A DNA stretch of 64,000 nucleotides from Bacteroidota bacterium (GTDB taxonomy: Bacteria; Bacteroidota; Bacteroidia; B-17B0; Aurantibacillaceae). Shown in pieces: positions 1-64,000 of the stretch (positions are counted from its first letter, which is position 1; each line of letters starts with the position of its first letter). Position numbers and translations under genes: made by a program. The notes beneath the pieces were generated by a model. That model saw nothing but the letters and a program-made list of their open reading frames with translations. It was not told the DNA's origin and did no database searches. Where the stretch lies: the NCBI GenBank assembly GCA_030684395.1, contig JAUXTT010000011.1, forward strand, positions 186,001-250,000. The letters run 5' to 3'.

Positions 1-929
1 TCAGCCAAATACCTTTCAGCATCCAAGGCGCCCATGCAACCACTACCGGCAGCCGTTACAGCCTGACGATACACCTTGTCCTGTGCATCTCCCACTGCAA
101 AAACTCCTTTTATATTGGTTTTACTGGTTCCGGGAATAGCCTGAATGTATCCCTGATCGTCCATTGTTATCCAGTTTTTGAAGATTTGTGTATTAGGAGT
201 ATGTCCGATAGCTACAAAAAAACCATGCACATCAATTTTGCGATCTGCACCCGTTTTATGATTAGTAATAATTGCCCCGTTCACACCCTTATCGTCTCCA
301 ACAATCTCCTTTGTTTCAGAATCCCAAAGAATTTCAATATTGGGAGTGTTTAATACACGTTCCTGCATTGCTTTACTTGCACGCATTTCACTACGGCGAA
401 CGATCATATATACTTTTGTACAAAGTTTAGCTAAATAAGTAGCTTCCTCGGCAGCAGTATCACCCGCCCCAACAATAGCAACATCTTTTCCTTTAAAGAA
501 AAATCCATCACATACCGCACAAGCGGAAACACCAAAACCGTTGAATTTTTGCTCGCTTTCTAACCCTAACCATTTAGCGGATGCACCTGTAGAAATAATT
601 ACAGTATTTGCATGAATTTCTGTTGTTTCATCAACCCATACTTTATGCACAGGACCGGTGAAATCAACTTTGCTTACATATCCAAAACGAATATCAGTTC
701 CAAAACGTTCAGCCTGGGCCTTAAAATCTTCCATCATTTCGGGTCCCTGAACTCCTTTTGGGTAACCCGGGTAATTTTCTACTTCTGTTGTGATAGTAAG
801 CTGCCCACCCGGTTGCATACCGGTATATAATAGTGGTTTTAAACCTGCACGTGCAGCATAAATTGCAGCTGTATATCCTGCAGGGCCCGAACCAATAATC
901 AAACAATTAACTTTTTCTATAGTGCTCAT
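1..929 (-). CDS. trxB: Thioredoxin-disulfide reductase, C-terminal end cut by window edge
   Basis: This flavoenzyme passes electrons from NADPH through FAD and a redox disulfide to cytosolic thioredoxin. About 309 codons are visible, reading from ATG at 929 to the window edge; the family is about 315 residues, so only a few C-terminal residues are missing. The sequence shows the FAD-binding GSGPAGYTAA near residue 12, the redox motif C-A-V-C-D-G with Cys137 and Cys140, and the NADPH-binding GAGDTAAEEA near residue 155. The visible C-terminal part has the family-typical AAGSGCM and LDAERYLA. A Shine-Dalgarno-like AGGAGAAG precedes the ATG, and a TAACTTCG promoter element lies 25 bases upstream. 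Identification is firm. Confidence 0.96.
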   Translation of the reverse strand, partial: MSTIEKVNCLIIGSGPAGYTAAIYAARAGLKPLLYTGMQPGGQLTITTEVENYPGYPKGVQGPEMMEDFKAQAERFGTDIRFGYVSKVDFTGPVHKVWVDETTEIHANTVIISTGASAKWLGLESEQKFNGFGVSACAVCDGFFFKGKDVAIVGAGDTAAEEATYLAKLCTKVYMIVRRSEMRASKAMQERVLNTPNIEILWDSETKEIVGDDKGVNGAIITNHKTGADRKIDVHGFFVAIGHTPNTQIFKNWITMDDQGYIQAIPGTSKTNIKGVFAVGDAQDKVYRQAVTAAGSGCMGALDAERYLA

Positions 930-954
930 AAACTTCTCCTTATTTTTAAAGGTG

Positions 955-962
955 CGAAGTTA
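955..962 (-). promoter_or_regulatory. Bacteroidota -7 promoter element for trxB
   Basis: On the minus strand this reads TAACTTCG, a match to the TAnnTTTG/TAnnTTCG -7 element. It lies 25 bases before the trxB ATG, which leaves room for a leader with a Shine-Dalgarno sequence. I see no clear -33 TTTG. This is a consensus match only. Confidence 0.45.
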
Positions 963-1020
963 AGGTGTTTATGAGATGGAAATATTAAAAGATATTAAAA
1001 GGTTGTTTACAAATCAGCGA

Positions 1021-2238
1021 TTATTTGTTTTCGCCCACCCTTGAACCATATGGTTGCGAACTACTGCCGGTTTGAACAGGAGAAGAACCTGAATTTATAG
1101 CTGCCGCTGCTTTTTTCTTTCCTCTGCTCCTGTAATAAAAATAAATGAGTAATGCGCTTCCGATAATAATACCACTCATTAACGGACGGTATGTAAACCA
1201 GGCAATTGCAATAATTAATGCACTAATTGGAAGAGCCAGGGCAAAACTGATAATTCCAACACCCATGCTAATCATGCTTCCTACAAAAGGAATAATATTT
1301 CCCATCGCAATTAATGGTTTAAAGATTCCACGGAAGCCAAAAAACATCATGAAAAATCCTAACCAACGAAGTAACCATGTTTTGAACTTATTTCCTTCAA
1401 TAGCTTTCTTAAACATATTTTCGGCAGAAGAAGTTCCTTCCTTTAAAAGCAACACTGTTTCATCATTAGAAGCTATATATTCTTCAAAAGTATTTCCAAT
1501 TTGTTTGGCAACAATACTTACATTTTTAGGGTATACTGCCTGATAAGAAATGCGAACATCACCAACCTCAGGGTTGCTAAGATTTTTACTGCCCATATAA
1601 ATGGAGCCGGCACTGAGCATTGCATTTTTCAATTTAGTTGTATCTATTATTTTTACGGGTAATTTCTCAGAAGTAGAGATTCTGCCTAAAAGATCTTCGT
1701 TTAGTGAAAATGCTCCAAAACTAACATGAGCAGCCAGTTTGGTTTTATCTTCATATGCATATGGAACTATGTTAATATGCCCTTCCTTTATCTTAAAATT
1801 ATCAGAAGAAACCGGAGAACTCCCCCACTCCTTTACATAAGTGTACTCCGTTTTTGTATCTGAGCTACCACCCAAATTATTTTTTGTACTGCTACTTGTT
1901 TTTTCTTTCCATTGAAAAACTTCTACATCACGTATTAATTTCAGGGCGTTTACCTTTACATCAAACTCTTCATCCACAACAGTATCTTTAGTTGTGGCTA
2001 GTGAACTTACATGAACCAGTTTCCCTTCATTTGTCGGATCAACTTTATTTGCAGCAACACTAACTACCGAACCCGATCCTTCTTCCAAAGCTCTTGCTAC
2101 ATGTACAGCCCTACCTTCGTTAGTCCACAATAAATAAATAGAACCCACTATTAACAGGATTCCAAAAATGATTCCTTTAAAGGATCCTCCTATATTGCTT
2201 AATCCGCTTTTGTGCGATACTTCAGTAAATTTATCCAT
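1021..2238 (-). CDS. TMEM43-like (LUMA family) membrane protein
   Basis: The product is about 405 residues, close to the roughly 400 of the TMEM43 family (PF07787), whose bacterial role is unknown. One membrane segment lies near residues 21-40, just after a short cytosolic start. A long polar region of about 250 residues follows, and three or four membrane segments sit close together near residues 290-385. A Lys/Ala/Ser-rich tail ends the protein. This order (one TM, large loop, TM cluster) is that of eukaryotic TMEM43. I chose ATG 2238 (MDKFTEVSHK); the frame stays open to 2331, but that extension would run back into the divergent promoter region. It is transcribed away from the TonB receptor gene. 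The family call is by eye from topology and conserved-looking segments. Confidence 0.75.
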   Translation of the reverse strand: MDKFTEVSHKSGLSNIGGSFKGIIFGILLIVGSIYLLWTNEGRAVHVARALEEGSGSVVSVAANKVDPTNEGKLVHVSSLATTKDTVVDEEFDVKVNALKLIRDVEVFQWKEKTSSSTKNNLGGSSDTKTEYTYVKEWGSSPVSSDNFKIKEGHINIVPYAYEDKTKLAAHVSFGAFSLNEDLLGRISTSEKLPVKIIDTTKLKNAMLSAGSIYMGSKNLSNPEVGDVRISYQAVYPKNVSIVAKQIGNTFEEYIASNDETVLLLKEGTSSAENMFKKAIEGNKFKTWLLRWLGFFMMFFGFRGIFKPLIAMGNIIPFVGSMISMGVGIISFALALPISALIIAIAWFTYRPLMSGIIIGSALLIYFYYRSRGKKKAAAAINSGSSPVQTGSSSQPYGSRVGENK

Positions 2239-2314
2239 GTTTTGATTTTTGTTCAACGAATATAACAATTCTAAAAGAATGTTAAAACCGACGAGTGGGC
2301 AATATTTAAGGATA

Positions 2315-2351
2315 GGAAACTTTAAAACCACAAAAAGTTTCCGTAGTTTTG
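2315..2351 (+). promoter_or_regulatory. Promoter with 28-bp dyad operator before the TonB receptor gene
   Basis: A perfect dyad of 7-base arms, GGAAACT at 2315-2321 and AGTTTCC at 2336-2342, is separated by 14 bases. One base later comes TAGTTTTG (2344-2351), a full match to the Bacteroidota -7 element, followed by CCCC. The receptor ATG is 18 bases further on. The same arms, spacer length, one-base offset, -7 element and CCCC occur before the tetR gene at 38972-39012. The dyad fills the -33 to -7 spacer, the classic place for a repressor. The binding protein is not known; the TetR at 39027 is the obvious candidate. Confidence 0.7.
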
Positions 2352-2369
2352 CCCCGAAATTTTATAGGA

Positions 2370-4742
2370 ATGATTATGCAGAAACTATTTAGCCTTTTAC
2401 TTCTAACCTTTTTCACTACGTGTATAGTGGCGCAAGAAAAAGTAACTCTCAGCGGTTATGTTAAAGACGGAGGAAACGGGGAGTCGCTTATTGGGGCTAA
2501 CATATATAAACAAGGGACTACAATTGGAACCAGCTCAAATGCTTATGGTTTTTACTCCATTAGCCTTCCAAAAGGCAAAAACACAATAGTCTTTTCCTAT
2601 ATCGGCTATCAGCAAATCACTAAAGAACTGGATCTACAGGAAAAAACTTCATTGGATATTGAATTACTGGAAGACGAAAAAACTACGCTGAGTGAAGTAA
2701 CCGTTTCAGCAGAAAAGGAAAATACAAATGTGAAAGGGATGGAAATGAGTGTGAATAAACTTGACATTAAACAGATCGCAAAAATACCGGCGCTCTTAGG
2801 TGAAGTTGATATAGTGCGGGGAATTCAAATGTTACCTGGTGTTACTTCAGTTGGTGAAGGCAGTGGTGGTTTTAATGTACGTGGTGGAAACATTGATGGA
2901 AACTTAATTCTATTGGACGAAGCCCCTGTATTTAATTCATCACATTTATTCGGATTCTTTTCTGTTTTTAATCCCGATGCGGTAAAAGATGTGAAATTAT
3001 ACAAAGGTGGGATTCCTGCGCAATATGGAGGGAGAATTTCTTCTTTACTTGACATTCGCATGAAGGAAGGAAACAATAAAAAATTTGAATTTAATGGTGG
3101 TATAGGAACAATTTTCAGTCGCTTTTCCATTGAAGGTCCTATAAAAAAAAACAAGGCTTCTTTTATTTTAGCAGGAAGAAGAAGTTATATTGATGTACTC
3201 GCTAAACCTGTTATCAAAAAACGACTTCCTGATTTAAAAGATGTAAAATTTTATTTCTATGATCTTACCGGAAAAGTAAACTGGAGGATCAATAAAAAAA
3301 ATCAGGTATTCTTAAGTGGTTATTTAGGTCAGGATGTTTTTGGAGCAGGTTTCCGTTTCGATTGGGGGAATGCAACGGCTACTGCAAGGTGGAATCATAT
3401 TTTCGGAGAAAAGCTTTTTCTTAATTCAACTTTTTACTATAGTAATTACAATTACTTTATTGGTTTTAAAAACGAAAACGATGCTACTGCTTTCGATTGG
3501 AGCTCAAACATTATTAATTATAGCGTTAAACCAGAATTCACTTATTACATGAACCAAAATAATACCATGCACTTTGGCGGACAAGTGATCTATTACAACT
3601 TTAAACCCGGCAAAGCAGTTGTTACACAAGCAAGTGGAGAAAAATCGGATTTTGGTTTAGACAATAAGTATGGCGTGGAAAGTGCCGTATATTTTGACAA
3701 CGAGCAAAAATTCGGGAAACGTTTTTCAATGCAATATGGATTGCGATACAGCATGTTCAACTACATAGGTTCTGGAACTTCTTACACTTATTATGATACG
3801 ATTCCGAATTACAGAAAACGTTTGAAGGATGAAAAAACATTCGGAGACTGGGAAACCATTAAACAATACGGAAATTTTGAACCGCGTCTTTCTATGAAAT
3901 ATGAATTAACGGATGAAAGCTCTGTTAAAGTAAGTTACAATCGGATGGCTCAATACTTACACTTAGTTTCTAATACAGCTGCAGCAACACCTTTAGACAT
4001 CTGGACTCCTGCTACCAACAATATTCTTCCACAACTTTCTGATCAGATAGCCTTAGGTTACTTCAGAAATTTTAAAGAAAATATGTACGAAACTTCTGTG
4101 GAGATCTATTACAAAGACATGCAGAATCAATTGGACTATATTGATAATTCTAATTTATTATTGAACAAATACATTGAAGCGGATCTTTTACAAGGAAGAG
4201 GTCGTGCCTATGGTTTAGAATTATTCATTAAAAAGAACAAAGGAAAACTCACAGGCTGGATCAGCTACACATTAGCTCGCACTGAAAGAAAAGTTCCGGG
4301 ACTAAGCAAAGGTGAATGGTATTTTTCACGTTACGATCGTCCTCACAATTTGAATGTAACCGCATCTTATGAATTAAACAAACGCTGGTCATTCGGAAGT
4401 AACTTTGTACTGATGAGTGGAACGCCGGCTACTTTCCCAAATGTAAAATATGAAGTACAAGGCTATACCGTAACGGATAACACAACAGAAAAGCGTAACA
4501 GCTTCCGTAACACGTTATACCATCGTTTGGATATTTCAGCAACCTGGACGCCAAAGAAAAATGACAGCCGCAAACGTTATAAAAGTAACTGGGTGTTTAG
4601 CGTTTACAACGTGTATAACCGACAAAATGCATTCACTATTTTCTTCAGGCCAAACGAAGATAATCCTACGCAAACAGAAGCAGTTCGTTACTCAGTGTTA
4701 GGAACATTTGTACCGGCAGTTACTTACAATTTTAGCTTTTAA
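2370..4742 (+). CDS. TonB-dependent outer-membrane receptor with carboxypeptidase-regulatory-like domain
   Basis: This is an energy-coupled outer-membrane importer of about 790 residues; the substrate is unknown. A signal peptide (MQKLFSLLLLTFF, cut after VAQ) leads into a CarboxypepD_reg-like beta-sandwich at about residues 18-105 (VTLSGYVKDG, IGANIYKQG). The plug domain follows (GFNVRGGNIDG, LYKGGIPAQYGG at about 170-230), then a large barrel ending in Phe (YNFSF), as the family requires. I prefer ATG 2370, or 2376, over an upstream TTG at 2349 because that TTG lies inside the -7 promoter element. The next gene, 7 bases after the stop, is its DUF4249 partner. The dyad operator upstream suggests specific repression. 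Confidence 0.92.
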   Translation: MIMQKLFSLLLLTFFTTCIVAQEKVTLSGYVKDGGNGESLIGANIYKQGTTIGTSSNAYGFYSISLPKGKNTIVFSYIGYQQITKELDLQEKTSLDIELLEDEKTTLSEVTVSAEKENTNVKGMEMSVNKLDIKQIAKIPALLGEVDIVRGIQMLPGVTSVGEGSGGFNVRGGNIDGNLILLDEAPVFNSSHLFGFFSVFNPDAVKDVKLYKGGIPAQYGGRISSLLDIRMKEGNNKKFEFNGGIGTIFSRFSIEGPIKKNKASFILAGRRSYIDVLAKPVIKKRLPDLKDVKFYFYDLTGKVNWRINKKNQVFLSGYLGQDVFGAGFRFDWGNATATARWNHIFGEKLFLNSTFYYSNYNYFIGFKNENDATAFDWSSNIINYSVKPEFTYYMNQNNTMHFGGQVIYYNFKPGKAVVTQASGEKSDFGLDNKYGVESAVYFDNEQKFGKRFSMQYGLRYSMFNYIGSGTSYTYYDTIPNYRKRLKDEKTFGDWETIKQYGNFEPRLSMKYELTDESSVKVSYNRMAQYLHLVSNTAAATPLDIWTPATNNILPQLSDQIALGYFRNFKENMYETSVEIYYKDMQNQLDYIDNSNLLLNKYIEADLLQGRGRAYGLELFIKKNKGKLTGWISYTLARTERKVPGLSKGEWYFSRYDRPHNLNVTASYELNKRWSFGSNFVLMSGTPATFPNVKYEVQGYTVTDNTTEKRNSFRNTLYHRLDISATWTPKKNDSRKRYKSNWVFSVYNVYNRQNAFTIFFRPNEDNPTQTEAVRYSVLGTFVPAVTYNFSF

Positions 4743-4749
4743 GATCATT

Positions 4750-5673
4750 ATGAAAACAATAAAATATTTTTCGACACTCATTCTCTCCGCATTTATTTTT
4801 AGTTCATGCGAGAAAGTAGTTCAGGTAGAAGTTCCTGAAGGAGAAACACTTTTGGTAATTGATGCATGGGTAAATAATCTCCCGGGTAAACAAACCGTTC
4901 GTTTAACCACTACAGCTCCGGTATTTGATGGCAACCGTACACCAGCTGCAAATGGTGCAATTGTTAGCTTGGAGGATTTGAGCAACGGAAAAATATATTC
5001 CTTTATCGAAAACAATGGTACAGGGGATTACGAATTTACGCCTGCATTAACAGATACTTTATGTGTGGAAAACCATGCATATAAATTAAATGTAAGCTGG
5101 AAAGGAAACAACTATTATGCAACATCCTTGGTAAACAGAACCACCACGGTTGACACCGTTGGATTTGATAAAATAACAGAACTTGGAAGCACAACTGCAA
5201 AAGGTTATTTGGTGTGGCAATTTGGCAGGGATCTTCCGGGATCTGTAAGAGATTATTACTGGCTCAAGGCATATAAAAATGGCGTGTTGTATAACGAGCC
5301 TTCTTTCATCAACATCAGTGAAGATGCAGGTGGGGGCGAATCTACCGATGGTTTGTGTTTTATTCCGCCAACAGCTTTTTTTAGTGTGATCCCGGGTGAC
5401 AACAGTTTGCAGTTAAATGATGTGTTTACCGCAGAAGTTCATTCTCTTAATAAAGAATCGTATGAGTACCTGTTGCAATTACGTACACAAATAAACAACT
5501 CAGGAGCAGGTTTGTTTGCTACCACACCTGAAAACTTACGTACCAATATCAAACCGCTTGGAAGTGCCCCGCGTGCCTTAGGTTGGTTCAATATGGCTAA
5601 AGTGAGTCGCAAGTCTTTTGTTTGTCAGGACTACTCGGTAGAAAGTGTGTTTCCGTTTTACTTTTGTCCTTAA
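4750..5673 (+). CDS. DUF4249 family lipoprotein, partner of the TonB receptor
   Basis: The product is about 307 residues and starts with a lipoprotein signal ending in a lipobox (LSAFIFSSC, Cys at about 18), so it is probably anchored in a membrane facing the periplasm or cell surface. The mature part is beta-rich (VEVPEGETLLVIDAWV, then NLPGKQTVRLTTT), as expected for DUF4249 proteins. These are regularly encoded directly behind CarboxypepD_reg-type TonB receptors in Bacteroidota; here the gap is 7 bases. A role as substrate-binding or accessory component is inferred from this pairing. ATG 4750 is chosen over a TTG at 4708 inside the receptor gene because only the ATG places the signal peptide at the N-terminus. 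Confidence 0.82.
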   Translation: MKTIKYFSTLILSAFIFSSCEKVVQVEVPEGETLLVIDAWVNNLPGKQTVRLTTTAPVFDGNRTPAANGAIVSLEDLSNGKIYSFIENNGTGDYEFTPALTDTLCVENHAYKLNVSWKGNNYYATSLVNRTTTVDTVGFDKITELGSTTAKGYLVWQFGRDLPGSVRDYYWLKAYKNGVLYNEPSFINISEDAGGGESTDGLCFIPPTAFFSVIPGDNSLQLNDVFTAEVHSLNKESYEYLLQLRTQINNSGAGLFATTPENLRTNIKPLGSAPRALGWFNMAKVSRKSFVCQDYSVESVFPFYFCP

Positions 5674-5691
5674 TCTGCATTAGAGAATGGA

Positions 5692-5789
5692 ACGCAGATG
5701 ACACAGATTTCTTATGATTTTCATGATTAAAATTGGGTTTTTGACACCACTAACACATTAAAAATCTGCATCATCTGCGTCATCTGCGT
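5692..5789. repeat. Intergenic 'cgcagat' inverted-repeat element, copy 1
   Basis: The gap between the DUF4249 and RluA-type genes holds ACGCAGATGACACAGATTT at 5692-5710. An approximate reverse complement lies at 5761-5789 (tandem ATCTGCGTC units). The core unit is a short GCAGAT tandem that can fold into one long imperfect hairpin. Related elements occur at 25405-25571 and 36568-36663. Its role is unknown. Confidence 0.7.
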
Positions 5790-5801
5790 GCTATATTTTC
5801 T

Positions 5802-5809
5802 TAACTTCG
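5802..5809 (+). promoter_or_regulatory. -7 element giving a likely leaderless rluA-type transcript
   Basis: TAACTTCG ends four bases before ATG 5814. With the usual -7 position in Bacteroidota promoters, transcription would start at or next to the A of the start codon. No Shine-Dalgarno sequence can fit in four bases. This is a consensus match only. Confidence 0.5.
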
Positions 5810-5813
5810 CACT

Positions 5814-6524
5814 ATGGCAGAAAAAGCATTAGACGTACTTTACGAAGACAATCACATCATAGCTATCAACAAACGTCCTTCTGATATTGTTCAAGGCGAT
5901 AAAACCGGTGATGAGCCTATGAGTGAGAAAGTAAAACAATTTCTTCGGGCGAAATACGACAAACCGGGTGAAGTATTTTGCGGTGTAGTGCATCGTATCG
6001 ACAGGCCTGTTAGTGGTGTAGTGCTTTTCGCTAAAACCTCCAAAGCATTAACTCGACTGAACGAATTATTCAGAACCAAAGACATCAAAAAAACATATTG
6101 GGCTGTTGTAAAAAACAAACCGAAGGAAGATGAAGGCACACTGGTTCATTACCTGATAAAAGACGAAAAGAAAAACAAAAGTCGTGGTTACCTTGAACCA
6201 CATAAAGGCGCACTGAAATCAGAACTTCACTATAAAGTACTTGCAAAAACGGATACCTACTTTTTGTTAGAGATAAATCCCATAACTGGTCGTCATCATC
6301 AAATCCGTGTTCAACTTTCTGCAATGGGAAGTCCAATAAAAGGTGATATCAAATACGGTTTCGACCGAACGAATAAAGATGCAAGTATTCATTTGCACGC
6401 ACGTAAAATTGAATTTACACATCCGGTAAAACAAACTCCTCTTACCATTATTGCCCCAACTCCCGATGAAGTAGTTTGGAATGCATGTGTGAAAGATTTT
6501 AATTTATCGGAGAACGCGAAATAG
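5814..6524 (+). CDS. RluA-family pseudouridine synthase
   Basis: The enzyme converts a specific uridine in rRNA or tRNA to pseudouridine. The 236-residue product covers the single catalytic domain and has no N-terminal S4 RNA-binding domain. The catalytic motif HRIDRPVSG (Asp at about residue 64) is clear. RLNELFRTKDIKKTYWAVV, EINPITGRHHQIRVQL and LHARKIEFTHP match the family's later motifs. The RNA target cannot be told from sequence. The gene stands alone between a repeat element and a peptidase gene. Its start is fixed by the -7 element four bases upstream, which implies a leaderless message. Confidence 0.93.
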   Translation: MAEKALDVLYEDNHIIAINKRPSDIVQGDKTGDEPMSEKVKQFLRAKYDKPGEVFCGVVHRIDRPVSGVVLFAKTSKALTRLNELFRTKDIKKTYWAVVKNKPKEDEGTLVHYLIKDEKKNKSRGYLEPHKGALKSELHYKVLAKTDTYFLLEINPITGRHHQIRVQLSAMGSPIKGDIKYGFDRTNKDASIHLHARKIEFTHPVKQTPLTIIAPTPDEVVWNACVKDFNLSENAK

Positions 6525-6573
6525 ATCTGTAACTTTTTCATTACTAAAATCGTCTTATTGAAAATCATTACAC

Positions 6574-7368
6574 ATGAAAACAATAAGACTATATTTTCTT
6601 TTTTCTATACTTGTTGCAATTCTTGCCAGTTGGACCCTTTTGACTGATAATTGGATAAGCGAAAAAACGAAAAATTACAACCTGCTTTATACGAAAGCGG
6701 ATCAGCCAAATAAAAAAGAATACACGAAAATTATAGATAAAGGCAGCAAGAGTGTTCAGAAATTCATGAACGATTCCTTTAAAAAGAACTTCCTGGTTTG
6801 TATTCATCCCCACCGAAAATCGCTCGACAGTACCTGGCAAAAGAATTGGAACATGCCCGGTTTCAAATCTGAGTGTTGGATGGTAGCCAGTGGAACCGCA
6901 ACCCGATTGGATATGATCTCTCCTAAAGCATGGGACAAAGAAGCGTGCGAGCACAGTTATGCTGACCAAACAAAAACCGAACTACTTATTGCTCATGAAT
7001 TGTTTCACGTATACCACGGACAACTAAATGTGAGCCCTGATTTTAGCGATGTGTATGATATCGATTGGTTTGTGGAAGGGCTCGCTACTTATGCATCCGG
7101 ACAATGCGACAGTAACCGGATTAACGAAATAAAAAAACTGATTACCGATAATAAAGTACCAAAATCGCTGAACGATTTTTGGAAAGGCAAATTAAAGTAT
7201 GGCCTTTCAGGTTCTGTAGTTATGTATATTGATAAAACCTATGACAGGGCTAAACTAAAAGGCTTGCTAAGGTTCAATAAAAAAACAGAAATCCTTTCTG
7301 CATTAAATACAACTGAAGAAAAATTACTAAGTGATTGGAAAATCTTTATAAAGGATTTGAAACAATAA
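6574..7368 (+). CDS. Putative exported HExxH zinc metallopeptidase
   Basis: I do not recognise a named family for this 264-residue protein. A hydrophobic N-terminal segment (residues 5-25) with few charges suggests export or a membrane anchor. The zinc-peptidase motif HELFH lies at residues 141-145. A candidate third ligand, Glu168, lies in FVEGLATYASG, and this HExxH-(about 23)-E pattern is that of gluzincins. The region after residue 180 is basic and helical, with no further motif. It could be a degradative or adhesive peptidase working outside the cytoplasm; substrate and partners are unknown. No promoter or Shine-Dalgarno sequence is obvious in the 49-base gap upstream. Confidence 0.65.
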   Translation: MKTIRLYFLFSILVAILASWTLLTDNWISEKTKNYNLLYTKADQPNKKEYTKIIDKGSKSVQKFMNDSFKKNFLVCIHPHRKSLDSTWQKNWNMPGFKSECWMVASGTATRLDMISPKAWDKEACEHSYADQTKTELLIAHELFHVYHGQLNVSPDFSDVYDIDWFVEGLATYASGQCDSNRINEIKKLITDNKVPKSLNDFWKGKLKYGLSGSVVMYIDKTYDRAKLKGLLRFNKKTEILSALNTTEEKLLSDWKIFIKDLKQ

Positions 7369-7548
7369 GCCTTAGTAATAATTAAGCTCCAAAAAAGTCA
7401 ATGATTACTTTCTAATCGTTCAAAAATTTTATTTCATTGAATGTGAGTAAAATAATTTCATTATGCGAATTTCATTTACCGTATTCTCTAAGTATTTTTA
7501 AAGAGATGATCCGGGAAAACTTATTCCATGCAAATTCATCCCTAACCA

Positions 7549-8619
7549 ATGGAGGATAAAAAAGATAATTATTTCAAAGGGCGTGGCTCACAAATAAATC
7601 CTAACAACCGTTTTGATAAGTTCAAAGTTGTGACTGAACATATTGAAGGGTTGGATGAGGAATTATTGGAACAACACAAAACCGAATTAATTTACACTTA
7701 CCCTAAAACCATTATCAACGAAATTAAAAGTCCTGATATTGGAATGACTTACTCCCTGAATCCCTATCAGGGTTGTGAGCATGGATGCATTTATTGTTAC
7801 GCCCGTAACACACATGAATACTGGGGTTACAGTGCCGGTATTGATTTCGAACAAAAAATAATTGTAAAGAAAAATGTGGTTGAGTTGTTGGAAAAACATT
7901 TCTCTAACAAGAACTGGAAACCTGCACCTATTATGCTTTCGGGGAATACGGATTGCTACCAACCAGCCGAACGTAAACTTCAACTCACCCGTAAAATTTT
8001 AGAAACATGCCTTAAATACAGGCACCCGATTGGCGTAATTACCAAAAACACATTGGTAACAAGAGACATTGATATTTTAAAAGAACTGGCACAGCACAAA
8101 CTCGTGCATGTGATGGTTTCTATAACAGGGCTCACCGAAGAAACACGACAATTATTAGAACCACGTACCGCTACTTACAAAGGTCGTTTACTCACCTTAA
8201 AAAAATTAAGCGAAGCCGGAATTCCATGTGGCGTGATGGTTGCACCTATTATTCCAGGGTTAACCAATCATGAAATTGCGAATGTAATTGAGCAAGCTGC
8301 TTTACACGGAGCCACAACAGCAGGCTATACCATTGTTCGTTTGAACGGAGCTATTGGTGATATTTTCAAAGACTGGCTTTTTAAAAACTATCCTGATGGT
8401 GCAAATAAAGTCTGGAACCAAATCTCTGAGTGCCATGGCGGACAAGTAAATGATAGTCGCCCGGGAACACGAATTCGTGGTGAAGGACAAATTGCAGAAT
8501 CAATTCGGAATCTTTTTGTTCTTTCCAAGCGTAGACACATGGGAAAATTCGAGCACTTTGAATTTAATTCAGATGATTTTGATCATCGGGCCGGTGAAAG
8601 CCAATTGAGGTTGTTTTAG
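7549..8619 (+). CDS. PA0069-type (SplB-like) radical SAM protein
   Basis: The protein is a [4Fe-4S] radical S-adenosylmethionine enzyme of the SplB/COG1533 group (356 residues). The cluster ligands are Cys76, Cys80 and Cys83 in NPYQGCEHGCIYCYARNTHE, which matches the PA0069 family signature. The C-terminal third keeps LNGAIGDIFKDW and DSRPGTRIRGEG. The reaction of this family is not established; spore photoproduct lyase repairs DNA by the same chemistry, so a repair role is only an analogy. The 180-base gap upstream shows no feature I can name. A shorter relative is encoded at 25586. Confidence 0.87.
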   Translation: MEDKKDNYFKGRGSQINPNNRFDKFKVVTEHIEGLDEELLEQHKTELIYTYPKTIINEIKSPDIGMTYSLNPYQGCEHGCIYCYARNTHEYWGYSAGIDFEQKIIVKKNVVELLEKHFSNKNWKPAPIMLSGNTDCYQPAERKLQLTRKILETCLKYRHPIGVITKNTLVTRDIDILKELAQHKLVHVMVSITGLTEETRQLLEPRTATYKGRLLTLKKLSEAGIPCGVMVAPIIPGLTNHEIANVIEQAALHGATTAGYTIVRLNGAIGDIFKDWLFKNYPDGANKVWNQISECHGGQVNDSRPGTRIRGEGQIAESIRNLFVLSKRRHMGKFEHFEFNSDDFDHRAGESQLRLF

Positions 8620-8689
8620 CGAATATTTGAAATTTAAATTAGATAAAAAAGCACATATCTGTTTATCAATACATTATAAGTATAAATAC

Positions 8690-8722
8690 GGAAAAATTTG
8701 GAATCAAATTCCAAATTTTTCC
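8690..8722. promoter_or_regulatory. Perfect palindrome (operator) at the 5' end of the DUF4143 ATPase gene
   Basis: The arm GGAAAAATTTGGAAT (8690-8704) is followed by a three-base centre CAA and the exact reverse complement (8708-8722). It abuts the -7 element at 8724, so it occupies the promoter spacer and is placed like an operator. An almost identical palindrome lies just after the stop codon of the same gene (9901-9933). The two differ at one arm position, and the change is matched in the opposite arm. Confidence 0.75.
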
Positions 8723-8723
8723 A

Positions 8724-8731
8724 TATATTTG
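8724..8731 (+). promoter_or_regulatory. -7 element of the DUF4143 ATPase gene
   Basis: TATATTTG is a full match to TAnnTTTG and ends four bases before ATG 8736, so the transcript is probably leaderless. A possible -33 TTTG lies within the palindrome at 8697-8700, 23 bases upstream of the -7 element, which is at the long end of accepted spacing. Confidence 0.55.
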
Positions 8732-8735
8732 TGTT

Positions 8736-9896
8736 ATGATTGAGCGCATCGCAAAAATAAAATTAACTGATCTTGCCAAAAAATTTAAAGCAGTTGCAGT
8801 AACCGGTGCCCGTCAATGCGGAAAAACAACTCTTGTAAAACAAGTATTTAAAGACAAACCTTACGCTTCATTGGAAAATCCGGACACCCGTAATTTTGCT
8901 TTACAGGATCCACGCGGATTTTTACAAACTTATCCCAAAGGTGCCATTTTGGATGAAGTACAACGTGTTCCCGAATTGTTTTCTTACCTGCAAGAAATAT
9001 TAGATAACAGTAAAACCAAAGGGCTATTTATACTTACCGGTTCAAACAATTTTTTATTGCAACAAAATATTTCTCAAACACTGGCTGGTCGTATTGGCTA
9101 TCTCAACCTTTTACCCTTTTCCATAAGTGAGCTACATAGTGCAAAAAAGCTTCCAAAAACGGATGAAGAGTTAATGATAAAAGGTTTTTACCCTCCGGTT
9201 TACGATCAAAAAATTCCACCCGGTGATTGGTGCCCAAATTACATTCGAACTTACATTGAGCGCGACGTAAGGCAGATAAAAGGAATTACCGATCTCATCG
9301 TATTTGAGCGATTCATAAGATTACTTGCGGGACGTAATGCTCAAGAATTGAATAGTAGTGCTTTGGCTGTGGAAGCCGGAGTTGATGTAAAAACTATTCA
9401 ATCATGGATAAGTATTTTAGAAAGTAGTTTTATTATTTACCTCTTAAAACCGCATTTCAAAAACTTTAATAAAACCATTGTAAAACGTCCAAAAGTATAT
9501 TTTTACGATACTTCTTTGGTGTGTTCCCTACTGGGAATTAAAGATAAATTGCAATTAAATACACATCCTTTAAGAGGTTCTATATTTGAGGGAATGGTAG
9601 TTACTGAATTAGTAAAAAAACGCAGCAATGCCGGGCTTCCTATTAACTTATATTATTGGCGTGATAAAACCGGGCATGAGATTGATGTGATAGTTGACAA
9701 CGGAACCAAACTGCTCCCAATAGAGATAAAATCAGGAAAAACGATAAACACAGAGTTTTTTAAAAACCTGATTTATTGGATAAACTTAAGCAACGTCAAA
9801 CAATCCATATTACTATATAGTGGGGAACAAACTCAAAAAAGAAGCCAATCCATTGAAGTGATGAATTGGCGAATACTTATTGAAAAGAATATTTAG
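8736..9896 (+). CDS. AAA+ ATPase with C-terminal DUF4143 domain
   Basis: The 386-residue protein has the AAA_14/DUF4143 layout. The Walker A is GARQCGKTT at residues 24-32 and the Walker B is AILDEVQ near residue 71. A winged-helix-like middle follows near residues 195-245 (SSALAVEAGVDVKTIQSWIS). The C-terminal domain has the PD-(D/E)xK-type pattern Glu/Asp in GHEIDVIVDNG followed by EIKSGK at about 313-335. The family is very common and patchily distributed in bacteria and archaea, but has no settled function. The gene stands alone, has a probable leaderless promoter, and is bracketed by two matching palindromes, an arrangement that suggests a self-contained regulated or transferable unit. 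Confidence 0.9.
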   Translation: MIERIAKIKLTDLAKKFKAVAVTGARQCGKTTLVKQVFKDKPYASLENPDTRNFALQDPRGFLQTYPKGAILDEVQRVPELFSYLQEILDNSKTKGLFILTGSNNFLLQQNISQTLAGRIGYLNLLPFSISELHSAKKLPKTDEELMIKGFYPPVYDQKIPPGDWCPNYIRTYIERDVRQIKGITDLIVFERFIRLLAGRNAQELNSSALAVEAGVDVKTIQSWISILESSFIIYLLKPHFKNFNKTIVKRPKVYFYDTSLVCSLLGIKDKLQLNTHPLRGSIFEGMVVTELVKKRSNAGLPINLYYWRDKTGHEIDVIVDNGTKLLPIEIKSGKTINTEFFKNLIYWINLSNVKQSILLYSGEQTQKRSQSIEVMNWRILIEKNI

Positions 9897-9900
9897 CATT

Positions 9901-9933
9901 GGAAAAAATTGGAATTGGATTCCAATTTTTTCC
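9901..9933. repeat. Perfect palindrome at the 3' end of the DUF4143 ATPase gene
   Basis: The arm GGAAAAAATTGGAAT (9901-9915), centre TGG and exact reverse complement (9919-9933) start four bases after the ATPase stop. The arm matches the 5' palindrome at 14 of 15 positions with the same arm and loop length. Since it lies between two convergent genes and ends in a T-rich arm, it could also work as a two-way transcription terminator. Confidence 0.75.
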
Positions 9934-9956
9934 ACTTTTCAAACAACTGTCGTTTA

Positions 9957-11201
9957 CTAAAAATAACTACTCACTCCAAACTGAATAGCAGCGGTCCTTG
10001 CAGCCGGATTGCCCAACAGATCTCTTTGCCATTGATAACGGTAATTAAAACGTATCACTGTTTGTCCGGAAGGACGGAAACTAATTCCCGGAACAATTCC
10101 GAAAACGTGTTCATAGATCTTAGTTCCTGTAAGTTCAAAATTCCCAACATTCCAATCTACATATTCTGTTCTGAAAGCTAGGTTGAGAGTTGCTTTTTCC
10201 CAACCAAACATTTTTCTTTTTAATATGGGTTGAACAATATCCAAATAACCACCACGTTGTTTCTTTCCAAAATTTTCTACATAAGCCGTAGGAACATTAA
10301 GCGATACCATAGCAAACTCTCCAACAAAAGTTGTATTGGTTTTAGGAATAGTACTGTTTATATCAACCGCTATAACATTCACTCTTCTTTTATCATCTAT
10401 AATTACACCATCCAATTGATATTTGTTGTAAACACCTCCCATATAAGATAAGCCTATCTCTCCTACCCGTCTTCTTTTTACTGCTACTTTTCCGGTAATC
10501 ATTGGTTCACCACTAAAATTATCTTCGAAGCGATCTCTGTTTCCTTTTGTTGCAGGTAAAAAAGTTTTCCCTTCTGTATTGGAAATAATGCTTTCATCAA
10601 AACCGTTAGTAAGATAAGCTTCGTAACCAAACACCCAATTAGATTGATAATACTTGCCATGCAAGCCGAAACCAGCATTTGACCATGTTGCAGGAAGCAT
10701 TTGGGTGGCAGAAATGGGCCTTTCTATAAATTCCCATTTTGGTCCGTCGTGGTTTTGATTAAATGCTCCGATTGGGTTCATAACAATTCCACCGCGTAAA
10801 TTAAGCATGGGATGCATTTCAAAGTCAAGGGCTGCAAATTCAATATTAATTTCTTTGGTGCCATCTTCAAATTCCAACTCAGAAAGAAACTTGATTTTTT
10901 TTGTTATGGTAGAAGACATAAACATCGTAAGTCGCTTGAATTGAAAACCGAAACCTTCTGTTACACCATCTGTAGCCGAGTAATTTGTATTTACTTCCAT
11001 GTACCCACCAAGGGCAACTGGAATCTTACCCATCTGCAAAAAGGGTCGGTTATACACCGCATCCAGGTTCATGTTCAATTTCGAAGTATCAGGGTCCATT
11101 CTTTTGATAGACGAACTATCTTTTTGCGCAACACTATTATTTGCAACAAAAAATAAACTAAATAAAACGAATAACTTATAGTTCAATGTAAATATTTTCA
11201 T
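9957..11201 (-). CDS. Outer-membrane porin of the electron-transfer operon
   Basis: The product is 414 residues with a signal peptide (MKIFTLNYKLFVLFSLFF, cut after VAQ). The body is a beta-barrel of the phosphate-selective-porin-like type: repeated amphipathic strands, LRGGIVMNPIGAFNQNHDG, and a C-terminal Phe. Its start overlaps the end of the Rieske gene by 26 bases, which implies translational coupling. Its place as third gene after a di-haem protein and a Rieske protein suggests it brings a substrate or metal to them, or holds the complex in the outer membrane; this is inference. The solute is unknown. Confidence 0.75.
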   Translation of the reverse strand: MKIFTLNYKLFVLFSLFFVANNSVAQKDSSSIKRMDPDTSKLNMNLDAVYNRPFLQMGKIPVALGGYMEVNTNYSATDGVTEGFGFQFKRLTMFMSSTITKKIKFLSELEFEDGTKEINIEFAALDFEMHPMLNLRGGIVMNPIGAFNQNHDGPKWEFIERPISATQMLPATWSNAGFGLHGKYYQSNWVFGYEAYLTNGFDESIISNTEGKTFLPATKGNRDRFEDNFSGEPMITGKVAVKRRRVGEIGLSYMGGVYNKYQLDGVIIDDKRRVNVIAVDINSTIPKTNTTFVGEFAMVSLNVPTAYVENFGKKQRGGYLDIVQPILKRKMFGWEKATLNLAFRTEYVDWNVGNFELTGTKIYEHVFGIVPGISFRPSGQTVIRFNYRYQWQRDLLGNPAARTAAIQFGVSSYF

Positions 11202-11601
11202 TATCAGTAATAACTTTAAATTGTTTAAGATCTTTATCTGCCGGAGGGTTCAAAACCCTTCCATCGGTTGAAAATTCACTTCCGTGGCAGGGACAAACCA
11301 AAGAAATTTTATTAGGTTGAAGCTCACAACCCTGATGCGTGCATTGCATATAAACAGCAACGTATTCACCCGATTTTTTATATAAACAAATCGGGAATTG
11401 AGATTTCTCAGAACGGATAACAACAAATTTCCTTTCTGCTTTTTTTTCGTCTATAAACTCAGATTTACTCAATTTCAGTTTATTCTGTTCTATTGTTGAA
11501 GAAGCATAATGGATGGATCCGCAACCGGGTAATAAAACGGAAAGGCCCGCAACACTTACGCATAACAATGAACAATTTTTAATAAAATCCCTGCGTTCCA
11601 T
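11176..11601 (-). CDS. Tat-exported Rieske [2Fe-2S] lipoprotein
   Basis: This 141-residue electron carrier has the full Rieske cluster site. Cys87 and His89 (CTHQGC) and Cys103 and His106 (CPCHGS) bind the iron, and Cys92 and Cys105 are placed for the disulfide seen in high-potential bc1-type Rieske proteins. The N-terminus has a twin-arginine motif (ERRDFIK) and then a lipobox-like LLPGC at 24-28, so the folded protein is probably exported by Tat and lipid-anchored. The start codon shares one base with the stop of the upstream DUF1111 gene (TAATG), and the end overlaps the porin gene. No cytochrome b or other bc1 subunit is nearby, so this is not a standard bc1 complex. Confidence 0.9.
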   Translation of the reverse strand: MERRDFIKNCSLLCVSVAGLSVLLPGCGSIHYASSTIEQNKLKLSKSEFIDEKKAERKFVVIRSEKSQFPICLYKKSGEYVAVYMQCTHQGCELQPNKISLVCPCHGSEFSTDGRVLNPPADKDLKQFKVITDNENIYIEL

Positions 11602-12827
11602 TATAACGATTCCAAAAACTCTATAACTTTATCCTTCTCATCCTGACTTAAAGCGTTAAAAGCTGCTCTTCTGCTTTCCGCTTCACCACCATGAAAAGAG
11701 ATCACCTGCTCAAAGCTGTTTACTCTCCCGTCATGAAGCAAGAACATCTGTCCACCCTGTGAATCCTTTGCAAGACCAATTCCCCATAATGGCGGTGTTC
11801 TCCATTCAAAACCACTTGCACTTCCTTCAGGATAACTATCGTCTAACAATTGCCCCATATCATGCAACAAAAAATCTGAGTAAGGGTGAAATGTTTGATT
11901 ACTTAAGGCTGCAATATCAGATTGAGGGGTAGTAAAAGTTGTTATATGACAACTCGCACAACCAATTTGAGTAAACAATTGTTCTCCTGCTTTCACATCC
12001 GCATCATCGGCATTTCTTCTTGGCGGAGCTTTAAGTGTTCTCATATAAAAAACAACACTATTTACGAAACTCGCAGATACTTCCGGATCGGCAACATTAT
12101 CACCTGTATTAATGCCATTCTGCGGATTAAAGAGATCCTGCATATCAAAATCGGAAGTAATTCCCATATCCTGTTTTAATGCAAACACAACCTGATCCTG
12201 AATAGTTACCTTCTCGGCCTTTTTTCCAAAGCGTCCGATGTATTGCCCCGCATTAGGAATATGAATTGATTGTGGAGAAAAGAAATCAGTTGGGTCAACA
12301 TAGTTCGGCCGGCCGGAGATGCCATCTCCATTAGCATCATTCGGATCAGCATTATTTAAAATAGATTGGTCATCTAAAGCAGCAATGTATCCTAATCCCA
12401 TTACAGCCGGTGCTATACGCTTACTGAATACATTTGCTTCTGTTGGTAAAGTTTCGGGTGTGTAACCAAAAATTGCGTGTTGCTGTAATTGTGGTCCGCC
12501 CTTAGTGAGTAAATAATCTACAACAGATCCATTCACATTTGCAAATCTTGTAAGCTCTGTTGTAGGATGCCCTTTACCATTTCCGATGTGACAGTTTGCG
12601 CAAGAGTTTTGTACAAAAACAGGTCCTAAACCATCTTCTTTACTGAAGATGCGGCCGAAATTTTCGTCACCTTTCAGGTGCTCCAATTCCTGTTGCGGTG
12701 ATAGCCCTGGGATAGTTCCAGCTAGGATCTCTTCATCTTCCGGCACAGGGGGCATTAGCTTCTTACAGGAAACTGCTGCAAATATCAATAAAGCAAAGGA
12801 CGAAATGGTGATATAACTTTTTTTCAT
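11601..12827 (-). CDS. Di-haem DUF1111 (thiol oxidoreductase-like) lipoprotein
   Basis: The 408-residue product belongs to the DUF1111 family (PF06537), distant relatives of di-haem cytochrome c peroxidases. A lipoprotein signal ends at AAVSC (Cys21). Two c-type haem sites are visible: CANCH at residues 76-80 and CASCH near 290. The C-terminal HDGRVNSFEQVISFHGGEA segment is typical of the family. In other genomes DUF1111 genes often accompany imelysin-type iron-uptake proteins; none is present here. It leads an overlapping operon with the Rieske and porin genes, so it is probably an exported redox enzyme using the Rieske protein as partner. A DtxR-type metal regulator is encoded 0.6 kb away. 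Confidence 0.88.
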   Translation of the reverse strand: MKKSYITISSFALLIFAAVSCKKLMPPVPEDEEILAGTIPGLSPQQELEHLKGDENFGRIFSKEDGLGPVFVQNSCANCHIGNGKGHPTTELTRFANVNGSVVDYLLTKGGPQLQQHAIFGYTPETLPTEANVFSKRIAPAVMGLGYIAALDDQSILNNADPNDANGDGISGRPNYVDPTDFFSPQSIHIPNAGQYIGRFGKKAEKVTIQDQVVFALKQDMGITSDFDMQDLFNPQNGINTGDNVADPEVSASFVNSVVFYMRTLKAPPRRNADDADVKAGEQLFTQIGCASCHITTFTTPQSDIAALSNQTFHPYSDFLLHDMGQLLDDSYPEGSASGFEWRTPPLWGIGLAKDSQGGQMFLLHDGRVNSFEQVISFHGGEAESRRAAFNALSQDEKDKVIEFLESL

Positions 12828-12956
12828 ATGTAGTTATTGCTGTTTTTATTTGTCATATGGAATTGCCTCCATTTTTAGTTTTTTTTGCACCGTCGAACTT
12901 TGTTTCGCATCTTTAGTATTTTTATTTATTGTGGAATGATGTCTATTTCATAATTC

Positions 12957-13322
12957 TTAATTGTTAGCGGCTCCCGAATTGAGCCAGCACTTTATTTTTT
13001 TTAAATCATCCATAGAGAGTTCATTGGATAAAGGCATGTTTTTTTGTTGTATTACCCTATTATCAAATGAACCGTTATCCACTTTAGCTTTTACTCCGGC
13101 ATAAGTAGTAAAATCACCGTTTGTTGAGCCGCTATTATGACAGCCCGAAGACAAACAATTCTTATCTATAATTGGCTTCACATTTGATGAATAAACCGAA
13201 TTTATTTTAGAACAATCAATGTGATCCAAATCATTTTTCCTGGATTTTTTGCAAGCGCCGAAAAACACAAGGCTGAGCATTAATCCTGTCATTGATAAAA
13301 CAATAAAACATTTTCTTTTCAC
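12957..13322 (-). CDS. Small c-type cytochrome lipoprotein with CX4CH haem site
   Basis: The product is about 121 residues with a lipoprotein signal (FFGAC, Cys24). The single haem-binding candidate is C-LSSG-CH (Cys56, Cys61, His62), with four residues between the cysteines instead of two. A possible Met ligand lies in NMPLS near residue 98. It ends with DDLKKIKCWLNSGA, the helix usual after the Met in such domains. There is no ATG in a suitable place. I use GTG 13322; TTG 13331 is also possible. The 129-base gap to the DUF1111 gene leaves it unclear whether the two are co-transcribed. It is divergent from the DtxR-type regulator. Confidence 0.72.
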   Translation of the reverse strand: MKRKCFIVLSMTGLMLSLVFFGACKKSRKNDLDHIDCSKINSVYSSNVKPIIDKNCLSSGCHNSGSTNGDFTTYAGVKAKVDNGSFDNRVIQQKNMPLSNELSMDDLKKIKCWLNSGAANN

Positions 13323-13373
13323 CGATTCCAAAATTTTAACAAAGGTGAGTATATTTTTGTCAACTCTAATTAT

Positions 13374-13392
13374 TAATTTTGGCTTACCAAAA
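13374..13392 (+). promoter_or_regulatory. Promoter and dyad of the DtxR-type regulator gene
   Basis: TAATTTTG (13374-13381) matches the -7 element and ends 20 bases before ATG 13402. A perfect dyad, TTTTGG-CTTA-CCAAAA (13377-13392), overlaps it and would block the start site if bound. Self-control by the metal regulator is a reasonable inference. Control of the divergent cytochrome gene from the same site is also possible. Confidence 0.45.
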
Positions 13393-13401
13393 AATTAATT
13401 T

Positions 13402-14058
13402 ATGCAGTCTGAAACTATTGAAAATTACTTAAAGACCATTTACCACATTTCCGGCGGTAATGCTTCGATTGTGAACAACAAGCAACTGGCTGATAAATTG
13501 GGTGTAATTCCCGCAACGGTTACAGAGGCTGTAAAAAAATTACACGAGCTCAAATTAGTGATCTACGAAAAATCCTATGGAACCCGTTTAACCGCTGCCG
13601 GTTCCAAAATGGCACTGAGCATTGTTCGCAGGCACCGCATTTGGGAAACATATCTGGAAAAAGAACTGGGCTTTGGTTGGGATGAAGTGCATGAGATTGC
13701 AGAAGAGCTTGAACATATCAAAAATGACAAGCTGATTAAAAAACTTTCAGAAAAACTAGGACATCCTAATTTTGATCCGCATGGTGATCCTATCCCTGAT
13801 GAGAAAGGAAAAATTCAAAAAAGTAATTTTATAAAGCTCTCCGAAGCAAGACCTAAAAAAAATTATAAAATAATGGGTGTAACTGACCATTCTTCTGCCT
13901 TTTTAAAATACCTGGAAAAGCATCAGTTAATTATTGGAGCATCGCTTAGTATAAAAACAATAGAACAATTTGATCATTCCATTGTTCTTTTTTGCAAAAA
14001 TAAAGAAGTGAGTATTAGCCCGAAAGCTACTGAGTGCATTATTGTTCAGGAAGCTTAA
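13402..14058 (+). CDS. DtxR/MntR-family metal-dependent transcriptional regulator
   Basis: The 218-residue protein has the three-part DtxR layout. A winged helix lies at 1-65 (NNKQLADKLGVIPATVTEAVKKLHE). A helical metal-binding and dimerisation domain follows (SIVRRHRIWETYLEKELGF, DEVHEIAEELEHI, HPNFDPHGDPIPD). A FeoA/SH3-like C-terminal domain covers about 150-216. His and Glu residues in the middle domain (RRHR, EELEH, HGDPIP) fit Fe(II) or Mn(II) binding; which metal cannot be decided. It is transcribed away from the cytochrome and redox operon, the most likely local targets. Confidence 0.9.
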   Translation: MQSETIENYLKTIYHISGGNASIVNNKQLADKLGVIPATVTEAVKKLHELKLVIYEKSYGTRLTAAGSKMALSIVRRHRIWETYLEKELGFGWDEVHEIAEELEHIKNDKLIKKLSEKLGHPNFDPHGDPIPDEKGKIQKSNFIKLSEARPKKNYKIMGVTDHSSAFLKYLEKHQLIIGASLSIKTIEQFDHSIVLFCKNKEVSISPKATECIIVQEA

Positions 14059-14145
14059 TGCAAGCTTAGTTAATTGTGATTCTTTCACTTTTTTTCTTGC
14101 CTTGCTATTTTTTAATAGACTACATTTAACTCTAAGCAAAAACAA

Positions 14146-16032
14146 ATGTCGGTCCTTCCTAAGCACTTTCCTCTTCTCACAAAATTTCTCGCCGATTTTA
14201 AGGCAATTCCACTAAAAACAGAAAGTGATTTAAATACTCAGTTAACAAAACTGATTTCGGTCAACAAAAAAGATGACAAGTTTGTTCAGGAATTTACAGA
14301 TCTCATTCAGTTATTGATGGGTAAAGTAAATTTCACAAGTGCTTTCACCGATTATGGTATTCAAGCGCACAGAAGTTTTTTTCAGGAAATTGGTTCCCGT
14401 TTAAAACATAAACTAATTCCTCCTCGCCAGGAAAATGGAGAGCTCAACACTTTTTTACGCTTACATTTTGCTACTGAAAAAGACATTAACCGTTTATGCG
14501 AAATTAATATTTTCAATTGGCAGTTATTACTTGACCTTATACAAAATGACCGCGTGATCATTCATAAACAAACCCTCCTTTTGCAATTAAATAATGCTAT
14601 TCTTATTTTAAGCCATCGATTAACTGCTATTGGTATTGACCCATATATCGTAAAGCGCCTACCCAGGGCTGATGACTTTGACTCTCCCTTTTTCGAGCTA
14701 AATGATGCTGTTAGCTTATTAGCGCGAAACCATCTACAATATGATGTTGAAGTAACAACTATGGAAATAAAATCCGTTGAGACTAAGTTACATAATTGCG
14801 AAGAATTATTAAAAGAACTGGAGGATCAAAAAGACAAAACAGGTATTAGTCTTCATTTGATCTTCCTCACCAAAATGGCCTTTCAGCAGATCGAACGAAT
14901 TCGCACTTTGATAGCATTATTTCTTTCAAAAAAATATACTGATAAAGTAGAAATAGTTTCCAAACTCATCACCGAGTTAGTTGTTGCAGAAAGAGACCGA
15001 AACAGTATTCGTAAATTTTTAAGCAACAATACACAACTTCTTGCCTATCAAGTCATAACACATACTTCCAAAAAAGGTGAACACTATATAGGTTTTACAG
15101 GAACCGAAAACAAAAAGCTATTTATTTCTTCTATGGGTGGTGGATTAGTAGTTACATTTTTAGTTTATCTTAAACATTTTATTCATCATCTTCATGCCTC
15201 TTTGTTTTTAGAAGGTGTTTTGTTCGGGCTTACGTATGCAACCGGTTTCGTGCTTATTCACTTTACTCATCTCACGTTAGCTTCCAAACAACCTGCCCTC
15301 ACCGCATCTTACATCGCTGAGTCATTGGGAGATTCGAATACCAGTAACAAACAATCATCAAACGCTTTTAAACAAGTTATCCGAAGTCAGCTAATTTCCT
15401 TATTAGGTAATGTAATTGTTGTTCTTCCTTTGTGCTTTATCAGTGCTTATGTACTAAAGGAGTATTTTTTCTCACCTGTCTTCAATTATTCCGAGGCAAC
15501 TAAACACTTTGATGATAACCATCCTTTATTAAGTGCTTCGCTCATTTATGCTTTCTTTACCGGCATATTGCTTTCACTTTCCGGAACACTTACCGGCGTA
15601 ATTGACAACAAAGTTGTTTTTTCTGAAATCCCCTATCGAATCGTGAATCACCCTGTTTTAACGAAACGATTCACGGAGGCACGTTTACAAAAATTGGCGC
15701 GCTTTGCAGAGAAACACACAGGAGCAATAATCGGGAATACACTTTTAGGTTTAGTGATGGGAATGGCCGATAGTATAGGAACATTTTTAGGCTTTCCGAT
15801 AGATGTTCGTCACATATCCATTTCCTCCGGCAACTATGCAATTTCTTTAGGTAGTACAGAATTCTTTCCCGTTAATTTTCTCATAACAGTATTTTTTGGA
15901 GTTATGTTGATTGGCCTTGTCAGCGTTATTTCTACTTTCCTTTTTTCCTTTATCCTTGCCTGCAGGTCCAGAAACCTATCCTGGAAACAGTCCCTAAAAG
16001 TACTATTCAGTTACGGTAAATTCCGGCGTTAA
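14146..16032 (+). CDS. SpecificRecomb-family (Gcr-like) integral membrane protein
   Basis: The 628-residue protein matches the PF10136 family by its layout: a long soluble helical N-terminal half, then about six membrane segments. The segment around residue 325 onward (SSMGGGLVVTFLVYLKHF, then TYATGFVLIHFTHLT and ASKQPALTA) is typical. The C-terminal GFPIDVRHISISSGNYA is also conserved in the family. The family carries the label 'site-specific recombinase' from a gonococcal report, but the topology fits a membrane protein and no recombinase catalytic motif is visible. I treat the true function as unknown. It is 87 bases downstream of the metal regulator and may be co-transcribed. Confidence 0.8.
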   Translation: MSVLPKHFPLLTKFLADFKAIPLKTESDLNTQLTKLISVNKKDDKFVQEFTDLIQLLMGKVNFTSAFTDYGIQAHRSFFQEIGSRLKHKLIPPRQENGELNTFLRLHFATEKDINRLCEINIFNWQLLLDLIQNDRVIIHKQTLLLQLNNAILILSHRLTAIGIDPYIVKRLPRADDFDSPFFELNDAVSLLARNHLQYDVEVTTMEIKSVETKLHNCEELLKELEDQKDKTGISLHLIFLTKMAFQQIERIRTLIALFLSKKYTDKVEIVSKLITELVVAERDRNSIRKFLSNNTQLLAYQVITHTSKKGEHYIGFTGTENKKLFISSMGGGLVVTFLVYLKHFIHHLHASLFLEGVLFGLTYATGFVLIHFTHLTLASKQPALTASYIAESLGDSNTSNKQSSNAFKQVIRSQLISLLGNVIVVLPLCFISAYVLKEYFFSPVFNYSEATKHFDDNHPLLSASLIYAFFTGILLSLSGTLTGVIDNKVVFSEIPYRIVNHPVLTKRFTEARLQKLARFAEKHTGAIIGNTLLGLVMGMADSIGTFLGFPIDVRHISISSGNYAISLGSTEFFPVNFLITVFFGVMLIGLVSVISTFLFSFILACRSRNLSWKQSLKVLFSYGKFRR

Positions 16033-16122
16033 AATATTCAATCTTATTCGGTGACCAAACAAATACATTCATATGTAAGGTATCATTTCCAATTAAATAG
16101 ATACGATAATTTTGAAAAAATC

Positions 16123-16130
16123 TATCTTTG
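16123..16130 (+). promoter_or_regulatory. -7 element of the WYL regulator gene
   Basis: TATCTTTG is a full TAnnTTTG match and ends six bases before ATG 16137. It rules out the upstream TTG at 16128, which lies inside the element, as a start. The leader must be very short or absent. Confidence 0.55.
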
Positions 16131-16136
16131 CAGGAA

Positions 16137-17084
16137 ATGAACCGCATCGAACGTATATCAGCTATTCTTATCCAATTACAATCGCGTAAAATTGTGAAGG
16201 CGCAGGATATTGCCGATCGTTTTAATATTACTTTACGAACCGTCTATCGAGATATTCGTTCTCTTGAGGCATCTGGCGTTCCTATTATTGGAGAAGCGGG
16301 TGTTGGTTATTCGTTGATGGAAGGTTACAAACTTGCTCCTGTTCAGTTTACTATTGAAGAAGCAACCGCTTTTATTACTGCGGAAAAGATGATTGAGAAA
16401 CTTACCGATACAGGTTTGGATGAGAGCTACAAATCAGCTCTGTATAAAGTAAAAGCAACCCTTCGGAACGTCGAAAAAAATTACCTCGAAACGATTGAAG
16501 AAAATATCGAGGTATTAAAAAATCCATATCTCCCTGAAAAGAAAAGCGAAAACAGTCATCTGCAAACCTGTATTGCTGCCATCTCAGGAAAACAAATCTT
16601 AAGTTTAAAATATTTTGCCAATCATAATCAGGAAACCAGTGAACGTAATATAGAACCGGTTGGAGTTTTTTATCAAATGGGTCGATGGTATTTAATTGCC
16701 TGGTGTCACTTACGAAAAGATTACCGTAATTTTCGTTTCGATCGAATAAGGGAATTAAAACTGAATGGCAAAATTTTCGAAAAACAACACCCTTCCTTAA
16801 AAACATTTTTAAAACAGGTAGCTAAAGAAGAAAAACTTGACACCGCTATACTCAGCATTGACAACGAGGTTATAAAATACCTGGGTGAGCAAAAATATTA
16901 CAATGGTTTTGTTTCCGAAAAACGAAATAAACTCACCACTGAAATGACATTTCTTACAGCCGGCTTGGAAGGTATTGCCCGTTGGTACATGATGCTGGGC
17001 GATCATGCCACCATAATTGAACCACCAGCTTTGAAGCTTCGTGTGAAAGAGCTTCTAAAAGAATTGCAAAAAAGAATTAAATAA
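16137..17084 (+). CDS. YafY-type HTH and WYL-domain transcriptional regulator
   Basis: The 315-residue protein has an N-terminal HTH_11 winged helix (IVKAQDIADRFNITLRTVYR at about 18-37, then the wing ASGVPIIGEAGVGYSL). A WYL domain follows at about 140-230, with the signature GRWYLIAWCHLRKDYRNFRF, and a C-terminal extension after it. WYL domains sense ligands such as nucleotides or nucleic acids. The gene is followed after 105 bases by a DinB and a GyrI-like gene, a common grouping, so those are probable targets. The stop codon lies inside a 44-bp perfect palindrome. Confidence 0.9.
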   Translation: MNRIERISAILIQLQSRKIVKAQDIADRFNITLRTVYRDIRSLEASGVPIIGEAGVGYSLMEGYKLAPVQFTIEEATAFITAEKMIEKLTDTGLDESYKSALYKVKATLRNVEKNYLETIEENIEVLKNPYLPEKKSENSHLQTCIAAISGKQILSLKYFANHNQETSERNIEPVGVFYQMGRWYLIAWCHLRKDYRNFRFDRIRELKLNGKIFEKQHPSLKTFLKQVAKEEKLDTAILSIDNEVIKYLGEQKYYNGFVSEKRNKLTTEMTFLTAGLEGIARWYMMLGDHATIIEPPALKLRVKELLKELQKRIK

Positions 17085-17122
17085 ATGTAGGGATCGGTCG
17101 CGACCGATCCCTACATTTATTT
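17079..17122. repeat. 44-bp perfect palindrome overlapping the WYL-regulator stop codon
   Basis: The sequence is a perfect inverted repeat with no spacer, centred between 17100 and 17101. Its GC-rich core arm is GTAGGGATCGGTCG, flanked by AT-rich ends that include the TAA stop of the regulator. A T-rich run follows, so it could act as a terminator. The GTAGGG...CCCTAC design resembles small dispersed intergenic palindromes seen in many bacterial genomes. No second copy is visible in this window. Confidence 0.85.
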
Positions 17123-17189
17123 TTTCCTGCTGACATACTGTTGTCACCAGTGGCCCGTTCCTTTGTATCATAAACTTAAAAACAACATT

Positions 17190-17690
17190 ATGATCACATT
17201 TTTAGAAGCATTTAAAAACGAATTAGAATCAGAAACCCTTGGCACGCGTAAAATGCTCGCGCTTGTACCTGCCGATAAAATGGATTGGGCTCCGCACGAA
17301 AAAAGCATGAAGATGAAAGCATTGGCAACACACATTGCTGATCTTCCTACCTGGATCTCAATGGGACTTACCACCGATGAGCTTGACTTCAACACTGCGC
17401 CTTATAATCCCGCGGATTGTAAAACCGGGGAAGATTTGGTAAAATATTTTGAAAAAAATGTAGCTATTGCAAAGTCGGATATTGAAAAAGCAAAAGAAGA
17501 AGTGCTTTTAGAACCATGGGTGCTTCGTGCAGGAGAAACCGTATACGCGAAACACAGTAAACTTGAAACCGTTCGACACGCTTATTCGCAAATGATCCAT
17601 CATCGTGCACAGTTAGGTGTTTACTTACGATTACTGAACATTCCTATTCCGGGTGTTTACGGACCAAGCGCAGATGAACCCCAAATGTAA
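17190..17690 (+). CDS. DinB-family protein
   Basis: The 166-residue product has the DinB four-helix-bundle fold (DUF664/DinB_2 group), a family of metal-binding putative hydrolases or transferases. The three expected histidines are visible: His in KALATHIADLPTW near residue 50, and His residues in AYSQMIHHRAQLGVYLRL near 132-136. ATG 17190 is chosen because the frame upstream lacks a good start. It is followed after 11 bases by the GyrI-like pseudogene, and both probably depend on the WYL regulator upstream. The substrate is unknown. Confidence 0.88.
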   Translation: MITFLEAFKNELESETLGTRKMLALVPADKMDWAPHEKSMKMKALATHIADLPTWISMGLTTDELDFNTAPYNPADCKTGEDLVKYFEKNVAIAKSDIEKAKEEVLLEPWVLRAGETVYAKHSKLETVRHAYSQMIHHRAQLGVYLRLLNIPIPGVYGPSADEPQM

Positions 17691-17701
17691 AAAATCTTGA
17701 A

Positions 17702-18284
17702 ATGGAGAAAATAGATCTTACTAAAAAGTACAAATCCTATTACTCTGCCAAAGAAACTCCTTCAGTTCTTCAGATAGAAAAGGCTCATTACCTTTCTATC
17801 TGCGGCACAGGAGATCCATCAGGTAAAGAATATGGTGATCGTTTGCGCGCCCTATTTTCTGTTGCCTACATATTAAAGTTTGAATTCAAGGCCCAGCAAA
17901 AAGATTTCACAGTAGCTAAACTGGAAGGACTTTGGTGGTTTGATGAAAATTCCACGAAGTGAATGGAATTACAGAAGCATTATTCGGTTACCTGAATATG
18001 TGCATCAAAAAGATGTTGCAAAATCCGTTGAAAGTTGTAAAATAAAAAAGTACTTGCCTTTTTTGAACGACATTTCTTACTTCGAAATGAACGAAGGAAA
18101 ATGTGTACAGATCTTACATAAAGGCTCTTTTGAAAATGAGCCCGCTACATTGAAGAAAATGCATGACTTTATGCTCTCAGAAAAACTTCAAAAAAACGGA
18201 CATCATCATGAGATTTACTTATCCGATTTTAGGAAAACCCCGCCCAACAAGCTAAAAACGATATTACGTACACCCGTAAGATAA
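17702..18284 (+). pseudogene. GyrI-like small-molecule-binding protein, frameshifted
   Basis: Two overlapping reading frames together make one GyrI-like protein of about 195 residues. The first (17702-17962) runs from MEKIDLTKKYKSYYSAK to KLEGLWWFDE. The second, in the +1 frame, continues from about 17943 with IPRSEWNYRSIIRLPEYV and carries the C-terminal NGHHHEIYLSDFRKTPP. Intact relatives have a few more residues between the LEGLWW and PRSEW motifs, so a small out-of-frame deletion near 17945-17951 is likely. No slippery sequence or stimulator suggests programmed frameshifting. A sequence error is possible. The intact family binds small amphipathic compounds. Confidence 0.72.
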
Positions 18285-18414
18285 CAGGTTTCGGTTGAAT
18301 TACTGAGAAAAATCACCTATTTTACTACTGATCAGGGATATACAAACACAATCGAATGTAAACAATTTGTAAATTATTTCCCTACATTTAATGTTGTTAT
18401 TGTACTTCAACAGT

Positions 18415-18422
18415 TATTTTCG
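18415..18422 (+). promoter_or_regulatory. -7 element of nnr
   Basis: TATTTTCG matches TAnnTTCG and ends five bases before ATG 18428. There is no room for a ribosome binding site, so a leaderless transcript is expected. The rest of the 143-base gap upstream shows no other feature. Confidence 0.45.
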
Positions 18423-18427
18423 CTTGA

Positions 18428-19939
18428 ATGAAAATCCTTACAGCAGAACAAATAAAAGGGGCCGATAAATACACCATCGAACATGAACCCGTTTCTTCAC
18501 ACGAACTGATGGAACGCGCAGCCCGTTCTTGCTTGTTTCGTATTTTAAGGCATAGCGACGATGATACGGAGTTTGTGATCTTTTGCGGAAAAGGAAATAA
18601 TGGTGGTGATGGGCTTGCAATATCACGTATGCTTGCTGAACGGGGATTAAAAGTTCAAACCTATATCATCAACCACTCTGCTAATGAAACTCACGATTTT
18701 ATAGAGAATTTAAAATTACTGAAAGATCAGGCAAAAGCAAAAATTGATGTAATCACCAACAAGGAAGAATTACAATCAATTGATCTTAACGGAAAATTTG
18801 TTTTAGATGCTCTGTTGGGAATTGGCATCAATAAAAAAGTGGAAGGAATATTAGAAGAAACAATCCTTCATATTAACAACAGTAAATGTAAAGTCACTTC
18901 TATTGATGTGCCCAGTGGTATGATGCCTGACGCTGATAACAGCAAGAATACTATCATAAGAGCAAAGCGTACACTCAGTTTTCAAACACCTAAACTTGCT
19001 TTTTTCTTTGCAGAGAATTATGCATACACAGGAAATTTTGAAATTTTGGATATTGGCCTGGATGTTAATTTTATTGCGCAACAGAATACACTACACCATT
19101 TTGTCGATAGCGATATTATCAACGGGATTTTACTTTATCGCACAAAAAATTCGCACAAAGGAAATTATGGTCATGCTTTATTGATTGCAGGCAGCTATGG
19201 AAAAATGGGAGCCGCACAATTGGCTGCAAAAGCTTGTTTGCGTTCGGGATCAGGACTGCTTACTGTTCACGTTCCAAAATGTGGTTACCAAATTATGCAA
19301 ACAGCATTGCCCGAAGCAATGGTAACCTGTGGTACAGAAGAAAATTTTGTAGACACCTTGCCTGATCTTGACAAATACACATCAATAGGAATCGGCTGTG
19401 GATTAGGCACGGACAAACAAACTCAGAATATTGTAAAACTTCTTATCCAAAACAGTCCGAAACCATTGATACTTGATGCTGATGCATTGAACATATTAGC
19501 GGAAAATAAAACATGGCTTTCCTTTTTGCCGAAATTTTCGATACTTACTCCGCATCCAAAAGAATTTGACCGGATTGCAGGTGCCCACACTTCCTCTTAC
19601 GATCGGTTGGATACAGCAAAACAGTTCGCTATTAAATATTCTATCATTATTATTTTAAAAGGGATGTTCACTGCAACGATAATGCCCGACGGTGATGTGT
19701 TCTTTAATTCTACCGGCAACCCCGGTTTGGCAAAAGGTGGAAGTGGAGATACACTTACCGGCATTATAACCGGATTACTTGCCCGTGGATACGCTCCAAA
19801 TTATGCAGCTATTCTTGGTGTGTATTTACATGGATTGGCTGCAGACCTTGCACTCAAAAAAAATCACGTGGAATCTTTATTGGCAAGTGATGTAATTGAT
19901 AAACTTCCTAAGGCTTTTGAGAAACTTTACGAGCTTTAG
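18428..19939 (+). CDS. nnr: Bifunctional NAD(P)H-hydrate epimerase / ADP-dependent dehydratase
   Basis: This cytosolic repair enzyme restores NAD(P)H that has been hydrated at the nicotinamide ring. The N-terminal YjeF_N domain (about 1-215) interconverts the R and S hydrates; FCGKGNNGGDGLAISRML near residue 58 is its signature. The C-terminal YjeF_C kinase-like domain (about 220-500) dehydrates the S form using ADP; PHPKEF and NPGLAKGGSGDTLTG near residue 430 are its signatures. At 503 residues it is the usual full-length fusion. It appears to be a single-gene unit ending at an inverted-repeat element shared with the convergent gene. Confidence 0.96.
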   Translation: MKILTAEQIKGADKYTIEHEPVSSHELMERAARSCLFRILRHSDDDTEFVIFCGKGNNGGDGLAISRMLAERGLKVQTYIINHSANETHDFIENLKLLKDQAKAKIDVITNKEELQSIDLNGKFVLDALLGIGINKKVEGILEETILHINNSKCKVTSIDVPSGMMPDADNSKNTIIRAKRTLSFQTPKLAFFFAENYAYTGNFEILDIGLDVNFIAQQNTLHHFVDSDIINGILLYRTKNSHKGNYGHALLIAGSYGKMGAAQLAAKACLRSGSGLLTVHVPKCGYQIMQTALPEAMVTCGTEENFVDTLPDLDKYTSIGIGCGLGTDKQTQNIVKLLIQNSPKPLILDADALNILAENKTWLSFLPKFSILTPHPKEFDRIAGAHTSSYDRLDTAKQFAIKYSIIIILKGMFTATIMPDGDVFFNSTGNPGLAKGGSGDTLTGIITGLLARGYAPNYAAILGVYLHGLAADLALKKNHVESLLASDVIDKLPKAFEKLYEL

Positions 19940-19953
19940 TACCTCAAAGTTTC

Positions 19954-20055
19954 AACACAGAGTTCTCAGAGGAGTGTGAGTTACACAGAGTATAAGTTAG
20001 TATACAGATAAATTAAAACTCCGTGAAACTCTGTAGGCTCCGTACCCTCTGTGTT
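19954..20055. repeat. Intergenic 'cacagag' inverted-repeat element
   Basis: Between the convergent nnr and helix-hairpin-helix genes, AACACAGAG (19954-19962) pairs with CTCTGTGTT (20047-20055). The sequence between contains further ACACAGAG and CTCTGTAGG/CTCCGT units, giving a long imperfect hairpin of about 100 bases. The design (short tandem word and its reverse complement) is like the cgcagat elements but the word differs. Confidence 0.6.
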
Positions 20056-20060
20056 AAAAA

Positions 20061-22181
20061 CTAAAACTTCAACCTTACCTGCAATTTCACTTCTGTCTTG
20101 GTAGGTTTTTTAATTTCAGTTGGGCTTCCTTCGTTCTGGATATTTTTATTGGAATAAAATGTTTGTGCTACACGTGCCCATACTTCAATGTGCTTGTTAA
20201 TGGTATAATCAACCATCAAATATCCTCTGGACCCCTTATCATACATCGCAGGAATAGAGAACGAATACAATACATCGTTTTCGTATGTATATACACGGCT
20301 ATTGTAACTATCCGTTTCAAACAAACCATAACGCGCGGTGATTTCAATAGGTTTACCGATCATTTTAAAAACAATATCCTGATACATCATTGATCCAGTT
20401 TCTCTCACCGAGTTTTGTTTATCATACACCATATACTCTATACGTGAGCGTAGTTTTAAATAAGGCAATAACTGAAAACTTACATTATAACGGAAGTTCT
20501 CCTGAATCAACTCAACAGGGGTATCAAACATTAGTTCAGAACCCGCATCCTGCTCCTTTGTACGTTTACGGTAACGGAAGTACATGTCCGTTTTTTTGTT
20601 TGGTGTCCAGTTTAATTGCGCCATAAAATCATAACCTACTGTTGGACGGCTCGCTTTATAATTTAACCAGGGAAATCTGTACTGATCAAAAAAAGTGGTA
20701 AAAGTAAATCCTTTGGGCAATTTCGCTTCGGCACCAATATATAAACCCTGCTCGTTTTGTGGCAATGTGTTTTCAGAAATGGCAAGTGCCAATAGGTTCT
20801 GATATTTCTTATCGAAATTACGGTAAGCTGTTACCAAAGTAAATTTAGGATCTAAAGCAAGAATTGCCCCTGTAGTTAATGCTTTCCCACCATTGGCAGA
20901 AAGAGCTCCTTCCCCATAAAAATTGATATTACGGAACACATAAGAAAAATCTACGCCAACATTTGTATTGCTTTTCCCTCTGAAATCATAGGTATTATAT
21001 AATTGATCACTTACATTCAAAGGTTTGCTTAGCATAAATTGTTGTGCTGTTGCACCAAGTGTTAACTTATTTGTTTTATAAGATACATTACCTCCAAAAA
21101 TAGTTTCAGTAATCGCATCCTTATCTTTAATCTCTCCTATAGTGCGGTGTGTACCGGTTAAAATAATACTGGAAGCTTCTTCGGCATCCAGTACGCCCGA
21201 AATTGTTGAATCAGCTAGTTGCACATTCGCATCAATCTTCTTTGAAGAAAAGAAAACACTGGTTTCAATCTTCCCGAATTTCAAAGTGGTAGCAATACCA
21301 CGCATAAAACGATTTTCGTCAACAGAACTATAAGGTCTGAAACCTGTTGGATTACGCTTCATATTGGCAACCGAAATAGATTTTCCAAAACCAAAACCTC
21401 TCCATAATACCAAACCTTGTCCGAAACAAGCCTGATAATCACCAACAGCCAATGTTTTTATAACACGAATATTACGCAGAAACAAATGAAAAGAGTAATA
21501 ATCAAATCCTGCCTTCTTTCCCAATGAATCAATTTTTCTGAAAGGCTCGCCGGCATCTTTTTCGGCGATAAAACCAACCGAAACATTATTACTGTACCGG
21601 AAACGCAATCTGGTGAAGATTCTTTCTGGCGAACCCAGATAATAATTACTTGGGCTTTTCTTTAATAAAGAATCAGTGTAAGGATCAAATGCAGCCTGAT
21701 GTTCGGTAAGCCTTTGATAACGTGTTGTAGATTCGGTGCTTCCGCTTTTCAGCATCTCTGCAAAAGTGAAATGAGAAGAATCAAAATTATCTGTTACTCT
21801 TACATAAGGCAAAATACGTTTAATAGTTTTCAGATCGAACCCTTTAATGCCTTGCAATTCATAAATGCTAATGAGTTTACCGTTTTTTTGAATATGTGTA
21901 AGAAGATTTTTTACCTGAATTTCAGTTAACAAACCAAGGTCCATCAACTCATCTTTATCCGTATTATTAAGATTAATAGGATGCGATTGATATTGTTTTA
22001 AGTTTTCTATCAAGGAAGTATAATCCGCGTTTTCATCCTGATTTTGTTCCGATAAAATTTCAAGATTTTGATTTTGTTCGTTTACTGCATCTTCATTTGT
22101 AGCGGGTACAACCTGTGCATAAGCCTTTGGAATTAAACCAAGCAAAAAGAATACAAGTATGTAACGAAAACCAAACTTCAT
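20061..22181 (-). CDS. Helix-hairpin-helix domain protein with large outer-membrane barrel
   Basis: The 706-residue product has a signal peptide (MKFGFRYILVFFLLGLIP, cut after AYAQ). A short helical region with tandem helix-hairpin-helix-like turns (LMDLGLLTEIQVKNLL, YELQGIKGFDLKTIKRILPYV) lies at about 70-130. A long beta-strand-rich body then runs to the C-terminus and ends in LQVRLKF, as outer-membrane barrels do. The HhH part resembles ComEA. DNA uptake or binding is a guess; a barrel with a periplasmic HhH domain is common in Bacteroidota without known function. ATG 22181 is chosen over 22223 because a strong AGAGGAG precedes it and it starts the signal peptide. It follows the PorV-like gene by 10 bases. 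Confidence 0.75.
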   Translation of the reverse strand: MKFGFRYILVFFLLGLIPKAYAQVVPATNEDAVNEQNQNLEILSEQNQDENADYTSLIENLKQYQSHPINLNNTDKDELMDLGLLTEIQVKNLLTHIQKNGKLISIYELQGIKGFDLKTIKRILPYVRVTDNFDSSHFTFAEMLKSGSTESTTRYQRLTEHQAAFDPYTDSLLKKSPSNYYLGSPERIFTRLRFRYSNNVSVGFIAEKDAGEPFRKIDSLGKKAGFDYYSFHLFLRNIRVIKTLAVGDYQACFGQGLVLWRGFGFGKSISVANMKRNPTGFRPYSSVDENRFMRGIATTLKFGKIETSVFFSSKKIDANVQLADSTISGVLDAEEASSIILTGTHRTIGEIKDKDAITETIFGGNVSYKTNKLTLGATAQQFMLSKPLNVSDQLYNTYDFRGKSNTNVGVDFSYVFRNINFYGEGALSANGGKALTTGAILALDPKFTLVTAYRNFDKKYQNLLALAISENTLPQNEQGLYIGAEAKLPKGFTFTTFFDQYRFPWLNYKASRPTVGYDFMAQLNWTPNKKTDMYFRYRKRTKEQDAGSELMFDTPVELIQENFRYNVSFQLLPYLKLRSRIEYMVYDKQNSVRETGSMMYQDIVFKMIGKPIEITARYGLFETDSYNSRVYTYENDVLYSFSIPAMYDKGSRGYLMVDYTINKHIEVWARVAQTFYSNKNIQNEGSPTEIKKPTKTEVKLQVRLKF

Positions 22182-22191
22182 ACTCCTCTGA

Positions 22192-23028
22192 TTATTTATC
22201 TTTTGATTCTTTCTCTTTACCAAACACGTAACTCAAACCCACTTGCGGAGAAAATCCCAACACATTGTGGTAGGCCGAACTCAAATCGAATTTCAATCCT
22301 TCATACTTAACACCCACACCAAAAGCGGCTTGTACCGGATACGAACTCATACCTACACGCAAATAAAATTCTTTAGCGGGTGCATATTCTACTCCGCCTT
22401 TAAAATTCACATTGGTATAACTTCCCTTTTCTGCTTCTGCAATAATCATTAATTGTTTGGAGAAAATATACTGTAAGCCGAACTTTAACTGTGAAGGAAT
22501 TTTTTCATTATTATATTCCGTGATCTTAGCACGATTAGGATTATAAACATGTGCTGCTACAATTACATTTTTGGAAAGCTTCCCCTGAAGGCCCAATTCC
22601 ACACAAAAAGTAGATGCCTTGCCGTAGAAAGCATCACCAATACGATAAGACAAATAATTAAGCTGCACACCTGCCGAAAAATTATCACTTAGTTTCATTC
22701 CGTATCCCATACCAAATTTACTTTGCTTGAAAGCAGAATACCCAAACCCGGTATAAGTCAATCCGAAAGTTCCCTTTTTTATAGGCAAAGCGCCCACAAA
22801 AGAACTATAGTTGAGTTGTTTTAATAAAAACCGATTTTCATAATAGGCTCCAACGCTTGTATTAGCAACAAAACCAAGACCTGCCTGATTGTTTTGCGCA
22901 CTATATACATCACTTAACGTAATAGACGCTCCACCCAATGCAGCTGCCCGCGCTCCAATCTGAGAGTTTTGTGCAATTGTGCCTCCTACAGTACCTAAAA
23001 AGCTTATAAAGAGTATAATTTTCTTCAT
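22192..23028 (-). CDS. PorV/PorQ-like outer-membrane barrel protein
   Basis: The 278-residue protein has a signal peptide (MKKIILFISFLGTVGG, cut after IAQ). It then has the FadL/PorV-like start: GARAAALGGASITLSDVYSA followed by NNQAGLGF. Strands continue to the end. Type IX secretion proteins PorV and PorQ share this start but are longer (about 340-390 residues), so I name only the fold. It is the first gene of a two-gene operon with the helix-hairpin-helix barrel protein. The 158-base upstream gap is divergent to the gene at 23187. Confidence 0.72.
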   Translation of the reverse strand: MKKIILFISFLGTVGGTIAQNSQIGARAAALGGASITLSDVYSAQNNQAGLGFVANTSVGAYYENRFLLKQLNYSSFVGALPIKKGTFGLTYTGFGYSAFKQSKFGMGYGMKLSDNFSAGVQLNYLSYRIGDAFYGKASTFCVELGLQGKLSKNVIVAAHVYNPNRAKITEYNNEKIPSQLKFGLQYIFSKQLMIIAEAEKGSYTNVNFKGGVEYAPAKEFYLRVGMSSYPVQAAFGVGVKYEGLKFDLSSAYHNVLGFSPQVGLSYVFGKEKESKDK

Positions 23029-23186
23029 TATCTCAAATATAGGGATTATTTTGAGAAATAATTCCCCTAAAACAAGGCTTTTGATAATATTGATAAAAGA
23101 TTAATTTTGAGTAAAAGAGGTCCGAATTGTTTTTTTAGCTCAACACCTAATTTTGAATTGGCAATTAACTTTTTAATATCCAAAAA

Positions 23187-23579
23187 ATGAATACGTACTT
23201 AACAACACTTGGATGGTGGAACCTTATAGGTTCTATTTTTATGATTTCGTTTCTTAAACCTGCGTTCGGAAAAAAGGTTTTTAACGAATGGACCAAAATT
23301 ATGAAAACAGCGTACGAACCCGGCTACTGGGGCAGATTTTGGTTAGCCTGGGTAATTGGGCTCAATATATTTTTCGCGCTGATAAATATTTTTTCTGTTC
23401 ATTGGGGCTACGAAGAAGTGAAAAAATTTTGCATCATTTGCGATCTGGCAGCATACATTCTATTTACAGGATTAGCTGTTTGGGGATTAAAGGCAGGCAG
23501 GTGCGGTTCAGGGATCTACAGCGTTTTTGTCGTTTTCGGAATATGGATCGGTTGGGGAATTATTGTTCTTGTGAAATAG
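23187..23579 (+). CDS. Small four-segment membrane protein of unknown function
   Basis: The 130-residue product has four hydrophobic segments near residues 5-22, 47-70, 82-102 and 110-128. Charged residues are mainly in the first loop (KPAFGKKVFNEWTKIMK). It carries Cys pairs in KKFCIICDLAA. I do not recognise the family. A TAATTTTG -7-like element lies at 23148-23155, 31 bases upstream. The gene ends 12 bases before the convergent barrel gene. Confidence 0.7.
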   Translation: MNTYLTTLGWWNLIGSIFMISFLKPAFGKKVFNEWTKIMKTAYEPGYWGRFWLAWVIGLNIFFALINIFSVHWGYEEVKKFCIICDLAAYILFTGLAVWGLKAGRCGSGIYSVFVVFGIWIGWGIIVLVK

Positions 23580-23591
23580 GTGTTAAACCTA

Positions 23592-24356
23592 CTACTCTAC
23601 TTTTGGCAACATCTTCCCCTTAAAAGGTTTGAAATAATAACTCAATTGTAATCCTGCATAATTCCCAAAATTGGAAAAAGTATGATTGTATGATTGGTTA
23701 TTTAATGAGTAATTTACTGTTGAACGCATTAATTCCGTAAAGCCTCCGTTTAACACAATACCCAAACTTAATATTCTGCCGCTTTTAAAAATCTTATCTA
23801 CACCTCCAACCAAATGTCCGTTAACCGCCACATTAGATCTCACTTCAATAATTTGATTTAAATAATCAGCAGCAGGGTTTACATTTGCTTCATCAGTAGG
23901 AGAAACATTTTGGTTTAACTTTTTTGGAGTTCCAACACCGACAAAAGATAAACCACCTCCAACATACCATCTGAAATTCTTGCAATTCGGATTAAAGTGG
24001 TAGATCAATGAAACGGGGACAGCAACAGTAGAAACGCTTAACTGGTTGTTTGTATAGTGCCCATGCTTATTCAGCAAAGAATAATCTTCGGCAATGGCAT
24101 AATTAAAACCTACATTGGAAAACTGTAAACCCGTCTGCCAGCTAAAATGCGGCTTAATCGATTTTCTGAAACTTAAGGACCAAACACCTGTTCCTAATTC
24201 GTTATGATGAAAGCGGGCATTGGCTTCGTGCATACCTCCTGAAAAAGAGGAGCCGTTCCCAATAGCTGATAAACTCAAACCCATTCTCCAACTACTTTGA
24301 GCGGCAACAATAGTGGAACTAATAACAAGCACACTAAGTAGAATTATCTTTTTCAT
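23592..24356 (-). CDS. PorT-like outer-membrane beta-barrel protein
   Basis: The 254-residue product starts with a signal peptide (MKKIILLSVLVISSTIVAA, cut after AQS). It continues as an eight-strand-type small barrel: SWRMGLSLSAIG, SFRKSIKPHFSWQTGLQFSNVGF, YVGGGLSFVGVG and a C-terminal GLQLSYYFKPF. It fits the outer-membrane-protein beta-barrel group (PF13568). No enzymatic motif is present and the role is unknown. It is a single gene, convergent with the small membrane-protein gene. Confidence 0.75.
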   Translation of the reverse strand: MKKIILLSVLVISSTIVAAQSSWRMGLSLSAIGNGSSFSGGMHEANARFHHNELGTGVWSLSFRKSIKPHFSWQTGLQFSNVGFNYAIAEDYSLLNKHGHYTNNQLSVSTVAVPVSLIYHFNPNCKNFRWYVGGGLSFVGVGTPKKLNQNVSPTDEANVNPAADYLNQIIEVRSNVAVNGHLVGGVDKIFKSGRILSLGIVLNGGFTELMRSTVNYSLNNQSYNHTFSNFGNYAGLQLSYYFKPFKGKMLPKVE

Positions 24357-24666
24357 GATACAGTTTATTTATTGAAATAAAATTAGAACAAATTTCCGGT
24401 AAAACAGCAACGATAAATAGTTTTAACAATAACACCGCCTTCTTTTAACCACAAAGCGCGCAAAGTAATTTCGCAAAGGGCGCGAAGTTCATATAAGACA
24501 TGACCAATATTTCTTCGTGAACCCTTATTTCTGTGCCCCCGCTTGAATGAAAGAATTCATTCAAGCGGGCAGGTCCATGGAGAGTATTCAACCAGACTAT
24601 TTAAGAAACCGAAAACTACAATTCGTAGCCAAATCTCCCGTTACAATTTCCTAAATTCGCCTTAAT
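24357..24666. other. 310-bp intergenic region with repeat remnants
   Basis: This gap holds no gene that I can support. It contains a 'accacaaagcgcgcaaag' type tandem at about 24450-24487 (units GCGCGCAAAG, TTTCGCAAAGG, GCGCGAAG), of the kind found as intergenic repeats in Bacteroidota but here without its opposite arm. It then has a strong hairpin (24538-24569). TAAATTCG at 24652-24659 is a possible -7 element, seven bases before the next ATG. Confidence 0.6.
24538..24569. repeat. Perfect 14-bp-arm hairpin
   Basis: CCCGCTTGAATGAA (24538-24551), loop AGAA, and its exact reverse complement (24556-24569) form a stable stem. It has no T-run after it, so it is not a standard terminator. A related-looking word, CGGGCAGG, occurs in the 32.3 kb intergenic gap. 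It is probably a dispersed intergenic element. Confidence 0.65.
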
Positions 24667-25425
24667 ATGGAAAGCATCACACAAAAACCTAAAATAAAAT
24701 CGGGAACCGATAAATGCATTGATACCTTTCAAAAAAAAGGAGTGGATGCTTTTGGCAAAATTATATTTACAGAACTTCTCTCTAAAAAAATAAAATTCCC
24801 ACTTTTAGAGTATTCTGCTGCTTTATTGTTTGAAGCGATTCCTTACAAAGAACAACTCCCATTGTGCGACAAAATAATTGAATTACAAACCATAGGTGGA
24901 AATACCATTGCAGGCAAACTAGTACAATTAAGAGCAGAGAAAAACCTGAGCGAGTCTTTAAAAAAAGCGGAAGAGTATATTATCTATGGAAACAGGTGGT
25001 ATGTGTGTGACATTATTGGTGAAAGGGTTATGGGGCATAGTTTACTCCTACAACCAGAAAAAGTAATTCCACGTTTACAAAAACTGAGCAAACATCCTAA
25101 CAACTGGATGGTAAGAACCATAGGTGTTGCAACACACTATGCAGTTAAGAAAGGATTGAAGAAAAAAGATGTGGAAACTATGTTTAAATTATTGCTTTTA
25201 CTTTCCAATATTACCGATTTTCATACCAAAAAAGGAATTGGTTGGGCAGCAAAAACCATTGCAAAATTTCATCCCGAAATAATTGAGAAACATAACAAAG
25301 CCATTTACGAAAACCCGGAAGTAAAACAGTGGTTTAAAACAAAGATTAAAATAGGTTTATCGAGGAAGGAAAAATACTCATCCAAGTACGCCGAAATTCT
25401 TTTGCCCGCAGATGTCGCAGATTAA
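24667..25425 (+). CDS. AlkD-like DNA alkylation repair protein
   Basis: The 252-residue protein is all-helical with HEAT-like repeats, as in the DNA alkylation repair family (PF08713), which flips out and excises N3- and N7-alkylated purines. NRWYVCDIIGERVMG near residue 117 and NNWMVRTIGVATHYAVKKG near residue 146 fit the conserved Trp/Asp and Arg positions of the family. The last codons (LPADVAD and the stop) lie inside an intergenic cgcagat repeat element, so the natural C-terminus may have been altered by it. Confidence 0.75.
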   Translation: MESITQKPKIKSGTDKCIDTFQKKGVDAFGKIIFTELLSKKIKFPLLEYSAALLFEAIPYKEQLPLCDKIIELQTIGGNTIAGKLVQLRAEKNLSESLKKAEEYIIYGNRWYVCDIIGERVMGHSLLLQPEKVIPRLQKLSKHPNNWMVRTIGVATHYAVKKGLKKKDVETMFKLLLLLSNITDFHTKKGIGWAAKTIAKFHPEIIEKHNKAIYENPEVKQWFKTKIKIGLSRKEKYSSKYAEILLPADVAD

Positions 25426-25571
25426 TGCGGATTTTTTTAATGCATTGGGCCATTTTCAGGCAGCAAATATTAATACCATTCACGCATGATATAAAATAAT
25501 ACATTTCAGTCACTAAACTAACAATTGCTTCTTCCAAAAAAAACCTGCGCAGATCCGTGTTATCTGCGGGA
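25405..25571. repeat. Intergenic 'cgcagat' inverted-repeat element, copy 2
   Basis: The left arm at 25405-25437 (CCCGCAGATGTCGCAGATT followed by a GCGGAT unit and T-run) pairs with a right arm at 25537-25571 (A-run, CTGCGCAGAT, then ATCTGCGGG). The 100 bases between show no gene. The left arm supplies the last seven codons and stop of the AlkD-like gene. It is related to the elements at 5692 and 36568. Confidence 0.7.
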
Positions 25572-25585
25572 CACATTAGTAACCC

Positions 25586-26476
25586 ATGATGCCACCTTAC
25601 ATAGAAGTTAAAAGCATACTCAATAAAAAGAAAAAACGTGACTCCTGGTTTCTGGATGATTACACCATTAACCCTTACAGCGCTTGTTCTTTTAATTGTT
25701 TGTTCTGCTACACACAAGGAAGTAAGTGGGGAACTAATATGGCCGACAAAGTTTCTATTAAAGCTAATGCTTTGGAAATTTTAGAAAAACAATTATATCT
25801 GCGCTCCAAAAAACAACAGTACGGTTTTATAGTAATGTCTTCTTCCACCGATCCCTATTTGCATTTCGAAAAAGACACTTTGCTTACAAGGCAGATGCTG
25901 GAGTTAATCCACAAATACCGTTTTCCTGTTCACATTATCACCCGCTCTGATTTGATTACAAGAGATCTGGATATCCTTAAGCAAATAGACAGAAATTCCA
26001 TTTTACCTCCGGATCTACAAACCAAACTAAACAACAAAGTATTAATTACATTTTCATTTTCTACCATTGAACAGAGTGTTGCAACCATTTTTGAGCCTGG
26101 TGCAACAAAAATCGAAGCCCGATTACAAACGTTGCATACTTGTTTGAAAGAAGGTTTTAAAAGTGGTGTTAGCTTAATGCCCTTGCTTCCGTTTCTCAGT
26201 GATACTAAAGAACAATTAGAAAAAACCTTTTCTCTGTTTGGTGAAATGAAGATCAATTATATTCTTCCTGCAAGCCTTACCCTGTTTGGAAACGAGCGGG
26301 GAGATGGTAAATGGCTGATGTTCCGTGCTATTGAAAAACACTACCCACATTTAATGGAGAAATACAAAAGCTATTTTGATCACTCTACTCACCTGCCCGA
26401 TTTTTATAACCAGGCTTTTTATAAAAAAATGAAGGAGCTGTGTTTGAAATATAGACTGAAGGATCGAATAGTATAA
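25586..26476 (+). CDS. SPL-family radical SAM protein
   Basis: The 296-residue enzyme has the radical SAM cluster motif with Cys34, Cys38 and Cys41 in NPYSACSFNCLFCYTQGSKWG, the SplB/COG1533 form. Further conserved parts are FIVMSSSTDPYLHFE, RSDLITRDLDIL and FSTIEQSVATIFEPGATKIEARL. It resembles the protein at 7549 but is shorter and lacks that protein's C-terminal part. The substrate is unknown. Its position just after an alkylation-repair gene may suggest a nucleic-acid link, but the gap is 160 bases and contains a repeat. Confidence 0.86.
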   Translation: MMPPYIEVKSILNKKKKRDSWFLDDYTINPYSACSFNCLFCYTQGSKWGTNMADKVSIKANALEILEKQLYLRSKKQQYGFIVMSSSTDPYLHFEKDTLLTRQMLELIHKYRFPVHIITRSDLITRDLDILKQIDRNSILPPDLQTKLNNKVLITFSFSTIEQSVATIFEPGATKIEARLQTLHTCLKEGFKSGVSLMPLLPFLSDTKEQLEKTFSLFGEMKINYILPASLTLFGNERGDGKWLMFRAIEKHYPHLMEKYKSYFDHSTHLPDFYNQAFYKKMKELCLKYRLKDRIV

Positions 26477-26482
26477 AGTGAA

Positions 26483-27478
26483 TTACGCATTTTTTAACGA
26501 TTCCAAACTCACTCTGTACTCCTCTTTAATCCGCTGAACAATCTCCTCACAACTCACTATCTCATGAATCAATTCCGCGGATTTTCCGGCAGTCCACAAG
26601 CGTTTGTAATTATTTGGAAGTACAGATTCTTCCAGTTTTTTCATTCCGCGAACCTGAACCAACATTTTAAACCATTTTTTCGTTTGAGGATTATTGCTCA
26701 AAAAACGTTCGAACCAATTTTGTTTTAAGCCCATGTCTTTTGCTTCGGGAGTGTTGATGATAGAACATGGAGTTCCTGATAATTTTGTGGTCATTACAAT
26801 ATCATCCATTCCGGAACTCACAATAGCATCTTTGTATTCTTTATTTACTCCTGCCTCTTTGCTGGCAATAAAACGTGTTCCCATATAAGCCGCATCTGCA
26901 CCTAAAACGCGTACCGAAAGTAAACCTGCACCTGTGGCGATACCACCTGCAGCCATCACCGGCTTATCGGGAAAATGTTCTTTTAGTGCAGGAATTAATA
27001 CTTGCAAAGGATTTGGTCCCGCATGTCCCCCTGCCCCTTGTCCCACCGCCACAAATCCGTCGCAGTTAAGATCGTAACACTTTTGTGCGTGTTCCAGGTT
27101 TGTTACATCACAAAAAACTTTTGCCCCGTACGCATGAGCCGCCTCTATTACTTTCTTTGGGTTTCCTAATGAAGTAATATAGAAAAGTACTTTCTTCTTT
27201 ACACAAATCTCCAAATGCCTTACATAATATGGGTTGGTTTTCTGAACAATCAAATTAACCCCGTAATTTCCCGGTTTTCCTTCCCTATATGAATTCAGTT
27301 CTTCCAAAACAGATTCCAGTTCAAGATCCTTTCTATAATTCAATGTGGGGAAAGTAGCCATAATTCCAGCCCTCATTCCGGCCTTCATCATCTCCACATT
27401 ACTCACCAGAAACATAGGAGCCATCACAATAGGAAAATCTATCTTCAATAATTGATTTATGTCACCCTCATATTTCAT
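26483..27478 (-). CDS. Nitronate monooxygenase family FMN enzyme
   Basis: The 331-residue protein is of the NMO/2-nitropropane dioxygenase family (TIM barrel, FMN). It shows DFPIVMAPMFLVS at the N-terminus, the phosphate-binding VAVGQGAGGHAGP near residue 143, and MAAGGIATGAG near 175. The family oxidises nitronates such as propionate 3-nitronate, or acts in related flavin-dependent oxidations; the exact substrate is not clear. It is convergent with the radical SAM gene (6-base gap). Confidence 0.88.
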   Translation of the reverse strand: MKYEGDINQLLKIDFPIVMAPMFLVSNVEMMKAGMRAGIMATFPTLNYRKDLELESVLEELNSYREGKPGNYGVNLIVQKTNPYYVRHLEICVKKKVLFYITSLGNPKKVIEAAHAYGAKVFCDVTNLEHAQKCYDLNCDGFVAVGQGAGGHAGPNPLQVLIPALKEHFPDKPVMAAGGIATGAGLLSVRVLGADAAYMGTRFIASKEAGVNKEYKDAIVSSGMDDIVMTTKLSGTPCSIINTPEAKDMGLKQNWFERFLSNNPQTKKWFKMLVQVRGMKKLEESVLPNNYKRLWTAGKSAELIHEIVSCEEIVQRIKEEYRVSLESLKNA

Positions 27479-27605
27479 AGAAATTAACTTGCTTTTTGTA
27501 ACCTTTTTTACTATATTTATGTATGCATAGGATGAAAGGCAAACATCACTAACTACGCCTAAGTTACAACATTATTTCTTTAATTCTTAAAAACCGGAGG
27601 TCAAA

Positions 27606-29387
27606 GTGGAAGGATTTAGATTATTCGACCTGCTTCACAATCTGAAGCAAATGCCTGAAAAAGATGACGCCTTAGCCGCCAAAGAAAACGGCGTGTGGCA
27701 CAAATACAGTACACAGGAATTCATCGATAATGTAAATTATTTGAGCTACGCTTTTATGCAATTGGGAATTCAAAAAGGTGATAAAATCGGATTGATCTCA
27801 AACAATCGCCCCGAATGGAATTTTGTTGACCATGCCTGTTCACAAACCGGGGCTATCAGTACACCGCTATATCCAACCATTAGTGCTTACGATCTGGCCT
27901 TCGTTATTAAGGATGCCGGGATAAAATATTTCTTTGTTTCCAACGAAGCAATGTACGATAAAGTAAAAACAGCTATGAACGGAAGCAACGTAAAAGAAAT
28001 ATTTTCTTTCGACCCTGTTCCAAACGCACGAAACATAAAAGAGTTAATAGAGATTGGCAAAAACAATGTGCAAGTTGCTAAATTAATGGAACTAAAATCC
28101 ACCATAAAAGACACCGACCTCGCCACCATTATTTATACTTCAGGAACTACAGGAAACCCAAAAGGTGTAATGCTCTCACATAAAAATTTTATCAGCAACG
28201 TAATGGCAACAAGAAATCTTTGCCCTTTCCATTATAGTTGGAGAGCCCTGAGTTTTTTACCTCTCAATCATGTTTACGAACGGATGTTATCTTATCTTTA
28301 TCTTAGTCATGGCGTTTCTGTTTATTATGCTGTTAGTCTTGATACCATTGGTGAAAACTTAAAAGAAGTAAAGCCGCAGATTTTTGTTACTGTTCCACGC
28401 TTACTTGAAAAAGTCTATGAAAAAATTGTGGCGAAAGGTGCGGAACTAAAAGGAATAAAAAAATCGCTTTTCTTTTGGGCTCTTAATTTAGGTCTCAGAT
28501 ACAAACAACACGGAGAAAATGGCTGGTGGTACGAAACTCAATTAAAACTTGCCAATAAACTTATCTTCAGTAAATGGAGAGAAGCACTTGGAAATAATAT
28601 TGTAAGCATTGTATCCGGTGGTTCTGCCCTTCAACCACGATTAGCAAGGGTTTTTCATGCTGCCCGCATAAAAGTACTTGAAGGTTATGGTTTAACTGAA
28701 ACAGCTCCGGTAATTGCAGTAAACTCTTATAATGATGAAGATATCAAAATCGGAACAGTTGGCCCTCTCATCAATAATGTTGAATTAAAAATTGCAGAAG
28801 ATGGTGAAATCTGTGTAAAAGGGCCAAACATCATGCTGGGTTATTACAACCGTCCTGATCTTACCAAAGAAACAATTGATGAAGATGGATGGCTACACAC
28901 CGGTGATATTGGAACATTAGAAGATGGGCGTTTTTTGAAAATAACAGATCGAAAAAAAGAAATGTTCAAAACCTCCGGAGGAAAATATATTACCCCACAG
29001 CAGCTCGAAAACCGGTTAAAAGAAAGTAGATTTATTGAACAGGCAATGGTAATTGGCGAAAACGAAAAATTCCCGGCAGCTTTCATTGTTCCCGCATTTC
29101 TGTTTCTGCAGGACTGGTGCAAACGACATAACATTGAATATACTACCAATGAAGAACTGGTGAAAAACGAAGAAGTAAAAAAACGAATCATGAGAGAAGT
29201 TCAGGACCTGAATGAAAAACTTTCTCAACACGAAATGATAAAAAAAATAGAACTCATTCCACATGATTGGAGCATTGAAAAAGGGGAACTTACACCCAAA
29301 CTTTCTCTAAAAAGAAAAGCCATTCTTGCGGCAAATAAAGAAGCTTACAGTAGAATTTACGTACATAACAATGAATTTTTTGAATAA
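27606..29387 (+). CDS. Long-chain fatty acyl-CoA ligase (AMP-forming)
   Basis: This enzyme activates fatty acids with ATP and CoA for the beta-oxidation genes that follow. The 593-residue product has the AMP-binding P-loop IIYTSGTTGNPKGVMLSH near residue 174, then LSFLPLNHVYER, EGYGLTETAPVIAVNS and the adenylation signature GWLHTGDIGTLEDGRFLKITDRKKE. It fits the FAA1/FadD15-like group. The start is a GTG at 27606 with a strong ACCGGAGGTC ribosome binding site just upstream. It is followed after 19 bases by a MarR regulator gene, forming the head of the fatty-acid cluster. Confidence 0.93.
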   Translation: MEGFRLFDLLHNLKQMPEKDDALAAKENGVWHKYSTQEFIDNVNYLSYAFMQLGIQKGDKIGLISNNRPEWNFVDHACSQTGAISTPLYPTISAYDLAFVIKDAGIKYFFVSNEAMYDKVKTAMNGSNVKEIFSFDPVPNARNIKELIEIGKNNVQVAKLMELKSTIKDTDLATIIYTSGTTGNPKGVMLSHKNFISNVMATRNLCPFHYSWRALSFLPLNHVYERMLSYLYLSHGVSVYYAVSLDTIGENLKEVKPQIFVTVPRLLEKVYEKIVAKGAELKGIKKSLFFWALNLGLRYKQHGENGWWYETQLKLANKLIFSKWREALGNNIVSIVSGGSALQPRLARVFHAARIKVLEGYGLTETAPVIAVNSYNDEDIKIGTVGPLINNVELKIAEDGEICVKGPNIMLGYYNRPDLTKETIDEDGWLHTGDIGTLEDGRFLKITDRKKEMFKTSGGKYITPQQLENRLKESRFIEQAMVIGENEKFPAAFIVPAFLFLQDWCKRHNIEYTTNEELVKNEEVKKRIMREVQDLNEKLSQHEMIKKIELIPHDWSIEKGELTPKLSLKRKAILAANKEAYSRIYVHNNEFFE

Positions 29388-29406
29388 CAATTAAAACCCT
29401 TCCATC

Positions 29407-29859
29407 ATGGCAACAAAGCAAACAGGAACGATTGATTCCAAACTTAAAAATACCTGGCAATTGGTTGGTAGGATGTATAACATGGAGGCAAGCCTGCATG
29501 ACATCACCATACCTATCGCACACTTCTTATTAAATATTGATAGCCGAAAGGGTTCATTTGCTTCAGATATAGCTCCTAATTTAGGAACCGAAAGCACTTC
29601 CCTGTCGAGGATTATTTTATCATTGGAAGAAAAAAAATTGATCATTCGAAAAGAGGACAAGAAGGATAAAAGAAGGATAAAGCTTATTCTTACCAAAAAA
29701 GGGCAAAATAAAAAAGACATTGCGAAGAAAATGATCACTGATTTCAATAAAATTATTTACGCGAAAATTGGAAATAAAAAAGTAAATGATTTTTTTGAAA
29801 CAATTGATAAGATTAATGGGGTAGCTGAAGAAAGAATTAAATACCTAAAGGACAAGTAA
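29407..29859 (+). CDS. MarR-family transcriptional regulator
   Basis: The 150-residue protein has the MarR winged helix: SFASDIAPNLGTESTSLSRI as recognition region near residues 50-70 and the wing IRKEDKKDKRRIKLILTKKG near 80-100. Flanking helices support dimerisation. Its place inside the beta-oxidation cluster, 4 bases before the FadN-like gene, suggests it senses acyl-CoA or fatty acids and controls this cluster. I do not see its operator by eye. Confidence 0.88.
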   Translation: MATKQTGTIDSKLKNTWQLVGRMYNMEASLHDITIPIAHFLLNIDSRKGSFASDIAPNLGTESTSLSRIILSLEEKKLIIRKEDKKDKRRIKLILTKKGQNKKDIAKKMITDFNKIIYAKIGNKKVNDFFETIDKINGVAEERIKYLKDK

Positions 29860-29863
29860 GACT

Positions 29864-32269
29864 ATGAATAAATTGATAAAAAAAGTAGCCATCCTTGGTT
29901 CAGGGATCATGGGCAGCAGAATTGCATGTCACTTCGCAAACATTGGTTGTGAAGTGGTCTTATTAGATATTCTCCCTAAAGAATTAACCGAGGCAGAAAA
30001 AACAAAGGGGTTAAATTTTGACAATAAATCAGTGCGCAACCGAATTGTAAATGATGCTTTGCAGTTTGCATTGCGTTCGAACCCATCACCCATTTATAAA
30101 AAAGAATTCTCTTCTTTAATAAGTACAGGAAACTTTGAAGACGATATGTCTAAAATAAGTGATTGCGATTGGATCCTTGAAGCTGTAATTGAAAATTTAG
30201 ATATTAAAAAAGCTGTTTACGAGCAGGTAGAGAAATTCAGAAAGCAGGGCACACTGATTACTTCCAACACATCCGGTATTCCAATACATTTTTTAGTGGA
30301 AGGAAGAAGCGAAGATTTTAAAGTTAATTTCTGTGGTACTCACTTTTTTAACCCGCCCCGTTATTTAAAATTATTAGAAATCATTCCAACTCCTCACACA
30401 AGTCAGGGAATAATTGATTTTTTGATGGAGTATGGGGAAAAACGTTTAGGGAAAACTACTGTATTATGCAAAGACACTCCTGCTTTTATAGCTAATCGTA
30501 TTGGCGTGTACAGCATCATGTCTTTGTTTCACATTACCGAAAAATTGGGTTTAACAGTTGAAGAAATAGACAAACTCACCGGACCGGTTTTAGGCAGGCC
30601 AAAATCCGCTACCTTCAGAACCTGTGATATGGTTGGCCTAGATACCCTAGCAAATGTAGCAAAAGGTTTAAAGCATGCTTGTAAAGATGACGAATCAAAT
30701 GCTTTATTTATCTTACCTTCTTATGTACAAAAATTAGTAGACAATAAATGGCTGGGTGATAAAACTGGACAAGGCTTTTACAAAAAAACAAAAACACCCG
30801 AAGGCAAAACAGATATTCATACTTTGGATCTGAATACTTTTGAATACAGACCTCAACAAAAAGCAAAATTCGCAACACTGGAATTAACAAAACCAATCGA
30901 CAATTTAAGGGAACGAATTAAATTGCTCATTACCGGAAAAGACAAAGCAGGAGAATTTTACCGTTCTACGTTTATGGGTTTATTCCAATATGTATCTAAT
31001 AGAATTCCGGAGATCACTGATGAATTATACAAAATTGACGATGCTATGAAAGCCGGGTTTGGTTGGGAACTTGGACCATTTGAATACTGGGATGCAATAG
31101 GAGCAAAAGAGGCAGTACAGCTAATGGATGCAAACAACTTTACTCCTCATAATTGGGTTCATGAAATGTTAACGCGCGGTAATATTTCCTTTTACAAAGT
31201 TGAAGATGGTTTAAGAAAATATTTTGACATACACTCTCAAACTTACAAAGTAATTCCGGGTTCTAATGATCTGATCTCTCTTGAAGTTTTAACGCCAACA
31301 AATACCATTTGGAAAAATACCGGTGTAACAGTAACAGATATTGGTGACGGAATTTTGAATGTAGAGTTCCATACCAAAATGAATACCATTGGTGGAGAAG
31401 TATTGCAAGGGATTAACAAAGCAATTGATATAGCGGAAAAAGACTACAAGGGAATAGTAATTAGTAACGAAGGCACTAATTTTTCGGCAGGTGCAAACGT
31501 AGGGCTTATTTTCATGTTAGCAGCTGAGCAGGAATGGGATGAGTTGAACATAGCAGTTAAAACCTTCCAAAATACAACAATGCGCCTGCGGTATTCGAAC
31601 ATTCCGGTGGTGGTTGCACCACACGGTTTAACACTTGGTGGAGGCTGCGAAATTTGTTTGCATGCCGATAAAGTTGTTGCACACGCAGAAACCTATATTG
31701 GATTGGTAGAATTTGGTGTAGGTTTGATCCCGGGTGGGGGCGGAACAAAAGAATTCGCCCTTCGATTATCAGATGCATTAAATGAAGGGGATATTGAGCT
31801 GAATGCTTTCCGGGACAAATTCTTAACTATTGGTCAGGCCAGGGTTTCAACTTCTGCTCATGAAGCATTCGACTTAGGAATTTTAAGAAAAGGAATCGAC
31901 AAAGTGGTGATCTCAAAAAGCCGACAATTAACCGAAGCGAAAGCCGAATGTTTACGAATGGTAAATGCAGGGTATACACCTCCCGTTAAACGAAAAAATA
32001 TTCGTGTGTTGGGAAATCAGGCATTAGGCTTGGTATACGCAGGAGCAAATTCAATGTTAAGCGGAAATTATATCAGTGAACACGACAAAAAGATCTCTGA
32101 AAAATTAGGATATGTTATTGCAGGTGGAAATCTTTCACAACCCACAATGGTATCCGAACAGTATTTATTAGATCTTGAAAGAGAAGCATTTCTATCTCTT
32201 TGTTCAGAAAGAAAAACATTAGAAAGGTTACAAAGTATTATAAAAGGTGGTAAGGTGCTACGAAATTAA
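29864..32269 (+). CDS. FadN-like 3-hydroxyacyl-CoA dehydrogenase / enoyl-CoA hydratase
   Basis: This bifunctional beta-oxidation enzyme (801 residues) has the FadN order: dehydrogenase first and crotonase last, the reverse of FadB. The Rossmann motif VAILGSGIMGSRIACHF is at residues 9-25, and FCGTHFFNPPRYLKLLEIIP and GFGWELGPFEYWDAIG mark the dehydrogenase halves. The hydratase domain (about 490-700) has NEGTNFSAGANVGLI and the oxyanion-hole and acid region TLGGGCEICLHAD and EFGVGLIPGGGGTKE. It hydrates trans-2-enoyl-CoA and oxidises the product with NAD. It acts with the thiolase and acyl-CoA dehydrogenase encoded downstream. Confidence 0.94.
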   Translation: MNKLIKKVAILGSGIMGSRIACHFANIGCEVVLLDILPKELTEAEKTKGLNFDNKSVRNRIVNDALQFALRSNPSPIYKKEFSSLISTGNFEDDMSKISDCDWILEAVIENLDIKKAVYEQVEKFRKQGTLITSNTSGIPIHFLVEGRSEDFKVNFCGTHFFNPPRYLKLLEIIPTPHTSQGIIDFLMEYGEKRLGKTTVLCKDTPAFIANRIGVYSIMSLFHITEKLGLTVEEIDKLTGPVLGRPKSATFRTCDMVGLDTLANVAKGLKHACKDDESNALFILPSYVQKLVDNKWLGDKTGQGFYKKTKTPEGKTDIHTLDLNTFEYRPQQKAKFATLELTKPIDNLRERIKLLITGKDKAGEFYRSTFMGLFQYVSNRIPEITDELYKIDDAMKAGFGWELGPFEYWDAIGAKEAVQLMDANNFTPHNWVHEMLTRGNISFYKVEDGLRKYFDIHSQTYKVIPGSNDLISLEVLTPTNTIWKNTGVTVTDIGDGILNVEFHTKMNTIGGEVLQGINKAIDIAEKDYKGIVISNEGTNFSAGANVGLIFMLAAEQEWDELNIAVKTFQNTTMRLRYSNIPVVVAPHGLTLGGGCEICLHADKVVAHAETYIGLVEFGVGLIPGGGGTKEFALRLSDALNEGDIELNAFRDKFLTIGQARVSTSAHEAFDLGILRKGIDKVVISKSRQLTEAKAECLRMVNAGYTPPVKRKNIRVLGNQALGLVYAGANSMLSGNYISEHDKKISEKLGYVIAGGNLSQPTMVSEQYLLDLEREAFLSLCSERKTLERLQSIIKGGKVLRN

Positions 32270-32388
32270 CCCTTCGACTCCCTTCCTGTAACGGGCAGGC
32301 GCTCAAGGCCCGAAAATATAGAGTGAGGAATTATTAAAATCAGATCCCGATAGTTATCGGTACAAATATCATAAATCAGAAATATAAA
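32270..32388. repeat. Intergenic repeat remnants inside the beta-oxidation cluster
   Basis: This 119-base gap separates the FadN-like and thiolase genes. It holds a CCTTCGACTCCC...GGGCAGGCGCTCAAGGCCCG segment (about 32272-32314) and a small dyad CCGATA-GT-TATCGG (32347-32360). Both look like dispersed Bacteroidota intergenic words. They may separate transcripts or lower downstream expression; no promoter is clear. Confidence 0.5.
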
Positions 32389-33567
32389 ATGAACGCATAT
32401 ATAATAGCAGGTTTCAGAAGCGCAGTTGCAAAAGCGCCACGGGGTGGATTTAGGTTTACCCGACCAGATGACTTAGCAGCAGAAGTGATAAAACATTTAA
32501 TGGCTTCTGTTCCTAATGTAAATAAAGATCAGGTTAATGATGTGATTGTTGGAAACGCGATGCCGGAAGCCGAACAAGGGTTAAACGTTGGCAGATTAAT
32601 CTCATTGATGGCGATGGATACTGATAAAGTTCCGGGCATGACAGTTAATCGTTACTGCGCTTCGGGTTTAGAAACCATTGCGATAGCAAGTGCCAAGATT
32701 CATGCAGGTATTGCCGATTGTATCATTGCAGGTGGAGTGGAAAGTATGAGCTTGATGCCAATGGGTGGATGGCGTGTAATTCCAAATCCTAAAGTTGCGC
32801 AGGAACATCCCGATTGGTATTGGGGAATGGGTTTAACAGCAGAAGCCGTAGCAAAAGAATACAAAGTTTCAAGAGAAGAGCAGGATACATTTGCTTTTAA
32901 CTCACATCAAAAAGCGATTGCAGCAATAAGCGGAGGAAAATTTAAAAATGAAATTGTTCCCATCTTTCTTGATGAAATTTTTCTTGATGAAAAAGAAAAA
33001 AAACAGACAAGAAAATATACAGTTGATACAGATGAAGGTCCACGTGCCGATACATCCCTAAGTGCTTTGGCAAACTTAAAACCTGTGTTTGCCCAGGGTG
33101 GAAGTGTAACTGCAGGGAACTCTTCGCAAATGAGTGACGGTGCTTCTTTTGTAATGGTAGTAAGCGAAAAATTTCTAAAAGAAAATAATCTAAAACCAAT
33201 TGCAAGATTAGTATCGCACGCAGTAGCAGGTGTACCTCCACGTATTATGGGAATAGGGCCCATTTATGCCATTCCAAAAGCAATTGAAAAAGCGGGATTA
33301 ACTTTACAGGATATTGATCTGATAGAATTGAACGAAGCATTCGCATCTCAATCATTAGCAGTAATCCGTGAATTAAAATTAAACCCGGATATCGTAAATG
33401 TAAACGGGGGAGCTATTGCATTAGGTCATCCACTTGGCTGTAGTGGAGCAAAACTATCTGTTCAACTATTTAATGAGTTAACACGCAGAAATAAAAAATA
33501 CGGTATTGTCTCCATGTGTGTAGGAACCGGACAAGGTGCAGCCGGCGTATTCGAACTTTTAGCTTGA
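32389..33567 (+). CDS. fadA: Acetyl-CoA acyltransferase (3-ketoacyl-CoA thiolase)
   Basis: This thiolase cleaves 3-ketoacyl-CoA with CoA to release acetyl-CoA. The 392-residue protein has the nucleophile Cys in NRYCASGLETIA near residue 90. It has the His motif in VNGGAIALGHPLGCSGA near 347 and the second catalytic Cys in GIVSMCVGTGQGAAGVFE near 380, all intact. It completes the pathway begun by the acyl-CoA ligase and FadN-like enzyme. It is followed by the M20 hydrolase after 4 bases, implying an operon. Confidence 0.95.
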   Translation: MNAYIIAGFRSAVAKAPRGGFRFTRPDDLAAEVIKHLMASVPNVNKDQVNDVIVGNAMPEAEQGLNVGRLISLMAMDTDKVPGMTVNRYCASGLETIAIASAKIHAGIADCIIAGGVESMSLMPMGGWRVIPNPKVAQEHPDWYWGMGLTAEAVAKEYKVSREEQDTFAFNSHQKAIAAISGGKFKNEIVPIFLDEIFLDEKEKKQTRKYTVDTDEGPRADTSLSALANLKPVFAQGGSVTAGNSSQMSDGASFVMVVSEKFLKENNLKPIARLVSHAVAGVPPRIMGIGPIYAIPKAIEKAGLTLQDIDLIELNEAFASQSLAVIRELKLNPDIVNVNGGAIALGHPLGCSGAKLSVQLFNELTRRNKKYGIVSMCVGTGQGAAGVFELLA

Positions 33568-33571
33568 TACT

Positions 33572-34765
33572 ATGCAAAAGGATTTGATCAATAAATTAAT
33601 AACAATTCGCAGGAAAATTCATGCTAACCCTGAATTGGGTTATCAGGAAAATGAAACTGCAGATCTTATATGTAATGAGCTCAATGCGCTTGCTATTCCA
33701 TACAGGAAAAATATTGCAAAAACAGGCGTTGTAGCGGAAATTAGCAAAGGCAACGGGCCATGCATCGCGCTAAGAGCTGACATGGATGCTCTCCCCATAA
33801 AAGAAGAAAACACACTTGATTTTAAAAGTGAAAAAAAAATAAGAGCAGCAAACGGAATGGATATACCATTAATGCATGCTTGTGGCCATGATATACATAC
33901 TACCATGCTCCTGGGAGCTGCAACCATACTTAAAGATGCAGATTTTAATGGAAAAGTGAAACTCTTTTTTCAACCTTCAGAGGAAGATGTATATGATGAT
34001 CCGGAAAAAAAATCCGGTGGGCAGCGAATGGTTGAATCAGGAGAATTGGAGGATGTAAAAGCTGCTTTGGGTATACATGTGCACCCTTTATTGCCCATAG
34101 GAAAAGTAGCTTATAAACTGGGACAGGCATTAGCTTGCGCAGGCTTCTTTAAGATTGAAGTGAAAGGTATAATGGCCCATGCATCTATTGCTCCGCATTT
34201 AGGTATTGATGCGGTGTTGGTCTCCAGTCAGATAATACAAAGTGTAACCGCCATCGTTCCAAAATACATTGCACCAACCGAAGCAATTGTTATTTCGTTT
34301 ACAAAAATAAACGGAGGTGTTGCGCCAAATGTAATTGCAGATAAAGTAGTATTGGAAGGAACGGTTCGCGCACTTGACCTAAACACCTTTAACGATATTA
34401 AAGAGCGGATCCAAAAAGTAATTGAAGGAATTGGTTTATACAGTGGGGCTAAAATAAGTATTGAATATAGTTTAAATTATCCTAGTTTATTAAACGACAA
34501 AAACATTCATGAAAATCTTACTACTACTCTGGAAAATGTTTTTGGAAAAACAAATATTATTCCGGTTGATGCCATACTTGGCTCAGAAGACTTTGCATTC
34601 TTTTCAAGAAAGGTTCCATCCATGTTTTATTTTTTGGGAGCAAAGGATACCAAAGATGATTGTTACTTCCTTCATCATCCGAAAGTAATTTTCAATGAAG
34701 ACTGTATTTCATACGGAGCAACACTTTTAGCAGAAGGAGCATTAAAACTTTTATTAACAAATTAA
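33572..34765 (+). CDS. M20D-family amidohydrolase
   Basis: The 397-residue enzyme is of the M20 hippurate/IAA-amino-acid hydrolase group, cytosolic di-metal amidases that hydrolyse N-acyl amino acids. Metal-site parts are visible: LMHACGHDIHTTMLLG near residue 100, FQPSEED near 133, GIHVHP near 169, and LHHPKV near 371. The domain used for dimerisation carries KGIMAHASIAPHLGIDAV. It sits between thiolase and acyl-CoA dehydrogenase with gaps of only 4 and 10 bases, so it is part of the beta-oxidation operon. Release of fatty acids from N-acyl amino acids is a plausible role here, but is inference. Confidence 0.88.
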   Translation: MQKDLINKLITIRRKIHANPELGYQENETADLICNELNALAIPYRKNIAKTGVVAEISKGNGPCIALRADMDALPIKEENTLDFKSEKKIRAANGMDIPLMHACGHDIHTTMLLGAATILKDADFNGKVKLFFQPSEEDVYDDPEKKSGGQRMVESGELEDVKAALGIHVHPLLPIGKVAYKLGQALACAGFFKIEVKGIMAHASIAPHLGIDAVLVSSQIIQSVTAIVPKYIAPTEAIVISFTKINGGVAPNVIADKVVLEGTVRALDLNTFNDIKERIQKVIEGIGLYSGAKISIEYSLNYPSLLNDKNIHENLTTTLENVFGKTNIIPVDAILGSEDFAFFSRKVPSMFYFLGAKDTKDDCYFLHHPKVIFNEDCISYGATLLAEGALKLLLTN

Positions 34766-34775
34766 AAACAGGATT

Positions 34776-36557
34776 ATGTCTACAAATAAAATAAAAGGCG
34801 GAGAGTTTCTGATAAAAGAAACAAATGCACAGGATGTTTTTATTCCCGAACAATGGACAGAAGAACAACGCATGATGAAAAAAACATGCGACGATTTTAT
34901 TGAACAGGAAGTAACTCCTATTCTTGACAGGATAGATAAACAAGAAGAAGGCCTGGTTCCTTCCTTATTAGATAAAGCAGGCAAGCTTGGTCTGCTAAGC
35001 ATTTCCATACCGGAAGATTTGGGTGGTTTGGGATTTAATTTTGTCACCTCCATGCTCACAACTGAAGGCATTGGCGTTGGACATTCCATAGCAGTAGCTT
35101 TATCTGCTCATACCGGAATTGGAACCTTACCAATCTTATACTACGGAACAGAAGAGCAAAAAAAGAAGTACATTCCCAAATTAGCCACAGGAGAATGGAA
35201 AGCTTGTTATTGTCTTACCGAACCCGGAAGTGGATCAGATGCAAACAGCGGTAAAACCAACGCAAAATTAAGTGAAGATGGCAAACACTATATTTTGAAC
35301 GGGCAAAAAATGTGGATCACCAACGGAGGCTTTGCAGATATTTTTACTGTGTTTGCTAAAATTGATAATGATAAAAATCTTTCTGCTTTCATAGTAGAAA
35401 AAAGTTTTGGAGGAATAAGCCTGAATCCTGAAGAACATAAAATGGGGATCAAAGGAAGCTCCACCCGGCAGGTATTTTTCACCAATTGCAAAGTGCCGGT
35501 AGAAAATCTTTTATCCGAAAGAGAAAACGGATTTAAAATTGCTGTGAACATCCTGAACATTGGAAGAATTAAGTTAGCAGGCGCGGCAATTGGAGCTGCC
35601 AAAAGTACGACTACCTTATCTGTAAAATACGCAAACGAACGTATTCAGTTCGAAAGAGCTATTTCCAAATATGGCGCAATTCGTTATAAACTGGCTGAAC
35701 AAGCCATACGCATCTTCGCTTCTGAAAGTGCCATCTATAGGGCATCACAAAATATGGAAGATGCTATTGAAGAATTGATGGCCGGGGGAATGTCAAAAGA
35801 AAAAGCCACCTTGAAAGGTATTGAACAATATGCGGTAGAGGCTGCCATATTAAAAGTTCATGGCTCAGAAACGCTCGACTATGTTGCTGACGAAGGAGTT
35901 CAAATATATGGAGGTATGGGTTACAGCGCAGAAGCACCCATGGACAGAATTTACAGAGACTCCCGCATCAACAGAATTTTTGAAGGAACAAACGAGATCA
36001 ATAGATTGCTAATTGTTGATATGCTTTTAAAACGTGCCATGAAAGGCGAATTGGACCTGATGGGATCTGCACAAAAAGTAGCTACAGAATTAGTTGGCAT
36101 TCCTGATATGAATGACGGAGACGAAACACTTTTTGCAGCTGAGAAAAAAATGTTGGGTAATTTCAAAAAGACGGTACTGATGATTGCGGGATCCGCAGTA
36201 CAGAAACTAATGACCACTTTACAAAAAGAGCAGGAGATCCTAATGAATGTTGCTACCATAGTAATTGAAACCTATGTTGCTGAATCCATTCTTCTTCGTG
36301 TAGAAAAAATGGTGAGCATGCAGGGAGAAAAAAATTGCGAGGTTCAATTAGCAATGATGCGATCCTACATAAATAGCGCATGTGATAAAATATGGGCAGA
36401 AGGAAAAGAGGCATTAAACAGTTTTGCTGAAGGCGATGAATTACGTATGATGATGATTGGTTTAAAACGTTTTACCAAACAGGAACAGTTTAACCCTAAA
36501 CAAGCAAGACAAATTGTTGCTCAAAAGTTGATTGAAGAAAACAGATATTGCTTTTAG
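34776..36557 (+). CDS. Long-form acyl-CoA dehydrogenase
   Basis: This FAD enzyme makes trans-2-enoyl-CoA from acyl-CoA, the first oxidation step. At 593 residues it is the long VLCAD-like form, with about 200 extra C-terminal residues beyond the usual 380-residue core. Core signatures are CYCLTEPGSGSDAN, KMWITNGGFADIFTVFAK and VQIYGGMGYSAEAPMDR. The likely catalytic Glu is in RIFEGTNEINRLL near residue 405. The C-terminal helical part probably supports dimerisation or membrane contact, as in VLCAD. It ends the beta-oxidation operon and is followed by a repeat element. The electron acceptor (ETF) is not encoded nearby. Confidence 0.93.
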   Translation: MSTNKIKGGEFLIKETNAQDVFIPEQWTEEQRMMKKTCDDFIEQEVTPILDRIDKQEEGLVPSLLDKAGKLGLLSISIPEDLGGLGFNFVTSMLTTEGIGVGHSIAVALSAHTGIGTLPILYYGTEEQKKKYIPKLATGEWKACYCLTEPGSGSDANSGKTNAKLSEDGKHYILNGQKMWITNGGFADIFTVFAKIDNDKNLSAFIVEKSFGGISLNPEEHKMGIKGSSTRQVFFTNCKVPVENLLSERENGFKIAVNILNIGRIKLAGAAIGAAKSTTTLSVKYANERIQFERAISKYGAIRYKLAEQAIRIFASESAIYRASQNMEDAIEELMAGGMSKEKATLKGIEQYAVEAAILKVHGSETLDYVADEGVQIYGGMGYSAEAPMDRIYRDSRINRIFEGTNEINRLLIVDMLLKRAMKGELDLMGSAQKVATELVGIPDMNDGDETLFAAEKKMLGNFKKTVLMIAGSAVQKLMTTLQKEQEILMNVATIVIETYVAESILLRVEKMVSMQGEKNCEVQLAMMRSYINSACDKIWAEGKEALNSFAEGDELRMMMIGLKRFTKQEQFNPKQARQIVAQKLIEENRYCF

Positions 36558-36567
36558 ACAACTATTT

Positions 36568-36663
36568 CCCGCAGATTGCGCAGATCACCGCAGATCTTTT
36601 TAAATCAATTGAATTCAAAATAAATCTGGAATTTTTCTGCGAAAATCTGTGAGATCTGCGGGA
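36568..36663. repeat. Intergenic 'cgcagat' inverted-repeat element, copy 3
   Basis: After the acyl-CoA dehydrogenase gene, CCCGCAGATTGCGCAGATC with another CGCAGATC unit (36568-36600) pairs with a right arm ending AGATCTGCGGG (about 36625-36663). The first nine bases equal those of copy 2. The hairpin could end the operon transcript. Confidence 0.7.
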
Positions 36664-36703
36664 CCCTTTTCATTAATTTACATATTTACCCCAAATTAGA
36701 ATC

Positions 36704-37144
36704 ATGAAAAATATACTTCTTCTTTGTTTCATAAGTTTCCTTTCCCACTCATTTGCTCAATCGGTGAAAGCAGATGATATACTCGGTACCTGGCTCACCG
36801 GAAGCGGAAAGGCTAAAGTACAGATCTACAAATCAGGTGAAAAATACAATGGCAAGATCGTTTGGTTAAAGAATCCTAACTATGAAGATGGCAAGCCCAA
36901 AGTAGATAAAAATAATAAGGATAAATCCAAGCAAACAACACCAATAATGGGATTAAACCTTTTAAAGGATTTTGAGTTTGATGATGATGAGTGGGAAGAT
37001 GGAACTATTTACGATCCTGAAGACGGAAAAACATACAGTTGCAATATCAAAATGCGAAATGGAAGTCTGGATGTAAGAGGTTATGTTGGTCTTTCCTTGT
37101 TAGGTAGAACACAGATCTGGATCAAGGTTGCTGATGTGAAATAA
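36704..37144 (+). CDS. DUF2147 family exported protein
   Basis: The 146-residue product has a signal peptide (MKNILLLCFISFLSHSFA, cut near AQS). It shows the DUF2147 (lipocalin-like) pattern: ADDILGTWLTGSGKAKVQIY, NGKIVWLKNPNY, DGTIYDPEDGKTYSC and a C-terminal GRTQIWIKV. The family's function is unknown; it is periplasmic by prediction. Its last 23 bases overlap the last codons of the convergent methyltransferase gene. Confidence 0.88.
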   Translation: MKNILLLCFISFLSHSFAQSVKADDILGTWLTGSGKAKVQIYKSGEKYNGKIVWLKNPNYEDGKPKVDKNNKDKSKQTTPIMGLNLLKDFEFDDDEWEDGTIYDPEDGKTYSCNIKMRNGSLDVRGYVGLSLLGRTQIWIKVADVK

Positions 37145-37928
37145 GCTTCAATACAAAATGCTCTTTCTCTTTTTGCTCTTGTCTCAAAAAAACAATTCCA
37201 ATAAAGTGCAGGTCAAGAGTTAAACGGACTTGTGGATGATCCTTTATTTCTTTCCAGGCAGCTTTCATTTCTTCGCTCCAATTAATATCATCAAATACGA
37301 TTACTGAATCGTTATGGGATTTTTTTAGTACCTCTTCAAAGTATCGTAGTGTAGGCTCTTTCAAATGGTTGCCATCAATGTAAACAAAATCTATCTTTTC
37401 CAGCTTCGATACGAGTTTCGGTAATTGATCATCAAAATTTCCAGGTATTACTTCAATATTTTTACAATCGTTTTCTTGAAATTGTTTTCTTGAAAAATCA
37501 ACCAAACTATCACTTCCTTCCAAAGAATAAACCTTTGCCCTTTTTGCTGCTGATGCCAGGTACATGGTTGTTAAGCCCAGTGAAGTTCCCAGTTCAATAA
37601 CAGTTGCGGGTGCTGAAAAATTTACCAGTCTGAAAAGTAACCGTGCGTATTTTTCCGGGGCAATTCCATGTGTGCATATATCAGATATCCTCCGTTCATT
37701 TGATTTAAAAATTTTAGATCCTGCTCCAAAATCTTTAATGGTAATAATGGAATTATTTTGCTCTAGCTTTCTTCTGACCCTGGCGAGTTTATCATAATCG
37801 TAGTAGCTATACGATTCTTCAATTACGTTATTATATAGATCAAAAACAAAAGGAGAATGGATTCCATGAGCGTCTTTCGCTATTAGTTTATAACGCGCGA
37901 AATCACTTAATTTCGAAAGTGTACTCAC
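37122..37928 (-). CDS. Class I SAM-dependent methyltransferase
   Basis: The 268-residue protein has a Rossmann methyltransferase core of the Methyltransf_24 type. Motif I is VIELGTSLGLTTMYLA near residue 114, motif II is KVYSLEGSD near 136, and FVYIDGNHLKEPTLRYF and VIVFDDINWSEEM follow. The substrate is unknown; the DGNH and DDI motifs resemble metal-dependent O-methyltransferases. The start is a GTG whose GTGA overlaps the stop of the glucosaminidase gene, so the two are translationally coupled. The 3' end overlaps the DUF2147 gene on the other strand by 23 bases. Confidence 0.85.
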   Translation of the reverse strand: MSTLSKLSDFARYKLIAKDAHGIHSPFVFDLYNNVIEESYSYYDYDKLARVRRKLEQNNSIITIKDFGAGSKIFKSNERRISDICTHGIAPEKYARLLFRLVNFSAPATVIELGTSLGLTTMYLASAAKRAKVYSLEGSDSLVDFSRKQFQENDCKNIEVIPGNFDDQLPKLVSKLEKIDFVYIDGNHLKEPTLRYFEEVLKKSHNDSVIVFDDINWSEEMKAAWKEIKDHPQVRLTLDLHFIGIVFLRQEQKEKEHFVLKLISHQQP

Positions 37929-38866
37929 CCTTCTTTGTTTTCTAAAGGCTTTTTGTGACGCAGAAATAACACATCGCCCACTTTAGGTTCTTGCCCTTGT
38001 TTGATGCGGTTCTTTTTGCACAAATGGTAGATACGAATTCCGTGCAATTGAGAAATAGATTTTAATGTTTCTCCTTTGGTAACCACATGATAAGGTTCAC
38101 GAGCCTTTCTGCGTTTACGTTCTACATATATTTTTGTACCTGCTGACACTTTATCTTTTTGGTTAAGGTCGTTATAATTAAGCAGGTCTTCCAATTCCAG
38201 ATTAAACTCAGTTGCGATCTTATAAAACGAATCTCCCGGTTTGGTAATAATAAATTTAGTGCGATTAAATCTAAGTACCTGCCTTAACTCCATTTTACTT
38301 TGTGGAGCAACTGATGTTCCATGATGCACTGGTAAACCCTCCTGCAAATCATACTGATTAAGGTTGTACTTCTCAATTAACTCAATTAGTTGTTCTGCAT
38401 ATTTAGGATGTGTTGCATAACCGGCTAGTTTCAACCCCTTGGCCCAGCCTTTATAATCTGTTAATGGTAATTCGAATAAAGAAGCATAACGAGGGCGGCC
38501 CTTTAAAAATAAGGAATGATCTGTGTACGAATCCAATACTTTCTCATACTTACGAAAACATTCATTCTTTGCATCATCGTCCATGAAATAACTTTCCCCC
38601 GTCCAGCCTACATGACATTTGATCCCAAAATGGTTATTTGCATATACCGAAAGCGCACTGTTTCCATTCCCGCTTTCCAACATGCCTTGTGCCAGTGTAA
38701 TACTCGCAGGAATGCCATGACTCAGCATTTCTGCTATTGCATCCTCTTTATATAAAGAAATGTAATCGTTGGGAGATAATTTTTTTTCAGAAGGTTGGGC
38801 AAACACAATCCTGCTAAAACAGCAAAACAATGCGAGGGCGGTTATTTTTCCGGCAAAAACTTTCAT
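37925..38866 (-). CDS. GH73-type glucosaminidase with two LysM domains
   Basis: This exported peptidoglycan hydrolase is 313 residues. A signal peptide (MKVFAGKITALALFCCFS, cut after FAQ) is followed by the glucosaminidase domain at about 30-170 (ITLAQGMLESGNGNSALS with the likely catalytic Glu, NNHFGIKCH, YTDHSLFL). Two LysM peptidoglycan-binding domains follow near 205-255 and 263-308 (KPGDSFYKIATEFNLELEDLLNYN; VTKGETLKSISQLHG). It probably cuts between GlcNAc and MurNAc in cell wall remodelling. It leads a two-gene operon with the methyltransferase and is divergent from the efflux operon. Confidence 0.92.
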   Translation of the reverse strand: MKVFAGKITALALFCCFSRIVFAQPSEKKLSPNDYISLYKEDAIAEMLSHGIPASITLAQGMLESGNGNSALSVYANNHFGIKCHVGWTGESYFMDDDAKNECFRKYEKVLDSYTDHSLFLKGRPRYASLFELPLTDYKGWAKGLKLAGYATHPKYAEQLIELIEKYNLNQYDLQEGLPVHHGTSVAPQSKMELRQVLRFNRTKFIITKPGDSFYKIATEFNLELEDLLNYNDLNQKDKVSAGTKIYVERKRRKAREPYHVVTKGETLKSISQLHGIRIYHLCKKNRIKQGQEPKVGDVLFLRHKKPLENKEG

Positions 38867-38971
38867 ACTCCCACAAATTTACATCATTCTAATGAGCAGT
38901 TCTATCCATAAAATTACGATTATGAACATGTGGATGTTAGGTTTTCGACGAATTTGTTAAAATTTCCATTA

Positions 38972-39008
38972 GGAAACTTGCAAGACAAAAATAGTTTCCA
39001 TAGTTTTG
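38972..39008 (+). promoter_or_regulatory. Promoter with 28-bp dyad operator before the tetR efflux operon
   Basis: GGAAACT (38972-38978), a 14-base spacer and AGTTTCC (38993-38999) are followed one base later by the -7 element TAGTTTTG (39001-39008) and CCCC. The tetR ATG is 18 bases downstream. Geometry and key bases are the same as at 2315-2351. The site fits an autoregulatory operator of the TetR protein that the transcript encodes first. Confidence 0.72.
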
Positions 39009-39026
39009 CCCCAGATTTAAGAACAA

Positions 39027-39641
39027 ATGGAACCAGAAGAGAAAATAATTAAAGGTGCTGAAGAGTTGTTCTTTCGTTTTGGTGTGCGCTCTGTAACCAT
39101 GGACGACATAGCAAAGCACCTGGGAATGAGTAAAAAAACTATTTATCAATGTTATAAAGACAAGGATGAAATGGTTTTTAAACTGATGCAGGTACAGGTA
39201 CAACAACACGAAGAAGTTTTTGGAGGAATTCAAAAAAACTCAACTAATGTTATTGAAGAAGTATTTGAGATCATGAAGGAAATCTCTTCTTATTTAAGTA
39301 GGATAAATCCTTTATTGATGTACGAATTACAAAAATACTATCCTAAAGCCTGGGCGCTTTTTAAAGGTTTAAAAGAAAATTTTATCCAGAAAATGGTAGA
39401 AAGCTCTATTAATGGTGGAAAAGAGCAAGGTATCGTAAGGCAGGACACAGATACAAAAATACTTTCCCGCTTAAGAATGGAAGAGGTAGAAATGGCATTT
39501 AACCCTGCTGTTTATCCACCTGATAAGTTTAATCATGTCGAAGTGCAAATGGCATTAACCGAACATTTTTTGTATGGCATCTGTACCCTTAAAGGACATA
39601 AACTCATTAATAAATACAAACAAATTCATGAAGAAGAGTAA
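39027..39641 (+). CDS. TetR/AcrR-family repressor of the RND efflux operon
   Basis: The 204-residue protein has a TetR N-terminal helix-turn-helix (VRSVTMDDIAKHLGMSKKTI, then YQCYKDKDEMVFKLM) at about 20-60. A helical ligand-binding and dimerisation domain follows. It is the first gene of the tolC-MFP-RND operon, the usual place for the local repressor. The dyad overlapping its own promoter is the probable binding site; the same dyad at the TonB receptor promoter suggests a second target. The inducer is unknown. Confidence 0.9.
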   Translation: MEPEEKIIKGAEELFFRFGVRSVTMDDIAKHLGMSKKTIYQCYKDKDEMVFKLMQVQVQQHEEVFGGIQKNSTNVIEEVFEIMKEISSYLSRINPLLMYELQKYYPKAWALFKGLKENFIQKMVESSINGGKEQGIVRQDTDTKILSRLRMEEVEMAFNPAVYPPDKFNHVEVQMALTEHFLYGICTLKGHKLINKYKQIHEEE

Positions 39642-39648
39642 AGACCAA

Positions 39649-41013
39649 ATGAATAAGACCATGATAAACTTAAAAGTAAGCTTAATACTGGTAATCGCAT
39701 TATTACCAGCTATTATAAAAGCGCAAAAAACAGGTGGAAGTGATTTCACTCTTCAGGCGGCTATTGATTACGCTACGAAACACAACGCAAATTACCTGAA
39801 TGCAGAGTTAGACATTAAACTTGCTGAATACAAGAACAAGGAAGTAATAGGTATTGGTTTACCACAGGTAAGCGGAAGTATTGACCTTAAAGATTATTTC
39901 AAGATCCCAACTTCTTTGATCCCTGCTCAGTTTTTAAACCCAAATGCTCCTGCGGGGACTTTTATTCCCGTTCAGTTTGGAACACAGTGGAATGCCACCG
40001 CCGGAATCTCCGTTTCTCAATTAATTTTCAGCAGTGATTATATTGTTGGGTTGCAGGCAGCAAAGGAATTTAAAGATCTGTCCCAAAAATCTTTAACGCG
40101 TACAAAAGTTGAAACAGCAGTTACCATAACAAAGGCATACTATTCTGTTTTGGTGAATCGTGAGCGTTTAAAAACATTAACTGCAAATATCGAAAGAATT
40201 AAAAAACTATACGATGACACAAAAGCATTAAATGAAGCAGGGTTTGTGGAAAAAATAGACAGTGATCGACTAGAGCTTGCATATAACAATCTACTTACTG
40301 AAAAAGAAAAAGTAGAGCGTTTAATTGGCCTAAGCGAAACACTTTTAAAATTTCAAATGGGCTACGGTTTAACTGAACCTATAACTCTAAGCGATGAATT
40401 AAAAGCGGAACAGTTTCAGGACCTTGAATCGGGAACAAACATAAAAGTAAATTATGCTTCACGTCCTGAATTTTCATTACTTGAATCACAAAAGCGAATC
40501 AACGAACTGGATCTTAAAAGATACAGAATGTCATACCTTCCAACATTAGCTGGATATGCAGCCTACAACCAACAGGCTCAACGTTCTAAATTTGATTTTT
40601 TTGATACTGATCAAAAATGGTTTCCAATAGGAATTGTTGGAGCTACTTTGAATATTCCAATTTTCAGTGGCGGACAAAAATATTACAAAACGCAACAAGC
40701 AAAGTTAAACCTTCAGAAAACCGTTAACACCATGGATTATATGAAAACGGTGATTGAATTTGAAACCATTACAGCTTCCATCACTTATAAAAACGCTTAT
40801 GCAAGTATGCTGACTCAACAAAAGAACAAAGACCTCGCTAAAAGTATTTACGAAACTTCCAGGAAAAAATATGACGCAGGAATAGGATCCAGCCTTGAAC
40901 TAATAACAGCTGAAACAGCTTTGAAAGAAGCTGAAACAAATTATTTAAGTGCTATTTACGATTTAATAATTGCAAAAACAGATTTAGACAAAGCACAAGG
41001 AAATATTAAATAA
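39649..41013 (+). CDS. TolC-family outer-membrane efflux protein
   Basis: The 454-residue product is the outer-membrane channel of the tripartite pump. A signal peptide (INLKVSLILVIALLPAII, cut after KAQ) precedes two related outer-membrane-efflux halves rich in long coiled helices (ITKAYYSVLVNRERLKTLTA; ITYKNAYASMLTQQKNKDLA). It ends with the family-typical GSSLELITAETALKEAETNYL. I chose ATG 39649; ATG 39628 would overlap the tetR stop, and an earlier in-frame start at 39574 would read through tetR. It works with the lipoprotein adaptor and RND pump encoded next. Confidence 0.92.
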   Translation: MNKTMINLKVSLILVIALLPAIIKAQKTGGSDFTLQAAIDYATKHNANYLNAELDIKLAEYKNKEVIGIGLPQVSGSIDLKDYFKIPTSLIPAQFLNPNAPAGTFIPVQFGTQWNATAGISVSQLIFSSDYIVGLQAAKEFKDLSQKSLTRTKVETAVTITKAYYSVLVNRERLKTLTANIERIKKLYDDTKALNEAGFVEKIDSDRLELAYNNLLTEKEKVERLIGLSETLLKFQMGYGLTEPITLSDELKAEQFQDLESGTNIKVNYASRPEFSLLESQKRINELDLKRYRMSYLPTLAGYAAYNQQAQRSKFDFFDTDQKWFPIGIVGATLNIPIFSGGQKYYKTQQAKLNLQKTVNTMDYMKTVIEFETITASITYKNAYASMLTQQKNKDLAKSIYETSRKKYDAGIGSSLELITAETALKEAETNYLSAIYDLIIAKTDLDKAQGNIK

Positions 41014-41050
41014 AATTATCATGAACTCAACCCTATTTAAAAATTATTAC

Positions 41051-42157
41051 ATGAAAAATATATTAGCATTCGGGCTTGCTACAACATTACTTTTAGCATC
41101 CTGCTCACAACCGGATAAAAAAGCAGAATTAGAAAAACTACGTACTCAGGAAGCAGAATTGCTTGCACAAATAGAAAAACTGGAAACCGAAATCGGGAAT
41201 AACGATACTTCCAAAGTTAAAACCAATCTTGTGGAAACACAGACCATACAAATGCAGTTATTTTCTACTTACATTGACATTCAGGGAAGGATTGATGCTG
41301 ACGAAAACGTGGGTTTGTCATCTGAGATCCCCGGAACTATCACAAAAATTAATGTAAAAGTTGGTGATGAAGTAAGCAAAGGACAAGTGCTTGCAGAAAC
41401 AGATGCCCGAACTGTTCAACAAAGCATCAGTGATCTTCAAACCAATCTTGATTTGGTAAATCAATTATTTGACAAACAAAAAGGATTATGGGATCAAAAG
41501 ATCGGCACCGAGGTTCAATACCTACAGGCAAAAACTAACAAAGAAAGTCTGGAGAAAAAAATGCTCACCCTTCAGGAACAACTACGCATGACTAAAATTA
41601 TTTCTCCTATCAGCGGAACAGTTGATGCAGTTGATATTAAATTAGGACAGGCTGTTGCTCCGGGTTTACCCGCGATAAGGGTAATTAATTTCAGCAACTT
41701 AAAAGTAAAGGCAGATGTTGCAGAAGTATATGCAGGAAGAATAAGTAAAGGTGATGCTGTAAAAGTATATTTCCCCGACACAGGAGACTCATTGGAATCC
41801 AAAGTTAATTTTGCTGCAAGAGCAATCAATAATGTTACCCGGACATTTACAGTTGAAGTGTTACTCGACAACAAAAAAGATTATCACCCTAACATTGTAA
41901 CACGTTTAAAAATCAATGACTACACTTCTCCTACTCCGGTAGTTGCAGTACCGGTAAAACTTATTCAAAATGAGATTGGCGGAGGAAAGTTCGTTTATAT
42001 ATCGGAAGCAGGGAAAGCGGTAAAAAAGGTGGTAAAAACCGGAAAAGAATACAACGGTTTAATTGAAATAACAGAGGGATTAAAACAAGGTGATAAACTC
42101 GTTAGTAAAGGATATGATACCATTAACGAAGGCGATCTTATTTCTGCAAAAAAATAA
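41051..42157 (+). CDS. RND efflux periplasmic adaptor (membrane fusion) lipoprotein
   Basis: The product is about 368 residues. A lipoprotein signal (FGLATTLLLASC, Cys at about 18) anchors it. A Glu/Lys-rich coiled coil follows immediately, which is unusual in being N-terminal. Then come the lipoyl half-motifs (GTITKINVKVGDEVSKGQVLAETD and SGTVDAVDIKLGQAVAPG), a helical hairpin, and the beta-barrel domain. It links the RND pump to the TolC channel. ATG 41051 places the signal correctly; ATG 41021 is an alternative with ten extra residues. Confidence 0.92.
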   Translation: MKNILAFGLATTLLLASCSQPDKKAELEKLRTQEAELLAQIEKLETEIGNNDTSKVKTNLVETQTIQMQLFSTYIDIQGRIDADENVGLSSEIPGTITKINVKVGDEVSKGQVLAETDARTVQQSISDLQTNLDLVNQLFDKQKGLWDQKIGTEVQYLQAKTNKESLEKKMLTLQEQLRMTKIISPISGTVDAVDIKLGQAVAPGLPAIRVINFSNLKVKADVAEVYAGRISKGDAVKVYFPDTGDSLESKVNFAARAINNVTRTFTVEVLLDNKKDYHPNIVTRLKINDYTSPTPVVAVPVKLIQNEIGGGKFVYISEAGKAVKKVVKTGKEYNGLIEITEGLKQGDKLVSKGYDTINEGDLISAKK

Positions 42158-42193
42158 GGAACCTCAATTATTGTATCAATAAAAAAAATCATT

Positions 42194-45100
42194 ATGCTAG
42201 AAAAATTTAAAGAGTTTAAGCCCTCCAGTTGGGCGATAGACAATAAAGTAAGTATCTACATACTTACCGTTATCATCTGTATTGTAGGTGTTATGTCCTA
42301 CAATTCCTTACCAAAAGAAAGTTTCCCGGATATTACAGTGCCTACCATTTTTGTAAGTACTGTTAATGCAGGTAATTCGCCAACCAATATTGAAAACACC
42401 ATTACCAAACCAATAGAGAAAAAACTAAAATCGGTTTCAGGTATTAAAAAAGTAACCAGCACTTCTTTACAGGATGTTTCTGTTATTGTAGTGGAGTTTA
42501 ACACTAATGTAAACACTGATAAAGCAAAACTGAAAGTAAAAGATGCGGTTGATGAAGCACGAACAGACATGCCTCAAACACTTACCATGGAACCGCGAAT
42601 AAAAGAGATCGCTTTTTCGGAAATTCCAATCATGTACATCAACGTTGCAGGGAAGTACGATCTTAAAAAATTAAAAAAATATGCTGAAGATCTTCAGGAA
42701 AAAATAGAAGGTTTAAAAGAGATCAATGAAGCAAAACTCGTAGGAGCATTAGACAGAGAGATTCAGGTAAACCTGGATATGTACAAAATGCAGGCTGCTC
42801 AGTTAACTCTGGGAGATGTTCAACGCGCTATCAGTGCAGAGAACCTTTCCATTACACTTGGACAGGTTCCAATGGACGGAATGAAACGTACTCTGAGTAT
42901 CAAAAAAGAATTTAAAGATATTGAAGAGATCAAAAACATGGTGATCAACTCACAAAGCGGAGCACGCATGTATTTGAAAGATATAGCTGAAGTAAACGAT
43001 TCGTTTTTAGAACAGGAAAGTTTCAGCAGCAGTAAAGGTAAGAACGTTATTACGCTGAACGTTATTAAACGTCCGGGAGAAAATCTTATCGAAGCCTCTC
43101 AAAAGATCAAAAATATTATTGAAGACATGAAGGAAGAAGAATTCCCTGAAGGTCTGGAAGTAACCATATCAGGTGATCAATCAGATAAAACAGAAGTTAC
43201 CTTACATGACCTGATCAATACTATTATCATTGGATTCGTTTTAGTAACATTTATTCTGATGTTCTTTATGGGCGTTACCAATGCCTTGTTCGTTGCATCA
43301 TCTGTTCCGCTTTCTATGTTTATTGCCTTCATGATTATGCCTGCAATTGGTTTCAGTATGAACATGATTGTATTGTTTGCATTCTTACTCGCTCTCGGTA
43401 TTGTTGTAGATGATGCCATCGTGGTAATCGAAAACACGCATAGGATATTTGACAATGGTAAGCGGGATATAAAAACTGCCGCCAAAATGGCCGCCGGCGA
43501 AGTATTTTTACCGGTATTGTCTGGGACCTTAACAACCCTTGCACCCTTTATACCTTTAGCTTTTTGGAGTGGAATCATTGGTAAATTTATGTTCTTCCTT
43601 CCTGTAACGCTCATTATAACTCTAATGGCATCTCTCTTAGTAGCTTATATTATCAATCCTGTATTTGCTGTAGATTTCATGAAGCCTCATCATGAAGAGA
43701 AAAAAGAATACGGGAGGCTTTCTAAAAAAGCATGGAGACTTCTTATATTATATGCGATCGTAGCTCTTCTTGCTCACTTAGGTGGTAAAACACTTATTGG
43801 TAACCTGGTTATTTTCCTTGGCTTGTTTATGGTAATTCACCGCTTGTTCCTTTACAAAGTAATTGAAGCATGGCAAACAAAAGCGTGGCCTGCTTTCCAA
43901 AACAAATACACCAAATTTTTAAAATGGAATTTAGTGAAGCCCTGGAGACCAATTGTATTAACAGTTGTAGCCTTTGTATTCACAATGTTTTTATTTGTTG
44001 CAAGAAGCCCGAAAGTTGTTTTCTTCCCGGAAGGTGATCCAAACAATATTTTTGTATACGTAAAATTACCTGTTGGTACCGACCCGGTTTATACCAATAC
44101 CATCATGCGGGATGTAGAGAAAAAAGTAGATGAAGTTCTTGGTAAAAATAATCCAATCGTTGAGTCTATTATTACAAACGTTACAGTTGGTGTAACTGAC
44201 CCACAGGATCAGGATCAAAACAAATACCCTAACAGAGGTAAAATTGCCATCAACTTTGTACGTTTTGGTTTACGAACAGGAGAATCCACCGGCGATTACT
44301 TACAAAAACTTCAGAACTTAAACTGGAACATTGCAGGCGCTGAGATCTCAGTAAACAAAGAGCAAGCGGGACCACCTACTTCCAAACCAATTAATATTGA
44401 AATTGTTGGTGACAAATTGGAGGACCTTTTGGTAAATGCCAATAATTTGAAACGTTATTTAGATGAGCAAAAAATTCCGGGCATTGTTGAATTAAAAAAG
44501 GATCTGGAAGATAATAAACCCGAAATTATTTTTGATATTGACAGGGAGCGTGCCAATCGTGAAGGGATCTCTACCGGGCAGTTGGCAATGGAAATACGCG
44601 GTGCAGTGTTTGGAACGGAGGCAACAAAGTTCAGAGATGCGGATGATGAGTATCCGGTTCAGCTCCGTTACAAATACGATCAACGAATCAATATTGAAAC
44701 CATTCGTAATTTGAAAGTTACTTTCAGAGACATGAACCTTGGCGGTATCCTTCGTTCAGTTCCATTATCTTCTGTTTGTAACGTTTATTATTCTAACACT
44801 TACGGTGGAATCAAAAGAAAAAATTACGAACGTGTAATTACTTTATCGTCCGATGTGAAGGCAGATTTTAATCCGAACGAGGTTGTTGCAAAAGTTCAGA
44901 AGGCTGCTGTAGGCTACAAAGCCCTTGGTGATGTAGAAGTGAAATTTACCGGACAGCAAGAAGAGCAACAGGAAACGGGTGCTTTCCTTGGCAGAGCTTT
45001 ATTGATCTCTTTCGGATTAATGCTCCTGATTCTTGTACTTCAATTCAACTCCTTTGGTAAACCAATCATTATCATGTCGGAGATACTTTTCAGTGTGATA

Positions 45101-45658
45101 GGTGTATTATTAGGTACTGCTATTTTCAAAATGGATATGAGTATTGTAATGACAGGTGTAGGTGTTATTGCACTTGGTGGTATCGCAGTGCGTAACGGTA
45201 TCCTATTAATTGAATATGCCGAACTAAAACGCAAAGAAGGAATGAAATTGTGGGATGCTACATTGGAAGCAGGAAGAACACGTATGACACCTGTTTTATT
45301 GACAGCAACTGCAGCAATACTTGGCTTGATCCCATTAGCAGTTGGTTTAAATATCGACTTTGAAGCTTTATTTACAGAGTTCAATCCACACATTTATTTT
45401 GGTGGTGATAACGTAACTTTCTGGGGACCTTTATCATGGACCATGATCTTTGGTTTGGCCTTCGCAACTGTTATCACATTAATCATTGTTCCTGCCATGT
45501 ATTTAATGAGTGAACGCCTGAAAAAACGTTCGGTTATCATTTTAAAACATTATGAAATGGGTGCAGCATTGATGTATGTGCCGTTCCTGATCTCTATTTT
45601 AAGAGCAATTCTTTGGTTCAAAAAAATTAAACTGGATTATGGTGATCTAAACGCATAA
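42194..45658 (+). CDS. RND-family multidrug efflux transporter with an extra membrane hairpin
   Basis: The 1154-residue inner-membrane pump is of the AcrB/HAE1 type, driven by proton flow. TM4 carries the two essential Asp residues in ALGIVVDDAIVVIENTHR near residue 405. TM10 has GVIALGGIAVRNGILLIEYAE, with Asn where AcrB has a key Lys region. Porter-domain motifs such as GDQSDKTEVTLHDLI are present. It is about 100 residues longer than AcrB. One insertion near residues 514-560 (ILYAIVALLAHLGG, NLVIFLGLFMVIHRLF) adds two membrane segments between TM6 and TM7, and the C-terminus has another hydrophobic stretch. It is the last gene of the tetR operon. The substrate is unknown. Confidence 0.93.
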   Translation: MLEKFKEFKPSSWAIDNKVSIYILTVIICIVGVMSYNSLPKESFPDITVPTIFVSTVNAGNSPTNIENTITKPIEKKLKSVSGIKKVTSTSLQDVSVIVVEFNTNVNTDKAKLKVKDAVDEARTDMPQTLTMEPRIKEIAFSEIPIMYINVAGKYDLKKLKKYAEDLQEKIEGLKEINEAKLVGALDREIQVNLDMYKMQAAQLTLGDVQRAISAENLSITLGQVPMDGMKRTLSIKKEFKDIEEIKNMVINSQSGARMYLKDIAEVNDSFLEQESFSSSKGKNVITLNVIKRPGENLIEASQKIKNIIEDMKEEEFPEGLEVTISGDQSDKTEVTLHDLINTIIIGFVLVTFILMFFMGVTNALFVASSVPLSMFIAFMIMPAIGFSMNMIVLFAFLLALGIVVDDAIVVIENTHRIFDNGKRDIKTAAKMAAGEVFLPVLSGTLTTLAPFIPLAFWSGIIGKFMFFLPVTLIITLMASLLVAYIINPVFAVDFMKPHHEEKKEYGRLSKKAWRLLILYAIVALLAHLGGKTLIGNLVIFLGLFMVIHRLFLYKVIEAWQTKAWPAFQNKYTKFLKWNLVKPWRPIVLTVVAFVFTMFLFVARSPKVVFFPEGDPNNIFVYVKLPVGTDPVYTNTIMRDVEKKVDEVLGKNNPIVESIITNVTVGVTDPQDQDQNKYPNRGKIAINFVRFGLRTGESTGDYLQKLQNLNWNIAGAEISVNKEQAGPPTSKPINIEIVGDKLEDLLVNANNLKRYLDEQKIPGIVELKKDLEDNKPEIIFDIDRERANREGISTGQLAMEIRGAVFGTEATKFRDADDEYPVQLRYKYDQRINIETIRNLKVTFRDMNLGGILRSVPLSSVCNVYYSNTYGGIKRKNYERVITLSSDVKADFNPNEVVAKVQKAAVGYKALGDVEVKFTGQQEEQQETGAFLGRALLISFGLMLLILVLQFNSFGKPIIIMSEILFSVIGVLLGTAIFKMDMSIVMTGVGVIALGGIAVRNGILLIEYAELKRKEGMKLWDATLEAGRTRMTPVLLTATAAILGLIPLAVGLNIDFEALFTEFNPHIYFGGDNVTFWGPLSWTMIFGLAFATVITLIIVPAMYLMSERLKKRSVIILKHYEMGAALMYVPFLISILRAILWFKKIKLDYGDLNA

Positions 45659-45795
45659 AAATTTAAAAAAGAAACCGAAACTAACCACTTCGATTTTTTT
45701 TATCCGCTCTCTTAAAAAACAGTGAAACACCTCACTTTGCAAAAATTTAATGTTTTTTTTCAAATTTCTTGTTGATATAAATTGATCCATTGTTG

Positions 45796-45803
45796 TATCT
45801 TCG
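45796..45803 (+). promoter_or_regulatory. -7 element of the small membrane protein / ubiA operon
   Basis: TATCTTCG matches TAnnTTCG and ends four bases before ATG 45808, so the transcript is probably leaderless. It separates the next three genes from the efflux operon upstream. Confidence 0.5.
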
Positions 45804-45807
45804 CAGC

Positions 45808-46059
45808 ATGTATAGAGCAACGAGTTATTTATCATTGGGTTTTGGGATATTAGCAGCATTGAGTGTGTTAAAAGTGCAATTTTTATTACCCGGAATGGTT
45901 TGTTGTATTTTAGGTTTTGCAACTTCCATTATGAATATTTTTATTCAAACAAAATATCAGATGGACAAAAAAGTATTTACCCGGGCTCATATCGGTTTGG
46001 TACTCTCCTCCTTTCCTGTTATTTATATTTTGATAATAGTTTTCATTTTTAAAAGCTAA
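45808..46059 (+). CDS. Small hydrophobic membrane protein, unknown function
   Basis: The 83-residue protein has three hydrophobic stretches, near residues 7-22, 25-42 and 60-80, with a basic loop (QTKYQMDKKVFTRAH) between the second and third. I do not recognise a family. The start at 45808 is fixed by the -7 element four bases upstream. It is followed after 7 bases by the prenyltransferase gene, so the two are co-transcribed. Confidence 0.72.
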   Translation: MYRATSYLSLGFGILAALSVLKVQFLLPGMVCCILGFATSIMNIFIQTKYQMDKKVFTRAHIGLVLSSFPVIYILIIVFIFKS

Positions 46060-46066
46060 GCAACAA

Positions 46067-46930
46067 ATGGCATTTGCTTTAAAAAATTATCTTTCATTAA
46101 TTAAATTCAGCCACACCATTTTCGCATTACCATTTGCGATCATTGGTTTTGTGCTTGCTATAAAAGATGATCTTTCTGCTTTTAATCCGTTGCTCTTAGT
46201 GTATGTTATTCTATGCATGGTATTTGCCAGAAGCGCTGCCATGGGATTTAACCGATACATTGACAGAAAATTTGATGCGCAAAATCCACGCACCAAAATG
46301 CGCGAAGTTCCTGCGGGGGTAATTTCAGCCAGTGCTGCTCTTTGGTTCGTAATTATTATGAGTGTATTATTTATTACAACAACCTGGTTCATTAATCCTA
46401 TTTGTTTTTATTTATCACCTGTTGCATTACTTGTGGTTTTAGGATATAGTTATACCAAAAGGTTTACGGCACTTTGCCATTTGGTTTTAGGCGTAGGTTT
46501 AGGCTTAGCTCCTATAGGATCTTATCTGGCAGTAACCGGAGAGTTTGCGTGGTTACCCCTGCTCTATTCTTTCGCGGTATTTTTTTGGGTAAGTGGTTTC
46601 GATATCATTTTTGCTTTACAGGATGAAGAGTTTGACAGATCACTTAACCTGAAATCCATTCCAAGTTATTTAGGAAAAGTGAAAGCTTTACGATTAAGTG
46701 AATTACTGCATATAATTAGTGCAACATTTGTTATAGGTGCAGGTTATATGGCAGGCTTTGGGCCTATTTATTGGGTCGGTGTTGCCTTTTTTTGTGGACT
46801 GTTAACCTACCAACATTTAATTGTAAAGCCAAATGATCTTAGTCGTGTTAATCTTGCATTCGGAACGGTTAATGGTATTGCCAGTGTGGTATTTGCCTGT
46901 TTCACTTTAGCAGAAATACTTATCAATTAA
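46067..46930 (+). CDS. UbiA-family polyprenyltransferase (likely menaquinone pathway, MqnP-like)
   Basis: This membrane enzyme attaches a polyprenyl chain to an aromatic acid. The 287-residue protein has about eight or nine membrane segments. The first Asp motif is NRYIDRKFDAQNPRT at 62-76, and the second is ALQDEEFDRSLNLKSIPSYLG near 185. The first form is typical of 4-hydroxybenzoate-type UbiA and of MqnP in the futalosine pathway. As Bacteroidota use menaquinone and not ubiquinone, MqnP is the better guess; it would be supported by mqn genes elsewhere in the genome. Its stop overlaps the next start by one base (TAATG). Confidence 0.88.
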   Translation: MAFALKNYLSLIKFSHTIFALPFAIIGFVLAIKDDLSAFNPLLLVYVILCMVFARSAAMGFNRYIDRKFDAQNPRTKMREVPAGVISASAALWFVIIMSVLFITTTWFINPICFYLSPVALLVVLGYSYTKRFTALCHLVLGVGLGLAPIGSYLAVTGEFAWLPLLYSFAVFFWVSGFDIIFALQDEEFDRSLNLKSIPSYLGKVKALRLSELLHIISATFVIGAGYMAGFGPIYWVGVAFFCGLLTYQHLIVKPNDLSRVNLAFGTVNGIASVVFACFTLAEILIN

Positions 46931-47601
46931 TGTTTTTTCTTGGATTCATAATTCGGGTGTTCACACATAAACGAACTATCAAATTCATTTATGTTCCCTT
47001 GTTATTGCTCGCAATAACAGTATGGTCATGCAATAACTGGATCCGGAAAAGTGCAGTAACAAAATGTTATAATACAACACAGCAAATTCCGGAAAATAAA
47101 GTTGGTTTACTTTTAGGCACAACCAAATGGGCAAAGGGCGGAGCAAATTTATTTTTTCAATACAGAATAAATGCAGCTGTTGAATTATTTAAATCCGGAA
47201 AAATAAAACATATCTTAGTTAGTGGCGACAATCATACTTTAGAATATAATGAAGCTGAAGACATGCAAAAAGCCCTGATTGAAAACGGCATTCCCGATTC
47301 GTGTATCACCCTGGACTATGCGGGTTTTAGAACACTCGACTCGGTTGTTAGATGTGAAAAAGTTTTCGGGCAGAAAAAATTTACCATCATAAGTCAACCT
47401 TTTCATAATGAACGTGCGCTGTTTATTGCCAAAGGATTTGATTTGGATTGTGTTGCTTTTAATGCCAAAGATGTTCCTTCCAACTATTCTCTTAAAACCA
47501 GGGTTCGTGAATATTTTGCCCGTGTAAAATGTGTATTGGATATTTATATTCTAAAAACGCAACCTAAGTTTCTTGGTGAAAAAGTGAGCATTACAGCTTA
47601 A
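46930..47601 (+). CDS. SanA/YdcF-like DUF218 envelope protein
   Basis: The 223-residue product has one N-terminal membrane segment (about residues 20-35) and a DUF218 domain. Signatures are KVGLLLGTTKWAKGGAN, KIKHILVSGDN, MQKALIENGIPDSCITLDYAG, RTLDSVVRCEKVF and IISQPFHNERALFIA. This matches SanA of enteric bacteria, which affects envelope permeability and vancomycin sensitivity. The active domain should lie in the periplasm. Its start overlaps the stop of the prenyltransferase gene, so translation is coupled. Confidence 0.88.
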   Translation: MFFLGFIIRVFTHKRTIKFIYVPLLLLAITVWSCNNWIRKSAVTKCYNTTQQIPENKVGLLLGTTKWAKGGANLFFQYRINAAVELFKSGKIKHILVSGDNHTLEYNEAEDMQKALIENGIPDSCITLDYAGFRTLDSVVRCEKVFGQKKFTIISQPFHNERALFIAKGFDLDCVAFNAKDVPSNYSLKTRVREYFARVKCVLDIYILKTQPKFLGEKVSITA

Positions 47602-47681
47602 ACCAAGCTCCGGGAATTTCCGAATGCTAATTCTTTCCCTTTCTTTTTTTGTTAATTTTTGATGAATGATGCTGTTTTTTC

Positions 47682-47703
47682 TATTTTTGCTAAAACGTTT
47701 TAG
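47682..47703 (+). promoter_or_regulatory. Promoter and LacI-type palindrome before a type IX cargo gene
   Basis: TATTTTTG (47682-47689) matches the -7 element. It is followed directly by the perfect 14-bp palindrome CTAAAACGTTTTAG (47690-47703), three bases before ATG 47707. The central AACGTT with mirrored flanks is the form of LacI/GalR-family operators. Its position would block initiation. No LacI-type gene lies in the window. Confidence 0.5.
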
Positions 47704-47706
47704 TAA

Positions 47707-49482
47707 ATGAAAACAAAATCACTCCCCTTTTTGATAATTGCAGTTTGGATAAGAATCAGCACGTACGGACAATGCACCTTTAGCTTAGGTAATGATCTTT
47801 TTTATTGTCAGGGACAATCATTTAATCAAACCTTAACGGCTCCTGCAAACCAAACCAGCTATTTATGGAATAGCGGAGCAACAACTCAGAGCATAAATAT
47901 TAATACTGCAGGCGCGTATAATTGTGCAATTACGTTATTGAGTAACGACCTTATTACAAATGGTGGTTTTTCAACAGGAAGCAATGGTTTTTCCAGTTCG
48001 TATGTTGTTGGCACCGGAGGAACCTGGGGGCCGCTTTCAAGTGAAGGTCAATATTTAGTCACTAACAATGCTTCTTCCGCTCATACTAATTTCCCAGGTT
48101 TTGGCGATCATACCGGTGGAGGAGATATGATGGTGGTGAATGGTTCCGGAACACCCGGAACAAGTGTTTGGTGCCAAAGCATAACAGTTAGTCCAAACAC
48201 AGATTATAATTTTTCTACCTGGGTAGCAACCTGCGTAGCGAATTCCTCAACAGAGTTATCGGATCTTCAGTTTTCAATTAACGGAACATTATTAGGCACT
48301 GCTTTCTCCCCACCAATGGCATCAGGACAATGGGCACAATTTAATGCCACATGGAATTCAGGGCCCAACACTTCCGCTTCCATTTGCATTGTGAATCAAA
48401 ATACCGCCATTTCCGGAAATGATTTTGCATTAGATGATATTTTCTTTCAGCAAATCTGCACTGCAAATGATGAAATTGTTGTGACTGAAAACCCCGCCCC
48501 AAGTGTAAGTTTTCCAGGTTTGCCTGCTCCTTTAACATGTACCGTACAAACTGTGCCTTTAAATCCAACAGCATCTTCAAACGTAGCTTTTAACTGGTCA
48601 GGCCCCGGAATTGTTGGAAGTACAGCTTCATCATCAATTACTGCAAATGCTGCCGGTGTTTACAATGTCACTGTTACTAATTCAAATAATTGTACTGCAA
48701 CAGCATCAACTACAGTTAGCGTTTCATCATCAATTCCAATTGTAGATGCGGGACCTGTAACTCAAACTATAGCTTGTCAGGGTTTATCAACTCTGCTTGT
48801 ACCAACTCAGGAGCAAACAAACTACCAATATGCCTGGGCGGGGCCAAATGGATTTTCATCTTCTCAATTTAGTCCGGGAGTTGTAAGTAGCGCCGGAACC
48901 TACATCCTTTCGGCAACTGATCTTACCACGGGCTGTGTAAAAAAAGATAGTATTCTTATAAGTATTTTACCTAATCCGAATGCTGCATTTATAGCAAACC
49001 CCATTTCAGGGAACCCGCCATTGGAAGTTAATTTCACCAATGGAAGTACTAATGCTTCAACATATACCTGGAATTTTGGTGTAAACAGTACAAGCGTAAG
49101 TACACAAAATCCAAGTTACATATATGTTTCTGAAGGAGTTTATCCTGTAAGTTTGGTAGCAAGTAATGGAAACAATCTTTGTAATGATACGGCAACTTCC
49201 ATTATAACTGTGTTACCAAATTCAGCATTGATTATTCCTAATATTTTTAGTCCGAACGGGGATAATATTAACGATCTGTTTCATCTGCATGCAGTAGCTA
49301 TTAAAGAATTGAGTGTAGACATTTTTAATCGCTGGGGTCAGCAGGTTTATAGTTTTAATGGATTAACTGCAGACTGGAATGGAAAAGATTGCTCAGAAGG
49401 GACTTATTATTATATAGTAAAGGGGCAAACTCTGGAAAACAAAGCTATTGATGAAAAAGGAACTGTGCAATTGGTGAAATAA
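47707..49482 (+). CDS. Type IX secretion cargo protein with PKD and type B C-terminal sorting domain
   Basis: The 591-residue surface or secreted protein has a signal peptide (residues 1-21, cut after YGQ). An Ig-like segment follows (LTAPANQTSYLWNSGATTQS), then a jelly-roll region near 75-260 (LITNGGFSTGSNGF, SVWCQSITVSPNTDYNFSTW) that looks like a carbohydrate-binding module. After two Ig-like segments comes a PKD domain near 425-505 (PPLEVNFTNGST, YTWNFG). It ends in a gliding-motility-type (type B) sorting domain: IPNIFSPNGDNINDLF, DIFNRWGQQVY, DWNGKDCSEGTYYYIVKG. The sorting domain directs export through the type IX system. A LacI-like operator at the promoter fits control by sugar. No catalytic domain is seen. 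Confidence 0.88.
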   Translation: MKTKSLPFLIIAVWIRISTYGQCTFSLGNDLFYCQGQSFNQTLTAPANQTSYLWNSGATTQSININTAGAYNCAITLLSNDLITNGGFSTGSNGFSSSYVVGTGGTWGPLSSEGQYLVTNNASSAHTNFPGFGDHTGGGDMMVVNGSGTPGTSVWCQSITVSPNTDYNFSTWVATCVANSSTELSDLQFSINGTLLGTAFSPPMASGQWAQFNATWNSGPNTSASICIVNQNTAISGNDFALDDIFFQQICTANDEIVVTENPAPSVSFPGLPAPLTCTVQTVPLNPTASSNVAFNWSGPGIVGSTASSSITANAAGVYNVTVTNSNNCTATASTTVSVSSSIPIVDAGPVTQTIACQGLSTLLVPTQEQTNYQYAWAGPNGFSSSQFSPGVVSSAGTYILSATDLTTGCVKKDSILISILPNPNAAFIANPISGNPPLEVNFTNGSTNASTYTWNFGVNSTSVSTQNPSYIYVSEGVYPVSLVASNGNNLCNDTATSIITVLPNSALIIPNIFSPNGDNINDLFHLHAVAIKELSVDIFNRWGQQVYSFNGLTADWNGKDCSEGTYYYIVKGQTLENKAIDEKGTVQLVK

Positions 49483-49484
49483 AC

Positions 49485-50486
49485 CTAACTTCTTTCGATT
49501 TTCTCAATTGATTCATCAATTTGTCTGTTCATGTTTTTAAAAAATTGAAAACGCTGTTTTTCTGCGCTTCCACTAATCAACGATGATTTTTTGACAAGAT
49601 TCTTCATCCAATAATCAATCTCATTACAAAAAACTTTGTTTGCTGTTGTTAATGAATTCATTGTATTAAAAGATATGTATGCCATTTTGTTATCACCGGC
49701 ATTTACATAAATACAATTGGTACCAATTACAAGGTCGCTGTTATACAATTGAAAATGTCCGCCTTCCTTTTTTCCATTATCTTTTCTTTCATTCTCGGCA
49801 TAACGATTCAAATTTTCTGCAAACAGTTTTACACGTTCCAAAATTCTTATTGCATCTTGTTTATGGGCAAAAGCTCCCGATTCATAATAAAATTCGACCT
49901 GCTTTAAAACAGTTTGTATGGTTTCATTTGTCCAGATTTCAACACCGGGAATGCTCATATACTCTTCGTTAATTCCTTTCGCAATGTCCATCAAACGTTG
50001 AGGAACAATATCAAACGTAAATTTCTTCCCCTGAAATTCCTTTATATTCAATACTGATCGTTGCCAGTAAAAAAGTTTGAAAGCTGTTATTTCCTGATCA
50101 AAGAATGAATGCATAATGGGCATTTCTTCCGCGGCGTAAACTATTTTTTTTTCTTCAAAAGAATTAATCCATTTGAGTTGCTCGTGAATATTACCCAGGT
50201 ACTTTTCCCAATTGGGTTCAGAATCTGTTAACGAGGTATAGTTACAGGTTACAGTGTCTGATTTATAGGAGAAAACAGAATCCAAAGAGATGTTATACTT
50301 GTTACAGATCTTATAAATCTCTTCTAAAGTAAAGTCAGTTTCGCTTCGTAAACGCCTGTATGCGCTATCTGTGCTCACCTGCAACAAATCTGCAAGATCA
50401 TCCGCAATGGAGATTCCCGCAGGAATCATCCCTTTTAGCACTTTAACAAATTCTTCCTGGATACTTTCCGCAGTTTTAACCTTCAT
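49485..50486 (-). CDS. Helix-turn-helix transcriptional regulator with large helical C-terminal domain
   Basis: The 333-residue protein has an N-terminal XRE-like HTH near residues 20-70 (SIADDLADLLQVSTDSAYRR, then FTLEEIYKICNKYNISLDSV). The remaining 260 residues are helical, rich in Phe/Tyr/Lys, and contain no domain I can name; they may sense a ligand or bind a partner. Such proteins are common in Bacteroidota without known function. ATG 50486 is chosen since the extension to 50513 is mainly hydrophobic and unlike the family start. Two direct operator-like repeats lie 37-84 bases upstream. It is divergent from a block of small exported proteins and convergent with the cargo gene (2-base gap). 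Confidence 0.8.
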   Translation of the reverse strand: MKVKTAESIQEEFVKVLKGMIPAGISIADDLADLLQVSTDSAYRRLRSETDFTLEEIYKICNKYNISLDSVFSYKSDTVTCNYTSLTDSEPNWEKYLGNIHEQLKWINSFEEKKIVYAAEEMPIMHSFFDQEITAFKLFYWQRSVLNIKEFQGKKFTFDIVPQRLMDIAKGINEEYMSIPGVEIWTNETIQTVLKQVEFYYESGAFAHKQDAIRILERVKLFAENLNRYAENERKDNGKKEGGHFQLYNSDLVIGTNCIYVNAGDNKMAYISFNTMNSLTTANKVFCNEIDYWMKNLVKKSSLISGSAEKQRFQFFKNMNRQIDESIEKIERS

Positions 50487-50522
50487 TATTTTTCTTAAAA
50501 TATAATAAAGCAAGGTACAATT

Positions 50523-50570
50523 ATTTGCGAAAAATGCAAAACGGGCTGATTAATTTGCGAAAAACGCCAA
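50523..50570. promoter_or_regulatory. Two operator-like direct repeats 30 bp apart
   Basis: ATTTGCGAAAAATGCAAA (50523-50540) and ATTTGCGAAAAACGCCAA (50553-50570) match at 16 of 18 positions. Their starts are exactly 30 bp apart, about three turns of DNA. The first is itself a dyad, TTTGC-N7-GCAAA. Their position upstream of the HTH gene and in the divergent gap suggests autoregulation and control of the 50700 gene. Confidence 0.6.
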
Positions 50571-50699
50571 TATCCGTTTTTCCGGATTACCTGATAATAT
50601 GGATTTGCACTTGTCGCCTTATCCAACGATGTCTTAGTATTTCCTCGTTTCACTCCGGTATGTAACTGAAATACTTTTACATCAGAAAAACAAAGAACA

Positions 50700-51113
50700 A
50701 TGAAAACTTCAATACTCATTTTACTGCTCACATTTAATAGTTTCAGAAGCTATAGTAATGGCGAAAGTTCAGGTAAATCAATCAAAGATGTTTCAGGAGA
50801 TTCGAATATCACTTTTGAGGCACCAACAGAAGAAGATTCACCCTCTATACAAAAAAACCTTCCTCTATACAATACAAACCTTTCTATAAAAACAACCAGA
50901 AGCCATGCAAATCCTTTTTCTTTTCATGCTATTAAATCATTATTCTTTCCTGAGAAGTGTAGTGAACCAAATGAGATGAAAAGCATTAGTAAAAATGAGA
51001 AGCTGCTCTACAAAATATTAAAAATTCTATTAGTGACTCTAAGCATTGGGCTTGTAGGGTTATTCGTTTCGATGGCTAGTGTTAGCATGCTCTTATTTGT
51101 AATACCATTATAA
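50700..51113 (+). CDS. Small exported or membrane protein, unknown
   Basis: The 137-residue product starts with a signal-like segment (MKTSILILLLTFNSF, possible cut near SYS). A Ser/Asn/Glu-rich polar region follows (about 25-95), and then a strong C-terminal membrane segment (ILKILLVTLSIGLVGLFVSM, about 105-135). I do not recognise the family. It is divergent from the HTH regulator across the operator-like repeats, so it may be its target. It is followed after 22 bases by the frameshifted lipid/CsgG-like gene. Confidence 0.6.
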   Translation: MKTSILILLLTFNSFRSYSNGESSGKSIKDVSGDSNITFEAPTEEDSPSIQKNLPLYNTNLSIKTTRSHANPFSFHAIKSLFFPEKCSEPNEMKSISKNEKLLYKILKILLVTLSIGLVGLFVSMASVSMLLFVIPL

Positions 51114-51135
51114 ACCAAAAAAAATAAAATCAAAC

Positions 51136-52256
51136 ATGAAAACTATAAAAATAAAAATGGCAGCGTTGCTCCTAAGCATCAGTGTATTTGGCTTCTCGCA
51201 AACAAAACGAGGCAATCCATGTCGGTTCTAAATATCGACTCTAAAGGTGTAAACATGGAGCCTACGGTTATGGGCAATATGGTTCGGATGGAACTTGAAA
51301 AGCTTGATTCCTTTGACGTTATGGACAGGTATGACGTAAGTTATATGATTGAAAAAAACAAACTGAGTATAAATAATTGTTATGGTAAAATCTGTTTAGT
51401 AGAAGTTGGAACAACCATTCAGAGTGATAAAATGTTTAGTGGTACAGTTGAACAATTTGGAAAATCAATCATCCTAACTTTCAGAATAATTGATGTAAAA
51501 AATAATGCAATTGAAAAAACACATGTAAAGGAATACCTCAACATTCCCGAAGAATTACAGAGCATGGTGAAGATCTCCATTAACGAATTATTCAACAAGC
51601 CGAACGAAAAAGTACTGGTAGATAAGCTCACCAAAAAATTTGAGTTCGACAACAGTACCAACAATCCTGATGTTGACCGATTGAAACTGGACGGCCCCCG
51701 GATGGGTTTCGTTTCGTACATCGGTTCACTTTATGAACGCATGCAGGAAGGCAAATCAACAGGCGGTTTCAATGCTTTTCCCATGATGTTCCAGTTTGGG
51801 TATCAGTTCGAAAAACAATACCTGAATGAAGGAAAAGTGCAGGCATTGTTTGAGTTTTTACCAATGATTACAGGTTTAGACCAGGGTTATTTCATTCCGA
51901 GTTTCACCGTAATGCATGGCGTTAGAAGCAATGTAAACGGTTGGGAGTTTGCCTTTGGTCCCTCGTTTAGTTTAGTAACAAAAGCGAACGGTTATTATGA
52001 CGCTGATAACAAATGGCAATTAGAAAAACAATGGAGTAGTGATTCAAGTAATGTAAACACCACCAATCCTTTTCCCATTGTAGAACGTATTGATAGCAGG
52101 GGTACAATGAAATTACAGAGTTCGTTTGTGTTTGCATTTGGCCGCACTTTTAAATCAGGCAGGTTAAATATTCCCGTAAATGCTTTTTTCATTCCCGGAA
52201 GAGAAGGCTGGAGAATCGGAGCTTCCTTTGGGTTTAATTCAAAAATTAAAAAGTAG
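51136..52256 (+). pseudogene. Exported protein with CsgG/LpoB-like N-terminal part, signal peptide out of frame
   Basis: A clear signal peptide starts at ATG 51136 (MKTIKIKMAALLLSISVFGF, cut after SQ), but its frame stops at 51234. The body continues in another frame from about 51210 to 52256. Addition of one A in the AAAA run at 51204-51207 would join them as ...SQTKTRQSMSVLNIDSKG. The body has a CsgG/LpoB-like pattern (VRMELEKLDSFDVMDRYDVS, NCYGKICLVEVG, FSGTVEQFGKSIILTFRIID) and a beta-rich C-terminal half (GPRMGFVSYIG, FQFGYQFEKQYL, GRTFKSGRLNIPVNAFF). If the shift is real the body lacks export. A sequence error is equally possible. ATG 51219 is only the first Met of the body. Confidence 0.68.
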
Positions 52257-52283
52257 TCCCAATCAATAATTAAAAACCACACC

Positions 52284-52451
52284 ATGAAAACAATAAAAAA
52301 AATAATGTTAATAGCATTTGTAGCGGTAACATTAAGTGCTTCTTTTATTACCCTCAAAACATGCAGATCAACTTTCCGTGAATTCAAATCGTGCCTCAAA
52401 GAAAATACAGGGAGTAATTATTCAAAACTCATAAACGATTACATTAACTAA
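52284..52451 (+). CDS. Predicted 55-residue exported peptide
   Basis: This short reading frame follows the CsgG-like gene by 27 bases and encodes 55 residues. It has a basic start, a hydrophobic signal-like segment (IMLIAFVAVTLSASFITL) and a polar tail with two Cys (KTCRSTFREFKSCLKENTG). Start and codon use look like the neighbours. There is no homology support; the evidence is the signal-like design and position in a same-strand series of small exported products. Confidence 0.4.
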   Translation: MKTIKKIMLIAFVAVTLSASFITLKTCRSTFREFKSCLKENTGSNYSKLINDYIN

Positions 52452-52472
52452 TTCGTTGCAGCGATCCGCAAC

Positions 52473-52589
52473 ATGAAACGCAGACTTACATTAATGCTTT
52501 TTACTACATGTTTGTTTTCATCGTGTAGTTTGCGTTTGTTTTGCGGGTCTATTTTCAAAAAGGCATTTGCTAAAATTTGTATTGTGTAA
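52473..52589 (+). CDS. Predicted 38-residue lipoprotein-like peptide
   Basis: The frame encodes a basic start (MKRRLTLMLF) and a lipobox-like LFSSC with Cys at residue 18, then a short basic, Cys-containing tail. It lies 21 bases after the 55-residue frame and 16 bases before the CDP-alcohol gene. Very short lipoproteins of this type (like entericidins) exist, but this one is only a candidate. Confidence 0.33.
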   Translation: MKRRLTLMLFTTCLFSSCSLRLFCGSIFKKAFAKICIV

Positions 52590-52605
52590 TTATAAAAAAA
52601 CATCA

Positions 52606-53216
52606 ATGAAATCAATTAAAAATAAAATCCCCGAACTGCTTATATACTCACGCCTGGCTTTAGCATGGATGATGCTGGCAATAGGTTTATTAAATCCGTT
52701 ATGGGCTAAAACGGCTATTATCATTATACTGATAACAGGCTTATTAACGGATGTGTTTGACGGAATTATTGCCCGGCATTTAAAACTATCAACAGCGCAT
52801 CTCCGGCAGCTTGACACAAAAATTGACCGTATCTTTTGGCTATCCGCATTATTTGTGCTTATGTTAATTCATCCTTCTTACTTAAACACTGGATAGGTCT
52901 ATCAGTTCTTTTATTACTGGAATTGAGTGCCTGGCTGATAGGGAAAATCAAATTCCAAAACTCCATTTCCTTCCACTCTTTGCTCTCCAAATTTTGGGCA
53001 ATAAGTATTTTAATAACCTTTATTGATGTTTTACCTGATGGAAAAGCAGAAATATCTTTTGCTATTACTTTTTGGTATGGGTTAATTGCACAAATCGATA
53101 TTATGCTTATTGCATTCATCCTGCCCGAATTTCAGTGCGACATTCCAAGCTTCTGGCACGCATCAAAAATCAGAAAAGGGAGAACGATACGACGAATGAA
53201 ACTTTTTAACGGATAA
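52606..53216 (+). pseudogene. CDP-alcohol phosphatidyltransferase family protein, frameshifted
   Basis: The intact family makes phospholipids by moving a phosphatidyl group from CDP-diacylglycerol to an alcohol, in the inner membrane. The first frame (52606-52896) carries two membrane segments and the catalytic motif DVFDGIIAR followed by LDTKIDR. The usual Gly of the D-DG-AR-G-D-D motif is replaced by Leu. It stops early after HPSYLNTG. The -1 frame continues from about 52875 with LLKHWIGLSVLLLLELSAW, the C-terminal membrane segments and a basic tail to 53216. The two join naturally near 52880-52887. This is decay or a sequence error; with the shift the product would lose four segments. Confidence 0.7.
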
Positions 53217-53317
53217 ATAATTGACTCAAATCGCAAACCTAATTAAATACCGATTTTAAAGGGTATATACTTGCTTTTTCATTTCAAATGGTTTATTATT
53301 GCCTAAACCAATTTAAC

Positions 53318-56300
53318 ATGCGAAAAATGAAGGCAGTAACAAAATTATTTATCTGTTCGTTTCTGATGCTTTCTTTTGTTTTAAGTGCACAGCACAAAAC
53401 GGAAAGATTATGGACAAAAGTTTCTGAAAAAAATCTGGAAAGCTTACCGAAAACAAGAAGAAATGCAATTCCTTCCAAGGCTCATTTTTTTCAGCTGAAT
53501 TTACAGGAATTAAAAAATGAACTAATAAATGCTCCTGTTAGAGGTGAGTTTACCGGTCAATCCAATCTCATCATTAGTTTCCCAACTGCTTCAGGAAATT
53601 TTGAGAAATTTCGTGTAATGGAATCTCCAATCATGCACCCTGATCTGGCAGCAAAATATCCAATGATTAAAACATATGCCGCTCAGGGTATAGATGACCC
53701 AACAGCTACTATGCGTTTTAGTGTTACTCAATTTGGTTTACACACAATGACTATCTCTGGTAAAACCAGTTCTAATTATATAGATCCCTTCACCACTGAC
53801 CTTGTTAACTACATTGTTTATGATAAGGAATCACTAAATGGTACGCCTCAAAGTTTCGAATGTTTGTTGGAAGATGATGTGGAACTTTCATCTCTTAAAA
53901 CACAACCATCCACTTCTTCAGTGTTACAGATCAACGACAGTAAACTTAGAAAATACCGGTTGGCACAATCATGTAACGCTGAATATGGGAATATTTTTGC
54001 TGTTAATGTTGGTACTGAAAAAGCAGATATTCAGGCTCAGATGACAATTACTATAAACAGGGTAAACAGTGTTTATGAAAGAGATTTGGCTGTTACATTG
54101 GAGTTTATTGCTAATAATGACCTTATTATTTATTACGGCAACACAGCCTCCGATCCATGGGCAACAGAATACAATACAAAAACAGCGCAAACTATTGATG
54201 CGGTTATTGGTGTTGCTAATTACGATATTGGACACAACTTCAACACTTCAGGCGGAGGTAATGCCGGTTGTTTGAGTTGCGTTTGCTTAAGCACTTCACA
54301 ATCATCAACACATAAGGGAAGAGGCTACACAGGAAGCAACAACCCTACAGGAGACCCGTTTGACATTGATTATGTAGCTCATGAAATGGGGCATCAGTTT
54401 GGTGGGTACCATGTAATGAATACTTGTAGCAGAAGTGGTAATGGTGCAACTGAGGTTGAACCTGCAAGCGGAAGTTCAATTATGGGTTACGCGGGAATTT
54501 GCGCTACAAACGTACAAAACAATAGCCACGACGATTTTAATTATGTAAACATTCGTGATATTGCTACAAACATTAAAACAGGAAACAGTAGTTCTTGTGC
54601 TTCTATTACAAACATTACCAACCTCCCACCTACAGCAAATGCAGGAAGTGATTATACCATCCCAAAAAGTACTGCATTTATTTTAGAAGGTACTGCAACC
54701 GATCCTGATGGGATGGCATCATTAACTTATAGCTGGAGCCAAAACGACCCAACTCAATCACCCGGCAATGCTGCTCCGGTTTCAACCTATGCGGTTGGAC
54801 CAATGTATAGAGCTTTGCCTCCCATAACTTCTCCAAACAGATTTATGCCAACTATTACTTCCGTACTTGCAGGTAACTTAACTCCAACATGGGAAGTAAC
54901 TCCTTCTGTTGCTCGTACGATGAACTTTTCTTTCTTAGTTCGTGATAATGATGTATTAGGAGGACAAACTGCTGCCGATCTTATGACAGTAACTGTTGAT
55001 GGAACTGCCGGACCATTTGTTGTAACTTCTCAGGGTACAGCTACTACATGGAATGCAGGTGCAACAGAAACCATAACATGGAACGTTGCCGGAACAACAG
55101 CAGCTCCGGTGAATGCAGCTAACGTAAATATTTATTTATCAACTGATGGAGGTTATACTTACCCAACATTAGTTGCAGGCAATTTGCCAAACACAGGAAC
55201 AGCAAACATTACTGTACCTTCTGTTACAACAACAACAGGTCGTATAATGGTAAGAGGTGCAGGAAATATTTTTTATGACATTAACAATGCTAACATTTCT
55301 ATTCAGGCAGCTGAATTTGTAATGAATGTGGCGAATAACAACCAGAGTTTCTGCCCACCAACAAATGCAACTTATGATTTTACTTACAGTACCTTTTTAT
55401 CTTTCAGTGAAACTACTACTTTCTCAGCAAGCGGAAACCCTGCCGGAACAACGGTTTCATTTAACCCAACTACTGCTGTAACAAATGGTACACCAGTTCA
55501 AATGAGCATTAATGGTTTAACGGGAGCTATGGCGGGTACTTATACAGTAACTATTACAGGTACATCAACTTCTGTTACTAAAACTTCTACAGTTGTTGTT
55601 AATGTACAAAATCCAAGCCCTGCTGTTGCTACATTGGCTACACCTGCAAATGGAGCTACCGGGATAAATACTACAGCAACATTAACATGGAATGCAGTTA
55701 GCGGTGCAGGTATGTTGTATGATGTGGACGTTGCATCTGATGCAGGATTCACTACAATAGTTTCTTCAACAGTTGGAACCAATTTAACATCTTTTTCTGC
55801 TACAGGTTTAGCAGCTGCAACAACTTATTATTGGAGAGTAAAAGCTTATACTTCATGTGGAACAGGATCTTTTTCATCAACCAATTCCTTTACAACAAGT
55901 TCTTGTTCAAATGCTGCCAGTTCAAACGTTCCCGTAGCTATCACAGCAACAGGAACTCCAACTGTAACTTCAACATTAAGCATTCCAATTACCGGAACTA
56001 TTACTGATGTGAATGTTGTTGGATTAATTGGTACACATACATGGATCAATGACCTTACCATCACACTAAAAAGTCCTGCAAATACAACAGTTACTTTATT
56101 CGGGGCAATTTGTGCAAATCAGGATAATTTTGATATAAACTTTGATGACAATGCAGCTGCCGGCGCTTTACCTTGTCCGCCAATTGGTGGTGGAAACTAC
56201 CAGCCGCAAACAGCATTAAGTGTATTTAATGGACAAAGTGCAACCGGTACATGGACTCTAACAGTTGCCGACGGAGCAGATGCGGATGGAGGTTCATTAA

Positions 56301-56611
56301 GCGGATGGGGTTTACAAATTTGTACTGCAAGCGCAGTTGGAATTACTAAATATGAAGCACATTCTTCGTCCATTTCAATTTATCCTAATCCAACCAGTGG
56401 TTTGTTTACAGTTAAACCTTATGGAGCATCCAATGAAGTTTACACTGTAAAAGTGATAAACAATTTAGGGCAGGTGATTCAATTATCAGAAGTAAATGCA
56501 AACACAGAACTTCAAATGGATCTTCGCTCTTATGATGCGGGTGTTTATTTTGTAACTGTATCAGGAGATAACAAAACAGAAACTAAAAAGATCATCTTAG
56601 CAAAAGATTAA
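53318..56611 (+). CDS. Reprolysin-like metalloprotease, type IX secreted (type A sorting domain)
   Basis: The 1097-residue secreted protease has a signal peptide (VTKLFICSFLMLSFVLSA) and a propeptide to about 210. The metzincin domain has zinc motif HEMGHQFGGYH at 355-365 and the Met-turn SIMGYAG near 387. Ig and fibronectin-like domains follow (about 440-860; ATPANGATGINTTATLTWNA). A proprotein-convertase P-domain lies near 868-1007 (GTHTWINDLTITLKSP, GTWTLTVADGADADGGSL). A type A C-terminal sorting domain ends the protein (ISIYPNPTSGLFTVKP, YDAGVYFVTVSG). ATG 53318 is preferred to TTG/ATG codons upstream because it starts the signal peptide. A rho-independent terminator follows. Confidence 0.92.
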   Translation: MRKMKAVTKLFICSFLMLSFVLSAQHKTERLWTKVSEKNLESLPKTRRNAIPSKAHFFQLNLQELKNELINAPVRGEFTGQSNLIISFPTASGNFEKFRVMESPIMHPDLAAKYPMIKTYAAQGIDDPTATMRFSVTQFGLHTMTISGKTSSNYIDPFTTDLVNYIVYDKESLNGTPQSFECLLEDDVELSSLKTQPSTSSVLQINDSKLRKYRLAQSCNAEYGNIFAVNVGTEKADIQAQMTITINRVNSVYERDLAVTLEFIANNDLIIYYGNTASDPWATEYNTKTAQTIDAVIGVANYDIGHNFNTSGGGNAGCLSCVCLSTSQSSTHKGRGYTGSNNPTGDPFDIDYVAHEMGHQFGGYHVMNTCSRSGNGATEVEPASGSSIMGYAGICATNVQNNSHDDFNYVNIRDIATNIKTGNSSSCASITNITNLPPTANAGSDYTIPKSTAFILEGTATDPDGMASLTYSWSQNDPTQSPGNAAPVSTYAVGPMYRALPPITSPNRFMPTITSVLAGNLTPTWEVTPSVARTMNFSFLVRDNDVLGGQTAADLMTVTVDGTAGPFVVTSQGTATTWNAGATETITWNVAGTTAAPVNAANVNIYLSTDGGYTYPTLVAGNLPNTGTANITVPSVTTTTGRIMVRGAGNIFYDINNANISIQAAEFVMNVANNNQSFCPPTNATYDFTYSTFLSFSETTTFSASGNPAGTTVSFNPTTAVTNGTPVQMSINGLTGAMAGTYTVTITGTSTSVTKTSTVVVNVQNPSPAVATLATPANGATGINTTATLTWNAVSGAGMLYDVDVASDAGFTTIVSSTVGTNLTSFSATGLAAATTYYWRVKAYTSCGTGSFSSTNSFTTSSCSNAASSNVPVAITATGTPTVTSTLSIPITGTITDVNVVGLIGTHTWINDLTITLKSPANTTVTLFGAICANQDNFDINFDDNAAAGALPCPPIGGGNYQPQTALSVFNGQSATGTWTLTVADGADADGGSLSGWGLQICTASAVGITKYEAHSSSISIYPNPTSGLFTVKPYGASNEVYTVKVINNLGQVIQLSEVNANTELQMDLRSYDAGVYFVTVSGDNKTETKKIILAKD

Positions 56612-56668
56612 TACTATAGCACTAAATAGGAAATCCATCAACTAATTTATTTCACTCTTAATGAAATT

Positions 56669-56704
56669 AAAGCTGCTCTCGTTAATCAGGGCAGCTTTTT
56701 TGTT
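56669..56704 (+). terminator. Rho-independent terminator after the metalloprotease gene
   Basis: AAAGCTGCTCT (56669-56679) pairs with AGGGCAGCTTT (56688-56698), with one G-T pair and an 8-base loop, then a T-run TTTTTGTTTT. It lies between convergent genes. The complementary strand has only a short T-rich tail, so it may work weakly in the other direction. Confidence 0.82.
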
Positions 56705-56708
56705 TTAT

Positions 56709-57251
56709 CTATTCTGAATTCCTGAAATTGATTTTACAATTATGCAATTTATAGTAAAAATCCAGCTCAAACGTTTTACGTTTGGTGATACTCAACAGAT
56801 CATCTAAACCAGTCCATACTAAAAACCAGCCGGCCGGTTCAAAACAAATAATCAAAACCGTATAAACAAATTCCTTTGCTTGCAGTTTATGTATATAAGA
56901 AGCTATAGCCATGCATAATAAACCAATGAAAATCATCAGGTAAGATCGTTTTCTGATAGTTTTTTTTCTTTCAAGTATTTTTTGATAATGTCTCTTTATA
57001 TGTACTTCTATACGTTTAACAACAACTTCCTCCATTTGTACATTCCTCACTTTTTCAGGTATCAATAAATTAAATTCCCTCACTTTATACTCGCTTTCAT
57101 TACAAACCTTTTTCAATTCGCTTATAAAATCATCAGATAAAGCTCTGTCTGCATAAGGTCTTGGGTCAAAATCAGAAAACATGTCGTTATAATCATCCAA
57201 CCAGATTCCAATGTCTCTTGACTCAAATTCGATATGATTGTTCTTATTCAT
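56709..57251 (-). CDS. Conserved-looking two-segment membrane protein, unknown function
   Basis: The 180-residue protein starts with an acidic, aromatic segment (IGIWLDDYNDMFSDFDPRPY, then ADRALSDDFISELKK) that looks strongly conserved and may be cytosolic. A basic helical region follows (about 75-105), then two membrane segments near 105-122 and 130-150, and a polar tail. I have a sense that the SDFDPRPYxxRALSDDF motif recurs in many bacteria and archaea, but no function is known to me. It is a single gene between the terminator and the large repeat protein, divergent from the latter. Confidence 0.7.
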   Translation of the reverse strand: MNKNNHIEFESRDIGIWLDDYNDMFSDFDPRPYADRALSDDFISELKKVCNESEYKVREFNLLIPEKVRNVQMEEVVVKRIEVHIKRHYQKILERKKTIRKRSYLMIFIGLLCMAIASYIHKLQAKEFVYTVLIICFEPAGWFLVWTGLDDLLSITKRKTFELDFYYKLHNCKINFRNSE

Positions 57252-57412
57252 CCTGTTTACCTATTAAGCCGGGGTACCCGCCTTTCATCAAATTTAATAA
57301 AAAAGTCCTGACCGCCTTATGCAAATTTACCTTTTAATGCTTTTGAAACGTCTCAAAAATCAAACTTTGTAAGTTATTTTTCCTACTTTAGCATTTCGTA
57401 AAAAATTGATTT

Positions 57413-60400
57413 ATGATTAAAAAGTATCTATTCTGTTTTGCCCTTTTATTTATATTAATAGGTGGCAAGTTAACCGCACAGGACGTAGCTGTAATTAACA
57501 TCACGGCTCCCTCGTCAGGTTGTAATTTAACCGCAACCGAAAATGTGGTGGTCCGCATTTTTAATTACGGTCCTACTGATTTGAGTGGAGTAAACATCCC
57601 TGTAAGTTATTCCGTTAACGGGGTCCCTATACCTGCTGAAACCGCCAATTTCCCATCATTTCTCCAGAATTCCACTGTTACATACACATTTACAGCAGTA
57701 GCTGACTTATCGGCACCTGCTTCTTACACTATTGATGCAACAACGTCTTTAGCAGGAGATATTAATACTACAAACGATGCGTTCACAGGCTATACTGTTA
57801 CCAATACAGCGCCATCTGTTGGAGGAACAGTTAGTGGAGGCACTAATGTATGTATAACGGGGAATGCAGGTAACCTTACTCTTGCAGGGCATACCGGAAA
57901 CGTTCTTAACTGGGAATATTCTACTGATGGCGGATCAACCTGGATAAATATTTCCAATACAACAACCTCACAGTCATACAGCAACCTTACTGTACAAACA
58001 CAATACAGGGCAAACGTACAGAATGGTTCATGTACAACTGCTTCAAGTACTGCCTCTACCATTACCATTGACCCGGCAACTGTTGGAGGAACTGCAGCCA
58101 CTTCTTCTACTATTTGCAGTGGTGCAAGTGGTAATATAACATTAAGTGGTCATACGGGTGCAATTCAATATTGGGAATATTCTACAGATGGTGGTGCAAC
58201 ATGGACAAACATTGCCAACACTGCAACCACTCAACCATATGTAGCCTTAACAACTACAACAAGATACCGGGCAAACGTACAAAGTGGAGCTTGTACATCT
58301 GTAAATTCAACAGTGGCTATTAAAACGGTTAACCCTACTTCAGTTGGTGGTACAGTTTCGCCTGCAGCAACAACCGTTTGTAGTGGTTCCAATGGTGGAA
58401 CCCTTACTTTAAGCGGGCATACAGGAACCATATCGCGTTGGGAATATTCAACTGATGGTGGAACTACCTGGACAAACATTGTGAATACAACTACTTCTCA
58501 AAACTATACTAATTTAACAACTACCACTCAATACCGGGCTTTGGTTAAGAGTGGTGTTTGCTCGGCCACATACTCTGCAATAAGCACAATAACAGTTACC
58601 GCATCTACCGTTGGGGGATCAGTTACATCGGATGCAACAATTTGTAGTGGTTTAAACGGAGGTACTTTAACTTTGGCAGGTGAATCAGGAACAATTTTAA
58701 ATTGGGAATCATCAATTGATGGTGGTACAACATGGACAACAATTGCTAATACTACCAACAGCGAAATATACACCAATATTATAGTTACAACACATTATCG
58801 TGCTGTTGTTCAAAATGGAACTTGTACCGCGTCTAATTCAACTGCTGCAATTCTTACAGTAAATAATGCTTCGGTAGGTGGAAATCTTTCTTCCGATGCC
58901 ACCGTTTGTGCTTCTGCAAATTCGGGAACAATAACATTAGCGGGCCAAACAGGAAGTATCCAAAATTGGGAATCTTCTACAGACGGCGGTGCCACCTGGA
59001 CTAATATTGCAAATACTACTACATCAAATAATTTCAACAACTTAACTGATACTACATTGTACAGAGCGGCTGTTAAAAACGGAGTTTGTGCTTCTGCCTA
59101 TTCAGATACAGTTACAATAACCGTAGACCCTGTAACCGTAGGCGGAATAGTTTCTTCAAGCGCTTCCATATGTTCAGGATTAAATACAGGTACGTTAAAT
59201 TTATCAGGTAACACAGGATCTGTATTAAGTTGGGAATATTCTACTGATGGAGGTTCTACCTGGATAAACATTTCGAACACAACAACCAGTCAATCTTACA
59301 ATAACGTTTCTACAAATACCATTTACCGTTCTTTGGTGCAAAGTGGTGTTTGTTCTTCATCTTATTCAGGAACTGCAACCTTAACGGTTGACCCGCAAGC
59401 GGTTGGAGGTACGACCTATGGAACAGCTACTGTATGTGAAGGTGCAAATAATGGCTCCATAACTTTGGTTGGTTACTCCTCTTCTATTGCTAGTTGGGAA
59501 TCTTCTACAGACGGTGGAACAACATGGGCCCCTATTGTAAATACAAGCGCGGTTTTAAACTATACAAATTTGTTGCAAAGCACAACTTACCATGCAATTA
59601 CTTCAAGCGGTGTATGTCCTGATGATACTTCAAGCATTACCGTAATTTCAGTGGATATTCCTTCTGTTGGTGGATTGGTTTCTACAGGTGATACAGTTTG
59701 CGCAGGAGTAAACGGGGGAATTTTAAACTTGTCGGGAAATACAGGTAATGTTCAAAACTGGGAATACTCAACCGATAACGGAACCAGTTGGGTGTTATTA
59801 TCAAATGCTACTGCAACTCAAAGTTATGCAAACCTAACACAATCAACTTACTTTCGCGCAAGTGTAAAAAACGGTGTTTGTGCAACAGACCTTGCTGATT
59901 CGGTTTACATTAAAGTTGATTCAGCAGTAGTTGCGGGTTCAATCTCAAGCCCTGCTACAGTTTGTATCTCTAATGCAAACGGAACTTTAACTCTTGCAGG
60001 TTACATTGGTTCTATTGTTGATTGGGAATCGTCGGCAGATAACGGTACAACATGGAGCGGATTAACCAACACTACAAACACAAATAACTATGCAGCATTA
60101 ACCGACACAACTTATTACAGAGCAATTGTTTCCAGCGGCGTTTGTGGAAATGATACTACTGCTTCTTTGGTTATAAATGTAGATCAACTTTCTGTTGGTG
60201 GAACCATTGATCTTTCTCAAACAGTTTGTGCAAGCGGAAATGGGGCAACATTAAACATCATTGGTAGTACAGGAAATGTTTTGGGATGGGAATATTCTTC
60301 GAATGGTGGTAATAGTTGGATCCCTGTAAACAATACAACTCTATCTCAGGTTTATACTAATCTAACACAAACAACTTATTACAGAGCTACATTAAAAAAT

Positions 60401-62215
60401 GGTGTGTGCCCGGTTGCTTATGCAGATACAGCCATCATTATAGTTGACCCAATTGTAGAAGCTGGATCTATCTCAAGCCCTGCCACACTTTGTATATCTA
60501 ATGCAAATGGCACCCTAACTCTTAATGGTTACACCGGATCAATTACAGATTGGGAATCATCTGCGGATAACGGAACAACATGGAGTAGTTTAGCCAATAC
60601 AACAAACACAAATGCTTATACTGCTTTAACAGATACTACTTATTACAGGGCAATTGTTACAAGTGGTGTTTGTGGAAATGACACTACAGCAACTACAATT
60701 ATTGGTATTGATCAACTTTCTGTTGGTGGAACAATAAACACTGCTGATACAGTTTGTGCTTCTGCAAATGCTGACACTTTAGCTCTTACAGGTTATACAG
60801 GAACTATTACAGGTTGGGAATTTTCAACTAACAATGGTGCTTCATGGATGACATTAACTAACACAAACGATTCATTAACTTATGTTGACCTTAGTTCATC
60901 AACCAGTTATCACGCTATTATTAAGAATGGTGTTTGCCCTTCTGTGTATTCTGCAACAACAAAAATCACTGTTGATGCAGTTACCAATCCCGGAATTATA
61001 ACAGGTGGAACAATTGGATGTGAGTCAAATAACAATGGAACATTAAATCTATCTAACTCATTAGGTCAGGTAAATGATTGGATTTATTCAACTGATAACG
61101 GAGCCACATGGCAATCAAGTGGTGTTACTACTACTTCATACTTTTATACTAATATTCCTGACACAACAGTTTTCCAGGCAATTGTTCAAAATGGTGTTTG
61201 CGCTAAAGATACTGCGGCTCCAATTACGATATTGGTTTATGCAAGGCCAAATGTTTCATTCACCGTTGACAGTGTTTGTTTTAAAGATACAACTCATCTT
61301 GTAAACCTAACAACTCTTTCATCCGGGTTTATTTCAACTTTTACATGGAATTACGGCGATGGTAATAGTGTAAGTAATGTAAATCAAAATTATGTGTATG
61401 CCAGCGTAGACACATTTACCGTTTCACTAACTGCATTCAGCAACTTTGGTTGTTCAGATACAGCAACTGCTGCCGCTTTAATTAAACGGATTCCAAATGC
61501 AACAATATTAAATGCAAGCCCTCTTTCATTCTGTCCCGGTGATAGCACGGTTCTGAATTTTGATTTAGACAGCAATGCTACTTACACATGGAGTACTTTG
61601 GCTACAGATACTTTCACAGTTGTTGACAGTAGTGCGATGATACTCTTAACTGTTACCGACACATTAAATGGTTGTATTGCTAAAGACTCTGTTGAAGTAG
61701 TACAGTTTCAGGTAGATTCCATTTCCGCAGGTGAGGATACTACCATTACTTTAGGAACACTTTATGTATTGCAAGGTTACGGATCAGGAAACATTTCCTG
61801 GACACCTGTCGGGCCGCTTAGTAACCCTCTCATCTTAAATCCGGAAGTAACACTAAGTAATGATACAACTTTTGTATTGCAAATAACAGATGTGAACTCT
61901 TGTGTTAGCAGAGATACTGTTAATATAAAGATAAATTACGATTACACTTTTGACGTAAAGAATATCATTACTCCGAATGGTGATGGATTGAACGATGTAT
62001 GGCACATAAATAATATTGAGAGTTATCCTGACAATGAGGTCACGGTGTTTAACCGGGAAGGAAATATTGTTTTTAAAACAAGTGCTTATAAAAATGACTG
62101 GGAAGGAACCTTCAACGGGAAAACTTTGTCGGATGGTGCATATTTCTATATAATCAAATTTGAGAAAAGTGACAAAGTATTAAAAGGAGACATTAACATA
62201 TTAAGCAACAAATAA
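57413..62215 (+). CDS. 1600-residue repeat surface protein with PKD and type B type IX sorting domain
   Basis: This giant secreted or surface protein has a signal peptide (1-22, cut after TAQ) and a CARDB-like domain at 24-130 (AVINITAPSSGCNLTATENV). Thirteen tandem Ig-like repeats of about 85-90 residues follow at about 134-1275. Each has the pattern VGG...TVCSG...GxLTLxGxTG, WEYSTDGGxTW, then TTxYRAxVxxGVC, with a Cys pair per repeat. A PKD domain lies near 1280-1360 (FTWNYGDGNS). It ends in a type B (gliding-motility) sorting domain: IITPNGDGLNDVWHI, VFNREGNIVFK, DGAYFYIIKFE. An adhesive or matrix role is likely. It is followed after 14 bases by the PorP/SprF gene, the usual pairing for type B cargo. 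Confidence 0.92.
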   Translation: MIKKYLFCFALLFILIGGKLTAQDVAVINITAPSSGCNLTATENVVVRIFNYGPTDLSGVNIPVSYSVNGVPIPAETANFPSFLQNSTVTYTFTAVADLSAPASYTIDATTSLAGDINTTNDAFTGYTVTNTAPSVGGTVSGGTNVCITGNAGNLTLAGHTGNVLNWEYSTDGGSTWINISNTTTSQSYSNLTVQTQYRANVQNGSCTTASSTASTITIDPATVGGTAATSSTICSGASGNITLSGHTGAIQYWEYSTDGGATWTNIANTATTQPYVALTTTTRYRANVQSGACTSVNSTVAIKTVNPTSVGGTVSPAATTVCSGSNGGTLTLSGHTGTISRWEYSTDGGTTWTNIVNTTTSQNYTNLTTTTQYRALVKSGVCSATYSAISTITVTASTVGGSVTSDATICSGLNGGTLTLAGESGTILNWESSIDGGTTWTTIANTTNSEIYTNIIVTTHYRAVVQNGTCTASNSTAAILTVNNASVGGNLSSDATVCASANSGTITLAGQTGSIQNWESSTDGGATWTNIANTTTSNNFNNLTDTTLYRAAVKNGVCASAYSDTVTITVDPVTVGGIVSSSASICSGLNTGTLNLSGNTGSVLSWEYSTDGGSTWINISNTTTSQSYNNVSTNTIYRSLVQSGVCSSSYSGTATLTVDPQAVGGTTYGTATVCEGANNGSITLVGYSSSIASWESSTDGGTTWAPIVNTSAVLNYTNLLQSTTYHAITSSGVCPDDTSSITVISVDIPSVGGLVSTGDTVCAGVNGGILNLSGNTGNVQNWEYSTDNGTSWVLLSNATATQSYANLTQSTYFRASVKNGVCATDLADSVYIKVDSAVVAGSISSPATVCISNANGTLTLAGYIGSIVDWESSADNGTTWSGLTNTTNTNNYAALTDTTYYRAIVSSGVCGNDTTASLVINVDQLSVGGTIDLSQTVCASGNGATLNIIGSTGNVLGWEYSSNGGNSWIPVNNTTLSQVYTNLTQTTYYRATLKNGVCPVAYADTAIIIVDPIVEAGSISSPATLCISNANGTLTLNGYTGSITDWESSADNGTTWSSLANTTNTNAYTALTDTTYYRAIVTSGVCGNDTTATTIIGIDQLSVGGTINTADTVCASANADTLALTGYTGTITGWEFSTNNGASWMTLTNTNDSLTYVDLSSSTSYHAIIKNGVCPSVYSATTKITVDAVTNPGIITGGTIGCESNNNGTLNLSNSLGQVNDWIYSTDNGATWQSSGVTTTSYFYTNIPDTTVFQAIVQNGVCAKDTAAPITILVYARPNVSFTVDSVCFKDTTHLVNLTTLSSGFISTFTWNYGDGNSVSNVNQNYVYASVDTFTVSLTAFSNFGCSDTATAAALIKRIPNATILNASPLSFCPGDSTVLNFDLDSNATYTWSTLATDTFTVVDSSAMILLTVTDTLNGCIAKDSVEVVQFQVDSISAGEDTTITLGTLYVLQGYGSGNISWTPVGPLSNPLILNPEVTLSNDTTFVLQITDVNSCVSRDTVNIKINYDYTFDVKNIITPNGDGLNDVWHINNIESYPDNEVTVFNREGNIVFKTSAYKNDWEGTFNGKTLSDGAYFYIIKFEKSDKVLKGDINILSNK
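57814..61240 (+). repeat. Thirteen tandem coding repeats of about 255-270 bp
   Basis: Repeat starts are recognised by codons for (S/T)VGG or VxAG near 57814, 58080, 58338, 58608, 58870, 59135, 59398 and on to about 60990. Repeats 9 and 11, beginning near 59933 and 60461, are much more alike than neighbours are, and so are the starts of 10 and 12. The distance is 528 bp, which points to a recent duplication of a two-repeat unit. Confidence 0.85.
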
Positions 62216-62229
62216 AAAAGATAAAGAAT

Positions 62230-63561
62230 ATGAAAAATTTATATATATATCTACTAATAATTGTTGCTACCACAGGTTTTAGCCAACAATTACCTTTGTA
62301 CTCTCAGTACTATAATAATCCTATGCTGATCAATCCGGGGTTCACTGGGAATTCCGAAAACATTGAAGCTAATGTTATTCACCGCAACCAATGGAAAAAC
62401 ATTCCGGGTGCGCCTATAACAAGTGTAATGTCTGTTGACGGAACTACGCTGGATGATAAAGTAGGATTAGGTCTTGTTATTATGGATGATAAAATGGGTT
62501 TATTTGCAAGACGGGGGATCTACACTTCCTACTCATACAGAATTCAGGTTGCGACTGACCATTATATCAAACCGGGAATTTCTTTTGGTGTGCAGGATGT
62601 GATGATTGATTTTTCAAGAGCAAACATCAGCGACAACAACGATCCGAACTTATACACTAATACACACAGAAAAAGTTCGTTTGATGCCAACTTTGGTGTT
62701 GCTTACAAATGGAAGGACCTAAATGCCGGTGTTTCTGTTATGCAATTATTTGGAAACAAATTCAGACTGAATAACGATACAGGTTCTTACTACCGTGCAA
62801 CCCAAAAAATCAATATCTACGCATCGTATGTTGTGCCGATCAGTAAAGAATATAAAATTAATGCCCGCCCTTGTATGGCATTGAATATTAATCCACAGGG
62901 ACCTTTTCAGGCAGATGTATTTGCCAATTTTGATTATGATGAAATGGTTTATGCGGGATTTGGGTTCAGATCCAATAGTGCTGTTAGTTTTAATTTAGGT
63001 TTTAAATGGAACAAAACCCTACGCATAAGTTACAACTACGATATGGTAGTGGGCAAGCTTAAAGGTTACACAGGTGGCTCTCATGAGATCCTTTTAGGAT
63101 ACTCTTTTGGTAAATCGGGGAAAGGTGAAGAAAAACCAAATGATGCTTATACTTCTAATCAAAACTCATCTGCCGTTGATTCATTACAAAATCAGGTGAA
63201 CAAACTAAAACAGGAAATGCAAGTTGTAAAAGCTGAAATGGATTATCAGAAAAAAGGAAACATTGCAGATCAGGTAAAAGACGACTTGGTGATTCAATAT
63301 GCTAAAGATTACAAAGATTACAATGGAAATGTTCCTGCAAAAGGTTTTTATGTTGTATTAGGTCAGTTTAAAACTTTACCTCAAGCTGAAGCTGATGAAA
63401 AAGAACTCGACAAAGCAGGTATTCACGCGAGCCTTTTATTACATGCGATAAAAGGTTACTTTGTATATTCCCAAATTCTTCAGGACAGAGTTACAGCTGA
63501 CGATGAGCTGAAAAAAGTTCGTTGGAAAAGAATTGACAGTTATGTGCTAGAGCTAAAGTAG
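62230..63561 (+). CDS. PorP/SprF-family outer-membrane protein fused to a coiled coil and SPOR domain
   Basis: The 443-residue product starts with a signal peptide (about 1-19, cut after GFSQ). The PorP/SprF barrel follows: LPLYSQYYNNPMLINPGFTG, NVIHRNQWKNIPGAP, GLVIMDDKMGLFARRGIYTSY, to about residue 295 (HEILLGYSFGKSGKG). After a linker, a coiled coil lies near 317-345. A SPOR-like domain follows near 370-441 (KGFYVVLGQFKTLPQAEADEKELDKAGI shape, ending YVLELK). PorP/SprF proteins act in type IX export and surface attachment of type B cargo; SPOR domains bind peptidoglycan. The gene follows its probable cargo after 14 bases and ends at a terminator. Confidence 0.9.
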   Translation: MKNLYIYLLIIVATTGFSQQLPLYSQYYNNPMLINPGFTGNSENIEANVIHRNQWKNIPGAPITSVMSVDGTTLDDKVGLGLVIMDDKMGLFARRGIYTSYSYRIQVATDHYIKPGISFGVQDVMIDFSRANISDNNDPNLYTNTHRKSSFDANFGVAYKWKDLNAGVSVMQLFGNKFRLNNDTGSYYRATQKINIYASYVVPISKEYKINARPCMALNINPQGPFQADVFANFDYDEMVYAGFGFRSNSAVSFNLGFKWNKTLRISYNYDMVVGKLKGYTGGSHEILLGYSFGKSGKGEEKPNDAYTSNQNSSAVDSLQNQVNKLKQEMQVVKAEMDYQKKGNIADQVKDDLVIQYAKDYKDYNGNVPAKGFYVVLGQFKTLPQAEADEKELDKAGIHASLLLHAIKGYFVYSQILQDRVTADDELKKVRWKRIDSYVLELK

Positions 63562-63579
63562 ACCGAAAAAGGTCTTTTT
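63560..63579 (+). terminator. Rho-independent terminator after the PorP/SprF gene
   Basis: AGACC, loop GAAAAA and GGTCT are followed by TTTT. The stem begins within the TAG stop codon of the PorP/SprF gene. It ends the cargo/PorP unit before the convergent gene. Confidence 0.72.
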
Positions 63580-63611
63580 ACTCAGAACCTTTTAGTGATA
63601 AGGTTAGCGGG

Positions 63612-64000
63612 TTAATCTAATGCGAATCCTGAATGTTCTTTCAGGATTTGCATAAAAGGTTTTTGTTCAATTTTACTCTCGAGCCAGGCTGTGATATTGA
63701 AATAGTCAAGTACATTGGATTGCAACGGATCTATTTTAATATCATTTTCTATCTGTTTTTGCAGTTGAATAAACATATCTTTACCAGGTTTGGAAGAATT
63801 TAGTTTAATCGCCTTTTTCAAAAATTCCAATACATGCGTAATGGTAGATTGCAAACAATCTTTTTTGCTTAAAAACCGGTAAGCAGATTTAATTCTGTAA
63901 TTCAACAGTTCAGAATTCCCCATTTCATAATGGATCACCAAACTCATTAACTGAGCTATGCAGGTAATATCTGTATTATATTCTACCGTGCTATTGATGA
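63612..64000 (-). CDS. Unknown helical protein, N-terminus beyond the right edge
   Basis: The reading frame enters from beyond the window edge and ends at 63612. It stays open upstream of Met 63947 (residues STVEYNTDITCIAQLMSLVI), so 63947 is probably internal. About 129 residues are visible, helical and Lys-rich, with MGNSELLNYRIKSAYRFLSK and FNITAWLESKIEQKPF. I do not recognise a domain. It is convergent with the PorP/SprF gene. Confidence 0.65.
   Translation of the reverse strand, partial: INSTVEYNTDITCIAQLMSLVIHYEMGNSELLNYRIKSAYRFLSKKDCLQSTITHVLEFLKKAIKLNSSKPGKDMFIQLQKQIENDIKIDPLQSNVLDYFNITAWLESKIEQKPFMQILKEHSGFALD

Follow-up and report, generated by a model that had tools for sequence, protein, structure and literature searches.

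Why should a single gene for a DUF4143 ATPase be bracketed by two matching palindromes, one at its promoter and one just behind its stop codon? We addressed this question in a window of 64,000 nucleotides, by which we mean the whole stretch of DNA that was analysed. The reading that we favour, at a probability of about two in three, is that a dimer of the ATPase would sit on the palindromes bracketing its own gene, where the promoter site would repress the gene and the 3′ site would strengthen this repression. The features involved are the following.

8690 to 8722, no strand: 5′ palindrome, the predicted cognate site on the promoter side, with inner boxes GGAAT/ATTCC and outer boxes GGAA/TTCC (sequence and co-variation)
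8724 to 8731, plus strand: TATATTTG, a putative −7 element of the Bacteroidota type, read from the sequence, with a presumed promoter function
8736 to 9896, plus strand: gene for a 386-residue STAND-like AAA+ ATPase (AAA_14) with a winged helix and a C-terminal DUF4143 domain of the PD-(D/E)XK type, assigned to PDC-S01 (domains, profile HMM and structure model)
8805 to 8828, plus strand: P-loop GARQCGKT, residues 24–31, with G24, G29 and K30 present in 126 of 126 relatives
9387 to 9425, plus strand: recognition helix of the winged helix, residues 218–230 (model), with V218 and K219 as predicted readers of the inner box (MI z 8.8, 7.6 and 7.2)
9666 to 9671, plus strand: K311-T312, a turn adjoining the nuclease active site and the predicted reader of the outer box (co-variation)
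9678 to 9731, plus strand: PD-(D/E)XK motif E315-x-D317...E330-x-K332, with E285 upstream (conservation)
9901 to 9933, no strand: 3′ palindrome, the predicted cognate site on the stop side, with the same read boxes and one compensated change in the A/T spacer

A re-reading of the window found the two 33-bp palindromes placed as given in the preliminary description and as perfect as it had claimed, with 15-bp perfect arms and 3-base centres: 8690–8722 reads GGAAAAATTTGGAAT-CAA-ATTCCAAATTTTTCC, and 9901–9933 reads GGAAAAAATTGGAAT-TGG-ATTCCAATTTTTTCC. The first can be extended to 19-bp arms with one mismatch (8686–8726) and the second to 16-bp arms (9900–9934). The compensated base change is likewise real, being a single difference between the arms, 9 bases from the central base, that is matched on the opposite arm; this position, −9, lies inside the A/T spacer separating the two read boxes. 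As also described, the 5′ palindrome is followed, after the single base 8723, by TATATTTG, and the stop codon (9894–9896) is set off from the 3′ palindrome by four bases. The pair is confirmed to be far from chance. With up to three mismatches allowed, 100 shuffled versions of the window gave no match to the joint palindrome pattern, and the core TTGGAATNNNATTCCAA occurs twice in the whole 4.87-Mb genome, these copies being the two window palindromes. Scans of the window against Rfam and for tRNAs gave no matches. The longest perfect palindrome of the window is a different one, unrelated to the ATPase sites, which spans 44 bp at 17079–17122 (22-bp arms and no centre), runs across the stop codon of the gene for a WYL/HTH-type regulator (16128–17084) and is followed by a DinB-like gene.

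The gene between the palindromes has a radical SAM gene and a porin-like gene next to it, and encodes a protein that was modelled with a pLDDT of 95.3. Residues 204–262 match a MarR-type winged helix by sequence profile, and the model puts the helix of residues 218–230 inside this region, at the place of the recognition helix, and residues 311–312 in the turn ahead of the strand that bears E315 and D317. By the model and its best structural matches, the protein has an AAA+ core followed by a winged helix, which is the STAND arrangement. The nearest solved structures in a VIA search are the archaeal Walker-type ATPases PAB2304 (2qen, Z 15.0) and SSO1545 (2fna, Z 14.5), which resemble the window ATPase over about 240 residues at 16–18% identity, in an alignment that spans mainly its residues 1–267 and barely covers the C-terminal domain; the structural search is informative up to about residue 303. 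They are followed by NLR proteins (Z 12.6–13.1, about 230 residues) and Avs immune ATPases. Among 126 relatives the P-loop, Walker B, arginine 119 and the PD-(D/E)XK residues are essentially invariant, with E315 and D317 found in 126 of 126 and E330 and K332 in 125 of 126. Because both sets of motifs are so well kept, the ATPase and nuclease activities are probably both real.

The PADLOC profile HMM of PDC-S01 matches residues 1–383 over its positions 11–419 of 422 (E = 1.9e-99). PDC-S01, which combines the Pfam domains AAA_14 and DUF4143, corresponds to COG1373; like the window ATPase, it is a single gene, abundant and patchy in distribution. PMC12988326 describes PDC-S01 as an ATPase fused to a PD-(D/E)XK domain, and this fusion is seen here in both the motifs and the model; our assignment of the nuclease domain rests on the conserved motif together with that source. 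The same paper ranks the family as the fourth most common putative defence across prokaryotes, with validation still pending for most such candidates, and PMC13356809 reports that among single loci in rumen genomes PDC-S01 is the most frequent. The PDC-S01 literature that could be consulted, in part and with few subscription journals or preprints among it, mentions no self-specific palindromes, operators or recognition residues.

If the palindromes belong to the protein, they should recur with it, and the preliminary description had proposed to look for paired palindromes at other DUF4143 loci. The host genome has 13 DUF4143 ATPase genes, at least six of which (the window gene and L006 to L010) carry a promoter palindrome and a matching one at the stop, and pairs were found at 21 of the 37 loci examined in the host family. 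Each paired paralogue has a private palindrome sequence, such as TAACCAAGTAAATTTAAAA at L006 and ACCTTGAAATATTCAAAT at L008. A scan of 1.264 Mb, which is about a quarter of the genome and includes some contig stretches picked around known DUF4143 loci, detected three matched palindrome pairs at most 4 kb apart, all of them bracketing DUF4143 genes. The family operator pattern CCNTGNAA-N21-TTNCANGG has six matches in the whole genome and its reversed control has none. Since the six matches all fall at the ends of DUF4143 genes, two for each of three genes, the sites form no regulon as far as these patterns show. The opposite finding, the window palindrome beside unrelated genes, had been named beforehand as speaking against a special link with the ATPase, and it did not turn up in the searches with the core, the pair scan or the operator pattern.

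In five of six other paralogues tested (L004, L005, L012, L013 and L015), which have no palindromes, tandem direct repeats unmatched by any shuffle lie upstream of the gene, in two or three copies of gene-specific sequence at a spacing of 23 or 32–33 bp, which corresponds to two or three helical turns. They may represent a second operator architecture of the DUF4143 family.

The promoter site, with a sequence particular to each gene, is also found across phyla beyond the host genome. Among 204 relatives, made non-redundant and drawn from genomes, plasmids and viral contigs, 32% have an upstream palindrome with a score of at least 12, against 0.1% of dinucleotide shuffles, and 11% have a downstream one, against 0.0%; in this survey, as at 8690–8722, a symmetric site is found at the gene's own promoter. 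A fixed 37-bp geometry, CCNTG-N27-CANGG, accounts for 38 upstream cases, compared with at most 8 at any other spacing, and these cases span Bacteroidota, alphaproteobacterial plasmids and viral contigs. Its position relative to the gene varies little: the palindrome lies just 5′ of a −7-type box in Bacteroidota, and abuts the ATG in several alphaproteobacteria. The 3′ copy is distributed differently: the 21 of 37 host-family genes that carry it compare with 5 of 165 elsewhere (Fisher p = 3e-14). Its enrichment in this family, where it is spread over distantly related DUF4143 subgroups, suggests a trait of the host lineage more than of any single line of genes. The sole explanation that we can offer, a lineage-specific need for tighter control, is a guess. 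The 3′ site is not essential to the basic function, since most relatives outside the host family do without it.

Some individual loci depart from the common layout. At an occupied alaS-M23 site (L172, 1–260), a third palindrome copy lies about 90 bp further upstream, so the number of sites can grow. At L146 the 3′ palindrome is found about 170 bp past the stop, with extra DNA in between, and is still intact. On a Runella rosea plasmid (L181) the ATPase stop is followed directly, after position 3673, by an apparent CRISPR array with the repeat TTTCAATTCCACTGAGGTACGATTAAG; the related copy on an R. slithyformis plasmid (L182) has unrelated DNA at this place.

To relate site to protein, we aligned by their dyads the odd-length upstream palindromes of 126 genes (effective number 81) and scored each of 366 protein columns against each operator base, with sequence weights and background correction. 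These palindromes come from the scan, and genes with direct repeats or diverged operators lie outside the set. The strongest signals link residue 312 with position −16 (MI z 10.9), residue 218 with −7 (z 8.8) and residue 219 with −5 and −6 (z 7.6 and 7.2), all above the null maxima of 4.6–6.3; residue 311 with −15 (z 5.5) lies within the permutation null. As a control for kinship, each base was predicted from the residue with the comparison limited to proteins of below 45% identity. For the five pairings, residues 312, 311, 218, 219 and 219 each came first of the 366 columns for their own position. The accuracy was 0.58 at −16 against a baseline of 0.31 and 0.83 at −6 against 0.66, with a small gain at −7 (0.59 against 0.53) and −5 (0.65 against 0.60). 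In contrasts between 62 independent nearest pairs, residue 312 ranked first and residue 219 first and second; there was no agreement for residues 311 and 218 (ranks 40 and 22 of 366).

The resulting table of residues and bases is chemically sensible, with familiar pairings: Asn at residue 312 is accompanied by A, Asp by C, His or Lys by G, and Ala, Ser or Val by T, and Lys219 pairs with GG. At the alaS-M23 locus, two species have His312 with CCGTG, and a third has Gln312 with CCATG, in the palindromes on either side of the gene. Applied to the window gene, the code forecasts T at −7, GG at −6/−5, G at −15 and G or T at −16, and both window palindromes agree with it. Residues 218–219 are thus predicted to specify the inner box and residues 311–312 the outer box, one helical turn away. 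Given that protein and palindrome co-vary at two points, the ATPase itself is almost certainly the reader of its two sites, and the statistical dependence, obtained with relatives excluded, points to the own protein as what determines the site. The earlier proposal was that the gene's product controls the gene itself through a matching pair of sites; its binding part is thereby strongly supported.

Taken together, the computations support recognition by the own protein, specificity for the site and, in the host genome, restriction of the sites to the two ends of the gene, as well as two reading elements per half-site. The mechanism that we propose builds on these points. A symmetric dimer of the ATPase would bind both palindromes, with residues 218–219 of the recognition helix reading the inner boxes and the turn of residues 311–312 in the nuclease domain reading the outer boxes at a distance of one helical turn. 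Occupancy of the promoter site would most likely shut off transcription of the gene, and the site behind the stop, kept mainly in the host family, would most likely strengthen the repression, so that both ends of the gene would be held in one nucleoprotein complex, perhaps by looping. An infection-linked signal could then release the complex and switch on the nuclease. Autoregulation is the likeliest role of the sites. They might, however, be substrates rather than operators, because the reading residues adjoin the catalytic ones; with the outer-box reader so near the active site, cutting is conceivable, and it would favour the two rival readings considered first below.

According to the first, which we regard as unlikely, the palindromes would mark the recognized ends of a mobile unit of one gene, where the ATPase-nuclease would cut or join DNA in order to move its own gene; the DNA-reading turn beside the invariant PD-(D/E)XK motif fits such a role. 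The preliminary description had suggested a transferable single-gene unit and a comparison with empty sites in related genomes. At three loci the gene and its palindromes are indeed present or absent together: in a genome of the same genus the two neighbours of the window gene are adjacent and the ATPase gene is absent, at the alaS-M23 locus the gene is found in 3 of 18 species, with a short intergenic gap in most of the rest, and at the glutamine-synthetase locus one species has the gene and two close ones lack it. None of the 15 empty sites at these loci has an operator-like palindrome, so the palindromes are gained and lost together with the gene and did not serve as its target, and the two travel as one unit. 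Homing into a pre-existing palindrome was rejected, as the 15 empty sites contain no uninterrupted recognition site.

Movement itself is suggested by orthologues that lie in unrelated places between species although the genes have diverged about as much as alaS, which points to an old gene that was relocated, or repeatedly lost and gained. In another genus, one pair with 98.5% identity in the gene against 92.7% in alaS is likely a recent transfer, and near-identical units with sharp ends at about −100 to +30 around the gene occur in that genus. Against a dedicated mobile unit, however, inspection of the flanks of 17 loci by eye showed no target-site duplications, the host genome has no near-identical copies, most relatives elsewhere lack the 3′ site and yet change position too, and one occupied site has additional flanking DNA that is unmatched as well. 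The gene could also have been relocated by other recombination. The suggestion of a transferable unit is upheld in a weak sense by the joint presence and absence and the changing position; the missing target duplications and the rarity of the 3′ copy outside the family speak against palindromes that form the ends of a mobile element.

Exact boundaries were sought at several places. The alaS-M23 and glutamine-synthetase loci have clear empty sites, but no base-exact breakpoint could be placed there because the intergenic DNA is too diverged. Genus g58 has sharp ends but no simple empty site, since the neighbourhood of L245 and L253, whose left flanks differ, is rearranged and rich in repeats. 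The g58 ATPases (L343–L347, L245 and L253) lie in this region together with HipA-like genes and other AAA ATPases, and the g58 junctions coincide with the ATPase stop codon. Thermus plasmids were rejected as a source of exact empty sites, as their copies are decayed and rearranged, with no clean boundary; several of them (L187, L189–L192) carry truncated DUF4143 genes with a 96–98% identical 3′ part, apparently decaying copies that adjoin S24, DUF433 and PIN genes. Sphingobium and Dinoroseobacter plasmids were set aside for want of a clean empty site.

A second rival, which seems to us improbable, sees the palindromes as a safety dock or sensor, on which the nuclease would be held inactive until a phage removes, competes for or modifies the sites. 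It draws on the listing of PDC-S01 as a phage-defence candidate in PMC12988326, on the fold, nearest to SSO1545 and PAB2304 and then to the NLR and Avs STAND proteins, and on the invariance of both the ATPase and the nuclease motifs. The antiviral activity of the family is, however, that of a candidate, and autoregulation explains the promoter position more simply.

We give very little credence to a third possibility, in which an unrelated regulator of the host has the 5′ palindrome as its operator and transcription simply terminates at the 3′ palindrome. The 3′ palindrome does fold strongly as RNA (−18.4 kcal/mol, z −5.1), and AT-rich hairpins are able to end transcription, but the terminator scan makes no call on it, and the 5′ copy lies outside the transcript because it is upstream of the −7 box. 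Moreover, the paralogue-specific sequences co-vary with their own protein, the 5′ and 3′ copies are more alike in the read boxes (94% identity) than in the spacer (88%) or at the centre (47%), and the displaced palindrome of L146 is intact. The terminator alternative of the preliminary description, which explains neither the matching read bases nor this displaced copy, is accordingly disfavoured. Least credible of all is a neutral origin, in which local duplication produced the matching palindromes and gene conversion keeps them alike: copies do arise, as the third one at L172 shows, and the two copies of a locus are often nearly identical, but the centres have drifted where the read boxes have not, and the bases track protein residues across phyla.

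Recognition of private sites by the own protein would make the unexplained PDC-S01 family directly assayable, because the protein is predicted to read its own sequence through particular residues and bases: ligand DNA, specificity residues and swap mutants can all be specified in advance. It also suggests that a PD-(D/E)XK domain contributes to sequence recognition, and private sites would explain how 13 paralogues coexist in one genome without cross-talk. It is possible, though doubtful as a generalization, that PDC-S01 as a whole is a family of site-specific DNA-binding and perhaps DNA-cutting proteins with private palindromes around their own genes and a code split between the wing helix and the nuclease domain, whose bound state controls expression as well as nuclease activity or mobility.

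Two kinds of known system invite comparison. Insertion sequences and one-gene transposons also consist of one gene between matching repeats and shift their position, and matching terminal repeats are found at the window locus, as in the 21 of 37 family members and the 5 of 165 relatives elsewhere. Unlike them, the window unit has no target duplications, does not belong to a transposase family and has no near-identical copies in the genome, and the 3′ site of such units is found mainly in one host family. The autorepressors of toxin-antitoxin and restriction-control systems have a gene-specific palindrome at their own promoter, form compact units and spread horizontally, and the window ATPase shares these three traits. 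In contrast to these autorepressors, however, it combines an ATPase, a predicted DNA reader and a probable nuclease in one protein, half of its predicted specificity adjoins the nuclease active site, and its gene has a second cognate site after the stop codon.
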